Shown piece after piece: positions 1 through 38,523 of a DNA stretch of 38,523 bases. The translations under genes were made by a program, and so were the position numbers. This stretch comes from Vulcanimicrobiota bacterium. GTDB lineage: Bacteria > Vulcanimicrobiota > Vulcanimicrobiia > Vulcanimicrobiales > Vulcanimicrobiaceae. The stretch is from positions 16,299-54,821 of the forward strand of contig PLFC01000131.1 in NCBI GenBank assembly GCA_003136655.1. The letters run 5' to 3'. How positions within the stretch are numbered: position 1 is the stretch's first letter; each line of letters begins with the position of its first letter. The notes under the pieces were generated by a model. The model saw nothing but the letters and a program-made list of their open reading frames with translations, was not told the DNA's origin and did not search any database.

Positions 1-90
1 CCGCTACCGTACCGGAATCTGGACAACGACCAGCCGGCAGTGCCCGTGCCCATGACCTTGGCGGCGCCTCGCACGCCGGTGGGAGTTTAA
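1..90 (+). CDS. C-terminal end of a protein, probably cytochrome c oxidase subunit I (partial)
   Basis: An open frame enters from the left edge and stops at TAA 88-90. It gives 29 residues ending in a Pro/Ala-rich tail, with no recognisable motif. The frame stops 15 bp before cytochrome oxidase subunit III. In aa3-type oxidase operons subunit I normally precedes subunit III, so this is most likely the ctaD tail. The identity rests only on gene order, since no catalytic residue is visible. Confidence 0.5.
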   Translation, partial: PLPYRNLDNDQPAVPVPMTLAAPRTPVGV

Positions 91-105
91 GGCCGTGAAC
101 CGCTA

Positions 106-750
106 GTGGCCGTCAGCACCGTCGCCGCGAGCGGCGCGCACGATCCCGACGCGGTTCGCGCGCGCTACGAAGACGTCGATCAGGCCTATCACGAGCAGCG
201 CGAGAACCGCCTCTTGGGCTTCCTGCTCTTTCTGGTCAGCGACGTCATCCTGTTCTCGATGTTCATCTTCGCTTATTGCTACCTGCGCAATTCGGTGCCG
301 AACTGGCCGCCGATCGTCGAAGGCGGCAAGCAACTGCCGCGCTTCGACGTCAACTTCGCGGCGTTCAACTCGGTCGTGCTCTTCGGATCGGGTGCCACCA
401 TGCACTTCGCGATGGAGAGCTGGAAGCATCAGAATCGCACCGGCTGGTTCCGCTGGCTGATCGCCACGATCGTGCTCGGCATCGGCTTCCTCTGCGGCCA
501 GGCGTACGAGTACAATAGCCTCGCGATCTCCTGGGCGGGCAGCACGATGGGCGCCGCGTTCTTCACGCTGACCGGCATGCACGGCTTCCACGTCTTCGTC
601 GGCGTCGTGTTCCTCTGCGTGCTGGGATTCCAGACGCGTGCCGGGGTGTATACCGACTCGAAGTATTTCGGGCTGACCGCGGGCACGCTCTACTGGCACT
701 TCGTGGACGTGATCTGGGTCGCGCTCTTCTTTCTCTTCTACCTGTGGTGA
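106..750 (+). CDS. ctaE: Cytochrome c oxidase subunit III
   Basis: This is the 214-aa third core subunit of a heme-copper cytochrome oxidase in the cytoplasmic membrane. Subunit III has no redox cofactor; in the family it stabilises subunit I and proton uptake. The sequence has a polar N-terminus of about 37 residues, then several membrane segments. Family hallmarks are LLFLVSDVILF early, GQAYEY in the middle, FFTLTGMHGFHVFVG, and YWHFVDVIWVALF near the C-terminus. GTG at 106 is the first possible start after an in-frame stop at 88. No strong ribosome binding site is visible, so it is probably translated with the upstream gene. Two very small membrane proteins follow at 6-bp and 2-bp spacing, suggesting one operon. 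Confidence 0.93.
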   Translation: MAVSTVAASGAHDPDAVRARYEDVDQAYHEQRENRLLGFLLFLVSDVILFSMFIFAYCYLRNSVPNWPPIVEGGKQLPRFDVNFAAFNSVVLFGSGATMHFAMESWKHQNRTGWFRWLIATIVLGIGFLCGQAYEYNSLAISWAGSTMGAAFFTLTGMHGFHVFVGVVFLCVLGFQTRAGVYTDSKYFGLTAGTLYWHFVDVIWVALFFLFYLW

Positions 751-756
751 ACTGAC

Positions 757-954
757 GTGAACGCTGCATTGATCGAACGCGGTTTGGCCTTGATCGGAGC
801 GCTCGTCGTCGGCGTCACGACCAGCGTCCAATTGCGCAACGACTGGAAGACGACCGGCATCGAAAACACCGTCACGAAGTTGCTGCTGGCGCTCATGGCA
901 TTCGGCTGCATTTTGGTGCTGCTCGCGGTGTTCGGCGTGCTCGGTGGAGGGTAA
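757..954 (+). CDS. Small two-helix membrane protein, possible oxidase accessory subunit
   Basis: This 65-aa protein has a GTG start 6 bp after the ctaE stop. It shows two hydrophobic segments (about residues 8-24 and 42-62) joined by a short polar stretch with RNDWK and a Gly-rich C-terminus. I do not recognise a family. Its size, topology and place directly after subunit III resemble small subunit IV-type proteins of bacterial aa3 oxidases, but there is no diagnostic motif. The function is inferred from position only. Confidence 0.65.
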   Translation: MNAALIERGLALIGALVVGVTTSVQLRNDWKTTGIENTVTKLLLALMAFGCILVLLAVFGVLGGG

Positions 955-956
955 GC

Positions 957-1148
957 GTGCATAGCGACAACCGGCCGATCGATCCGGCAACCGCGGATAT
1001 CCCCACCTCCGCGGGAATTCCGCTGGGCGTGCGCTTCGCGCTCTTCGGCGGGGTCTGCATCGTGCTCCTCATCATGAGCCTGACGGCGGGTTCCAGCTTC
1101 ATCGGCCACTACTGGCCCTGGAACACCGCGATGCAGGCGCATCTCTAG
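957..1148 (+). CDS. Small single-span membrane protein at the end of the oxidase operon
   Basis: This 63-aa protein has a GTG start 2 bp after the preceding stop. It has a soluble N-terminus of about 25 residues rich in Asp, Pro and Thr, one membrane helix (about 27-47), and a short tail with HYWPWNTAMQAHL. It belongs to no family I recognise. The tight spacing after ctaE and the 65-aa membrane protein argues for co-expression, so it is a candidate assembly factor or accessory subunit of the oxidase. Confidence 0.55.
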   Translation: MHSDNRPIDPATADIPTSAGIPLGVRFALFGGVCIVLLIMSLTAGSSFIGHYWPWNTAMQAHL

Positions 1149-1172
1149 ATTTCCGCGGGCATAGGCCTGTCG

Positions 1173-1796
1173 GTGAAGCGCGCGGCCGACGTCTCGGTAC
1201 GCGCGCTCGATCTCGCCGGAACGGCGCTCTTCGCTGCGGAGGGCGCATCGCTCGCGATCGCAGCGGGCCTCGACGTGTTGGGCGTGCTGGTCATCGCGTT
1301 CTCGACCGCGCTCGTGGGCGGCTTGGTGCGCGACGTGCTGATCGGTTCGGTTCCGCCGCGCGCCATCGCCGACTGGAAGTATCCCGTTACCGCCTTCACC
1401 GCCGGAGCGCTGACGTTTGTCTCGTATGCTTACTTGCCGCACCCCTCGCACATGGTGGTCGTCGTGCTCGACGCTGCTGGGCTCGCACTCTTCGCGGTGG
1501 CGGGCGCCGATAAGGCACTCGACTATCGCATCCCCGCGTTCTCGGCGATCTTGATGGGCGGCATCACCGCGGTCGGCGGCGGCGTGATGCGCGACGTGCT
1601 GCTCAATCAAGTGCCCAACGTGCTCAAGAGCGACATCTACGCGACCGCAGCGTTACTCGGCGCGGCGGTTACCGTCGCCGGGCGCCGGGCAAACTTCGCC
1701 CCGTTTGCGGTCACCGCCGCCGGTTTCCTGGCCTGCTTCGTGCTGCGCGTCGTGGCGGCTTGGCAGCATTGGAATCTGCCCGCGCTGACACGCTGA
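1173..1796 (+). CDS. TRIC/UPF0126 family membrane protein (cation channel-like)
   Basis: This 207-aa polytopic protein is built from two related halves. Each half has a Gly-rich turn followed by an Arg-Asp pair: GGLVRDVLIGSVPP near residues 49-62 and GGGVMRDVLLNQVP near 135-148. This duplicated pattern is typical of the YicG/UPF0126 family, whose members include prokaryotic trimeric intracellular cation channels. About seven membrane segments are visible. The start is GTG at 1173. It follows the oxidase operon by 24 bp and may be co-transcribed. No ion selectivity can be read from the sequence. Confidence 0.85.
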   Translation: MKRAADVSVRALDLAGTALFAAEGASLAIAAGLDVLGVLVIAFSTALVGGLVRDVLIGSVPPRAIADWKYPVTAFTAGALTFVSYAYLPHPSHMVVVVLDAAGLALFAVAGADKALDYRIPAFSAILMGGITAVGGGVMRDVLLNQVPNVLKSDIYATAALLGAAVTVAGRRANFAPFAVTAAGFLACFVLRVVAAWQHWNLPALTR

Positions 1797-1806
1797 CGCG
1801 CTGACG
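1783..1806 (+). repeat. Short tandem repeat across a stop codon
   Basis: Three near-identical copies of an 8-9 bp unit (CGCTGACA, CGCTGACG, CGCTGACG) span the end of the UPF0126-like gene. One unit supplies the TGA stop at 1794-1796. The tract is G+C-rich and could form by slippage. No function is evident. Confidence 0.6.
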
Positions 1807-1815
1807 CGCGCGGCG

Positions 1816-2169
1816 TTAGTGCATCCTGCCGGAGCAGCGCGTGTAGACGACCTGGCCGGGCATGTGGTAGCCCTGCGTGTTGTGCACGATGCGCTTCGAC
1901 TCGGCGACGTAGACGAAATTGTCGACGTTGCCCTCCTGGCGCCAATGGATCGCGCCGTTGCCCGCGCCGTCGTCGTTGGCGATGTAGACGATCGGCATCG
2001 GCCGGCCGGTGCCCAATTGCGCGACTTTCGGACCGATGGCCAGCAGTGCGCTCTTGGTGGAGCAACTCGCATGCGTCCAGGTGCCGAGCATGGCCGGCGG
2101 GACGGGCGCGGGCCCCGTGTGCGGCTGCGCCAGCGCCAGCAGCATCGCGAAGGTCGTGGCGAGCTGCAT
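1816..2169 (-). CDS. Exported hypothetical protein, 117 aa
   Basis: The N-terminus (MQLATTFAMLLALAQ) looks like a short signal peptide, so the protein is probably secreted or periplasmic. The mature part has two cysteines (ASCSTKSALL near residue 36, YTRCSGRMH at the C-terminus) that could form a disulfide. It also has a tryptophan-rich middle with WRQEGNVDNFVYV. I do not recognise a family. The ATG lies 3 nt after the stop of the upstream membrane gene on the same strand, so the two form an operon. Confidence 0.7.
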   Translation of the reverse strand: MQLATTFAMLLALAQPHTGPAPVPPAMLGTWTHASCSTKSALLAIGPKVAQLGTGRPMPIVYIANDDGAGNGAIHWRQEGNVDNFVYVAESKRIVHNTQGYHMPGQVVYTRCSGRMH

Positions 2170-2172
2170 CGC

Positions 2173-2745
2173 TCAGCCCGTGAACGTCGGCGGCTCGGCC
2201 CCGATCCCGAGTGCGGGAAAATTCTCGGGCAGCAGCGCCGTGCGGCGTCCATCGATCGAGATGATCCCGCCGTAGCGCGCGAATTGCACGAGGGCCGGCT
2301 CCGTGCGCTCGCGCGGTTCGCGTTTGCCCGTGGTTTCCCACTCGCAGAGCATCTGCTGCTCTTCGTTCAGCACCGCGACGTAGCCGTTCGAACACGGATC
2401 GGAATGCAGATCGGGGCGGCGATAGCGCACGTAGCCGTCGACGACGAAGATCGGTCCGAACGTCTCGACGAGCGCGCGCGTGGGCCCGACCATCAGCACG
2501 ATCGCGTAGATTACGAAGGCGACGACGCCCAGGCCGAAGATCGGCGCGAGCACGATCGCGGGCGCGTCGGGCCGGTTGGCGCGGATCAATCCGCCGGTGA
2601 GCACCGCGAAGAGTGCCGCGCACACGGCCGGCTCGACCGCGATCATCAAGCGGCCGTAGAAGCCGTTCCACACGACGCGCCGTTCGGCGCGGGTCCACGG
2701 CCTGCGGGCGAGCGAGCTGGTCAACGCGTGAACTCGCTTTGCCAT
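2173..2745 (-). CDS. Hypothetical membrane protein, 190 aa
   Basis: I place the start at ATG 2745 (MAKRVHALTSSL). A longer in-frame extension would run into the divergent padR promoter. Two adjacent membrane helices lie at about residues 32-55 and 65-88. A soluble C-terminal half contains VDGYVRYRRPD, LNEEQQMLCEWET and GGIISIDGRRTALL, which looks like a PH-like or YdbT-like beta domain, though I cannot assign a family. It is divergent from padR and followed 3 nt later by the exported 117-aa gene. Confidence 0.65.
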   Translation of the reverse strand: MAKRVHALTSSLARRPWTRAERRVVWNGFYGRLMIAVEPAVCAALFAVLTGGLIRANRPDAPAIVLAPIFGLGVVAFVIYAIVLMVGPTRALVETFGPIFVVDGYVRYRRPDLHSDPCSNGYVAVLNEEQQMLCEWETTGKREPRERTEPALVQFARYGGIISIDGRRTALLPENFPALGIGAEPPTFTG

Positions 2746-2806
2746 GCAGGCGCATTCGGTGCGCGAGATGCGCCTCCTCGGCGCGCCTCGTCCCGGATGC
2801 GAGGGA

Positions 2807-2835
2807 TTGACATACCGTGTGAAACACAGTACTAT
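2807..2835 (+). promoter_or_regulatory. padR promoter with an internal palindrome (candidate PadR operator)
   Basis: A perfect -35 box TTGACA (2807-2812) is separated by exactly 17 bp from TACTAT (2830-2835). The spacer holds a perfect inverted repeat GTGT-GAA-ACAC (2817-2827), weakly extended by flanking ACATAC and TACTATGT. PadR-family regulators commonly bind ATGT/ACAT-type dyads in their own promoters, so autoregulation is a reasonable inference. The ATG at 2843 is only 7 nt after the -10 box, so the transcript would be leaderless or nearly so. Confidence 0.7.
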
Positions 2836-2842
2836 GTGGCGC

Positions 2843-3190
2843 ATGGCTCACGAGAACGCTCCCGGGCTCGAGCTGGAGCTTCGGCGCGGCGTCGTCGTAC
2901 TCGCGGCGTTGTCGCAGTTGCGCGCACCGCGCTACGGCTACGAGTTGCGTCGGGCGATCGCCGAATGCGGGCTCCTCATCGAGGAGGGCACGCTCTATCC
3001 GCTCTTGCGACGGCTGGAGCAACAGGGCGTTCTCACGAGCGAATGGCGTACGAACGGCGCCGCGCCGCGACGGTACTACGCGCTGAGTACGGAGGGCCGC
3101 CGGCTGTACAAGAGGCTCACCGAGACGTGGAGCGATTTGAACGGCGCCATGGACAAATTGCTCGCAAGTGGAGGACGCGATGGACGTTGA
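2843..3190 (+). CDS. PadR family transcriptional regulator
   Basis: This 115-aa winged-helix regulator is of the short PadR type. The typical core is visible: LRRGVVVLAALSQL, YGYELRRAI, EEGTLYPLLRRLEQQGVL (recognition helix and wing entry), and RRYYALSTEGRRLYKRL. It has only a short C-terminal helix for dimerisation. I chose ATG 2843 because it sits 7 nt after a near-consensus -10 box; ATG 2834 overlaps that box. Its end overlaps the next gene by 11 bp. PadR genes are often coupled to membrane proteins carrying HAAS-like helical domains, as here. Confidence 0.9.
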   Translation: MAHENAPGLELELRRGVVVLAALSQLRAPRYGYELRRAIAECGLLIEEGTLYPLLRRLEQQGVLTSEWRTNGAAPRRYYALSTEGRRLYKRLTETWSDLNGAMDKLLASGGRDGR

Positions 3191-4079
3191 CATGCTCATC
3201 GATGCGTACGTGCGCGACGTGACGCAATTGCTGCCGCGCAAGCAGCGCAACGATACGGCGCTCGAACTGCGCGAGTTGCTGCGAGAAGAACTGCGGTCCC
3301 GGGCCGCCGCGTGCGGCGGCGAGTTGGACGCGAAGATCGCACTCGAAGGTCTCCGGGCCTTCGGTACGCCGCAAGACGTTGCGGCACGCTACTACGAACC
3401 CTGGATCATCATCCCGGCGGCGCGCACGCGTAGCTTCGGGTTCGCGGCACTCGCCGGCGCGCTCGTGCTGCTCGCGCTCACCCCCTTGAGCGATGATCCG
3501 TCCCGTGGCGACCAGGTGGCTCTTGCGATCCTTGCGTGGGTGGGCTGTCTCGTCGCTTACTTCGGATTGTGGAGTGCCGTGCAACGGCGCACGGGGGCGA
3601 AGGCGTGGGTCCCGCGCGATCGCGACGCGGTCAATCGCGCCGGCTCCCTAGCGCTCATCGCGCTCATCGGCGCCGGCATCGTCGCCTACGCGGCTCCCGC
3701 CTGGCTCTTTGCGCAGTTCACTCATGGCCACGCGCTCCCGACCCGGCTCGCTTACGACGCGACGTTCCGTGCTACGCGACTTCCGGTCATCTTTGTGCTT
3801 TGGGCGTGCCAAGCGGTGCTTCTCGCGATTCTCGCGGTACGCGGTCGCTGGAATCCGGTGCTGCGTCGAGTCGACCTCGGACTGGAGGCGGGCGTCACCT
3901 TGGCCCTTACCTGGTTCGTCGCTGCCGGCGCCGTCTTCCAAGAGTCCGTACCAAATAAGTTCGGGCTCGCTTACCTCAGCTCGTTCGCTCTGCTGCTCGC
4001 GATCGACCTCGGCTTCAAGCTGTATCGCGGTCTCGGCAGCGTGGCGTCGCTCCCGGGTCGAGCGCCGACATCTGCCTGA
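3180..4079 (+). CDS. PadR-associated membrane protein with N-terminal HAAS-like helical domain
   Basis: This protein has 299 aa. The first 80 residues are soluble and helical (VDMLIDAYVRDVTQLLP, NDTALELRELLREEL, ALEGLRAFGTPQDVAARYY). They resemble the HAAS/DUF1700-type domains found next to PadR regulators. About six membrane segments follow. ATG 3180 is preceded by GGAGG at 3169-3173 and overlaps padR by 11 bp, so translation is coupled. It may be the sensor or target partner of PadR. The transported or sensed substance is unknown. Confidence 0.75.
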   Translation: MDVDMLIDAYVRDVTQLLPRKQRNDTALELRELLREELRSRAAACGGELDAKIALEGLRAFGTPQDVAARYYEPWIIIPAARTRSFGFAALAGALVLLALTPLSDDPSRGDQVALAILAWVGCLVAYFGLWSAVQRRTGAKAWVPRDRDAVNRAGSLALIALIGAGIVAYAAPAWLFAQFTHGHALPTRLAYDATFRATRLPVIFVLWACQAVLLAILAVRGRWNPVLRRVDLGLEAGVTLALTWFVAAGAVFQESVPNKFGLAYLSSFALLLAIDLGFKLYRGLGSVASLPGRAPTSA

Positions 4080-4100
4080 TGAAACGGCTGGGGATTGTGG

Positions 4101-4106
4101 CATAAT
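4101..4106 (+). promoter_or_regulatory. Possible -10 box of the SCO gene
   Basis: CATAAT matches the -10 consensus at five of six positions and ends 7 nt before the ATG at 4114. No convincing -35 box is visible at the expected distance. The close spacing matches other starts in this window. Confidence 0.35.
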
Positions 4107-4113
4107 CGCTGCA

Positions 4114-5121
4114 ATGGCATTCCCGCGAGGCCGGTGGTTCCGGCCGGCCGCTGCGGCGCTCCTCGTCCTCGCTGCCGCGACGCAGGCCTGGGCGGCGGAT
4201 CGCCTGCACGGCTTGGTTCTCCAGGTCGATCCGGCGTATGCGACGGCGGTCGTTCGTCACGATCCCATCGGCACGATGCCGGGCATGACGATGACCTTCA
4301 AGCTCGCCTCGCCCGACGCCGCGCACCGCATCCGCGCCGGCGAGTCGATCGACGCGCAACTGGACATGACGACCGAACCCTGGACGCTACGCGACGTTCA
4401 CGAGGCGGTCTCGGTCGTCGAACCGCCGGGCGCCTTCACGCGACAGGTCTCACCCCTGCGGCTGGGCGACCGGTTACCCGTCACGCACTTCATCGACCAG
4501 CGCGGCAAGCCGGTCGATCTGGCCGCACTGCGCGGGCAGGTCGTGGTGCTGTCGTTCGTTTTCACGCGCTGTCAGGATCCGCGCATGTGTCCGCTGATCT
4601 CGGCGGATTTTCGCGCGCTCCAGGAGCGCTTGCGCGGCGGTCCGTTCCATTTGGTCGAAGTAACCCTGGATCCGGTGTACGACCGCCCTCCGGTGCTCGC
4701 CGCGTATGCGAAAACGTTCGGCGCCGATTACAAGCGCTGGTCGCTCGTCACCGGAAATCCCAACGACGTGCTCGACTTTGCAGCGCGTTTCTCCGTCACC
4801 GCCTTTCCCGACGATCACGCAGGCTTGATCCACACCGATCGCACGGTCATTGCGGATAAGGACGGACGCATCCGCGAGTTCATCGACGAGAGCGGCTGGC
4901 TGCCCGATCAAGTCGCCTCCGCCGCGCGCAGTTATGCGGGAGAGGCGGCGAGCCCGTTCGCGCGTTTCGACCTGTGGCTCTCCGAACAAGCGGTCGCCAT
5001 TTGCGGCAACTCCGTTGCCGGCGTCTCGGGCATCGCCGATCTCGCAATCGTCGTCGTGCTCTTCGCCCTCTTGGGCTACGTCCTATTCAGATTAGCCCGC
5101 GGCTTCGTCCGCAGCGCTTGA
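4114..5121 (+). CDS. SCO1/SenC copper chaperone fused to an N-terminal CusF-like copper-binding domain
   Basis: This 335-aa exported protein probably delivers copper to the CuA site of cytochrome oxidase. A signal peptide ends near AWA (residue 27). Residues 30-102 resemble the CusF-type copper domain (LHGLVLQVDP, then H49-DPIGTMPGMTMTF with Met55, Met58 and Met60). Residues 110-270 are a SCO thioredoxin fold with the metal ligands Cys153 and Cys159 in RCQDPRMCP and His240 in LIHTDRTVI. The cysteines are five residues apart, a variant spacing for the family. A C-terminal membrane helix (about 306-326) anchors the protein. The ATG fits the signal peptide and lies 7 nt after a -10-like box. ctaE, ctaA and ctaB nearby support the role. 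Confidence 0.88.
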   Translation: MAFPRGRWFRPAAAALLVLAAATQAWAADRLHGLVLQVDPAYATAVVRHDPIGTMPGMTMTFKLASPDAAHRIRAGESIDAQLDMTTEPWTLRDVHEAVSVVEPPGAFTRQVSPLRLGDRLPVTHFIDQRGKPVDLAALRGQVVVLSFVFTRCQDPRMCPLISADFRALQERLRGGPFHLVEVTLDPVYDRPPVLAAYAKTFGADYKRWSLVTGNPNDVLDFAARFSVTAFPDDHAGLIHTDRTVIADKDGRIREFIDESGWLPDQVASAARSYAGEAASPFARFDLWLSEQAVAICGNSVAGVSGIADLAIVVVLFALLGYVLFRLARGFVRSA

Positions 5122-5190
5122 ACGTCGGCAGCCGAAGCACGTCGCTCTCCGCCGGCTCGATCGGTAACGACGGTAAGTTTCGGTATACGG

Positions 5191-6606
5191 TTACTCTATC
5201 GCCGGGGGTTCGTGGCGTTCGCGCGAGCGCGGGGCCAAGAGCGCGGTGAGCAATACCGCGGCCGCTGCGACCGCGGCGAACGCGAGATAGGCATTGCGGT
5301 AGCCGAAGACGTCGTCGATGTCGCCGCCGACGATGCCGCCCGCGAGCGAACTGCCCACGATCTGACCCATGATCAGAAAGACGCTGAGCAACCCGACGCC
5401 CGTCGCGCGCAGGCGCGGCGGTACTTCGTTGGTGATGATGTAGCGCGTCGGCGCGCCGAGCAGCGCGCCGAAACCGACGCCGGCGATCGCGATGCCCGCA
5501 ACGGCCAGCGGTAGCGAGGTCATGCCGATTGCAAAGAGGCCCAGGCCGACGGCGGTCAGCGTCGCGCCGACGGTGAGCACCGCGCGGCTGCCATATGAGT
5601 CGAGCGCGCGCCCTGCGAGCGGAATCACGGCCACGAAGACGAGCGCCCCGACCGCGGCCAAGCCGCCCGCCGCTGCCGCGTTGAGATGTTCGCTCGCGGC
5701 CAATGCCGCCGGGATGAAGAAGAGCGCACCCTCGAGCAGGCCGATGAGGATCTCGAGCCAGTACGTCAGCGTCAACTGACGCGTCGCGAAGAGTGCGGGC
5801 GCCACGACCGGCTCGGCCGCGCGCCGCTCGATGAAGTACAGCGCGACGAACGCGAGCACCGACGCGTACGGCGCGGCAAAGACGACCGCGGGCGGGATCG
5901 CGGCCGAGGCCGCGTCGAGCCGGGTCAGGGCGATCATCACGCCCAGCAGGCCGACCGCGAGCGTGGCGATGCCCGCGACGTCGAGCGGACCGCGGCGCCG
6001 CGCGGCGAGCGTGGGCACGTTGCGCTGGGCCATCGCGATCACCACGATCGCCAGCGGCACGTTGGCTGCAAAGATCCAGTGCCACGAGAGGTAGTGCGTC
6101 AGCACGCCGCCGAGGCTCGGACCGATGATTGCGGCCAGGCCCCAGATCGCGCCGAGCATGCCCAGCGCCGAACCGCGGCGTTCGATCGGCACGCGGTCGG
6201 CGATCGCCGCCGTCGCAACGGGGAAGATGCCGCCCGCGCCGATCGCTTGAATCGCGCGGGCGGTCAAGAAGATGCCGAAGGTCGGAGCGACGATCGCGAG
6301 CACGCTGCCCGCCGCGAAGATCGAGACGCAGAGCGTGTAGATCGGCCGCCGCCCGTAAACGTCGGAGAGTTTCGACATGACCGGGATGGCCACGATGTCG
6401 GCAAACAGATAGAGCGTGAAGACCCAGGCGATCGCGCGCGGCTGAGCGCCGAACGTCTTAGCGATCGACGCGAGCGCCGGCGAGAGCACCCCGAGATCGA
6501 GCGCGCCGGCAAAGACGCCGAGCCCGAGCGTGATCAGCAGCAGCAGATCGCCGCGGTCGAACGAGTGGCCGGCGACGCGCGCCGGCTGCGCTTGCGCTGC
6601 AGTCAC
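5191..6606 (-). CDS. MFS drug/metabolite transporter, DHA2 (EmrB/QacA)-like
   Basis: This 471-aa major facilitator protein has about 14 predicted membrane segments, the number typical of the DHA2 group of proton antiporters. Visible signatures are LDLGVLSPALASIA in the first helix, SDVYGRRPIY in the loop between helices 2 and 3, RAIQAIGAGGIFPVATA in helix 4, and GAIWGLAAIIGPSLGGVL (motif C of exporters) in helix 5. The start is GTG at 6606. It converges with the SCO gene and lies just downstream of ctaB on the same strand (11 bp), so it may share that transcript. The substrate cannot be inferred. Confidence 0.85.
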   Translation of the reverse strand: MTAAQAQPARVAGHSFDRGDLLLLITLGLGVFAGALDLGVLSPALASIAKTFGAQPRAIAWVFTLYLFADIVAIPVMSKLSDVYGRRPIYTLCVSIFAAGSVLAIVAPTFGIFLTARAIQAIGAGGIFPVATAAIADRVPIERRGSALGMLGAIWGLAAIIGPSLGGVLTHYLSWHWIFAANVPLAIVVIAMAQRNVPTLAARRRGPLDVAGIATLAVGLLGVMIALTRLDAASAAIPPAVVFAAPYASVLAFVALYFIERRAAEPVVAPALFATRQLTLTYWLEILIGLLEGALFFIPAALAASEHLNAAAAGGLAAVGALVFVAVIPLAGRALDSYGSRAVLTVGATLTAVGLGLFAIGMTSLPLAVAGIAIAGVGFGALLGAPTRYIITNEVPPRLRATGVGLLSVFLIMGQIVGSSLAGGIVGGDIDDVFGYRNAYLAFAAVAAAAVLLTALLAPRSRERHEPPAIE

Positions 6607-6616
6607 CCGCGGCGCC

Positions 6617-7537
6617 TCAGCGGATGACGCTGTCGAGCACCATCGCCACGCACATCAGCGCGAGATAGAGCAGCGAGTATTTGAAGAGCGCACGGGCGGC
6701 GGGCTTTACCGGGCCGCCGCGCAACAGCTTCCATGCGTCCCACATGAAGAACGCGCCGAGCCCGAACGCGGGCACGAAATACCACAAGCCGAACACGCCG
6801 AGCGGCGTGAGCGCGAGCGAGGCCAGCACCAAGAGCACCGAGTAGACGAAGATCTCGATCTTCGTCTGCGCCACGCCGCGCACGTTGGGCAGCATCGGCA
6901 CGTTGGCGCGCGCGTAATCGGTGTTGGTCATCAGGGCCAGCGCCCAGAAGTGCGGCGGCGTCCACAAGAATATCACCGCGAAGAGACCGACCGCCGGCCA
7001 GCCGACGTGACCCGTGATCGCCGCCCAGCCGACCAGCGGCGGAACGGCGCCCGCTGCGCCGCCGATGACGATGTTGAGCACGGTCGTGCGCTTGAGCCAC
7101 AGCGTATAGACGACGACGTAGTAGACGTTGCCCGCGAGCGAAAGCCAGGCGGCGAGCGGATTCACCAAGAGGTACAACATCGCGAACCCGAGCACGCCGA
7201 GTACGCTCGCGAACACGACGGCGGGTATCACGGCGATGCGCCGCGCCGCGACGGGCCGCGAGGATGTGCGCGCCATCAAGCGGTCGATGTCGCGATCGAG
7301 CACGCAGTTGAACGCGCCCGCCGAGCCCGCGGCCAGGCCGCCGCCGATCAGCGTGAAGATGGTCAGCTCGAGCGGCGGCACGCCGTGCGCGGCCATGATC
7401 ATCGCGGCCAGCGTGGTGAGCAACAGCAAGAAGATGATGCGCGGCTTGGCCAGCTCGTAGTAGTCGTTGATGGAGCCGCGCCACCCGGCTGCGAGCGCGG
7501 GTGAGGTGCCGTCGAGGCGCGAGAGGGTCGAGCTCAC
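6617..7537 (-). CDS. ctaB: Protoheme IX farnesyltransferase (heme O synthase)
   Basis: This 306-aa UbiA-family membrane prenyltransferase attaches farnesyl to heme B to make heme O, the precursor of heme A. The diagnostic first Asp-rich motif is seen as N77-CVLDRDID (Asp81, Asp85), followed by RLMARTSSRP. Also present are ELAKPRII near residue 29, WLKRTTVLNIVIGGAAGAVPPLVGW, and LWTPPHFWALAL. About nine membrane segments are visible. GTG at 7537 overlaps the ctaA stop (GTGA), so the two heme-modifying enzymes are translationally coupled in pathway-reversed order. Confidence 0.94.
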   Translation of the reverse strand: MSSTLSRLDGTSPALAAGWRGSINDYYELAKPRIIFLLLLTTLAAMIMAAHGVPPLELTIFTLIGGGLAAGSAGAFNCVLDRDIDRLMARTSSRPVAARRIAVIPAVVFASVLGVLGFAMLYLLVNPLAAWLSLAGNVYYVVVYTLWLKRTTVLNIVIGGAAGAVPPLVGWAAITGHVGWPAVGLFAVIFLWTPPHFWALALMTNTDYARANVPMLPNVRGVAQTKIEIFVYSVLLVLASLALTPLGVFGLWYFVPAFGLGAFFMWDAWKLLRGGPVKPAARALFKYSLLYLALMCVAMVLDSVIR

Positions 7538-8478
7538 CGGCTCGTCGCGATCCGCGTAACGCGTCCGCTCCGCACGGCGACGCTTTCGCGCGCGGGCGCG
7601 CGTTCGAGCGTCGCAAAGGTTGCGCCGAGCACGAAGGCGATGAAGGTCAGGCAGGCGTTCGCCGCATGCAGTTCGCGCAGCGCGACGGGCATCGCCGCAT
7701 ACACGTTGGCCGCGCCGAGCGCCGCTTGTAGCACCACGAGCGCGCAGGCGCAGTAGGCGGTTATCCGCACGCGCCGCGAGGCACCGGTTGCCGCGACGAG
7801 GGCGGCGACGAGCGCCGCCACGATTACGAGCAATGCGGCCGCACGGTGCAGCATCTGGGCGATCTGCGCGTCGCCGGACCCGAACGGCTCGGCGCCGCAC
7901 AGCGGGAAGGAAGCGCAGGCCAAGCCCGCATGGCTGGAACTGACGTAGGCGCCCAGGCACATCGCCACGAGCACTGCGGCGGCCGCGGCGATCAGGGCGC
8001 CGGCCGCCCGCGCCGTGCCGGTAGCGCGCGCCTGGGGAGATCGCACGACCACCGCTCCGGTGAACCCGAGCGTCGCGAGCACGGTCAGCGTAGCGAGCAA
8101 CGCCATCGCCATGGCCCAATGCAGCACCACGGAAATCGGGCTGTTGCCCAGCTCCACGGTGGCGCCGCCCAGGAGCACCTGCACCGCGAAGACGCCCGCC
8201 AGAACGGCGAGCCCCCGGCCCAGGAATGGAATCACGGTGCGTAACCGCCAGCCCGCGACGAAGACACCCAGCACGAGAAAGCCTTCCAGAAAAACACCGG
8301 CGCGGTGCGACCACTCCAGCACGACGCCTCCGCTCAGCGCCGGCACGACCGAGCCGCGGCAGAGCGGCCAGTCGGGACAGGTCAGCCCTGCGTCGTTGAT
8401 CCGTACCCAACTTCCGAGCACCGCCACCAGAAAGGCGAGTCCGGCGGCGCCCAGCGCCAAGCCGCGAAAGGTTCTCAC
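7534..8478 (-). CDS. ctaA: Heme A synthase, COX15/CtaA type
   Basis: This 314-aa polytopic membrane enzyme oxidises the C8 methyl of heme O to a formyl group. Two homologous four-helix halves are visible. The first has the cysteine pair CPDWPLC (Cys34, Cys40) and EWSHR (Glu55, His58), matching the catalytic Cys/Glu/His arrangement known for Bacillus CtaA. The second has CASFPLC, QMLHRAAALL and LRELHAANA. I prefer GTG 8478 (MRTFRGLALG) over an upstream TTG, because a promoter lies between them and the N-terminus then fits the family. It is coupled to ctaB through a GTGA junction. Confidence 0.93.
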   Translation of the reverse strand: MRTFRGLALGAAGLAFLVAVLGSWVRINDAGLTCPDWPLCRGSVVPALSGGVVLEWSHRAGVFLEGFLVLGVFVAGWRLRTVIPFLGRGLAVLAGVFAVQVLLGGATVELGNSPISVVLHWAMAMALLATLTVLATLGFTGAVVVRSPQARATGTARAAGALIAAAAAVLVAMCLGAYVSSSHAGLACASFPLCGAEPFGSGDAQIAQMLHRAAALLVIVAALVAALVAATGASRRVRITAYCACALVVLQAALGAANVYAAMPVALRELHAANACLTFIAFVLGATFATLERAPARESVAVRSGRVTRIATSR

Positions 8479-8488
8479 GTCGTGCCTA

Positions 8489-8517
8489 AGTGTATGCCCG
8501 CGACGCGAGCCGGGCAA
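8489..8517 (-). promoter_or_regulatory. Predicted promoter of ctaA-ctaB
   Basis: Reading the minus strand, TTGCCC (plus 8512-8517) and TACACT (plus 8489-8494) are separated by exactly 17 bp, with four matches each to the -35 and -10 consensus. The -10 box ends 10 nt before GTG 8478, so the leader would be only about 3-4 nt. It lies in the gap between the upstream exported-protein gene and ctaA. Confidence 0.5.
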
Positions 8518-8526
8518 CGACAAGCG

Positions 8527-9231
8527 TCAAGAACACCCGCTGACGGCCTCGTCGCCGTGCAGCGCCGCGCGCGTCTCGTCGGCCGACACGGCGCCCAGAC
8601 GGCTCGCGAAGTCGCTCGCCGCGGCCCGGGCCATGCGGTTGGGCGATCCCGCCGACTGATACGGCGACGAGAGCGGACCGCTGGGCGGGTCGTTGCCGGC
8701 GAGGTGGTGGAGCGGGTCGGCCGCGGCCTGATGCGCCAAGTCGTTCTCGGTCATGTTCTCGCCGCGCACCTCGACGTTGGTCAGGTAGACGGTCAGGGCG
8801 GCGAGGTCGGTCCCGATGCGCCGGTGCTCGGCCGACGAGGCGTACAGCGCGTCGCTGAACGTACGAAGCTCGGCGCGATGCGCCGCGGGCAGCCGGTCGG
8901 CGGCGTCGCCGAGACGGTGCAATTCGTCGTCGGTGCGGACCGCGTCGTCGTGAATCTGCGCGGAAAGGCCGCTCAGGTCGCCGAGCGCGCCGTGGGCGGC
9001 AACGGCATTGCCCTCCACGTCGATCGAGCGCAAGCGAGCGATCGTCCGTACGAGCCATTGGCGGTTGCGCAATTCGGCTGCGATCGCCGCGTTCGCGTGC
9101 ACCACCAGCGCACCGCATACGCCCGCGGGCGCTCCGCGCTCGCCGATCTCGTGCAGGGGCGTGGTGTCGTTCGCGGCCGGCGCGCCGGCTGCGGCTAGGA
9201 ATGCGACCAACCAAATCCCGGAGGCGAGCAT
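8527..9231 (-). CDS. Exported protein with internal repeats of polar helices, unknown function
   Basis: This 234-aa protein has a signal peptide (MLASGIWLVAFLAAAGAPAA). The mature part is helical and rich in Ala, His, Asp and Arg, with stretches such as RNRQWLVRTIARLRSID, IHDDAVRTDDELHRLGDAAD and AHRAELRTFSDALYASS. This suggests a helical bundle. ATG 9231 is preceded by GGGAGG at a 7-nt spacing, which decides the start over upstream ATGs. I do not recognise a family. It lies upstream of ctaA on the same strand, but ctaA seems to have its own promoter. Confidence 0.7.
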   Translation of the reverse strand: MLASGIWLVAFLAAAGAPAANDTTPLHEIGERGAPAGVCGALVVHANAAIAAELRNRQWLVRTIARLRSIDVEGNAVAAHGALGDLSGLSAQIHDDAVRTDDELHRLGDAADRLPAAHRAELRTFSDALYASSAEHRRIGTDLAALTVYLTNVEVRGENMTENDLAHQAAADPLHHLAGNDPPSGPLSSPYQSAGSPNRMARAAASDFASRLGAVSADETRAALHGDEAVSGCS

Positions 9232-9277
9232 GGACGATCCTCCCATCGACGCCGTCACCAGCGCGAATTCGCTAGGC

Positions 9278-9295
9278 CGAGGAGCCCGTTCCTCG
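9278..9295 (+). other. Small hairpin before the 9309 lipoprotein gene
   Basis: CGAGGA and TCCTCG form a perfect 6-bp stem with a 6-nt loop. It lies 13 nt upstream of the lipoprotein start and hides an AGGAG-like sequence. It may affect translation or be chance. Confidence 0.25.
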
Positions 9296-9308
9296 AAGCG
9301 TCAGGGTG

Positions 9309-9752
9309 ATGTCAGGTTTAGGGAGGCTCGCTGCGGCGGTGCTCGCAGTCGGACTTCTGAGCGGATGCCGGGAAGTGCGGGTGCGGACGTACGCGCAAGG
9401 GACCACGATCGTCGCCGGAGGCGCGCACGTTTCCGTCGTCCGCGACCGTCGCGATCTGGAAGCCTACGGCGTCCACGCGCCCGTGCGCTTCAACCACGAA
9501 TTCGGGGTGCTGCTGGTCATGGGGCCGCACCGCGAGACGGGCTGGCGTCAAGTCATCGAATCGATTCGCGCCAACGAGAGCAGGGTCCGCATCGTCGCTT
9601 TCGAACGCGCGCCAGCGGACGGCGGCGAACCCACCGCCGAATATCACACGTATACGCTGTGGATCGTGCCGAACTCGGTCTACCGTTCGGGTTCGGTCAT
9701 CGACGTAGTCACGCCGGACGACGTTCCGGTCGCATCGACCGCTCTGAAATGA
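9309..9752 (+). CDS. Small lipoprotein, unknown function
   Basis: This 147-aa protein has a clear lipoprotein signal: MSGLGRLAAAVLAVG followed by the lipobox LLSGC, so it should be lipidated at the cysteine near residue 20. The mature region is beta-rich and contains VSVVRDRRDLEAYG, FNHEFGVLLVMGPH and AEYHTYTLWIVPNSVY. No family is recognised. A GTG at 9306 is a possible alternative start. It lies 13 bp upstream of the GH130 gene and is probably co-transcribed. Confidence 0.72.
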   Translation: MSGLGRLAAAVLAVGLLSGCREVRVRTYAQGTTIVAGGAHVSVVRDRRDLEAYGVHAPVRFNHEFGVLLVMGPHRETGWRQVIESIRANESRVRIVAFERAPADGGEPTAEYHTYTLWIVPNSVYRSGSVIDVVTPDDVPVASTALK

Positions 9753-9765
9753 GGACGTCCGACCC

Positions 9766-10869
9766 GTGAGTGAGCACGCGCTCGAATCGATCGAATCCAC
9801 CGTCACGCGGCTCGGCGTGGTTTTGCGCGCCAACGACGATCCGGCCGAATCGGAAGGCGTGCTCAATCCCGCGAGCGCGCGCACGCGGGACGGCAAACTC
9901 TTGCTCTATCCGCGCGCGGTTTCGCGCGGCAACGTTTCGCGCATAGCGCTCGTCGAGGCGACCGGCGGCGCGGACGATCCCGCCTTCGAACGGCACGGCT
10001 ACGCGCTGGAGCCCGATACGCCGTACGAATTTCGGGATACGCCCGGCGGCTACGGCTGCGAGGATCCGCGCGTCACGTTCGTACCCGCGCTGGATCTCTA
10101 CGTCATGGCCTATACCGCCTATGGACCGGAAGGGCCGCGCATCGCGCTGGCCACCTCGCACGACGCCTACGAGTGGACGCGACTCGGTTTGGTCGACTTC
10201 TCGGGGCCGGGTTTGCCGCGCGGCGACGATAAGGACGCGGCGTTTTTTCCCGAACCCGTGCTCTCGCCCAAAGGCCAGCCCAGCTTCGCATTTTATCACC
10301 GTCCGATGTTGCACTTGTCCGCGCTCGACGGATGCAGCGCGGTGCCGGTGATCCTCGACATGCCGCCCGATCAGCGCGAGTCCACGCACATCGCATACGT
10401 GGCGCTCGAACCGGCCTTGCGCGATTCGCGCAATCTGCTGAAGGTGAGCGAGAGCGTGCTGGTGCTCGCGCCGGAGGCCGCCTGGGGCTCGATCAAGACG
10501 GGCGGCGGCACGCCGCCCGTGCGCGTCGCCGAAGGCTGGATGTCGCTCTTCCACGGCGTCGACGGACGCTTCGATGCGAGCGGTCACTGCGTGGGCATGC
10601 GCTACAGCGCGGGAATGGTGATTCACGACGCGCAGCATCCGCACATCGTGCGCTATCGTTCGCCCGCGCCGCTGCTCGCGCCCGAGACCGGCGACGAAAT
10701 GCACGGCATCGTGAACGAGGTCGTCTTCCCCACGGCCATCGACGTGCGTCCCGGTTCGCCGCCGCGCACGTACGACGTGTACTACGGCATGGCCGACGCC
10801 CGCATCGGGCGCGTGCGCTTCGCGTTGGGCGAGAGTACGGCTGCGGCGGACGAGGAGAGCGCCGCCTAA
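9766..10869 (+). CDS. Glycoside hydrolase family 130 protein (mannoside phosphorylase/hydrolase-like)
   Basis: This 367-aa five-bladed propeller enzyme has no signal peptide, so it is cytoplasmic. GH130 signatures are GVLNPASARTRDGKLLLYPR (residues 31-50), GYGCEDPRVT with the conserved Asp100 (the usual catalytic acid position), DKDAAFFPEPV, SIKTGGGTPPVR, GWMSLFHGVD, NEVVFPTA, and YYGMADARIGR near the C-terminus. Family members phosphorolyse or hydrolyse beta-mannosides. The phosphate-binding basic residues cannot be placed with certainty, so phosphorylase versus hydrolase stays open. The start is GTG 9766. Confidence 0.87.
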   Translation: MSEHALESIESTVTRLGVVLRANDDPAESEGVLNPASARTRDGKLLLYPRAVSRGNVSRIALVEATGGADDPAFERHGYALEPDTPYEFRDTPGGYGCEDPRVTFVPALDLYVMAYTAYGPEGPRIALATSHDAYEWTRLGLVDFSGPGLPRGDDKDAAFFPEPVLSPKGQPSFAFYHRPMLHLSALDGCSAVPVILDMPPDQRESTHIAYVALEPALRDSRNLLKVSESVLVLAPEAAWGSIKTGGGTPPVRVAEGWMSLFHGVDGRFDASGHCVGMRYSAGMVIHDAQHPHIVRYRSPAPLLAPETGDEMHGIVNEVVFPTAIDVRPGSPPRTYDVYYGMADARIGRVRFALGESTAAADEESAA

Positions 10870-10892
10870 TCGGACGGCCCGACCGGCCTTCG

Positions 10893-11381
10893 ATGCTGCC
10901 CTACTACGGGATCGCGGCGGTCATCGTGATCGCCGGCGTGATCCTCTTCGCCGCGGGCGCGGGTCGCGGCCGCGACGTGGAGGTCAAGACGGAGCCCGCC
11001 CACGGCACGCCGAGCCCGCCGCGCCACGAAGCCGCCTCGACGTTCCGGCCCGGGCCCGTCACCGGCAGCGCCCCCTGGGCGCTCTCGGCCGTGCCCGAAT
11101 GCTTTCGGCAAATCAAGCACGATCGCGGCACCGCGGCCTTCGCGGCGCGGCGGCTGCCGCCGGGGGCACGGCGTCTTGCGCCGGGCACCGTCATGGCCGT
11201 TGCCGATTGCAGGCTGCTGGTGGGTGCGGCGACCCTGACGCTCGAGCGCGGCGACGAACGGCTGGTGGTGCCGCCCCGGACCGCTGCGTACGCCGCCGGC
11301 GATACCCTCTCGGTGTTACGCACGACCGGAAATGCGGGCGATCTGCGCGTCTATCGCCGGGTTTCGGCGTCCGGACCCTGA
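10893..11381 (+). CDS. Single-span membrane protein, unknown function
   Basis: This 162-aa protein has one N-terminal membrane helix (about residues 5-22: YGIAAVIVIAGVILFAAG). A Pro/Ala-rich linker follows, then a small extracytoplasmic domain with two cysteines (VPECFRQIK, VADCRLLVG). The end is beta-rich (TLTLERGDERLVVPP, GDTLSVLRTT). It starts 24 bp after the GH130 stop and ends 12 bp before prfC, so it sits in a same-strand run. I do not recognise a family. Confidence 0.65.
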   Translation: MLPYYGIAAVIVIAGVILFAAGAGRGRDVEVKTEPAHGTPSPPRHEAASTFRPGPVTGSAPWALSAVPECFRQIKHDRGTAAFAARRLPPGARRLAPGTVMAVADCRLLVGAATLTLERGDERLVVPPRTAAYAAGDTLSVLRTTGNAGDLRVYRRVSASGP

Positions 11382-11393
11382 ACTGCGTTTCGG

Positions 11394-13031
11394 ATGGACC
11401 ACGACGCTCACGAACACATCGTCGAAGAAGTCGAGCGCCGGCGCACGTTCGCGATCATCTCGCATCCCGACGCGGGCAAGACCACGCTCACCGAAAAGCT
11501 GCTGCTCTACGGCGGCGCGATTGCGACCGCCGGCCAGGTGTCGGCACGCCGCCGCGCGCGTCAGGCCACCTCCGACTGGATGGAACTCGAGCGCGAGCGC
11601 GGCATCTCGATCACCTCGACCGTGCTGCAGTTTCCCTATCGCGAGCACACGATGAACCTGCTCGACACGCCGGGTCACCAAGATTTCGGCGAAGACACGT
11701 ATCGCACGCTGCTCGCCGCCGATAGCGCGGTCATGCTGCTCGATGCGGCCAAAGGCGTGGAGCCGCAGACCAAAAAGCTCTTCGCCATCTGCCGCGCGCG
11801 GCGCATTCCGCTCTTCACGTTCATCAACAAGATGGACCGCCCCAGCCGCGATCCGCTCGAACTCCTCGACGAACTCGAAAACGTGCTCGGCATCGGCGCC
11901 TATCCGATGGTCTGGCCGATCGGCAGCGGTCCCGCTTTTCGCGGCGTCTACGATCGCCGCTCGCACGAGGTGCATCTCTTCGAGCGCACCGAGCACGGCG
12001 CCAAGCGCGCGCCCGTGCGCGTGACCGACGTGCGCGATCCGGCGATCGCCGCGCTCAGCGACGAGTATACCTATCGCGAATTCATCGACGGCCTCGAGTT
12101 GCTCGAGGGCGCGGGCGAAGGCTTCGATCGCGACGCGATGTTGCGCGGCGATTCCACGCCCGTGTTCTTCGGCAGCGCGGTGACCAATTTCGGCGTGCAA
12201 CTTTTCCTCGACGCGTTCCTGGATATGGCGCCCCCGCCGCGGGCCCGCTTGGCCACGCGCGCGGGCTCGCCCGAACCCGCGCCCGTCGATCCGGAATCGG
12301 ATCAGTTCTCGGGCTTCGTGTTCAAGATCCAAGCCAACATGGATCCGCGCCACCGCGACCGCGTGGCCTTTCTGCGCGTCTGCAGCGGCCGCTTCGAGCG
12401 CGACATGCTGGTGCGCAACGTGCGCACGGGCAAGGAAGTGCGTCTCACCCGCGCGATGAAACTCTTCGCGAGCGATCGCGAGGTGGTGGAAGAAGCGTTC
12501 GCGGGCGACGTGGTGGGCTTGGCCAACCCGGGCACGTTCGCGATCGGCGACACGCTGTGCAACGGTCCCGCGCTGCGCTACGACCGCATTCCGTCGTTCG
12601 AGCCCGAACATTTCTCGAGCGTGCGCAACGTCGATACCGGCGGCTACAAGTCGTTCCAGAAGGGCATCGCGCAACTCGCCGAGGAGGGCGCGATCCAAGT
12701 CTTCTACGCGGCCGGCGACGTGCACAGCGAGCCGGTCTTTGCGGCCGTGGGTGAGTTGCAATTCGAGGTGGCCAAGTACCGCCTCGAATCCGAGTACAAC
12801 GTCAAGACGCAATTCTCTCGGCTGCCCTATTCGCTGGCCCGGCGCGTGGTGGGCGATGCGGCCGGCGCGGCGTGGCCGTCGAGCGCGAAACTCGTCGAAG
12901 ACGCCTCGGGTACACCGTTCGCGCTCTTCGAGAGCGACTGGAGTCTGCGGCTGGCCGAGGAGTGGAATGCGGGATTGCGCTTCCTACCGTTCTCCGCCGA
13001 GCCCGAAACGAGGGAGATCGTCACATCATGA
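11394..13031 (+). CDS. prfC: Peptide chain release factor 3
   Basis: This 545-aa translational GTPase removes release factors 1 and 2 from the ribosome after termination. The RF3-type G domain is complete: G1 SHPDAGKT (23-30), the switch I region with SDWMELERERGISIT (60-74), G3 DTPGH (91-95) and G4 NKMD (145-148). RF3 features continue with SDQFSGFVFKIQANMDPRHRDRVAF, GVQLFLDAFLDMAPPP, and a C-terminal domain with FEVAKYRLESEYN. The length fits the family (about 525-545). The start is ATG 11394. It overlaps the next gene by ATGA, coupling RF3 to a small membrane-anchored protein. Confidence 0.95.
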   Translation: MDHDAHEHIVEEVERRRTFAIISHPDAGKTTLTEKLLLYGGAIATAGQVSARRRARQATSDWMELERERGISITSTVLQFPYREHTMNLLDTPGHQDFGEDTYRTLLAADSAVMLLDAAKGVEPQTKKLFAICRARRIPLFTFINKMDRPSRDPLELLDELENVLGIGAYPMVWPIGSGPAFRGVYDRRSHEVHLFERTEHGAKRAPVRVTDVRDPAIAALSDEYTYREFIDGLELLEGAGEGFDRDAMLRGDSTPVFFGSAVTNFGVQLFLDAFLDMAPPPRARLATRAGSPEPAPVDPESDQFSGFVFKIQANMDPRHRDRVAFLRVCSGRFERDMLVRNVRTGKEVRLTRAMKLFASDREVVEEAFAGDVVGLANPGTFAIGDTLCNGPALRYDRIPSFEPEHFSSVRNVDTGGYKSFQKGIAQLAEEGAIQVFYAAGDVHSEPVFAAVGELQFEVAKYRLESEYNVKTQFSRLPYSLARRVVGDAAGAAWPSSAKLVEDASGTPFALFESDWSLRLAEEWNAGLRFLPFSAEPETREIVTS

Positions 13032-13477
13032 AGCAAATCGGCCCCGCCCCCGGCACGCCGAGCGCGCCCGTTACCGCCGCCCGCCGCTCGCCGCCGACGG
13101 TGTGGCTCGTGCTGCTGCTCGTCGTGCTCGCCGCGTGGCTGCTCTTGCGCCCGCACGAGAACAAAGCCGAGCATCTGGCCAACGACGTGACGCAGGCGAT
13201 CTTGAAGAACGACATGAGCCCCGTGCGCCAGGACTTCAACGCGATCACCCGCGCGCAGCTCGACAACCGGGCCAAAGTCGGCCGTCTCTCCGACGACCTG
13301 CACGCGCTGGGCACGCTCAAGAGCATCAAGGAAGATACGCCGAAGGATGCGGCTGCCGGCTATCACCATTTCGCCGCGCAGTTCGAGAAGGGCACGTGGG
13401 CCGAAGATCTCACGATCGATAGCGAGGGGAAGATCTCGGCATTCCACGTACACCCGACCGACGATGCCGGACACTAA
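13028..13477 (+). CDS. Membrane-anchored small protein coupled to prfC
   Basis: This 149-aa protein has a cytoplasmic Pro/Ala-rich N-terminus and one membrane helix at about residues 24-41 (VWLVLLLVVLAAWLLL). An extracytoplasmic helical domain of about 100 residues follows (VTQAILKNDMSPVRQDFN, GRLSDDLHALGTLKSIKED). It has a partial DUF3887-like look (a small domain with AEDLTIDSEGKISAFHV at the end), but I am not sure of the family. ATG 13028 overlaps the prfC stop (ATGA). Confidence 0.72.
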   Translation: MKQIGPAPGTPSAPVTAARRSPPTVWLVLLLVVLAAWLLLRPHENKAEHLANDVTQAILKNDMSPVRQDFNAITRAQLDNRAKVGRLSDDLHALGTLKSIKEDTPKDAAAGYHHFAAQFEKGTWAEDLTIDSEGKISAFHVHPTDDAGH

Positions 13478-13486
13478 CGCAGCGGG

Positions 13487-14461
13487 ATGATCTCCCAAGC
13501 CGAAGCGGCGACGTTCGCCGACGTCGTCGAAGCCGCCGCGCGCTTACGCGGCGTGGCGCATCGCACGCCGGTCGTCACCTCGCGCACGCTCGACGCGCGC
13601 ACGGGAGCGAGCGTCTTTCTGAAGTGTGAAAACCTGCAGCGCATGGGCGCGTTCAAGTTCCGCGGCGCCTATAACCGGATCGCGCAACTCGACGCCGGCG
13701 CGCGGGCCCGCGGCGTGGTGGCCTTTTCGAGCGGCAACCACGCGCAGGGCGTAGCGCTCGCGGCGCACCTGTTGGGCGCGCCCGCCATCATCGTCATGCC
13801 CTTCGACGCGCCGGCAGCCAAGGTCGCGGCGACGCGCGAATACGGCGCCGAAGTGGTCTTCTACGAGCGCGCCGCGATGAATCGCGCGGAACTCGCCGGG
13901 ACGATCGCGCGCGAACGCGGCGCCACGCTCGTGCCGCCGTACGACGATCCGAACGTGATCGCGGGTCAAGGCACGGTCGCGCTCGAGTTGCTCGAAGACG
14001 TTCCGGATCTCGACGTCCTCTTGGTCTGCGTCGGCGGGGGCGGACTCCTCGCGGGCAGCGCGCTCGCGGCGACCGCGCTGCGCCCCGGCATTGCGATCTA
14101 CGGCGTGGAGCCCGAAGCTGGCGACGATTTCGCGCGCTCCTTCGCGAGCGGCGAGCGCATCGAGATCCCGGTGCCCGATACGATTGCGGACGGTCAGCAG
14201 ACGACGTCGCCCGGCGTATTGACCTTTCCGATCGTCAAGCGCCTCTGCGCCGGTTTCCTAACCGTCTCCGACGACGATCTACGCGCGGCGATGCGCTTCG
14301 CCTTCGAACGCTTGAAGCTCGTCGTCGAGCCCAGCGGTGCGTGCGCGCTTTCGGCGCTGCTGGCCGATAAGCTCGACGTTCGCGGCAAACGCGTAGGCGT
14401 GCTGATCAGCGGCGGAAACGTCGATCCCAGCCGCTACTCAGAAATCCTGAACGCGCGATAG
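13487..14461 (+). CDS. Threonine/serine dehydratase (catabolic type, no ACT domain)
   Basis: This 324-aa fold-type II PLP enzyme converts L-threonine to 2-oxobutanoate and ammonia. The PLP lysine is Lys57 in GAFKFRGA. The SSGNHAQG motif (substrate carboxylate contact), the Gly loop CVGGGGLLAG, and the C-terminal EPSGA and ISGGNVD motifs are all present. The length matches single-domain TdcB/serine racemase-like enzymes; biosynthetic IlvA is longer because of ACT domains. Serine dehydratase or racemase activity cannot be excluded. The start is ATG 13487, 9 bp after the previous gene. Confidence 0.92.
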   Translation: MISQAEAATFADVVEAAARLRGVAHRTPVVTSRTLDARTGASVFLKCENLQRMGAFKFRGAYNRIAQLDAGARARGVVAFSSGNHAQGVALAAHLLGAPAIIVMPFDAPAAKVAATREYGAEVVFYERAAMNRAELAGTIARERGATLVPPYDDPNVIAGQGTVALELLEDVPDLDVLLVCVGGGGLLAGSALAATALRPGIAIYGVEPEAGDDFARSFASGERIEIPVPDTIADGQQTTSPGVLTFPIVKRLCAGFLTVSDDDLRAAMRFAFERLKLVVEPSGACALSALLADKLDVRGKRVGVLISGGNVDPSRYSEILNAR

Positions 14462-14639
14462 GTCCGTTCGGCTCGTTGGGCAGGAAGGGAACGTCTGGCC
14501 CGGGAGGCGCCTCTTCCGGCCACGGCTGATCCGGTGGTTCGCCGGGATTGGTCGGTGGAATCGGATTCGGCACGTAGGCGTGGAGCGACATGCCGGGGTG
14601 ATACCCTGCCGAACCGCGACGCAATCTCCGCTTGGCCAT
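14406..14639 (-). CDS. Small proline-rich protein (candidate)
   Basis: This 77-aa frame overlaps the dehydratase tail by 56 bp in convergent orientation. The central part is strikingly Pro/Glu-rich (PNPIPPTNPGEPPDQPWP, EEAPPGPDVPFLPNEPNGP). Small Pro-rich proteins of this type occur in many bacteria and have no known function. ATG 14591 (MSLHAYVPNPIPP) is an equally good start and would drop the basic N-terminus. No clear ribosome binding site is seen for either. It lies downstream of the STAS gene on the same strand. Confidence 0.4.
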   Translation of the reverse strand: MAKRRLRRGSAGYHPGMSLHAYVPNPIPPTNPGEPPDQPWPEEAPPGPDVPFLPNEPNGPIARSGFLSSGWDRRFRR

Positions 14640-14702
14640 AAACTAGTGCGTTCGGCTCGAATCGGCCGGCGCTCGAGCGTGATTGGCTCAGCGAATGAAC
14701 GG

Positions 14703-15059
14703 CTACGTTGACCGGCGCAAGGCTGCGGGCTTGAACGCGAGTGCGTCGTCGACCGAATCGAAAACGCCCATCTGGTGGGCCAGGCCCGTAATGTCGAAGA
14801 TACGCCGGGTCTGCGTGGCGGGCGGCACCACCACGGCGAACGCCTCTCCGAGTTCGTTGGAGAGTCGCACCAGCACGCGCAGGCCGCTGCTATCGATGTA
14901 TGGGCACTCGGCCAGCGAGACGATGATGAAGTCCGCGCCGTCGGCGGCTTGATCGAGGCGTTCCCCCAGTGCGTCGGCCGATGCAATGTCGATCTCCCCG
15001 CAGATATCGACGATGCGGGCCCCGTCGTGAAGGCTGAGCTGGGTCAAGGTCTGATGCAT
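14703..15059 (-). CDS. STAS-domain anti-sigma factor antagonist (SpoIIAA/RsbV-like)
   Basis: This 118-aa single STAS domain has ARIVDICGEIDIASADALGE at the N-terminus and the phosphorylation motif YIDSSGLRVLV (Asp56-Ser57-Ser58-Gly59), where Ser57 matches the serine phosphorylated by anti-sigma kinases. Dephosphorylated antagonists bind the kinase and free a sigma factor. The two SpoIIE-type phosphatases at 16.4-19.4 kb and the HATPase domain at the end of the second fit this partner-switching role. ATG 15059 has AGGAG upstream at a somewhat long spacing of about 11 nt. Confidence 0.88.
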   Translation of the reverse strand: MHQTLTQLSLHDGARIVDICGEIDIASADALGERLDQAADGADFIIVSLAECPYIDSSGLRVLVRLSNELGEAFAVVVPPATQTRRIFDITGLAHQMGVFDSVDDALAFKPAALRRST

Positions 15060-15314
15060 CGGTTGGCGGCTCCTCTGCCTGGTTTGTCGCTGACCGCGCC
15101 TATACCCAAATTCTCAGCCGGAAATCCTCGCCGGGTCGACCGGCTACAACGGGAGTAGAGGGCCCGTCAGGCCGCCCACCCAGCGATATGCCGCCCGCCT
15201 CTTGCCCACGGTCGCGCTAGCCGCGCAAACGCGCTCGCCCGGCGAGCGGCGTCGCCGTTTCGCGCCGCACTCGCGGGGTAAGCATCGGCACGTGAGTTTC
15301 GGAGGGACGAAGGT

Positions 15315-15668
15315 ATGATGGATACGACGGATGTGATCGAGCGCCGCACGAGCGAAGTGGGCGAACACGTGGGGGCCGCAGCGCAGGGCCTGCACCAATT
15401 CGCTGATGAGTTGCGCGACAGCGCCGGCGGCAAGAATCTGTTTTCGGCGGCGGCCGACGAGGTCGCACGCCGCGGCGACGGTCTCGCCGATTACTTGCGC
15501 AATTGCACGACCTCGCGGCTGATAAGAGATGTGGAGCGCGTCGCGCGACGCGCGCCGCTCAGCGTGGCGGCAGCCGGTTTCGTTGCCGGCTTTGCGGCTT
15601 CACGCGCACTGAAGATGCGCGAGTTGCGCGACGGCTTCGGCGGCGCGCTCGATGGAGAGGCACGATGA
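15315..15668 (+). CDS. Small helical membrane-associated protein
   Basis: This protein has 117 aa. A long amphipathic helical N-terminus (about residues 1-72, Ala/Glu/Arg-rich) is followed by a Gly/Ala-rich hydrophobic segment APLSVAAAGFVAGFAASRAL (about 79-98). The overall plan resembles ElaB/YqjD-like stress proteins, without a diagnostic motif. The ribosome binding site GGAGGG (15301-15306) supports ATG 15315. It overlaps the next gene by ATGA and is first in a coupled trio. Confidence 0.7.
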   Translation: MMDTTDVIERRTSEVGEHVGAAAQGLHQFADELRDSAGGKNLFSAAADEVARRGDGLADYLRNCTTSRLIRDVERVARRAPLSVAAAGFVAGFAASRALKMRELRDGFGGALDGEAR

Positions 15669-15826
15669 AGAAGATGTGGGAACGCGATCCGTTCAACTTC
15701 GCGCTCGGCGCCACGACCGTCGGGTTTCTGTTGGGCTTGATCGTTCCGGTGACGCGCCTGGAGACCGAGAAAATCCCCGCCGCGGTCGAGGCCGTGCGTT
15801 CGAGCCTGCAAGAGAGCACGGCGTGA
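15665..15826 (+). CDS. Tiny single-span membrane protein, 53 aa
   Basis: The frame starts at the ATGA overlap with the upstream gene and ends at the GTGA overlap with the downstream one. It has one membrane helix (FNFALGATTVGFLLGLIVPV, about residues 10-29) flanked by basic and acidic residues, then an amphipathic tail (VEAVRSSLQESTA). The double coupling makes it very likely real. The helix resembles the YtxH/DUF883-like anchors. Function unknown. Confidence 0.7.
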   Translation: MKKMWERDPFNFALGATTVGFLLGLIVPVTRLETEKIPAAVEAVRSSLQESTA

Positions 15827-16341
15827 GCCGCGCCGCGGGCGCCCTCGCGCTCGGGCTCGCGCTCTGCGCGCTGCCGGCGGCGGGCCGCGCGCAGAGCTCC
15901 AACGATGCCACGTTCGTCCGCCAGGCCGCCGCCGCGAACGAGCAGGCGATTCGCGACGCACGTTTGCAGTTGCGAGCGGGCAGCGGCGAATCGGTGCGCA
16001 CGTACGCTCAGTCGTTGATCGACGACGATTCGCTGGCGCTCGTGATGTTGCGGGCGGCCGCGCGCGACGCCCACCTGGTCGTGCCAGTCGACGCGAGTTT
16101 GCCGCCCTCGCCCGTGGTCGCTCGCGGCGCCGCGCCCGTGGTCAATGCGGTCGCGCCCGATTACTTCCGGGTCGTGATCGCGGATCAACGCCAAATGCTC
16201 GCGCTCTTACAGGCTGAGGCCTCGGGAACGGGTTCGGCCGCGCTGCGAACGTGGGCCGCCGACGAGCTTCCGGTGGTGACGCGACAACTGGCGCAAGCCG
16301 AGGTGCAACTCGCCGAAGCGACGCAGTTCACGCACCCGTAG
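15823..16341 (+). CDS. Exported DUF4142-like ferritin-fold protein
   Basis: This 172-aa protein has a signal peptide ending near GRAQ (residue 24). The mature part has the DUF4142 pattern: DATFVRQAAAANEQAIRDAR, then GESVRTYAQSLIDDDSLAL, and two further helices with VVIADQRQMLALLQAEA and ELPVVTRQLAQAEVQL. Family members are periplasmic four-helix bundles of unclear function, often near stress genes. The usual histidine of the family's LI.DH motif is Asp here. The start is GTG 15823, coupled (GTGA) to the preceding tiny membrane gene. Confidence 0.82.
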   Translation: MSRAAGALALGLALCALPAAGRAQSSNDATFVRQAAAANEQAIRDARLQLRAGSGESVRTYAQSLIDDDSLALVMLRAAARDAHLVVPVDASLPPSPVVARGAAPVVNAVAPDYFRVVIADQRQMLALLQAEASGTGSAALRTWAADELPVVTRQLAQAEVQLAEATQFTHP

Positions 16342-16356
16342 GCGCGCGGCGCGCGT

Positions 16357-17145
16357 TTAGATTGCGCGCATGACCATGATCGAGGCGTCGTCGCGCAGGG
16401 TACCCGCGGCGTGCTCCTCGACGCGTGCGAAGAGCACGTCGGCCAGTGCCTGGGCGCCGAGCGGAACGTGCTCGAGCAAACACGCCTTGAGGTGCGCCAG
16501 CGTAAACTGTTCGCCGCGCGGGTTGCGCGCTTCGGCGAAGCCGTCGGTGTACAGCACCACGAAGTCTCCCGGCCCCAGCGGCGCGCGTTGCTCTTCGAAG
16601 ATCCAGGCGCGTTGGATGCCGAGCACCAGCCCCGACGATGGCAATTCCTCGACCTCGTCACGTTCGCGGCGGTAGATCAGCGGCGGATCGTGGCCGGCGT
16701 TGACCACCGAGAACATGCGGCCTTCATCCGTGATGGAGCAGAGGAGCATCGAGAAATACTCGTCGGTCAGGAGCGCGTCGGCCATGACCGCGTTTGCCGT
16801 CGAGACGACCTCGACCAGCGTGTGCCCGGCTGCGATCAAGGCGCGCACGACGAACTTCAGCGTCAGCGAGCGCAGCGCGGCGGGCAGCGAACGGCCCGAG
16901 GCGTCGCCCATGGCGAACACCGGCGCGTCGCCGTTGCGCGCGACGACGTCGAGATAGTCGCCGCCGGCGATGCGCGCGGGTGCCGCGCGGATGCCGACGT
17001 CGAGACCGGCATAGCGGACATCGCGCACCTCGAGCAACGTGCGCTGAATGTCGCGCGCCACGTTGTCGAAGTCGTTGAACAAATCGCGGCCGTCGAGCGC
17101 GGCAAGCGCTCGACCCAGCGAGAAGATGTCGACCGGAGGACCCAC
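16357..17145 (-). CDS. SpoIIE/RsbU-type PP2C serine phosphatase
   Basis: This 262-aa stand-alone phosphatase has every metal-binding motif: GGDYLD (61-66), MGDASGRSLP (79-88), VNAGHDPP (148-155), LYTDGFAEA (198-206) and RDDASIMVM at the end. The N-terminal 45 residues are a short helical linker with FNDFDNVARDIQRTLL, typical of regulators placed before the PP2C core. It probably dephosphorylates the STAS antagonist at 14703-15059. The start is GTG 17145 with AGGAAGG just upstream. It is the second phosphatase gene on this strand, 219 bp downstream of the large one. Confidence 0.9.
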   Translation of the reverse strand: MGPPVDIFSLGRALAALDGRDLFNDFDNVARDIQRTLLEVRDVRYAGLDVGIRAAPARIAGGDYLDVVARNGDAPVFAMGDASGRSLPAALRSLTLKFVVRALIAAGHTLVEVVSTANAVMADALLTDEYFSMLLCSITDEGRMFSVVNAGHDPPLIYRRERDEVEELPSSGLVLGIQRAWIFEEQRAPLGPGDFVVLYTDGFAEARNPRGEQFTLAHLKACLLEHVPLGAQALADVLFARVEEHAAGTLRDDASIMVMRAI

Positions 17146-17228
17146 GCTGCCTTCCTACCCAGCACTCGTCCGAGCCACCTGCGCGAATTCCCGTTTTGGA
17201 CCGGCTCGATGAGGGCAACAATCGGGAC

Positions 17229-17435
17229 GTGTCCATCGAGCGCCTCATCGTGTGTCCCTGCGAACACGATATCGACCAACACGATCACCGCGGTTGCTTG
17301 ATCCGCACCTCCGCCGGCCGGTGCGGCTGCACGCGCCACCGCGACGCGGTGCTCGAAACGCTGCTCAGTTTGGAGCGCGAGGAGATCCGCCGGCAGTGGC
17401 TTCCGACGGAACGGCCTGAGCGCCGTTCGGGCTAG
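17229..17435 (+). CDS. Possible small Cys/His-rich protein
   Basis: An open frame with GTG at 17229 (or TTG 17196) encodes 68 residues containing VCPCEHDIDQHDHRGC and GRCGCTRHRDAV. These are five cysteines and several histidines suited to zinc binding, followed by a helix LETLLSLEREEIRRQW. Third codon positions are mostly G or C, like real genes here. It fills the gap between two minus-strand phosphatase genes and overlaps the tail of the upper one by 71 bp. There is no good ribosome binding site, so it may be chance. Confidence 0.35.
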   Translation: MSIERLIVCPCEHDIDQHDHRGCLIRTSAGRCGCTRHRDAVLETLLSLEREEIRRQWLPTERPERRSG

Positions 17436-19443
17436 GCGCCGCCCGGCGCCGCGGCCGCCGCAATGGCGGGAGGACCGCGCGAGCGTGGCTGCCCCCGCGC
17501 GCGCGCCGAACGACGCTGAAATCCTCGGCGATGCTCGCCACGATGTAGAGGCCGCGCCCGCTCTCACTCAGTTGACTCGGTAACTGCGGCGTCTGGGAAC
17601 GGTAGCCGGGCCCGTCGTCGAGCACGTGAATCACCGGGTGGGTGCCGGCCCAGACGAGCGAGGCTTCGATTTCGCCGTTGGCGTGACGAATGGCGTTTCC
17701 CAACAATTCGCCGAAGACCAACTGCGCGCCGGCGATCTCGTCGGCTTCGAAGCCCGATTCACGGAGCACGTCGGCCAGCGCGCGCCGCGCCTCGACCGCC
17801 TGACGCACGTCTTCCGCGGCAAACCGCCAGGTGCGAATCGTGCGTCCTTCGGCCACGGGCTCGCGCACCGCGTTCACGCGTACGGTGAGGATCGCGACGT
17901 CGTCGCGGGAGCCGTTGGGCAGTAAGCGGCGGCGTAAGGCTTTGGCCGGCGAGTCGTTTTCGAACAGCGACGGCTTCGCCAGCTCCGCGCGCAGGCGCGC
18001 CTCGCCTTCGAGCACGTCGCGCGTCGACTCGGTCAGGCCGTCGGTGTAGAGCACGAGCAGCGCGTCGCGCGGCACGACGATGGTCTCCGCGTTGCTGCGC
18101 AAGTGTTTCCCGCGCAGCCCGAGGGGCAGTCCCGAGGTCCACAGTTCCGCGATCGTTCCGTCGGCTTCGCGCAGGAAGGCGGGCGGGTGACCCGCGCTCG
18201 CATAGGTCAATTCGCCGGTAAACGGATCGAGCACGCCCACGAACGCCGTCACGATCCGGTCCGGGTCGTGCGCGCGCAAGGTGCGGTCGGCGGCATCGAG
18301 GATGGCTACCGGATCAGGCGTCGTCTGGCCGACCGCGCGGATCGATTGGCGCATCAGACCCATCGTGACGGCCGCGCTCAAGCCGCTGCCGCAGACGTCG
18401 CCGATGGAAACCAGAATGCGGCCGCCCAGCAACTGCACGGCGTCGTACCAGTCGCCGCCGACCAGCGCTTCGCTGCGGCCCGCCTCGTACACCGCGTCGA
18501 AGAAGACGTCGCTGCGTTCGGGCAGGGTTTGCGGCAATGCTGCGCGTTGAAACGTTCCGGCCACGCGTTGTTCGTGCGCGTAGGTTTCGGCGTTGTGCAG
18601 CGCCAGCGCGAGGCGGCGAGCGAGTTCGCAGAAGAGCGGCAGGTCCGCGTCGCCGAAACGCTGCGCCGTGTTGCGCCGAAACGCAACCAGCACGCCGGCG
18701 TTGCGATAGTCCAAGCGGATCGGCGCGGTTATCGCGCTGTCGGACTCCACGCCGGCAAAAGCATCCTGCGCCACCGGCGAGAGATTGCCGAGCCAATCGG
18801 GGCCGAGTTGCGTCTCGACGTACGGAAAGCCCGAGCGAGCCGAACGCAACGCGGGCGCGAGCGGATCGAGCACCGTGTTCTGCAGCAATCGAGCCGCGCG
18901 CGATGCGTCGTCGCGGGCCCGGCTCGTCGCGACGATGCGCGTCTCGCCGTCGGCATCGGTTGCCGCGATGAAGGCCCAGTCCGCGCCCGCCGGTACGACG
19001 GCGTCGAGCAGCGCCGCATACGCGTCGGAGGCATCCAGCGACGCGGCCAAGCGCGTCCCGGCGTCGATGAGCAGGCGTAGCGCCGCTTCACTCTGCGCGC
19101 GCTCGTCGATGTCGGTCTCGCTGCCCAGCCATCCGGTCAGTACGCCGTCTTCGAAGATCGGCAGCACCTTGGCGAAGAACGTCCGGTAGCGGCCCGTGCG
19201 CGAGTCGAGCAATCGCGTTTCGTACGAAAACTCGGCGTGCGAACTGAGCGCGCGGCGCCACTGTTCGCGCACGTACGCACGGTCTTCGGGATGTACCGCG
19301 TTCTGGATCCAACGCCAGCCGTAACTCGAGGCCGGCTCGAGGCCGGTCTCGCGCTCCCAGCGGTCGTTGGAAGAGAAGCGCTCGCCAAATGCGTCGCAAC
19401 GCCAAATGATGTGCGGCAACGACTCGAGCAAAGGAGACTCCAT
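17365..19443 (-). CDS. PAS-GAF-PP2C phosphatase with C-terminal anti-sigma HATPase domain
   Basis: This 692-aa cytoplasmic sensor switch has four modules. A PAS domain spans about 10-118 (LPHIIWRCDAFGERFSSND to GWLGSETDIDER). A GAF domain spans about 122-287. A SpoIIE PP2C core spans 315-525 with GGDWYD (329-334), GDVCGSG (348-354), AGHPP (417-421), YTDG (466-469) and DD (514-515). An RsbW-like HATPase spans 540-658 with N-box ELLGNAIRHA (579-588), DDGPGY (609-614) and GRGLYI (629-634). It can thus both remove and add phosphate on a STAS antagonist. A Pro/Arg-rich tail follows. ATG 19443 fits the PAS start; TTG 19467 is an alternative. Confidence 0.92.
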   Translation of the reverse strand: MESPLLESLPHIIWRCDAFGERFSSNDRWERETGLEPASSYGWRWIQNAVHPEDRAYVREQWRRALSSHAEFSYETRLLDSRTGRYRTFFAKVLPIFEDGVLTGWLGSETDIDERAQSEAALRLLIDAGTRLAASLDASDAYAALLDAVVPAGADWAFIAATDADGETRIVATSRARDDASRAARLLQNTVLDPLAPALRSARSGFPYVETQLGPDWLGNLSPVAQDAFAGVESDSAITAPIRLDYRNAGVLVAFRRNTAQRFGDADLPLFCELARRLALALHNAETYAHEQRVAGTFQRAALPQTLPERSDVFFDAVYEAGRSEALVGGDWYDAVQLLGGRILVSIGDVCGSGLSAAVTMGLMRQSIRAVGQTTPDPVAILDAADRTLRAHDPDRIVTAFVGVLDPFTGELTYASAGHPPAFLREADGTIAELWTSGLPLGLRGKHLRSNAETIVVPRDALLVLYTDGLTESTRDVLEGEARLRAELAKPSLFENDSPAKALRRRLLPNGSRDDVAILTVRVNAVREPVAEGRTIRTWRFAAEDVRQAVEARRALADVLRESGFEADEIAGAQLVFGELLGNAIRHANGEIEASLVWAGTHPVIHVLDDGPGYRSQTPQLPSQLSESGRGLYIVASIAEDFSVVRRARGGSHARAVLPPLRRPRRRAAPSPNGAQAVPSEATAGGSPRAPN

Positions 19444-19549
19444 CGATGAGCGGTGCTTCGCGTCCAAACGGCTACGTCATAGACGCCGAGGGATGGCTCG
19501 CTCGCACGGAGTCCGGCGCGCCCGTTAGCCCGGAGGCGGTCTCGGGAAC

Positions 19550-19678
19550 GTGTCGGGCATGATCGAAGAACGTGCTACCGACGACCATGCCTGGGAGAAC
19601 GAACTGACCGAGGAAGACATGCCTTCGCCCGAACAGCGCGAGGACGAGGCTCACGAGATCACGCTCGATCCGCAGTAG
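19550..19678 (+). CDS. Tiny acidic protein (candidate), 42 aa
   Basis: GTG 19550 (or ATG 19559) opens a frame of 42 or 39 residues ending at TAG 19676. About a third of the residues are Asp or Glu (ENELTEEDMPSPEQREDEAH). GGAGG at 19532-19536 lies about 13 nt before the GTG, which is long but usable. It converges on another tiny acidic gene 18 bp downstream. No family is known to me. Confidence 0.4.
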   Translation: MSGMIEERATDDHAWENELTEEDMPSPEQREDEAHEITLDPQ

Positions 19679-19696
19679 TCCGCGACGGGGTCGGGC

Positions 19697-19870
19697 CTAG
19701 AAGTGCTCGTCCTCGGTGGGATGCTCTTCGTCTTTGTGGTCGTCGGCGTTGGGCTCGTACGAGTTGTCGCCGTAGACGGTTTCCGGCGTCTGGCTGATGC
19801 CGGCTACGTCGGCCTCGCGGCGGGTGAGGGTCGGTTCGTCGTCGGGGCTGCGTTCGATCTCGTCACTCAT
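19697..19870 (-). CDS. Tiny acidic protein, 57 aa
   Basis: ATG 19870 begins a strongly acidic, soluble protein: MSDEIERSPDDEPTLTRRE at the start, ETVYGDNSYEPNADDHKDEE and EDEHF at the end. Codon third positions follow the G+C-rich usage of the window. A promoter with a 17-bp spacer ends 6 nt before the ATG, which supports it as real and leaderless. It is probably intrinsically disordered. No family is recognised. It sits between the phosphatase/kinase gene and the MarR gene. Confidence 0.6.
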   Translation of the reverse strand: MSDEIERSPDDEPTLTRREADVAGISQTPETVYGDNSYEPNADDHKDEEHPTEDEHF

Positions 19871-19876
19871 ACCGTC

Positions 19877-19905
19877 ACCATACCGCAGAAGGCGCCCGGC
19901 GTCAC
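19877..19905 (-). promoter_or_regulatory. Promoter of the 57-aa acidic gene
   Basis: On the minus strand, GTGACG (plus 19900-19905) and TATGGT (plus 19877-19882) are exactly 17 bp apart, each with four consensus matches. The -10 box ends 6 nt before ATG 19870, predicting a leaderless transcript. Confidence 0.5.
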
Positions 19906-19920
19906 TTGCAGCGTCGTGGA

Positions 19921-20400
19921 CTAGCGCGCGGCCTCGACGGCCTCGGCCGGTTCGAGCGAATCGAGGGCGCGGCGCAACACGTCGCGTAGCAGGCGCTGGT
20001 CGGCGAGACTCAAGTTGGCGATGGCGGGCGGAGCCTGCTCCATGCGCGCGGCTAGGCGTGCGTGGGCGATCTTGCCGCTGTCGGTGACCACGAGAACTTT
20101 GACGCGCCGGTCGTGACCCGCCGCTTTACGCTCCACGAATCCGCGCGCTTCCAGCCGATCGATGATTGCGGTGACGTTTGAGGCGTCGCAACTGAGCGCC
20201 GTGGCCAATTCGCTCATCGTCGACGGCTCGTCGGCGACCAAGAGTTTGAGCGTCCACGCCTGGACGGGCGTCATGTCGAAGTCGGCGGCGATCGCCTCGA
20301 TGTGCGGTTTGCTCGCTTTGGAAACTTCGAACATCAACTGCCAGGCCTGCGCACCGGGCGACACGGGCCGACGTCTGGATCGCTTGGGAAGCGCGGTCAC
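19921..20400 (-). CDS. MarR family transcriptional regulator
   Basis: This 159-aa winged-helix dimer has an N-terminal basic stretch, dimer helices (AQAWQLMFEVSKASKPHIEAI), then the DNA-binding core FDMTPVQAWTLKLL, TMSELATALSCDASNVTAIIDRLEARGFVERK, and the wing HDRRVKVLVVTDSGK. A single cysteine (Cys in LSCDASN) lies at the start of the recognition helix region and could sense oxidants, which is speculative. GTG 20400 lies 6 nt after a -10 box. It is divergent from doxX with a near-perfect palindrome in between, so it probably represses doxX-ECF. Confidence 0.92.
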   Translation of the reverse strand: MTALPKRSRRRPVSPGAQAWQLMFEVSKASKPHIEAIAADFDMTPVQAWTLKLLVADEPSTMSELATALSCDASNVTAIIDRLEARGFVERKAAGHDRRVKVLVVTDSGKIAHARLAARMEQAPPAIANLSLADQRLLRDVLRRALDSLEPAEAVEAAR

Positions 20401-20406
20401 GCAGGT

Positions 20407-20435
20407 ATCTTAGCGCACCTCTTCGGAACTAGCAA
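20407..20435 (-). promoter_or_regulatory. marR promoter
   Basis: On the minus strand, TTGCTA (plus 20430-20435) and TAAGAT (plus 20407-20412) are exactly 17 bp apart, each with four consensus matches. The -10 box ends 6 nt before the GTG start, so the mRNA would be leaderless. The MarR-type palindrome lies directly upstream of the -35 box. Confidence 0.5.
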
Positions 20436-20436
20436 G

Positions 20437-20457
20437 ACTGTTGACTTGGTCAATAGT
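20437..20457. promoter_or_regulatory. Candidate MarR operator
   Basis: The sequence ACTGTTGAC-TTG-GTCAATAGT has 9-bp arms with one mismatch; the core TTGAC-TTG-GTCAA is perfect. It covers the -35 box of doxX and abuts the marR -35 box. Its size and TTGAC/GTCAA symmetry fit MarR-family operators. Repression of doxX by the divergent MarR is the simple inference. Confidence 0.7.
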
Positions 20458-20469
20458 TGGTGATACAAA
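20441..20469 (+). promoter_or_regulatory. doxX-ECF promoter
   Basis: TTGACT (20441-20446) and TACAAA (20464-20469) are separated by 17 bp. Transcription would begin near 20476, about 22 nt before the TTG start at 20498, leaving room for the GGAG ribosome binding site at 20486-20489. The -35 box lies inside the MarR-type palindrome. Confidence 0.55.
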
Positions 20470-20497
20470 GCATTTGCCCCATGCCGGAGTTGACTCG

Positions 20498-20875
20498 TTG
20501 ACGATCTTCCTCGCCGTCCTGCGAACGCTCGTGGGACTGGTCTTCGTGGTGTCGGGAGCCGCCAAGCTCTTCCAGCATCAACTTTTCGCGGCAAAGTTCG
20601 CCGGTTGGGGTGTGCCCGCGCCGGATGTTTCCGTGCTCGCGGTCGGTGCGTTGGAAATCGTTTGCGGCGGGCTGTTCGCGCTCGGCGCGCTGACGCGCCC
20701 GGTGGGCATGCTGTTGGCGACGATCATGGTGGCGGCCGCATATTTTGCAGGCCGCGCGGAACCCGTGCCGCACCTGATCGTGACCCCAATCCTTTTCGTT
20801 TTATGCGTGTTCTTTGCGTGGCGTAGCGGCCGGGTGCCCGGCCGCACACCGCTGCGGCGCCCGGGAGTGCAATGA
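20498..20875 (+). CDS. DoxX family membrane protein
   Basis: This 125-aa protein has four membrane helices. The DoxX pattern is LRTLVGLVFVVSGAAKLFQ, then FAAKFAGWGVPAPD, ALEIVCGGLFALGALTRPVG, and AAAYFAGR. Some DoxX proteins act in oxidative stress with partner redox proteins. I chose TTG 20498 because GGAG ends 8 nt before it and the protein then starts at the first helix; a longer frame would overlap the promoter. Its stop overlaps the ECF sigma start (ATGA), so the two are coupled. Confidence 0.87.
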   Translation: MTIFLAVLRTLVGLVFVVSGAAKLFQHQLFAAKFAGWGVPAPDVSVLAVGALEIVCGGLFALGALTRPVGMLLATIMVAAAYFAGRAEPVPHLIVTPILFVLCVFFAWRSGRVPGRTPLRRPGVQ

Positions 20876-21420
20876 GCGATACTGGAGACACGGCGCTGGT
20901 CGATGCCGCGCGGCAAGGTTCGGATGAAGCGTTCGCCGAGCTGGTCGACCGGTATCGCGCGCCGGTCGTGCGCCTCGCCTACCGGCTGACGCACGATCCC
21001 GACGAAGCCAAGGACATCGCACAGGATGCGTTCCTGCGTGCGTACCGCGGTCTGCGCGACTTCCGCACCGACCGGCCCTTCGCGCGCTGGCTCTTCGTGA
21101 TCGCCCGCAACGCGTCGCTGGATTCGATTCGCCGGCGCAAGCGCACGAGCAGCGTCGACGCGGTGCCCGACGAAGATCAGAGTCCGACGCCTGAAGAATC
21201 GGCGCTGCGCAACGACGAGGCCGTGCGCGTGCGCGAAGCCGTCGCCGCGTTGCAACCGCGGTACCGCGCGGCGCTCGAGTTGTATTACGTGCGCGGTTTA
21301 CGCTATCGCGAGATCGCGCTCGAATTGGGCATCCCGCTCGGCACGGTAAAGACGTATATCTCCCGCGCGAAGCGCAAGCTGCGCGAAGAGTTGGAAGGCG
21401 ACCTCGGCCTAGCGGCCTGA
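20872..21420 (+). CDS. ECF-type RNA polymerase sigma factor
   Basis: This 182-aa sigma factor has region 2 (EAFAELVDRYRAPVVRLAYRL, DEAKDIAQDAFLRAYRGL, FARWLFVIARNASLDSIRRR) and region 4 (LQPRYRAALELYYVRGLRYREIALELGIPLGTVKTYISRAKRKL). There is no C-terminal SnoaL-like extension and no anti-sigma gene follows. Instead it is coupled (ATGA) to the membrane protein DoxX and runs into a convergent AhpD-like gene with a 12-bp overlap. Control may come from MarR repression of the shared promoter. Confidence 0.93.
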   Translation: MSDTGDTALVDAARQGSDEAFAELVDRYRAPVVRLAYRLTHDPDEAKDIAQDAFLRAYRGLRDFRTDRPFARWLFVIARNASLDSIRRRKRTSSVDAVPDEDQSPTPEESALRNDEAVRVREAVAALQPRYRAALELYYVRGLRYREIALELGIPLGTVKTYISRAKRKLREELEGDLGLAA

Positions 21421-22038
21421 CGCGCCGGGCGGCGCGAGCCGGCCCATCTCGTAGAACTCGCGATTAGGGCGCATGTCCATCAAGCCCGCCATGCGGTTGG
21501 AAAATCCGAAGAATGCGGCGATCGCTGCGATATCCCAGATATCGTCGCGGGAGAAGCCCGCGGCCTGCAGCGCGTCGATCTCGGCATCGCTCGCGGCGAA
21601 GCCGCGCTCGTTCACGCGCGACGCAAAGGCGAGCATCGCGCGCCAGCGCGGCGTGAGATCGGCCGTCGTCCAGTTCGTCGCGATCTGGTCGGCGAGAATC
21701 GGATCTTTACTCAGGATGCGCAGCGCCGCGCCGTGCGCCGTGACGCAATAGAGACACAGGTTTTCGGCCGACACCGCCACGACGATCGCCTCGCGCTCCG
21801 CGCGCGAGAGACCGCTCGGACCGCGCATGAGGACGTCGTGGTATTGCATGAAGGCTCGAAAGTGCTCGGGTCGCTGCGCGTACGCCCGGAAGACGTTGGG
21901 CACGAAGCCGACCTTGGTGCGATTCTGGGCGTAGATCTCGCGGAGGTCGTCGGGCAGTTCGGCCTCGGGCGGCTCGCCGAAGCGCGAGGGCCGAAAGCGG
22001 GCGCCGTCGTGGGTTGAGGATTCGCCGGGAGAGGGCAT
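21409..22038 (-). CDS. AhpD/carboxymuconolactone decarboxylase-like peroxidase-related protein
   Basis: This 209-aa helical protein has the AhpD-like redox motif: LSRAEREAIVVAVSAENLCLYCVTAH, with Glu83, Cys95, Cys98 and His102 forming the expected CxxC-x3-His site. The C-terminal half resembles the uncharacterised peroxidase-related group (RWRAMLAFASRVNERG, FSRDDIWDIAAIAAFFGFSNRMA). It probably reduces peroxides. I chose ATG 22038 because longer frames run through the divergent padR promoter. The stop overlaps the ECF gene tail by 12 bp. Confidence 0.87.
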   Translation of the reverse strand: MPSPGESSTHDGARFRPSRFGEPPEAELPDDLREIYAQNRTKVGFVPNVFRAYAQRPEHFRAFMQYHDVLMRGPSGLSRAEREAIVVAVSAENLCLYCVTAHGAALRILSKDPILADQIATNWTTADLTPRWRAMLAFASRVNERGFAASDAEIDALQAAGFSRDDIWDIAAIAAFFGFSNRMAGLMDMRPNREFYEMGRLAPPGASGR

Positions 22039-22072
22039 GCGGCGCGGTTCGGCGGTCGAACGAGCGTTCCGC

Positions 22073-22109
22073 TTGACGTATCGCGATATATCGTGATAGT
22101 GTCGCGATA
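22073..22109 (+). promoter_or_regulatory. padR promoter with three tandem palindromic operator copies
   Basis: Three 10-bp boxes follow each other: TATCGCGATA (22079-22088, perfect palindrome), TATCGTGATA (22089-22098) and TGTCGCGATA (22100-22109). They fill the spacer and -10 region of a promoter with -35 TTGACG (22073-22078) and GATAGT (22095-22100, 16-bp spacer). The last copy includes the A of the ATG. TATCGCGATA-type dyads are typical of PadR sites. The divergent AhpD-like gene starts 70 bp away and may share the control. Confidence 0.75.
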
Positions 22110-22687
22110 TGAGTTTTGAACATAACCTTTTCCACGACCTCGGCCGGGTCGCCGTGGCTTTCAGCGCCGGCAAGCGCTTCGGCCGCGGACGCCACGGCCG
22201 GGATTTCGGCGTGTGGGGTCCGCCTCCGGGCGCCGGTTGGCCGGGCGAGCGCCGCACCCGGCGGGGCGACGTCAAGTACGCCATCCTCGAAGTGCTGGCC
22301 GAACAGCCGCGCCACGGCTACGACGTGATCCGTGCGCTCGAAGAGCGCCGCTCCGGGATTCGCCCGAGCGCCGGATCGATCTATCCCACCCTGCAACTGC
22401 TCGAAGACGAAGGCTGCGTCACCTCGGAATCCGTCGACGGCAAGCGCGTCTACACGATCACCGATGCCGGCCGGACGCTCTTGGCGCAGCGCCCCGTCGA
22501 AGCGACCGATGAAGACGACGAACACCATGCCGGCCGCCACGAACTGCGCGAATCTGCCTTTCGCCTCGGCGCCGCGGTGTGGCAGGCTGCGCGCGACGGG
22601 GAACCCGGCGCGCTGACCAAGGTGCGCGAGATCCTCGACCGCGCGCGTCGCGAAGTCTACGCGATCTTGGGCGGCGACTCGCTCTGA
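22109..22687 (+). CDS. PadR family transcriptional regulator with N-terminal extension
   Basis: This protein has 192 aa. A Gly/Arg/His-rich extension of about 50 residues (GKRFGRGRHGRDFGVWGPPP) precedes a PadR winged helix: RGDVKYAILEVLAEQPRHGYDVIRAL, then SAGSIYPTLQLLEDEGCVTSE, and RVYTITDAGRTLL. The C-terminal helical part includes DDEHHAGRHELRE, which could bind metal. ATG 22109 lies 8 nt after the -10 box. It overlaps the next gene by one base (TGATG). Confidence 0.92.
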   Translation: MSFEHNLFHDLGRVAVAFSAGKRFGRGRHGRDFGVWGPPPGAGWPGERRTRRGDVKYAILEVLAEQPRHGYDVIRALEERRSGIRPSAGSIYPTLQLLEDEGCVTSESVDGKRVYTITDAGRTLLAQRPVEATDEDDEHHAGRHELRESAFRLGAAVWQAARDGEPGALTKVREILDRARREVYAILGGDSL

Positions 22688-23025
22688 TGCTCGCCGTGCG
22701 CTGCGTGTCGCCGCGCGTCGCCGCCGACGCCGAACTGCTGGCCTGCGTGCGCCGCACCACGGCCGACGTCGACGCCCTGGTGGCCGACGCGGCGGGCGCC
22801 GATGCCGCCGGCCTCGCCGCGCTGCGCACGCGCATTACGTTCGCGTGCCGGCGCGCGATCTTGCACCCTGGGGGAGCGGAGCGCGACCGCGCTTGGCGCG
22901 AGTTGTGCCGCGGCATCGCCGCGCTGCTCGACTTCGCGCCGCGCGCGACCGCCGGCGAACCGGCTGCGCCCGCACGGTCGCGCTTGCGCGCATTGCTGCG
23001 CGAGAATGAGGATTTGCTGGTTTAG
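22687..23025 (+). CDS. Hypothetical protein coupled to padR, 112 aa
   Basis: ATG 22687 shares its A with the padR TGA stop. The protein is soluble, helical and rich in Ala and Arg, with four cysteines spread along it (VRCVSPRV, LACVRR, FACRRAI, RELCRGI). Motifs include TTADVDALVADAAGAD and GIAALLDFAPR. No family is recognised. The coupling suggests a partner of the PadR regulator. It converges on the YkgJ-like gene with a 4-bp overlap. Confidence 0.65.
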   Translation: MLAVRCVSPRVAADAELLACVRRTTADVDALVADAAGADAAGLAALRTRITFACRRAILHPGGAERDRAWRELCRGIAALLDFAPRATAGEPAAPARSRLRALLRENEDLLV

Positions 23026-23729
23026 CGCCGATTGCGACTCGTAGGCAACACCGGCCGCCGTTTGGGTCCGAACGGCGAACCGGGCTCGAAGGCGCGATTG
23101 CGCTTGAGGGATTCGTCGACGTCGGAACAGCCGATCGGCGTGAACGCGCCGCAGTCGTGCGGTCGCGACGTGTAGATGCCGCAATAGTAGCGGCCGCTGC
23201 CGCTGCCCTTGAGGAAGATGCACTTGTCGGTGATGTCATCGCCGACCTTACGCAGATACCCCACGATGTAGCCGTCGGCCGAAGGCCGCTGGACCACGTA
23301 ATTCTCGAGTGCCTCGGCGTACGGAATCGCGAAGTGGTCGGCAATGCGTTGCACGTCGGCCTTCGAAACGAACGGCTCGTAGCCGCTGCAGCACTCGGCG
23401 CAGCCGGGTGGGCAGGCCAAATTGTCGGGCAGGTCGCGCAGATGTTTGCGCGCGAGATCGATCACCGCGCCGATCGCTTTCACGAACTCGGGGTCGTCGT
23501 TGTATTTATACGACCATTCCTTGTGCGAGACTTCGTTGACGTTATAGCGGTGCGTCGTCTTCTCGTTGTAGGTGATCGTCACGTGCTCTTCGGTGATCTC
23601 GATGTTCGTCACGTGTTCCATCGGCGCGAGGTCGAGCTGCCCGATTTCGGTCGGTTGCCCGGTACGCCGCGTGAACGAACGGAGTTCTTTGAGCGCCGCG
23701 TGTGAGATGAGGTCGATCGGCTCGTTCAT
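23022..23729 (-). CDS. YkgJ-family cysteine cluster protein
   Basis: This 235-aa protein has the zinc/iron-chelating YkgJ domain: CPPGCAECCSGYEPFV (Cx3Cx2CC) followed by VSKADVQRIADHF, and later KCIFLKGSGSGRYYCGIYTSRPHDCGAF. This gives eight or more metal-binding cysteines. The N-terminal 100 residues are a separate domain with EITEEHVTITYNEKTTHRYN. ATG 23729 is chosen because AGGAA lies 8 nt upstream and the frame before it is low-complexity. Family function is unknown beyond metal binding. Confidence 0.85.
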   Translation of the reverse strand: MNEPIDLISHAALKELRSFTRRTGQPTEIGQLDLAPMEHVTNIEITEEHVTITYNEKTTHRYNVNEVSHKEWSYKYNDDPEFVKAIGAVIDLARKHLRDLPDNLACPPGCAECCSGYEPFVSKADVQRIADHFAIPYAEALENYVVQRPSADGYIVGYLRKVGDDITDKCIFLKGSGSGRYYCGIYTSRPHDCGAFTPIGCSDVDESLKRNRAFEPGSPFGPKRRPVLPTSRNRR

Positions 23730-23788
23730 GGGGGCGTTCCTTCGCCGTGCGGGCGGGCCGCGCCCGGCGGCGTGCTGAAGGAAGAAGT

Positions 23789-24349
23789 ATGCCGACTCAT
23801 GCGCGCCGCGCGGCGCTCCTGTCGATCCTGGGACTCTTTGCTTTACCCCGGCCCGCTCCGGCCGCAACCGGCGATCAGGCGTTGCGCGACCATCTCTTCG
23901 CGGCCTACGCCAAGATAACGTCGTACAGACTCGCCGTGCTGGGCTCCGTGCGCTCCAACGGCTTCTTCCTCGCGCCCGACCGGTATAAGGTCACGACGGT
24001 TTTCGGCGGGAAGGCGACCAAGACGATCTTCATCGGCAGCGACTACTGGATCTTCGGCGACGGCAAGTGGCAGAAGTCGGACGCACCCTCCGACAACCTC
24101 TACGTCGACATCTCTGGGCTCTTACGCGACGCCAAGGCCACCAACTCGCCCATCGAACGCCGGCCCGACATCGTGCGCGACGGCAAGAGGCTCGGCCAGT
24201 TCGCCTATACGTTCAAGAAGGACGGCACCGAGGAGACGTGCGACTTCGATCCGCAGACGTACCTCGCGCAGCGCTGTAAGGCCGAGGACCTGACCATCCT
24301 CTACTCCGATTACAACGGCGTGCACGACACGATCGAACGCCCGCGGTAG
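23789..24349 (+). CDS. Exported LolA/sorting-like protein
   Basis: This 186-aa protein has a signal peptide ending near APAA (about residue 26). The mature domain is a half-barrel type (AYAKITSYRLAVLGSVRSNG, DRYKVTTVFGGKATKTIFIGSDYWIFGDGKWQKSD). This resembles LolA/LppX-like or DUF2092-like lipid-carrier folds. ATG 23789 has AAGGAAG upstream. It is divergent from the YkgJ gene (60 bp) and ends 3 bp before the convergent amidohydrolase. The ligand is unknown. Confidence 0.7.
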   Translation: MPTHARRAALLSILGLFALPRPAPAATGDQALRDHLFAAYAKITSYRLAVLGSVRSNGFFLAPDRYKVTTVFGGKATKTIFIGSDYWIFGDGKWQKSDAPSDNLYVDISGLLRDAKATNSPIERRPDIVRDGKRLGQFAYTFKKDGTEETCDFDPQTYLAQRCKAEDLTILYSDYNGVHDTIERPR

Positions 24350-24352
24350 AAC

Positions 24353-25531
24353 CTACGGCGCGTGCGCGCCCGCGTCGAGCCCGAGGGCGGTCATGATGCG
24401 CACGCCGGTTTCGAGCGCGCGTTCGTCGATGTTGAAGCGGCCGTGGTGGTGCGGAAAAGCGCTGTCGGGGTCGCCCATGCAGCCCAGCACGAAGTACGTG
24501 GCCGGCACCTTTTCGGCGAAGAACGAGAAGTCTTCGGCACCCATGTGCTTTTCCGACGTCAAGACGCGATCGTCGCCGAACTCGGCCTCGGCCAGCGCGC
24601 GCACGTACGCCGTCTGTTCGGCATCGTTGCTGGTGACCGGGTAGCGCCACAGATAGTCGAAGGTGTACGAGGCGCCGGCCGCTTCGCAGACGCCGCGCAG
24701 CACGCGCTCGATGCGCTCGGCCATCTTCGAACGCACCTCGCCGTTGAAGGCGCGGACCGTGCCGAGCAGCGTTGCGACGCTGGGAATCACGTTGTGCGTG
24801 GTGCCCGCGTGGATCGCGCCGATCGTAACGACCGCCGGCTCGAGCGGATCGATCTGCCTGCTCACCACCTTCTGCACCGAGGCGACGAATTCGGCCGCCA
24901 CCAGCACCGGATCGACGGAGAGATGCGGCGCCGCGCCGTGACCGCCGAAGCCTTGAATCGTGATCTCGATCGAATCGCTCGACGCGTAAAATGGACCTTC
25001 GCGAAAACCGAGTAATCCCGTCGGCATCAGCGAGAAGAGGTGGAGTCCGTAGGCGCGCTCTACGCCGAAACGCTCGAGCATGCCCTCCTCGACCATCGCT
25101 TGCGCGCCGCCGCGGCCTTCTTCGGCGGGCTGAAAGCAGAGGACGAGCGTGCCCGAGACGTCGGCCGCGCGCGCGGCGAGCAGTTCGGCCGCGCCGAGCA
25201 GCATGGCGACGTGCCCGTCGTGACCGCACGCGTGCATCTTGCCCGTGATCCGCGACTTATAGGCGACCTCGTTTTCCTCGGGTAACGGCAGCGCGTCCAT
25301 GTCGGCGCGCAGCATGATCGTTTTGCCCGGTTTGCCGCCCTCGAGCACGCCGACCACGCCGGTAACGGCGATGCCCTCGTGTACGTCGTAGCCCAAACGG
25401 CGCAGGCGCTCGGCGACGATCGCGGCCGTGCGCGTCTCCTCGAAACCGAGTTCGGGATGTTCGTGCAGGTCGCGGCGGATCGCCACGACCTCGTCGAGCA
25501 GGCGTTGCGGGACGTCGAGCGTGAGCGGCAT
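24353..25531 (-). CDS. M20-family amidohydrolase (N-acyl-amino acid/hippurate hydrolase-like)
   Basis: This 392-aa cytoplasmic dimetal enzyme cleaves N-acyl bonds of amino acids or peptides. The family motifs are HPELGFEE (25-32), RADMDALPLPEE (75-86), the metal site HACGHDGH (100-107: Cys102, His104) and FQPAEEGRGGA with the general base Glu137/Glu138. They continue with GGHGAAPHLSVDP, IHAGTTHNVIPS in the lid domain, and HMGAEDFSFF near the C-terminus. It starts at ATG 25531, divergent from the ROK kinase by 80 bp. The substrate cannot be told. Confidence 0.9.
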   Translation of the reverse strand: MPLTLDVPQRLLDEVVAIRRDLHEHPELGFEETRTAAIVAERLRRLGYDVHEGIAVTGVVGVLEGGKPGKTIMLRADMDALPLPEENEVAYKSRITGKMHACGHDGHVAMLLGAAELLAARAADVSGTLVLCFQPAEEGRGGAQAMVEEGMLERFGVERAYGLHLFSLMPTGLLGFREGPFYASSDSIEITIQGFGGHGAAPHLSVDPVLVAAEFVASVQKVVSRQIDPLEPAVVTIGAIHAGTTHNVIPSVATLLGTVRAFNGEVRSKMAERIERVLRGVCEAAGASYTFDYLWRYPVTSNDAEQTAYVRALAEAEFGDDRVLTSEKHMGAEDFSFFAEKVPATYFVLGCMGDPDSAFPHHHGRFNIDERALETGVRIMTALGLDAGAHAP

Positions 25532-25611
25532 GCGAGCGCTTCTTCCGTTCCGGAGCGGGCGCTCCCGCCGCCGCGCGAGGTTGAGGCCGACGGAGGCAGA
25601 AGCCGCACCGC

Positions 25612-26574
25612 ATGCCTGATGCCATCGGAATCGACCTGGGCGGCTCGCACGTCATGGCCGCAGTGGTCGACGATGCCGGGAAGATAACGCTTCGCGCCGA
25701 GCTGGATCTCGAAGATCAAAGCTTCGAAGCGGTCGTCGAGGCGATCGGCACGGTCACCGATCAAGTCTTGGCACAGGTGAAGAAATCGGATATCGCCGCG
25801 GTCGGCGTAGGCGCGCCGGGAAACGTCGAGTTGAGCACCGGCACGATCGCCTATTCGCCGAATCTGCACTGGGCCGACAAGCCGCTCGGGGCGGCGCTCG
25901 GGAAACGGATCGGCCTGCACGTGCACGTGGCCAACGACGCGCGCTGCGCAACTATCGGCGAGCATCGTTTCGGCATCGGCGCAGGCAGCACCGACTTTGT
26001 GTTGCTGACGCTCGGCACGGGCATCGGCGGCGGCATCGTGTCGAGCGGCGTGCTCGCCATCGGTCACGGCGCGGGCGCCGGTGAAGTCGGCCACCATCAA
26101 ATCCGCGCGACCGACGGTTTCCAGTGTAACTGCGGCAAGACCGGCTGCTTCGAAGCGCAAGCCTCGGGCACCGGACTCATTCGCCAAGCGCTGGCGCTGG
26201 CGCCGTCGTTCCCGCGCAGCACGCTGGTGCCTTCGAACGTGCAGAAGCGCGGCTCGAAATCGATCCGCAAAGCCGCGCAGGCCGGCGACCCGCATGCGCT
26301 CGCGGCATGGGAGCGGTTCGTCGACGACCTCGCGCGCGGCTTGGCCAACGTCATCGCATTCGTGAATCCCGAAATCATCGCGCTCGGCGGCGGCGTTTCG
26401 TCGGCGGGCGATTTCTTGCTGACGCCGCTGCGTCCGAAGGTGGACATCTTGACGACCATGGCCCCGCGCGGCTCCACGCGCATCGAGATCGCCGAACTCG
26501 GCAACGATGCGGGCGCAATCGGCGCCGCCGAAATGGCCCGGCGCGGCGGCCTGATCGCGGCGGTGCGCACGTGA
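25612..26574 (+). CDS. ROK-family sugar kinase (glucokinase-like)
   Basis: This 320-aa kinase phosphorylates a hexose with ATP. The first phosphate loop is IGIDLGGSH (5-13) and the catalytic base is Asp109 in VHVANDARC. The second loop is LTLGTGIGGG (132-141), GEVGHH at 157-162 binds sugar, and the ROK zinc motif CNCGKTGCFEA occupies 172-182. ALGGGVSSAGD near the C-terminus closes the ATP site. No HTH domain is present, so it is an enzyme rather than a repressor. GGAGG lies about 15 nt before the ATG. It overlaps the SDR by GTGA. Confidence 0.92.
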   Translation: MPDAIGIDLGGSHVMAAVVDDAGKITLRAELDLEDQSFEAVVEAIGTVTDQVLAQVKKSDIAAVGVGAPGNVELSTGTIAYSPNLHWADKPLGAALGKRIGLHVHVANDARCATIGEHRFGIGAGSTDFVLLTLGTGIGGGIVSSGVLAIGHGAGAGEVGHHQIRATDGFQCNCGKTGCFEAQASGTGLIRQALALAPSFPRSTLVPSNVQKRGSKSIRKAAQAGDPHALAAWERFVDDLARGLANVIAFVNPEIIALGGGVSSAGDFLLTPLRPKVDILTTMAPRGSTRIEIAELGNDAGAIGAAEMARRGGLIAAVRT

Positions 26575-27368
26575 ACGGCGAGGTTGCGCCCAAGCGCTAC
26601 GCGCTGGTTACCGGAGCCTCGACCGGCATCGGCCGCGCCTTCGCAGCGCTCTTCGCCGCCGACGGCTGGATACCGATTCTGGTCGCCCGCAACGAGCAAC
26701 GCCTGCGCGCCGTCGCCGACGCGTTCAAGGCCGACCACACGATCGACGCGCCGGTCATCGCACTCGACCTCGGCGTGCCCGACGCAGCGCAAAAACTCTT
26801 CGACGAAGTCAACGCCCGCGGCCTCGAAGTCGAAGCCCTGATCAACAACGCCGGTTTCGCGACCTACGGCAAGTTCGCCGAAACATCGCTCGCCGACGAG
26901 ACCGAAGAGATCAATCTCAATATCCTCACCCTCACGCAACTCACCAAGCTCTTTTTGCAGCAGATGATCGCCCGCGGCAGCGGCAAAATCTGCAACGTCG
27001 CGTCGACCGCGGCGTTTCAGCCCGGCCCGATGATGGCGGTATACTGCGCGACCAAAGCCTACGTGCTGTCGTTCAGCGAAGCGATCTCGAACGAAGTGCG
27101 AGGCACGGGCGTAACCGTAACGTGCTTCTGCCCCGGCGCGACGGAATCCAACTTCCAAGAACGCGCGCGCATGGAAGAATCGGCGCTCGTGAAGGGCCGC
27201 AAGATGCCCGACGCCGTCAGCGTCGCCGCAGCCGGCTACGCAGCGATGATGGCCGGCAAACGCTTGGAGATCCCCGGCGCCGTCAATCGCGTCGGCGCGT
27301 TCTTGCCCCGCGTTATCCCGCGCGGCCTCGTCTTGGCGGCCGGACGCAAGATACTCGACCGCACATAG
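26571..27368 (+). CDS. Short-chain dehydrogenase/reductase
   Basis: This 265-aa classical SDR has cofactor motif TGASTGIG (14-21), DLGVP after strand 3, NNAG (92-95), and the catalytic set Ser145, Tyr158 and Lys162 in NVASTAAFQPG and YCATKAY. An Arg at 40 (LVARNEQRL) favours NADP(H). The C-terminus (NRVGAFLPRVIPRGLVLAAGRKIL) is amphipathic, as in acyl/lipid SDRs of the DltE/YdfG type. GTG 26571 overlaps the kinase stop, so the two are coupled. Confidence 0.9.
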   Translation: MNGEVAPKRYALVTGASTGIGRAFAALFAADGWIPILVARNEQRLRAVADAFKADHTIDAPVIALDLGVPDAAQKLFDEVNARGLEVEALINNAGFATYGKFAETSLADETEEINLNILTLTQLTKLFLQQMIARGSGKICNVASTAAFQPGPMMAVYCATKAYVLSFSEAISNEVRGTGVTVTCFCPGATESNFQERARMEESALVKGRKMPDAVSVAAAGYAAMMAGKRLEIPGAVNRVGAFLPRVIPRGLVLAAGRKILDRT

Positions 27369-27424
27369 CGGCGGTCGCTGTTTGTCGGCGGCCCGCAGCG
27401 GCAGACGCGACGGTGCAAGAGCCC

Positions 27425-28621
27425 TTAGAGTGCGGCGGCCTTCACAACGGGCGGCGGCGGAGCATCGCCCAGCACACCGCATGCGATGGAGCCGATCAGC
27501 TCCGCAATCCGCCGCGAAGAGCCACGGGGTGCCACGGTCGATTGATGTGCGCGCATCGTGTGTAGCCGTTCCTGACTGGAGACGATGCGGCGGACCGAGT
27601 GCACCACGTCGCTGGCGTTGAGTGCGACGACGCCGATCCCGTTGGTGCGAACGTAGTCGAGGTTGCCGCGTTCTTGGCCGGGGATGAAGTCGTAGACCAC
27701 GACCGGCACTTCGGCCACGCTGGCTTCTGCGATCGCGCCGGGACCGGCTTTGGTGACGAGCAGGTCGGCGGCGCGCATGAGTTCGGGCACGTTGTTGCAG
27801 TAGCCGAGGATCGTCATCGGCAGGGGCAGCGTCGGTGCGAGTTCTTCGAACTTTTGGCGCAGCGCGGCGTTGCGGCCGGTGACCACCACGAGGTGCAGCG
27901 GGAGGTTCGAGCGGGCCAGCGCGAGCGTGGTGGGCAGCAGTTTGCCGCCGCCTTCTCCGCCGGCCATCAGCAGCGCGATCGTCGCGTTCGTGGGAAGGCC
28001 GAGCTGCTTGCGCAGTTCGGCCTTGGTCTCGGAGACATCTTCGAACTTCGGATGCACCGGATGGCCGAGCTGGAAAATTCGCGATGAGGGAATGCCGCGT
28101 TCGCGGGCGCGTTCGTACACTTCGCGGGCGGGGACGACCACCGCGTCGACTTCGGGTACGAGCCAGCCTTCGTGCACGCGGCCGAGGTCGGTGATCACGG
28201 TCAGCACCGGCACGTGCATCAGGCCGGCGTCGGCGCGGGCGCGCAGCGCGGCGTGGTTGAGCAGCGGGTGCACCGAGACGATCACGTCGGGGCGGTACTC
28301 GAGGAAGAGGCTCTTGAGGCGTTCGCGATAGAGCGGCTCGCAGAAGCGGACGACGCTGCGGAAGCGGCGCTTACCGTTGGTGGCGTGGAAGAGCGCGCCG
28401 TAGAGCGGCGGAGCGAAACGCAGGGCCGCGCTATAAGCCGGACCCAGTTGCGAGAGCGGGAACGTGCAGTGGGCTGCGACGTCCTCGATACGGTGGGTGA
28501 GATGCAACGGCTCGCCGTGCGGCCCCAGTTCCACCTCGTCCAGGGCGGCGGCGATGGCATTGGCCGCGCTACGGTGCCCGCCTCCGGTGTCCGAGATGAG
28601 CAACAGGATGCGTTTGGTCAT
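27425..28621 (-). CDS. Diacylglycerol glycosyltransferase of the MGDG synthase/UgtP type (GT28)
   Basis: This 398-aa GT-B enzyme adds sugars to diacylglycerol at the inner face of the membrane. The N-terminal MGDG-synthase domain starts MTKRILLLISDTGGGHRSAA (His16 in the glycine loop). It continues with RPDVIVSVHPLLNHAA and VLTVITDLGRVHEGW. The nucleotide-sugar site has LLMAGGEGGGK, GYCNNVPELMRAADLLVTKAGPG, EASVAEVPVVVYDFIPGQERGN. ATG 28621 has AGAGG 5 nt upstream; TTG 28624 is an alternative. It lies 23 bp downstream of a hydroxylase-like gene, probably one operon for polar-lipid synthesis. Confidence 0.88.
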   Translation of the reverse strand: MTKRILLLISDTGGGHRSAANAIAAALDEVELGPHGEPLHLTHRIEDVAAHCTFPLSQLGPAYSAALRFAPPLYGALFHATNGKRRFRSVVRFCEPLYRERLKSLFLEYRPDVIVSVHPLLNHAALRARADAGLMHVPVLTVITDLGRVHEGWLVPEVDAVVVPAREVYERARERGIPSSRIFQLGHPVHPKFEDVSETKAELRKQLGLPTNATIALLMAGGEGGGKLLPTTLALARSNLPLHLVVVTGRNAALRQKFEELAPTLPLPMTILGYCNNVPELMRAADLLVTKAGPGAIAEASVAEVPVVVYDFIPGQERGNLDYVRTNGIGVVALNASDVVHSVRRIVSSQERLHTMRAHQSTVAPRGSSRRIAELIGSIACGVLGDAPPPPVVKAAAL

Positions 28622-28644
28622 CAAGCCTCTGCTACCGCGTCCGG

Positions 28645-29205
28645 TTACGCGCGTTGCGTCCCGCGCATCATCCGCAGGGCGCGAATGCGCTCCAGTCGTT
28701 TGAGGGCGGTGCGACGGCGGCGGCGGAAAGCGCGAACCGAGTTGAGCAGCGCCCTAGCCGGCGCGTCGTAGAAGCGGAACAAATCGCCGAACTCGACGTC
28801 GGGATCCTTGTGGTGCTCGTTGTGGTCCTCGGGCAGCACGATCTGCGTGACCTTGGCGAAGCGGACCAGCCACGCGGGGCTCTTCCAGCCGATCTCGCAG
28901 GTGTGGCGCCACCAGACGTGCATCTGACCCAGCAGCAGGCCCGTCAGCGCTCCGGCTGCGGACCACGGGCCGAGCGTGCAGAGCGCGCCGGCCAGAACGA
29001 TGTAGGGCAGCGCGCCGAGAAATCCGTCGAGCATGATCGCGGGATCGCGAGAGAGCACGGCGTGATCCCAATACGACCGCGAACGGTCGTGATGCGTTCG
29101 CAGGTGGAGCTTGCCCCAGATATGTTGCGGAACGTGATACAGAAACGTCGAGGCCAGGTCGCCAACCACGATGACGACGCCCAGAGCCACGAAGAACATC
29201 ACCAT
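28645..29205 (-). CDS. Fatty acid hydroxylase/sterol desaturase-superfamily membrane protein
   Basis: This 186-aa protein has about four membrane helices and several histidine clusters suited to a di-iron site: KLHLRTHHDRS (about 32-42), SYWDHAVL, QMHVWWRHTCEIGW, and EDHNEHHKDPDVEFGD. The order and HxxHH spacing match the fatty acid hydroxylase superfamily, though the protein is shorter than most members. It has a very basic C-terminus. GAGGGG ends 6 nt before ATG 29205. It probably hydroxylates a lipid with O2 and lies upstream of the glycolipid transferase. Confidence 0.7.
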   Translation of the reverse strand: MVMFFVALGVVIVVGDLASTFLYHVPQHIWGKLHLRTHHDRSRSYWDHAVLSRDPAIMLDGFLGALPYIVLAGALCTLGPWSAAGALTGLLLGQMHVWWRHTCEIGWKSPAWLVRFAKVTQIVLPEDHNEHHKDPDVEFGDLFRFYDAPARALLNSVRAFRRRRRTALKRLERIRALRMMRGTQRA

Positions 29206-29292
29206 GCCGAACCCCTCACTGGAGTTTCACACCTCTCGCCGGTCAACGGAGACACGAACCGACTCATTTTTGGGCTATGCGGAGGGAGTCAC

Positions 29293-30015
29293 CTGCCCCG
29301 GGCGGTGCTCGTCTGCCTGCTGGTCTCATTATCGGCATGTGCCGGACCATCCCATCATGGCTTGTACCCCGACCGGAGCCGTCCACGCGCCCTCCACCCT
29401 CATCGGGTGAAGATGCCGGTCGTGCGGACCGACGTGCTCGAGGCCGCGGCGCTGAGCTGGCACCTGCCGCTGGCCGTGCAGTCGCTCCGCCGAATGCGAC
29501 TTTTGTACGACGCGCCGGTCCCGGCCAAGCCCGCACTGGCCGTCACGCGGTCGATCCTGCGCAGCAACCCCTACCTGGACCCCCTCGAGGCGCTCCAACT
29601 CGCGAGCGCTTCCGTCCACCTGGCGCAGGGCCAGGGTCTGGACTACGGTTTCTTCGCCGCGACCTTGCTCCAGGAGTCGGCCTTCGAGCCGCGGGCGCTC
29701 TCGGCCGCCGGGGCCGTGGGAATCGCGCAGTTCACCCTCGACACGGCGAGCGACTACGGGGTCGACCCGTTCGACCCGCTCGATGCCATGCGCGGCTCCG
29801 CCCGGCTTCTCGGCGACTACGTACGCGCCTACCAGGGCGTCTACCCCGACCCGTACGCCACCACGCTAGCCGCCTACAATGCCGGTCCGGGCGCGGTCGA
29901 GCACTACGGCGGCGTGCCGCCGTATCCGGAGACCAAGGAGTACATCGCGCTGGTCTACGACCGTTGGGGACGGATCGTGCGCGACGCAACGGGTGCAGGC
30001 GCGTGGATTCAATAA
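29293..30015 (+). CDS. Lytic transglycosylase lipoprotein (SLT domain)
   Basis: This 240-aa murein-cleaving enzyme is probably lipid-anchored. The signal is MPRAVLVCLLVSLSAC with lipobox LSAC (Cys16). The SLT domain has the catalytic Glu128 in LLQESAFEPRALS, then AAGAVGIAQFTLDTASDYGVDP, and AAYNAGPGAVEHYGG and ETKEYI. No ATG, GTG or TTG fits well. CTG 29293 has GGAGGG 6 nt upstream and gives a proper basic n-region; GTG 29305 would remove it. I prefer the CTG start with moderate confidence. It precedes the S9 peptidase by 11 bp. Confidence 0.82.
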   Translation: MPRAVLVCLLVSLSACAGPSHHGLYPDRSRPRALHPHRVKMPVVRTDVLEAAALSWHLPLAVQSLRRMRLLYDAPVPAKPALAVTRSILRSNPYLDPLEALQLASASVHLAQGQGLDYGFFAATLLQESAFEPRALSAAGAVGIAQFTLDTASDYGVDPFDPLDAMRGSARLLGDYVRAYQGVYPDPYATTLAAYNAGPGAVEHYGGVPPYPETKEYIALVYDRWGRIVRDATGAGAWIQ

Positions 30016-30026
30016 AACTGCGCGCA

Positions 30027-32018
30027 ATGGAAACGATCTCGGCCGACCCGTTCGGCTATCTCGAAGACGGCGCCGACCCGCAAACCCGCGCCTGGACCGA
30101 TCGCGAGAACGCGAAAAGCCGGGCCTTCCTCGAGGCGCTGCCCGGCCGGCAAGCGCTGCACGAGCGTTTCGATGCGTTGTTGGCCATCGGTTCGCGGGGC
30201 GTGCCCGTCGAGCGCGGCGGCCGTTATTTCTATACGGCGCGCGACGGGCGTCAGAACCAAGCGGTCTTGCGCGTCAGCGAAGACGGCGTCGACCGCACGC
30301 TGCTCGATCCGGCGGCCCTCGACCCCAGCGGCCTCACCGCGCTCGACTGGTGGTATCCCAGTCCCAACGGCACCTACGTCGCCTTCGGCATCTCGCGCAA
30401 CGGCGACGAGCGCAGCACGCTGCACCTGCTCGACACGGCGCGCGGTGCGACCTTCGGCGAGACGATTCCCGACACGCGCTACAGTTCGGTCTCCTGGCTG
30501 CCCGACGAACGCGGCTTCTTCTATACGCGCTATCCGGCGGGCGAGATGTATTCGCCGCGGCTCTACGTGCACGCGCTCGGCGCCGATTGGCGCGACGATC
30601 CGCAGATCTTCGGCGAAGGCCGCGCGCCGGAGGAGTCGCTCTCGGCCTCGCTCTCGCCCGACGGCAGATGGCTCGTGGTGACCGTGAGCCTGGGCTGGTC
30701 GGCCAACGACGTATACGTCGCCGATCTCCGCGCGCCGGAGCCGTATCGCTTTGCGGCGCTCGCCGAAGGACGCGACGCGCTCTTCTCCGTCGGTTTCCGC
30801 GGCGACGATTTGATCGTGCACACCAACGAAGGTGCGCCGCGCTATCGCGTGCTAATCGTGCCCGCGTCGACGCCGTCGCTCGAGGTGGCGCGCGAACTCA
30901 TTGCGGAAGACGAACGCGCGACGTTGGAAGACGTTGCGGTCGCGCGCGGCGGCCTCGTGCTCGGCTATTTGCGCGACGCATCCTCGGTGCTCGAGTATCT
31001 GCTCGACGACGGCACGCGGCTGCGGCCCGGCGGCAGCGAACTCGGCGTGAACGGTCCGTTTAGCCTGTTCGGACTCTCCGCGCGACAAGCTTCGTCCGAT
31101 GTGTTCGTGATGACCGTCTCGTACTTGCAGCCGCCGCGCATCACGCGGCTGCGCTTCGAAGGCGATTCCGTCGATGCGGAAGTGTTCGCCGAGATCGCTT
31201 CGCCGATCGATCAGACGCGGTACGCCGTCGAGCAGCGCTGGTTTGCCTCGAAGGACGGCACCCGCGTGCCGATGTTCGTCGTCTCGCACGTCGACACGCC
31301 GTTCGACGGCAGCGCGCCCGCCGTGTTGCACGGCTACGGCGGCTTCAACGTGAGCATGACGCCTTCGTTCACGCCGTCACTGGTGCCCTGGCTCGATGCC
31401 GGCGGCGTCTATGCGATCGCCAACCTGCGGGGTGGCGGCGAATTCGGTGAGGATTGGCATCGCGCCGGCATGCTCGGAAACAAGCAAAACGTCTTCGACG
31501 ACTTCATCGCAGCGGCCGAGTATCTCGGTACGTCGGGAATCGCCGATCCCAAGCGCCTCGCGATTACCGGCGGAAGCAACGGCGGCCTCTTGGTAGCGGC
31601 CGTCGAGACCCAGCGCCCCGAGCTGTTCGCAGCTGTAATCTGTGCGGTGCCCCTGACCGACATGCTCGCGTATCCCAAGTTTCTGATCGCACGCCTCTGG
31701 ATTGCCGAATACGGCGACCCCGACGACGAAGAAGCGGCCCGTTGGCTGCGGGCCTACTCGCCCTATCACAACGTCCGCGACGGCACGGCCTATCCCGCGA
31801 CGTACGTGGTCACTGCGGAGTCGGATATGCGCGTCGACCCCGCGCACGCCCGCAAATTCGGCGCCCGGCTCCAGGAGGCCACCTCGTCGGATGCGCCCGT
31901 TTTGGTTTATGTGGAGCCCAATGCGGGGCACGGTGTGGGCAAGCCGCGCGCGAAGCAACTGGAGGAATTGACCGACCGCTGGTCGTTCCTCGGTGCTCGG
32001 CTCGGCGTTACTTGGTAG
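30027..32018 (+). CDS. S9A prolyl oligopeptidase-family serine peptidase
   Basis: This 663-aa protein has no signal peptide. The N-terminal part is a beta-propeller (GYLEDGADPQTRAWTDREN, DWWYPSPNGTYVAFGIS, SVSWLPDERGFFYTRYP, SLSASLSPDGRWLVV). The C-terminal alpha/beta hydrolase has GGSNGG with Ser517, Asp600 in AESDMRVDP and His635 in NAGHGVG. Also seen are YGGFNVSMTPSF and LRGGGEFGEDWH, typical of prolyl oligopeptidase. It cleaves short peptides after proline in the family. It starts at ATG 30027. Confidence 0.93.
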   Translation: METISADPFGYLEDGADPQTRAWTDRENAKSRAFLEALPGRQALHERFDALLAIGSRGVPVERGGRYFYTARDGRQNQAVLRVSEDGVDRTLLDPAALDPSGLTALDWWYPSPNGTYVAFGISRNGDERSTLHLLDTARGATFGETIPDTRYSSVSWLPDERGFFYTRYPAGEMYSPRLYVHALGADWRDDPQIFGEGRAPEESLSASLSPDGRWLVVTVSLGWSANDVYVADLRAPEPYRFAALAEGRDALFSVGFRGDDLIVHTNEGAPRYRVLIVPASTPSLEVARELIAEDERATLEDVAVARGGLVLGYLRDASSVLEYLLDDGTRLRPGGSELGVNGPFSLFGLSARQASSDVFVMTVSYLQPPRITRLRFEGDSVDAEVFAEIASPIDQTRYAVEQRWFASKDGTRVPMFVVSHVDTPFDGSAPAVLHGYGGFNVSMTPSFTPSLVPWLDAGGVYAIANLRGGGEFGEDWHRAGMLGNKQNVFDDFIAAAEYLGTSGIADPKRLAITGGSNGGLLVAAVETQRPELFAAVICAVPLTDMLAYPKFLIARLWIAEYGDPDDEEAARWLRAYSPYHNVRDGTAYPATYVVTAESDMRVDPAHARKFGARLQEATSSDAPVLVYVEPNAGHGVGKPRAKQLEELTDRWSFLGARLGVTW

Positions 32019-32063
32019 GATGGTGCAACCCCGCGCGGTCCGGCCCCCTTCGGAGACATCGCG

Positions 32064-33089
32064 ATGCTCGTTACGAAGAACGATCCTGTAAACAACGGCG
32101 CAGCCCCGGTCGCCGAGCGATTTTCCCTCTATAGCGCGCCCGCGCCGCTGCAGGCGGTCACCTTTGCCGATGACGTCCGGCTGGGTCTGAGCGCCGCGCA
32201 GAAACGCCTCCCGCCTAAGTATTTTTATGACCAACTGGGCTCCGCGCTCTTCGAGGCCATCTGCGACCTGCCGGAATACTACCTGACCCGCGCCGAGAGC
32301 GAGATTCTCGACCGGCATGCCGACGAGATGCTCGCCGCACTCGACGAGCCGGTCGAACTCGTGGAACTCGGCAGCGGCAGCGGGCGCAAGACGCGACTCT
32401 TGATCGAAGCGGCGCTGCGCCGTCAGGAATCGCTCGACTATCATCCGGTCGACATCTCGTCGAGCGCGCTGATCGCAGCATCCACCGCGCTCGTGGGTGC
32501 CTTTCCGGCACTGCGCGTGTGCGCGTATGCAAGCGATTACTTCGACGTGCTGGCCGCGCGTCGCGTGCGTACCGAGCGCCGGACGCTGACGCTCTTTCTC
32601 GGCTCGAACATCGGCAATTACGATCCCGCACACGCGGGCGAACTGTTACGCGCCGTCGCACGGGCGTTCTCGCCGGGCGATGCGCTCTTGCTCGGCACGG
32701 ATCTGAAAAAAGATCCCTCGGTTCTCGAACTCGCTTACAACGACCCCACCGGCGTGACGGCCGCATTCGATAAGAATCTCTTGGGTCGGATCAATCGCGA
32801 GTTGGGCGGCACGTTCGACTTGCGCGAATTCGAACACGTAGCGGAATACGATGCGGAACGCGGCGTCGTGCAGTCGTTTCTGGTGGCGCAGCGCGCACAG
32901 GTCGTGGAGATCGAGGGTCTGGGACTGACCGTGCCCTTCGCCGACGGCGAACGCATCCACACCGAGTCGTCGTACAAGTTCTCCGAGGACGACGTTGCGA
33001 CCGTAGCAGCCGAAGCCGGTTTCGCCGTGGCCCGGCGCTGGACGGACGAACGCGAACGGTTCGCGGTGAGTTTGCTCGTCGCGCGGTGA
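32064..33089 (+). CDS. egtD: L-histidine N-alpha-methyltransferase (EgtD-like)
   Basis: This 341-aa S-adenosylmethionine enzyme trimethylates the histidine amino group in ergothioneine synthesis. Signatures in order are YDQLGSALFEAICDLPEYYLT (55-75), SAM site ELGSGSGRKT (101-110), VDIS, LFLGSNIGNY (177-186), GTDLKKD, YNDPTGVTAAFDKN (225-238) and the substrate-binding HTESSYKF with Glu301 and Ser303. These match the characterised EgtD family. GGAGA lies 7 nt before ATG 32064. No EgtB follows; instead a C26 glutamine amidotransferase overlaps by GTGA. The family also includes paralogs with other substrates. Confidence 0.88.
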   Translation: MLVTKNDPVNNGAAPVAERFSLYSAPAPLQAVTFADDVRLGLSAAQKRLPPKYFYDQLGSALFEAICDLPEYYLTRAESEILDRHADEMLAALDEPVELVELGSGSGRKTRLLIEAALRRQESLDYHPVDISSSALIAASTALVGAFPALRVCAYASDYFDVLAARRVRTERRTLTLFLGSNIGNYDPAHAGELLRAVARAFSPGDALLLGTDLKKDPSVLELAYNDPTGVTAAFDKNLLGRINRELGGTFDLREFEHVAEYDAERGVVQSFLVAQRAQVVEIEGLGLTVPFADGERIHTESSYKFSEDDVATVAAEAGFAVARRWTDERERFAVSLLVAR

Positions 33090-33835
33090 GCGAGAAGCCG
33101 GTCGTCGGCATCACCACACGCACGGCGCACGGACCCGACGGTGCGTGGCATAAGAACGTGGCGCCGTATGTTCGTGCCGTCGAACGCGCGGGTGGCGAGG
33201 TGCGCGTGCCTGCCAACGACGTCGCGAGCGTCGATGCGGTGCTCGCGGAATGCGATGCGCTCGTGCTCAGCGGGGGCGGCGACGTGGATCCGGTGCATTA
33301 CGGTGCGGTCCGGCACGCGGAGACCGAACCGCCGAATCCCGCGCGCGATGCATTCGAAATCGCGCTCGTGCGTGCGGCCCGCGAGCGCCGCGTGCCCGTA
33401 CTCTGCATCTGCCGCGGCTTGCAAGTCGCCAACGTTGCCTTCGGCGGCACGCTCGTGCAGCACGTGCCCGACGTGCTCGGGTCCGGCGCGGCGATCGAAC
33501 ACAGCCAAGTCGCGGTCTACGCGCTCAATCGCGAGGAGTACGCGCCGGGTCACGTCGTGCGTTTGCGCCCGGAGAGCAAACTCGCGCGGTTGCTCGGGCG
33601 GACTGAATTCGCAAGCAACTCGATGCACCATCAGGCGGTGGACCGGGTTGCGCCCGGCTTCACGGTCGCCGGGACGACGCCGGACGGGATCGTCGAGGCG
33701 CTCGATGCGACCTTCGAGCATCCGTACTTCGTGGCGGTGCAGTGGCACCCCGAAGCCTTGCCCGAGAGCGACGAGGTCAGCGCAAGGCTCTTCGCCGGGC
33801 TGGTGGCGGCCGCGTGCGCCGAACCGGCGAAATAA
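33086..33835 (+). CDS. C26-family gamma-glutamyl hydrolase/class I glutamine amidotransferase (PuuD-like)
   Basis: This 249-aa enzyme has LSGGGDVDPVHYG (61-73), DAFEIALVRAA, nucleophile Cys109 in PVLCICRGLQVANVAFGGTL, SMHHQAVD, and the catalytic VQWHPE (His221, Glu223). This is the Cys-His-Glu triad of gamma-glutamyl-GABA hydrolases. PuuD-type enzymes remove a gamma-glutamyl group from amines. GTG 33086 overlaps the EgtD stop, so the two are translated together. It might remove the glutamate in a gamma-glutamyl-cysteine route to ergothioneine, as an alternative to the class II enzyme EgtC; this is inference. Confidence 0.88.
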   Translation: MSEKPVVGITTRTAHGPDGAWHKNVAPYVRAVERAGGEVRVPANDVASVDAVLAECDALVLSGGGDVDPVHYGAVRHAETEPPNPARDAFEIALVRAARERRVPVLCICRGLQVANVAFGGTLVQHVPDVLGSGAAIEHSQVAVYALNREEYAPGHVVRLRPESKLARLLGRTEFASNSMHHQAVDRVAPGFTVAGTTPDGIVEALDATFEHPYFVAVQWHPEALPESDEVSARLFAGLVAAACAEPAK

Positions 33836-33864
33836 AGCCGGCCGCTCCGGCGTACAACGGACAG

Positions 33865-34380
33865 ATGCTCGCAAACGCGGCCTCCGGGCCCTTCGACGAC
33901 CTGTTCGTTATGGAGTACCCGCGACTCGTCGCCATCGCGCGGCGATTCGTCGGGGCCGATGCCGAGGACGTAGCGCAAGACGTCTTTGCGACGTTCGCGC
34001 GCAATCCGATCGGCGATCGCGCGCACGCTCGCTCGTGGCTGCACCGCGCCACGGTGCACCGTGCGCTCTCGCATCTGCGCTCGGGCCAACGGCGCGGCGC
34101 TCGCGAACGGCGCCATGTCGCATTGGAAGCGCCGACCTCGTGCGGCCCGCTCGAACCGCAGCGCGCGGTCGAGCGTCTGGAACTGAGCGAAACCGTGCGT
34201 GCCGCGCTCGCCGGTTTACCCGAACGCTACGCCACCGTGCTCGGCCTGCGCGCCGCCGGGCTCACCTACAAAGAACTCGCCGACGTCATGGGCGTCACGA
34301 CCAACGCCATCGGGACGCTCTTGATACGAGCCGAGGCGGCGCTTCGAAAGGAACTCTCCGATGACCCATCCCTCCGCTGA
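33865..34380 (+). CDS. ECF-type RNA polymerase sigma factor
   Basis: This 171-aa sigma factor has region 2 (FDDLFVMEYPRLVAIARRFVG, DAEDVAQDVFATFAR, ARSWLHRATVHRALSHLRS) and region 4 (LAGLPERYATVLGLRAAGLTYKELADVMGVTTNAIGTLLIRAEAALRKEL). ATG 33865 is preceded by a -10-like TACAAC ending 6 nt upstream, but no -35 box. It overlaps the anti-sigma gene by 20 bp, a usual arrangement. Confidence 0.92.
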   Translation: MLANAASGPFDDLFVMEYPRLVAIARRFVGADAEDVAQDVFATFARNPIGDRAHARSWLHRATVHRALSHLRSGQRRGARERRHVALEAPTSCGPLEPQRAVERLELSETVRAALAGLPERYATVLGLRAAGLTYKELADVMGVTTNAIGTLLIRAEAALRKELSDDPSLR

Positions 34381-35518
34381 ACTGCTGCGTCGCCATCGCG
34401 ACGAACCCGACGCCCTCTCGAGCGCCGAAAAAGAACATTTGCTGAACTGCGCGGCCTGTCGCGCCGTGCGCGAAGAGATTGCGGGCAACGCGAACTTCGC
34501 CGAACGCGCGCTGACGTTGCCCCCGGCGAGCCTCGATATCGAAGCCGCCCGGCGCGCCGTGGCAGCCCGTGCGTCGAACCAACTCTTCGCCGTCTCGCCG
34601 GCACGGTCGCGATTCTCGCTCGCCCCGCGCGCGGGATGGTTGACCGCGGCCGCTGCGGCCGTCGTTCTCGGCCTGAGCCTCTCGCTGGCGCCGGTGCGCA
34701 GCACCGCCGCGAACTTCCTAGCGATCTTCGAACCGCACAGCTTCCAGCCGATCGCGATCACGAAGTCGGATATGGAAGCGCTCAACGGTTTTCCCAACTT
34801 GAGTTCGTTCGGCAACGTACAGGAGACGGGCGCCAAGGACGTGGCGCCGCAGACGTTCTCCAACGTTTTCGATGCGATGCGCGTGTCGCGTCAGGCCGTG
34901 CTGCATCCGCGCTATCTGCCCACGGGCATTCCAGACACGCCGACGTACACGGTGCTGGCGCCAAAGACGGGCGCCTTCACGTTCAGCGCGGCCAAGGCGC
35001 GCGCGGCTGCGCAAAGCAAGAACGCGGTGTTGCCGCCGATGCCCGCCAACCTCGACGGCTCGACATTGTACGCGACGTTCGCCCCGACCGTCATCACGAC
35101 GTATGGAAGCGGAGGCGCCCACGGACTGCACATGTTCCATCATGGCGGAACGCATCGCGTGAACTCCGGCATGAGCGGTCTCGCGATCTTCCAGTCGCAG
35201 GCGCCGCGCATCTACTCGACGGGCGCCTCGGTGCGCGACATCGTCGACTATCTGCTGGCACAGCCGGGCATCTCGCCCAGCCTCGCCGCGCAGATCAGAG
35301 CGATCGGCGATCCCTCGACCACGTTGCCGATTCCGATTCCGGTCGACAAGGCGCTCGCCCAAACCGTCTCGGTCGGCGGTTCCCCGGCACTCGTGGTGGG
35401 CGACGAGACCGGGGTGGGTTCGGTCGTGGTCTGGGAACGTGCGGGCATGGTCTACGGCGTCGTAGGCCCGCTGCGGGAGAGCGAACTGCTGGCGGTGGCG
35501 AACTCCCTGACTCGATGA
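34361..35518 (+). CDS. Zinc-type transmembrane anti-sigma factor
   Basis: This protein has 385 aa. Residues 1-45 carry the zinc anti-sigma motif His26-x3-Cys30-x2-Cys33 (EHLLNCAACRAV). One membrane helix lies at about 91-110 (WLTAAAAAVVLGLSLSLAP). The extracytoplasmic region of about 270 residues has a His-rich loop (GAHGLHMFHHGGTHRV), YLPTGIPDTPTYTVLAP, and a C-terminal part resembling DUF4367-type sensor domains (ALVVGDETGVGSVVVWERAGMVYGVVG). It probably inhibits the upstream ECF factor until a signal arrives. AAAGGA precedes ATG 34361. Confidence 0.88.
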   Translation: MTHPSAELLRRHRDEPDALSSAEKEHLLNCAACRAVREEIAGNANFAERALTLPPASLDIEAARRAVAARASNQLFAVSPARSRFSLAPRAGWLTAAAAAVVLGLSLSLAPVRSTAANFLAIFEPHSFQPIAITKSDMEALNGFPNLSSFGNVQETGAKDVAPQTFSNVFDAMRVSRQAVLHPRYLPTGIPDTPTYTVLAPKTGAFTFSAAKARAAAQSKNAVLPPMPANLDGSTLYATFAPTVITTYGSGGAHGLHMFHHGGTHRVNSGMSGLAIFQSQAPRIYSTGASVRDIVDYLLAQPGISPSLAAQIRAIGDPSTTLPIPIPVDKALAQTVSVGGSPALVVGDETGVGSVVVWERAGMVYGVVGPLRESELLAVANSLTR

Positions 35519-36453
35519 ACGAAGCCGAGCGACGTCCCGCGATCGAAACGCGGGACGTCGCCAAGAAGTATGGCACCGTGCTCGCGTTGCGCGATCTCTC
35601 GCTCACCGTCGAGCGCGGTGAAATCTTCGGCTTCTTGGGCCCCAACGGCGCGGGCAAAACGACGTCGGTCAAAATCTTACTCGGCCTCACGCATGCGACC
35701 TCGGGCTACGGTGCCATCCTCGGCCAGCCACTCGGCGCGATCGAGGCGAGGCGGCGCATCGGCTATCTACCCGAGCTATTTCGCTATCAAGATTGGTTGA
35801 CGGCGCCCGAAGTGCTCGCTTTCCACGCGGGCCTTTTGGGCATGCCGGGGCGTTTGCAGAAGGGCGAGATCGCGCGCGTGCTCGAGGTCGTCGGGTTGGC
35901 CGGGCGCGAACGCGCCAAGGTCGGTACGTTCTCGAAGGGCATGCAGCAACGGCTCGGGCTCGGCGTCGCGCTGATCGGCGACCCCGAGTTGCTGATCCTC
36001 GACGAGCCGACTTCAGCGCTCGATCCCGTGGGACGCGCCGACGTGCGCGCCATCGTCTGCGCCGCGCGCGACCGCGGCGCGACGGTGTTTCTCAATTCGC
36101 ATCTGCTCAGCGAGGTGGAAGCGGTCTGCGACCGGTTGGCCATTCTCGATAAGGGACGCATCGTGGCCAGCGGCACGATGGCCGAGATCCTCGGCGCCTT
36201 CGAAGTGCGCATCACGTTCGCGCAGGTCCCGGTCGACGGCGCGCTCGACGCGCTGGTCAGATACGCCGCCGAAGCGGAGGGGCCGCGGACCTTCGTGCTG
36301 CGCTCGATTGCGGAAGCCGACGTTCCCGATTTGGTCGCGAGGCTCGTGCGCTGCGGCGCGCGCGTAGCGGCCGTCGAGCCGGTGCGCGGTTCGCTCGAAG
36401 AGCGCTTCCTCAATCTGATCGGAGCCGGCGATGCCGACGCTGCTGATCGCTAG
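35515..36453 (+). CDS. ABC transporter ATP-binding protein
   Basis: This 312-aa ATPase of the ABC-2/drug-export type has Walker A GPNGAGKT (42-49), the Q-loop region IGYLPELFRYQDWL, signature FSKGMQQR (139-146), Walker B LLILDEPTSALDP (159-171), and switch His in LNSHLLSEVE. The C-terminal 90 residues form the extra domain common in this group (FEVRITFAQVPV, VRGSLEERFLNLIG). The ATG overlaps the anti-sigma stop (ATGA). Confidence 0.94.
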   Translation: MNEAERRPAIETRDVAKKYGTVLALRDLSLTVERGEIFGFLGPNGAGKTTSVKILLGLTHATSGYGAILGQPLGAIEARRRIGYLPELFRYQDWLTAPEVLAFHAGLLGMPGRLQKGEIARVLEVVGLAGRERAKVGTFSKGMQQRLGLGVALIGDPELLILDEPTSALDPVGRADVRAIVCAARDRGATVFLNSHLLSEVEAVCDRLAILDKGRIVASGTMAEILGAFEVRITFAQVPVDGALDALVRYAAEAEGPRTFVLRSIAEADVPDLVARLVRCGARVAAVEPVRGSLEERFLNLIGAGDADAADR

Positions 36454-37270
36454 GCTCGTCATCCTGGAGGCGGTGCGCCGGCGCTTGGCCTTGGCCGCCG
36501 CCGGATTGACGCTCGCCGGCATCGGCTTGACGGGTTGGGCCTTCGTGAAGCTTGCGGAACAGTTCGGCCGCTCGAGCCTACAGCTCGCGGGCGCGGTGTC
36601 GGGCATCGTGATCCTGATGGCATTCATGTTCGTCACGGTGCTCGCGCTCGGCGCGGCGTTGATCGGCGCGACCGCGCTCGGCACCGAACTCGAGAACGGC
36701 ACGCTGCTGTCGATCATTCCCCGCCCGCTGTATCGCATCGAATTGCTGGCTGGCAAGTGGCTCGGCGCGTTCGGCGTCGTTGCGATCTACGGCACCTGCG
36801 CGATCGGGCTGGAAGCGGTAATCGTGCGCATAACGACGGGCTATGTCGCGCCGCAGCCTCTCTTCTCGCTCGCATTCTTCCTGGCGATCGTTGCGCTGGT
36901 GGTGACCTGCGCGATGACGCTCTCGGTGCGACTCGCGCCGCTGACGGCGGCGATCGTGACGGTCGTGTTCTACGGCGCGGCGTGGATCGACGGCATCGCG
37001 CACCTGATCTCGAGCAGCTTGGGCAATGATGGCGTCGCGCAAGGCACGCTCGCCGCCGGTTTGCTCTTCCCGAGCGACGGTCTCTGGCGCGGCGCGCTCT
37101 TCGGCCTCGAACCCGTCGCGATGCGCGCTGCCGGAGTCAACGGAGCGGGCAGCGCAGGGCCTTTTGCGGTGCTCGGTCCACCACCGGAGGCGTTTCTTGC
37201 GTGGTGCGTGGTGTGGGTATTGCTGGTCGCCTGGGCCGGCGTTGCGTCGTTCCGGACCCGGGATGTTTGA
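36431..37270 (+). CDS. ABC-2 type transporter permease
   Basis: This 279-aa protein has six membrane segments (for example LALAAAGLTLAGIGLTGWAFV, AVSGIVILMAFMFVTVLALG, SLAFFLAIVALVVTCAMTLSV). The ABC-2 hallmark LGTELENGTLLSIIPRPLYRIELLAGKWLGAF lies after the second helix. It overlaps the ATPase gene by 23 bp. It presumably forms the export channel with the upstream ATPase. It is the last gene before the A+T-rich region. Confidence 0.88.
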   Translation: MPTLLIARLVILEAVRRRLALAAAGLTLAGIGLTGWAFVKLAEQFGRSSLQLAGAVSGIVILMAFMFVTVLALGAALIGATALGTELENGTLLSIIPRPLYRIELLAGKWLGAFGVVAIYGTCAIGLEAVIVRITTGYVAPQPLFSLAFFLAIVALVVTCAMTLSVRLAPLTAAIVTVVFYGAAWIDGIAHLISSSLGNDGVAQGTLAAGLLFPSDGLWRGALFGLEPVAMRAAGVNGAGSAGPFAVLGPPPEAFLAWCVVWVLLVAWAGVASFRTRDV

Positions 37271-37843
37271 CTCGGGTTTATACATTTACCGCGAAATGGG
37301 CGTCGGGCAGCAGAGTCTTGGGCATCGGGTGGGCGAGCGCTTCGGACGAGCCACGGAGGGCACAGTGGCTTACATTATCTTAAAGAATCGGAAGGACGAA
37401 AAGCGCCCTTGCTTGAAGGCCTCAAAATTCCCATTCTTTCGCGAAACGAATAGCGGGGGCGAGTCTTAACCTCTCGGCCTTGCCGTAACCAGACCAGAGC
37501 CTGTGTAGGTAGGTGGTTGGTGTCGCATTTCTCCAAGGATAAGCAAGACTCAAGAGCCGGACGACCCGTCGAGGCTTCTATTCTGTGCGTATCAGATTTA
37601 TGGTTTGCGGGTTGCGCTACGTGAATCTGCGCCAATTATTCATCGCTCTCGTGAGCCTGACCGTCTTTCTAGAGCTTGGTCAGTCATCGGCTCTTACCCG
37701 GCTTTTCCATCCGATTGCGGCACAAGGGTTGCCGGCTCTGTCTTTTGGACTTGGTCGGCCTTGTTTTAGCATCATCGACTTTGGCGCGGATCCGACCAGC
37801 ATGAGACCGTACGAAATTGTCTCGTAAACGGAGGATCTCACGA
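37271..37843. other. A+T-rich intergenic stretch with no convincing gene
   Basis: These 573 bases are clearly lower in G+C than the rest and show no strong coding pattern. A plus-strand frame of 80 codons (GTG 37585 to TAA 37827) has a hydrophobic stretch (LRQLFIALVSLTVFLELG) but poor codon use, so I do not call it a gene with confidence. A weak promoter-like pair TTGGAC and TAGCAT lies near 37746-37773, upstream of the lipoprotein gene. No tRNA or structured RNA was recognised. Confidence 0.6.
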
Positions 37844-38449
37844 ATGCAAAGATGGGTTTCGCTATTGGCGATAGCCGCTGTCGCTCTCGCGCAGGGTTGC
37901 TCGAACAGCCCGGCGTCCCTATTGCAGGGGTACTCGCAGGAGCAGCTGGCGAGCAGATCTGTCGCGTTTGTCTCGACACAAGAGGAGCCGGCGATACGGC
38001 AGTCGAAGGAATCCTGTGTGTCGTCTGGAGGTATATTGAAGATACCTGGCCTCGGTGGCAGGCTATCCGGCCTCATTGGTTACGGTTCGAACGACTGCTT
38101 GAAGAAAAGTCATTTCGTATTAGACGGAGGCACTGGGCGCGGTGGAGGTCCATGCCCGAACCAGCAGGGATATTCAACATCTGGCGTCGGCATTCAGATC
38201 ACGGCTCCGATTGCAAAAGCTCAATTTCTGGGCTCGAACTCCACAGTCACCATAAAGTCGAATCAATTTGTCAGCACAACGTCGTACACGGCTTTTCTAC
38301 TTGATCAAGATCAGCAATACGCGGTTCTTTTCGAGTTGCCGGTTGGAACGCCGATGAATGACTCTCTGACATTTACTTCGCCCTTTCAAGAGAGTTTCGC
38401 GTGGCCATCGGCGGATACGCTATTCCTTACACCTTGCTACAAGTCATAA
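37844..38449 (+). CDS. Lipoprotein of unknown function, 201 aa
   Basis: The signal is MQRWVSLLAIAAVALAQGCSNS with lipobox LAQGC (Cys19). GGAGGA ends about 9 nt before ATG 37844. The mature protein is polar and rich in Ser, Gly and Gln, with four cysteines (KESCVSSGG, SNDCLKKSH, GGPCPNQQG, TPCYKS). Its end looks beta-rich (YAVLFELPVGTPM, LTFTSPFQESFAWPS). Base composition is nearer 50% G+C, unlike its neighbours. No family is recognised; possible horizontal transfer. Confidence 0.75.
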   Translation: MQRWVSLLAIAAVALAQGCSNSPASLLQGYSQEQLASRSVAFVSTQEEPAIRQSKESCVSSGGILKIPGLGGRLSGLIGYGSNDCLKKSHFVLDGGTGRGGGPCPNQQGYSTSGVGIQITAPIAKAQFLGSNSTVTIKSNQFVSTTSYTAFLLDQDQQYAVLFELPVGTPMNDSLTFTSPFQESFAWPSADTLFLTPCYKS

Positions 38450-38462
38450 GAGCGAGGATTCA

Positions 38463-38523
38463 ATGAAACGGGCCACGCTAAGGTCGTTCCTTGCTCTTGT
38501 CTGCTCCGGACCCGGGGTCAGTT
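38463..38523 (+). CDS. Exported protein, start only (partial at right edge)
   Basis: ATG 38463 follows GAGG (38453-38456) and opens MKRATLRSFLALVCSGPGV, a basic and then hydrophobic start that looks like a signal peptide. It runs off the window after 20 codons. It is 13 bp after the lipoprotein gene and probably co-transcribed. Confidence 0.5.
   Translation, partial: MKRATLRSFLALVCSGPGVS

Follow-up and report, generated by a model that had tools for sequence, protein, structure and literature searches.

How is an ECF sigma factor held in check when no anti-sigma gene accompanies it? Many ECF sigma factors of uncultured phyla have no anti-sigma factor, and the question is raised here by a stretch of 38,523 nucleotides (the window) from an uncultured soil bacterium of Candidatus Eremiobacterota, in which an orphan ECF sigma factor of 182 amino acids is encoded at positions 20872-21420 (+). 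The protein consists of regions 2 and 4 only (Pfam Sigma70_r2 at residues 24-92 and Sigma70_r4_2 at residues 119-170), and its score of 118 bits against the NCBIfam model TIGR02937 (cut-off 42.9) identifies it as an ECF (group 4) sigma factor. As it terminates 12 residues past region 4, it carries neither a SnoaL domain nor any other extension, and no anti-sigma-like gene lies next to it in the window, both as the initial annotation had claimed. Its architecture is also unlike that of ECF41, whose definition requires that region 4 continue into a large fused extension at the C-terminus (PMC3426412), again in agreement with that annotation.

The initial annotation had described five genes here, and all of them proved to be real and correctly placed. 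Beside the sigma gene, these are a MarR-family regulator (19921-20400, -; Pfam MarR/MarR_2, E 3.5e-12), divergent from the doxX-sigma operon; a DoxX-family membrane protein with a TTG start, an accessory gene of that operon (20498-20875, +; Pfam DoxX, E 4.3e-15); an AhpD-type peroxidase-related protein (21409-22041, -); and a PadR-family regulator (22109-22687, +; Pfam PadR, E 6.5e-21). Orthologs of the sigma factor were found in 8 of 99 genomes of the family, and over these eight loci the neighbours are a divergent MarR gene (6/8), an upstream DoxX gene (3/8) and a directly convergent AhpD gene (5/8).

The MarR-bearing loci are drawn from different genera, with MarR orthologs of 50-59% identity standing beside the sigma gene in five genera other than that of the host, and at one locus (L038) MarR is the only gene next to the sigma factor; at two others (L045 and L047) the sigma gene is present without it. 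A vegetative promoter is predicted for the sigma operon (20441-20469, +; TTGACT, 17 bp, TACAAA), and the pattern TTGACT-17-TAYAAA recurs in all six loci with MarR, where it stands back to back with the promoter of marR. Because this promoter sits at the same place in all six, the sigma operon requires no ECF promoter. The marR promoter itself was predicted by eye (20408-20437, -; -35 TTGCTA, 17-bp spacer, -10 TAAGAT), and a counterpart (TTGC at -35, 17-bp spacer, -10-like hexamer) was recognised, also by eye, in 5/5 relatives. Control of the sigma factor by MarR, as initially proposed, is thus the simplest reading to be predicted from the divergent MarR and the vegetative promoter at six of the eight loci.

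The palindrome that had been placed on the doxX promoter, ACTGTTGACTTGGTCAATAGT (20437-20457), does exist and covers the -35 element of the sigma-operon promoter, which makes it a candidate MarR operator; however, above-chance strength could not be confirmed. When the intergenic region was shuffled 2000 times, 124 of the shuffles contained an equally good palindrome, and 80 palindromes of this quality in the window compare with 82-92 in shuffles, so that by strength alone it is no better than chance. Indirect support comes from its being the sole match in the 3.4 Mb genome with up to three mismatches allowed, and from L046, where the best palindrome is centred identically, on the same promoter. 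The likelier dyad in the other relatives lies near the transcription start.

The initial annotation had overlooked the Leu-Ala-Ala (LAA) tail at the C-terminus of the sigma factor (codons at 21409-21417, +). All eight orthologs end in -AA and seven of them in -LAA. By comparison, none of the 23 close paralogs that have an anti-sigma-like neighbour ends in -AA, and among approximately 217 long open reading frames of the fetched loci (the sigma gene and its L048 paralog excluded) three have AA ends, none of them LAA. As the eight sigma factors have a common ancestor, the tail counts as one retained evolutionary event and not as eight separate gains. In the window, the end of the AhpD gene extends over the LAA codons; this overlap was rejected as the cause of the conservation, since LAA is retained where no gene overlaps (L038, L039, L040, L045 and L046). 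The host tmRNA tag ends in ANNNYALAA before the stop codon, as it does in relatives, and the last three residues of this SsrA tag are the same as those of the sigma factor. ClpX was found in 34 of 35 high-quality relatives, while its zinc finger was not found in the host genome (76% complete) nor in genome G014. Judging from ortholog conservation and the tmRNA tag, the tail may be an SsrA-like degron for ClpXP.

A precedent for such control exists in sigma-AntA, an orphan ECF sigma factor that is degraded by ClpXP via a C-terminal Ala-Ala and whose transcription is controlled by FscRI (PMC7142297, PMC8999054); on publication, its direct control by ClpXP was called unique among ECF sigma factors (PMC7142297). 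We consider it moderately probable that the window encodes a comparable arrangement, namely a MarR-repressed orphan ECF sigma factor that is cleared by ClpXP via its LAA tail. The core would be the MarR-sigma pair. Housekeeping RNA polymerase would read the sigma operon from the vegetative promoter, and MarR, bound at the two back-to-back promoters, would repress both marR and the sigma operon until a ligand frees it. The tail would stand in for an anti-sigma factor: ClpXP should clear the sigma factor constantly, and its level, on which a putative regulon would depend, should therefore track transcription closely. DoxX, in this lineage, would be an effector made together with the sigma factor by translational coupling, and not its inhibitor.

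The arrangement resembles that of sigma-AntA (ECF282, Streptomyces) in the orphan state of the sigma factor, the lack of an anti-sigma factor, the conserved Ala-Ala end and the separate transcriptional regulator, a likeness that we claim for the mechanism only and not for phylogenetic placement in ECF282. It differs in belonging to another phylum, in having a divergent MarR as regulator, in the absence of a biosynthetic gene cluster, and in a tail that reads -LAA, like the last residues of the host SsrA tag, with degradation being predicted here. Regulation that acts at the sigma gene's promoter rather than through an anti-sigma factor is likewise shared with ECF32 HrpL, ECF39 SigE/SigQ and ECF203 with its TetR; in ECF203 the proposed one-component repressor also adjoins the sigma gene. 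Unlike in these three groups, the repressor here is a divergent MarR.

Other explanations have to be weighed against this MarR-ClpXP reading. The LAA end could simply reflect how the final helix is built or composed in a proteome rich in alanine, leaving MarR alone to control the sigma factor. Alanine-rich ends are known, and three other sequences of the survey (L003, L005 and L048) likewise end in AA; indeed, L003, another sigma factor of genome G000, does so although a zinc-finger anti-sigma-like gene comes after it, for which reason a bare -AA is not diagnostic and was rejected as a mark of orphan sigma factors. Nevertheless, the last three residues are conserved across eight genera, whereas the residue preceding them differs in all eight orthologs, the linker is unconserved and varies in length, and LAA is encoded by differing synonymous codons, so we regard this explanation as unlikely. 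Alternatively, DoxX, or a small protein encoded in the operon of relatives, could act as a membrane or soluble anti-sigma factor, held at a fixed ratio to the sigma factor through start-stop overlap. DoxX (PF07681, 56.5 bits against a gathering score of 23.6) has four hydrophobic segments, and its gene is joined to the sigma gene by ATGA, as originally described. The 4-nt overlap of the sigma start with the preceding stop occurs in five loci, whichever gene precedes: DoxX in three, a 48-aa protein in L040 and, in L046, a mini protein that has a single hydrophobic segment. Moreover, an unannotated gene whose product of 48-57 aa has a conserved W, GDYF and SSAP is confined, within the family, to the marR-sigma intervals of four relatives, and directly after the close paralogs (n = 23) comes a small membrane protein with hydrophobic segments that resembles an anti-sigma factor. 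However, DoxX and the small gene are both absent from L038, and the coupling of DoxX to the sigma factor, which the initial annotation had proposed to look for in relatives, was found in three sigma loci and is missing from the other five of the eight. In addition, genome G003 has DoxX at the same site without the sigma gene. Given both kinds of locus, DoxX was rejected as a required control partner. Homology of the 48-57-aa protein to the paralogs' candidate anti-sigma factor was found unconvincing (profile comparison E 0.04, with 8 of 200 shuffles equally good); the protein has no Pfam match above cut-off, and its AlphaFold model is a weak one of two helices (pLDDT 70, pTM 0.30). Altogether, an anti-sigma role for these partners appears distinctly unlikely. 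A self-contained anti-sigma-free design, in which the divergent MarR determines synthesis, the SsrA-like LAA tail governs destruction, and an exchangeable partner, translationally coupled in front of the sigma gene, tunes the sigma factor, strikes us as rather doubtful; such a partner (DoxX, the mini membrane protein or the 48-57-aa protein) might shield the tail or present it to ClpXP.

The initial annotation had itself proposed a candidate redox-response block; as a five-gene redox regulon, it would have the sigma factor drive ahpD and MarR or PadR sense oxidants. ECF41 sigma factors show a conserved association with a carboxymuconolactone decarboxylase, an oxidoreductase or an epimerase, and the present locus resembles them in its CxxC-containing neighbour of the carboxymuconolactone decarboxylase/AhpD type and in the lack of an anti-sigma gene; it differs in that the sigma factor has no C-terminal extension and the AhpD gene, which is convergent, occurs across the family and in most cases apart from the sigma gene. 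The AhpD-type protein (197.6 bits against TIGR01926, cut-off 81.8) carries ENLCLYCVTAH (E-x2-CLYC-x3-H), and ExxCxxCxxxH is kept in the AhpD of all 30 relatives; its gene converges on the sigma gene, as noted originally for the window, a functional link between the two being putative. DoxX genes, moreover, belong elsewhere to ECF regulons that answer metals or hypochlorite (PMC3511200, PMC7907618). As in Caulobacter SigF, Haemophilus RpoE2 and Neisseria SigE, a DoxX-family membrane protein would here be under an ECF sigma factor, but in those systems the DoxX genes accompany DUF692, DUF2063 and a small periplasmic or membrane protein, do not lie 5' of the sigma gene, and the sigma factors have anti-sigma factors, with none visible here. 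Against a redox regulon, the 30 AhpD-bearing relatives (of 60 searched) include only six with the sigma factor and 24 in which none was found; in several, AhpD lies directly 3' of a FAD oxidoreductase gene; AhpD is absent beside the sigma gene at L038 and L039; and inspection by eye of the region upstream of ahpD in six loci revealed no ECF-type promoter in common. A single ancestral insertion next to AhpD would account for the adjacency (AU test, one clade, p 0.068). The only Cys of MarR (Cys71) lies in the DNA-binding winged-helix region, and L040 MarR likewise has just one (Cys68); the sensing Cys that OhrR-type regulators carry in the N-terminal helix is missing (OhrR model 39.8 bits, cut-off 200), so that nothing in the Cys content of MarR points directly to redox sensing. 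The PadR gene does have the three operator copies attributed to it (TATCGCGATA at 22079-22088, TATCGTGATA at 22089-22098 and TGTCGCGATA at 22100-22109, the double box occurring once in the genome), but gene and boxes are specific to the window and outside the conserved unit, PadR being absent from the other sigma loci. With PadR in one genome only and AhpD family-wide, the redox block was rejected as a conserved unit, and a redox regulon seems very improbable.

If the MarR-ClpXP reading is true, this would be a second, unrelated ECF sigma factor controlled by ClpXP, in another phylum and with a tail equal to the host SsrA ending. Such a case would suggest that an encoded degron combined with a repressor is a recurrent substitute for an anti-sigma factor, and the last three residues of orphan sigma factors would offer a simple readout for such control.

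All five genes of the initial annotation were found where it had placed them in the window: MarR (19921-20400, minus strand), DoxX (20498-20875, plus strand), a two-domain ECF sigma factor (20872-21420, plus strand) whose start overlaps the doxX stop as ATGA, an AhpD-type protein (21409-22041, minus strand; TIGR01926) and PadR (22109-22687, plus strand), with three PadR-type boxes filling 22079-22109. In addition, a six-codon frame, ATGCCGGAGTTGACTCGTTGA, at 20481-20501 stops over the doxX TTG start, and it is possibly a leader peptide or a small-gene remnant. The sigma factor is an ECF sigma by every test applied, and the view that it lacks the usual controls holds. It reaches its C-terminal end 12 residues beyond region 4. 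Since ECF41 proteins have an extension whereas this sigma has none, it is not ECF41.

Sigma orthologs (66-71% identity) occur in 8 of 99 family genomes, one per genus, and their neighbourhoods were compared one gene at a time. A divergent MarR accompanies the sigma operon in six loci (the window, L038, L039, L040, L041 and L046), which supports the proposal of MarR as its likely regulator, and is absent from those of L045 and L047, where the L047 sigma is preceded by a different gene. DoxX lies upstream of the sigma in only three loci (the window, L041 and L045), with a 4-nt overlap in all three, and in the relative G003, which has no sigma, DoxX is directly convergent with AhpD and ends in the same C-terminal residues, PGVQ, as in the window; its suggested role as a control partner is thus not upheld. 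AhpD is directly convergent with the sigma in five loci, while the L038 and L039 sigmas have no AhpD beside them; moreover, just 6 of the 30 relatives with AhpD, out of 60, carry the sigma. PadR occurs in the window alone, its position being taken in six other loci by a FAD oxidoreductase gene. Hence, the idea that DoxX, AhpD and PadR together make up one coherent redox block had to be abandoned. At 22109-23025 of the window, PadR and a short frame after it replace the FAD amine-oxidase-like gene that relatives carry between AhpD and a CxxCxxCC gene. The closest named relatives of the window's genome (G000) are Candidatus Eremiobacterota MAGs; the L041 record, JANYGA010000140.1, is titled Rhodospirillales, yet its genome (G007) groups with this Eremiobacterota family, so that the bin is mislabelled or contaminated.

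In the sigma tree, L047 and L045 are basal and the six MarR loci form one supported group (99/87), so that the MarR-sigma pairing would have been gained once or lost twice. In the AhpD tree, sigma-bearing loci are scattered, but the hypothesis that they form one clade could not be rejected (p 0.068). In four loci, the stretch from marR to the sigma also holds an unannotated frame, 48-57 codons long (L039 5324-5497, L040 5831-5977, L041 3548-3703 and L046 6161-6310). Inspection by eye shows a ribosome-binding site ahead of it, and W, GDYF, RL and SSAP are conserved in its product. A profile search of 99 genomes recovered these four (E <= 5.1e-23) and nothing else with E <0.008; in the window, the gene was lost or never there. 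Its product has no Pfam match above cut-off, and the idea that it is related to the paralogs' candidate membrane anti-sigma found no support. At L046, the slot held by DoxX at other loci is taken by a further frame of 61 aa (6301-6486), which has a single hydrophobic segment and an ATGA overlap with the sigma start.

Alignment of the six MarR loci on the -10 of the sigma-operon promoter revealed TTGACT (TTGCAC or TTGACC in two loci), exactly 17 bp and TAYAAA, a promoter that most likely serves the housekeeping enzyme, independently of the sigma itself. On the opposite strand, inspection by eye of the same sequences found a TTGC -35, 17 bp and a -10-like hexamer before marR, which places two -35 elements back to back. 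The palindrome proposed at 20437-20457 is present and overlies the -35 of the sigma operon; its strength, however, does not exceed chance, as 124 of 2000 shuffles of the intergenic region were as good. The best palindrome of L046, one of its own, is centred on the same point, and in L038, L041 and L039 a dyad lies ~20 nt downstream of the -10 start. No second copy of the window palindrome with up to 3 mismatches was found in the genome, which makes the window MarR look dedicated to its own locus. Judged by its cysteines, this MarR does not belong with the thiol sensors of the OhrR type. Close MarR homologs also adjoin RND efflux genes; in L128 (3760-4773) and L129 (4404-5374), a related MarR stands beside an ECF-like frame, complete in L128 and short in L129, joined to an RND efflux gene, and this is a second MarR-ECF pairing.

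After each family-wide paralog of the sigma comes a small protein that has hydrophobic segments and, at its N terminus, a LDRALFALPLEEPPADLRASIL-like motif. At L050 (5709-6086), as in its homologs (L002, L015-L037), this is a conserved protein of ~125 aa, which carries the LDRALFALPLEEPPADLRASIL motif and either one hydrophobic segment or two; neither the L050 nor the L051 copy matches any Pfam family, and the protein looks like an undescribed anti-sigma. A response regulator and then a histidine kinase gene follow it at L050. A closer paralog at L048 (6543-7505; 57% identical) ends in AAA and has no obvious anti-sigma alongside; the next protein weakly matches the TipAS antibiotic-recognition domain.

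The eight sigmas share their last residues: Ala-Ala in all eight and Leu-Ala-Ala in seven (window GLAA, L038 FLAA, L039 ALAA, L040 LLAA, L041 DLAA, L045 PLAA, L046 ILAA; L047 QAAA). The preceding residue differs in each, the linker beyond region 4 varies in length, and the tail is spelled by differing synonymous codons. None of the 23 family-wide paralogs (43-51% identity) ends in AA; among ~217 other long ORFs of the fetched loci, counted without the sigma and the L048 paralog, AA ends occur in 3 and LAA ends in none. The tmRNA tag of G000 ends ANNNYALAA; -YALAA also closes the tag in nine family relatives, and ARAGORN gave ANSEYALAA in two class-level relatives. By its LAA end, the sigma thus resembles, in sequence, the organism's own degradation tag. 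Of 35 high-quality relatives, 34 have ClpX; in G000, a metagenome-assembled genome of 3.4 Mb that is 76% complete, the ClpX zinc finger was not detected.

A precedent is found in sigma-AntA, an orphan transcribed under FscRI control, of whose 71 orthologs 67 have an Ala-Ala tail, and which ClpXP degrades only when that tail is present (PMC7142297; PMC8999054); the likeness would be one of mechanism and does not imply ECF282 membership. Overall, we infer repression, proteolysis and targets from sequence as follows: MarR would repress both promoters until a ligand lifts it off both, doxX and the sigma would then be co-produced, the sigma would act on its regulon, and ClpXP would remove it.
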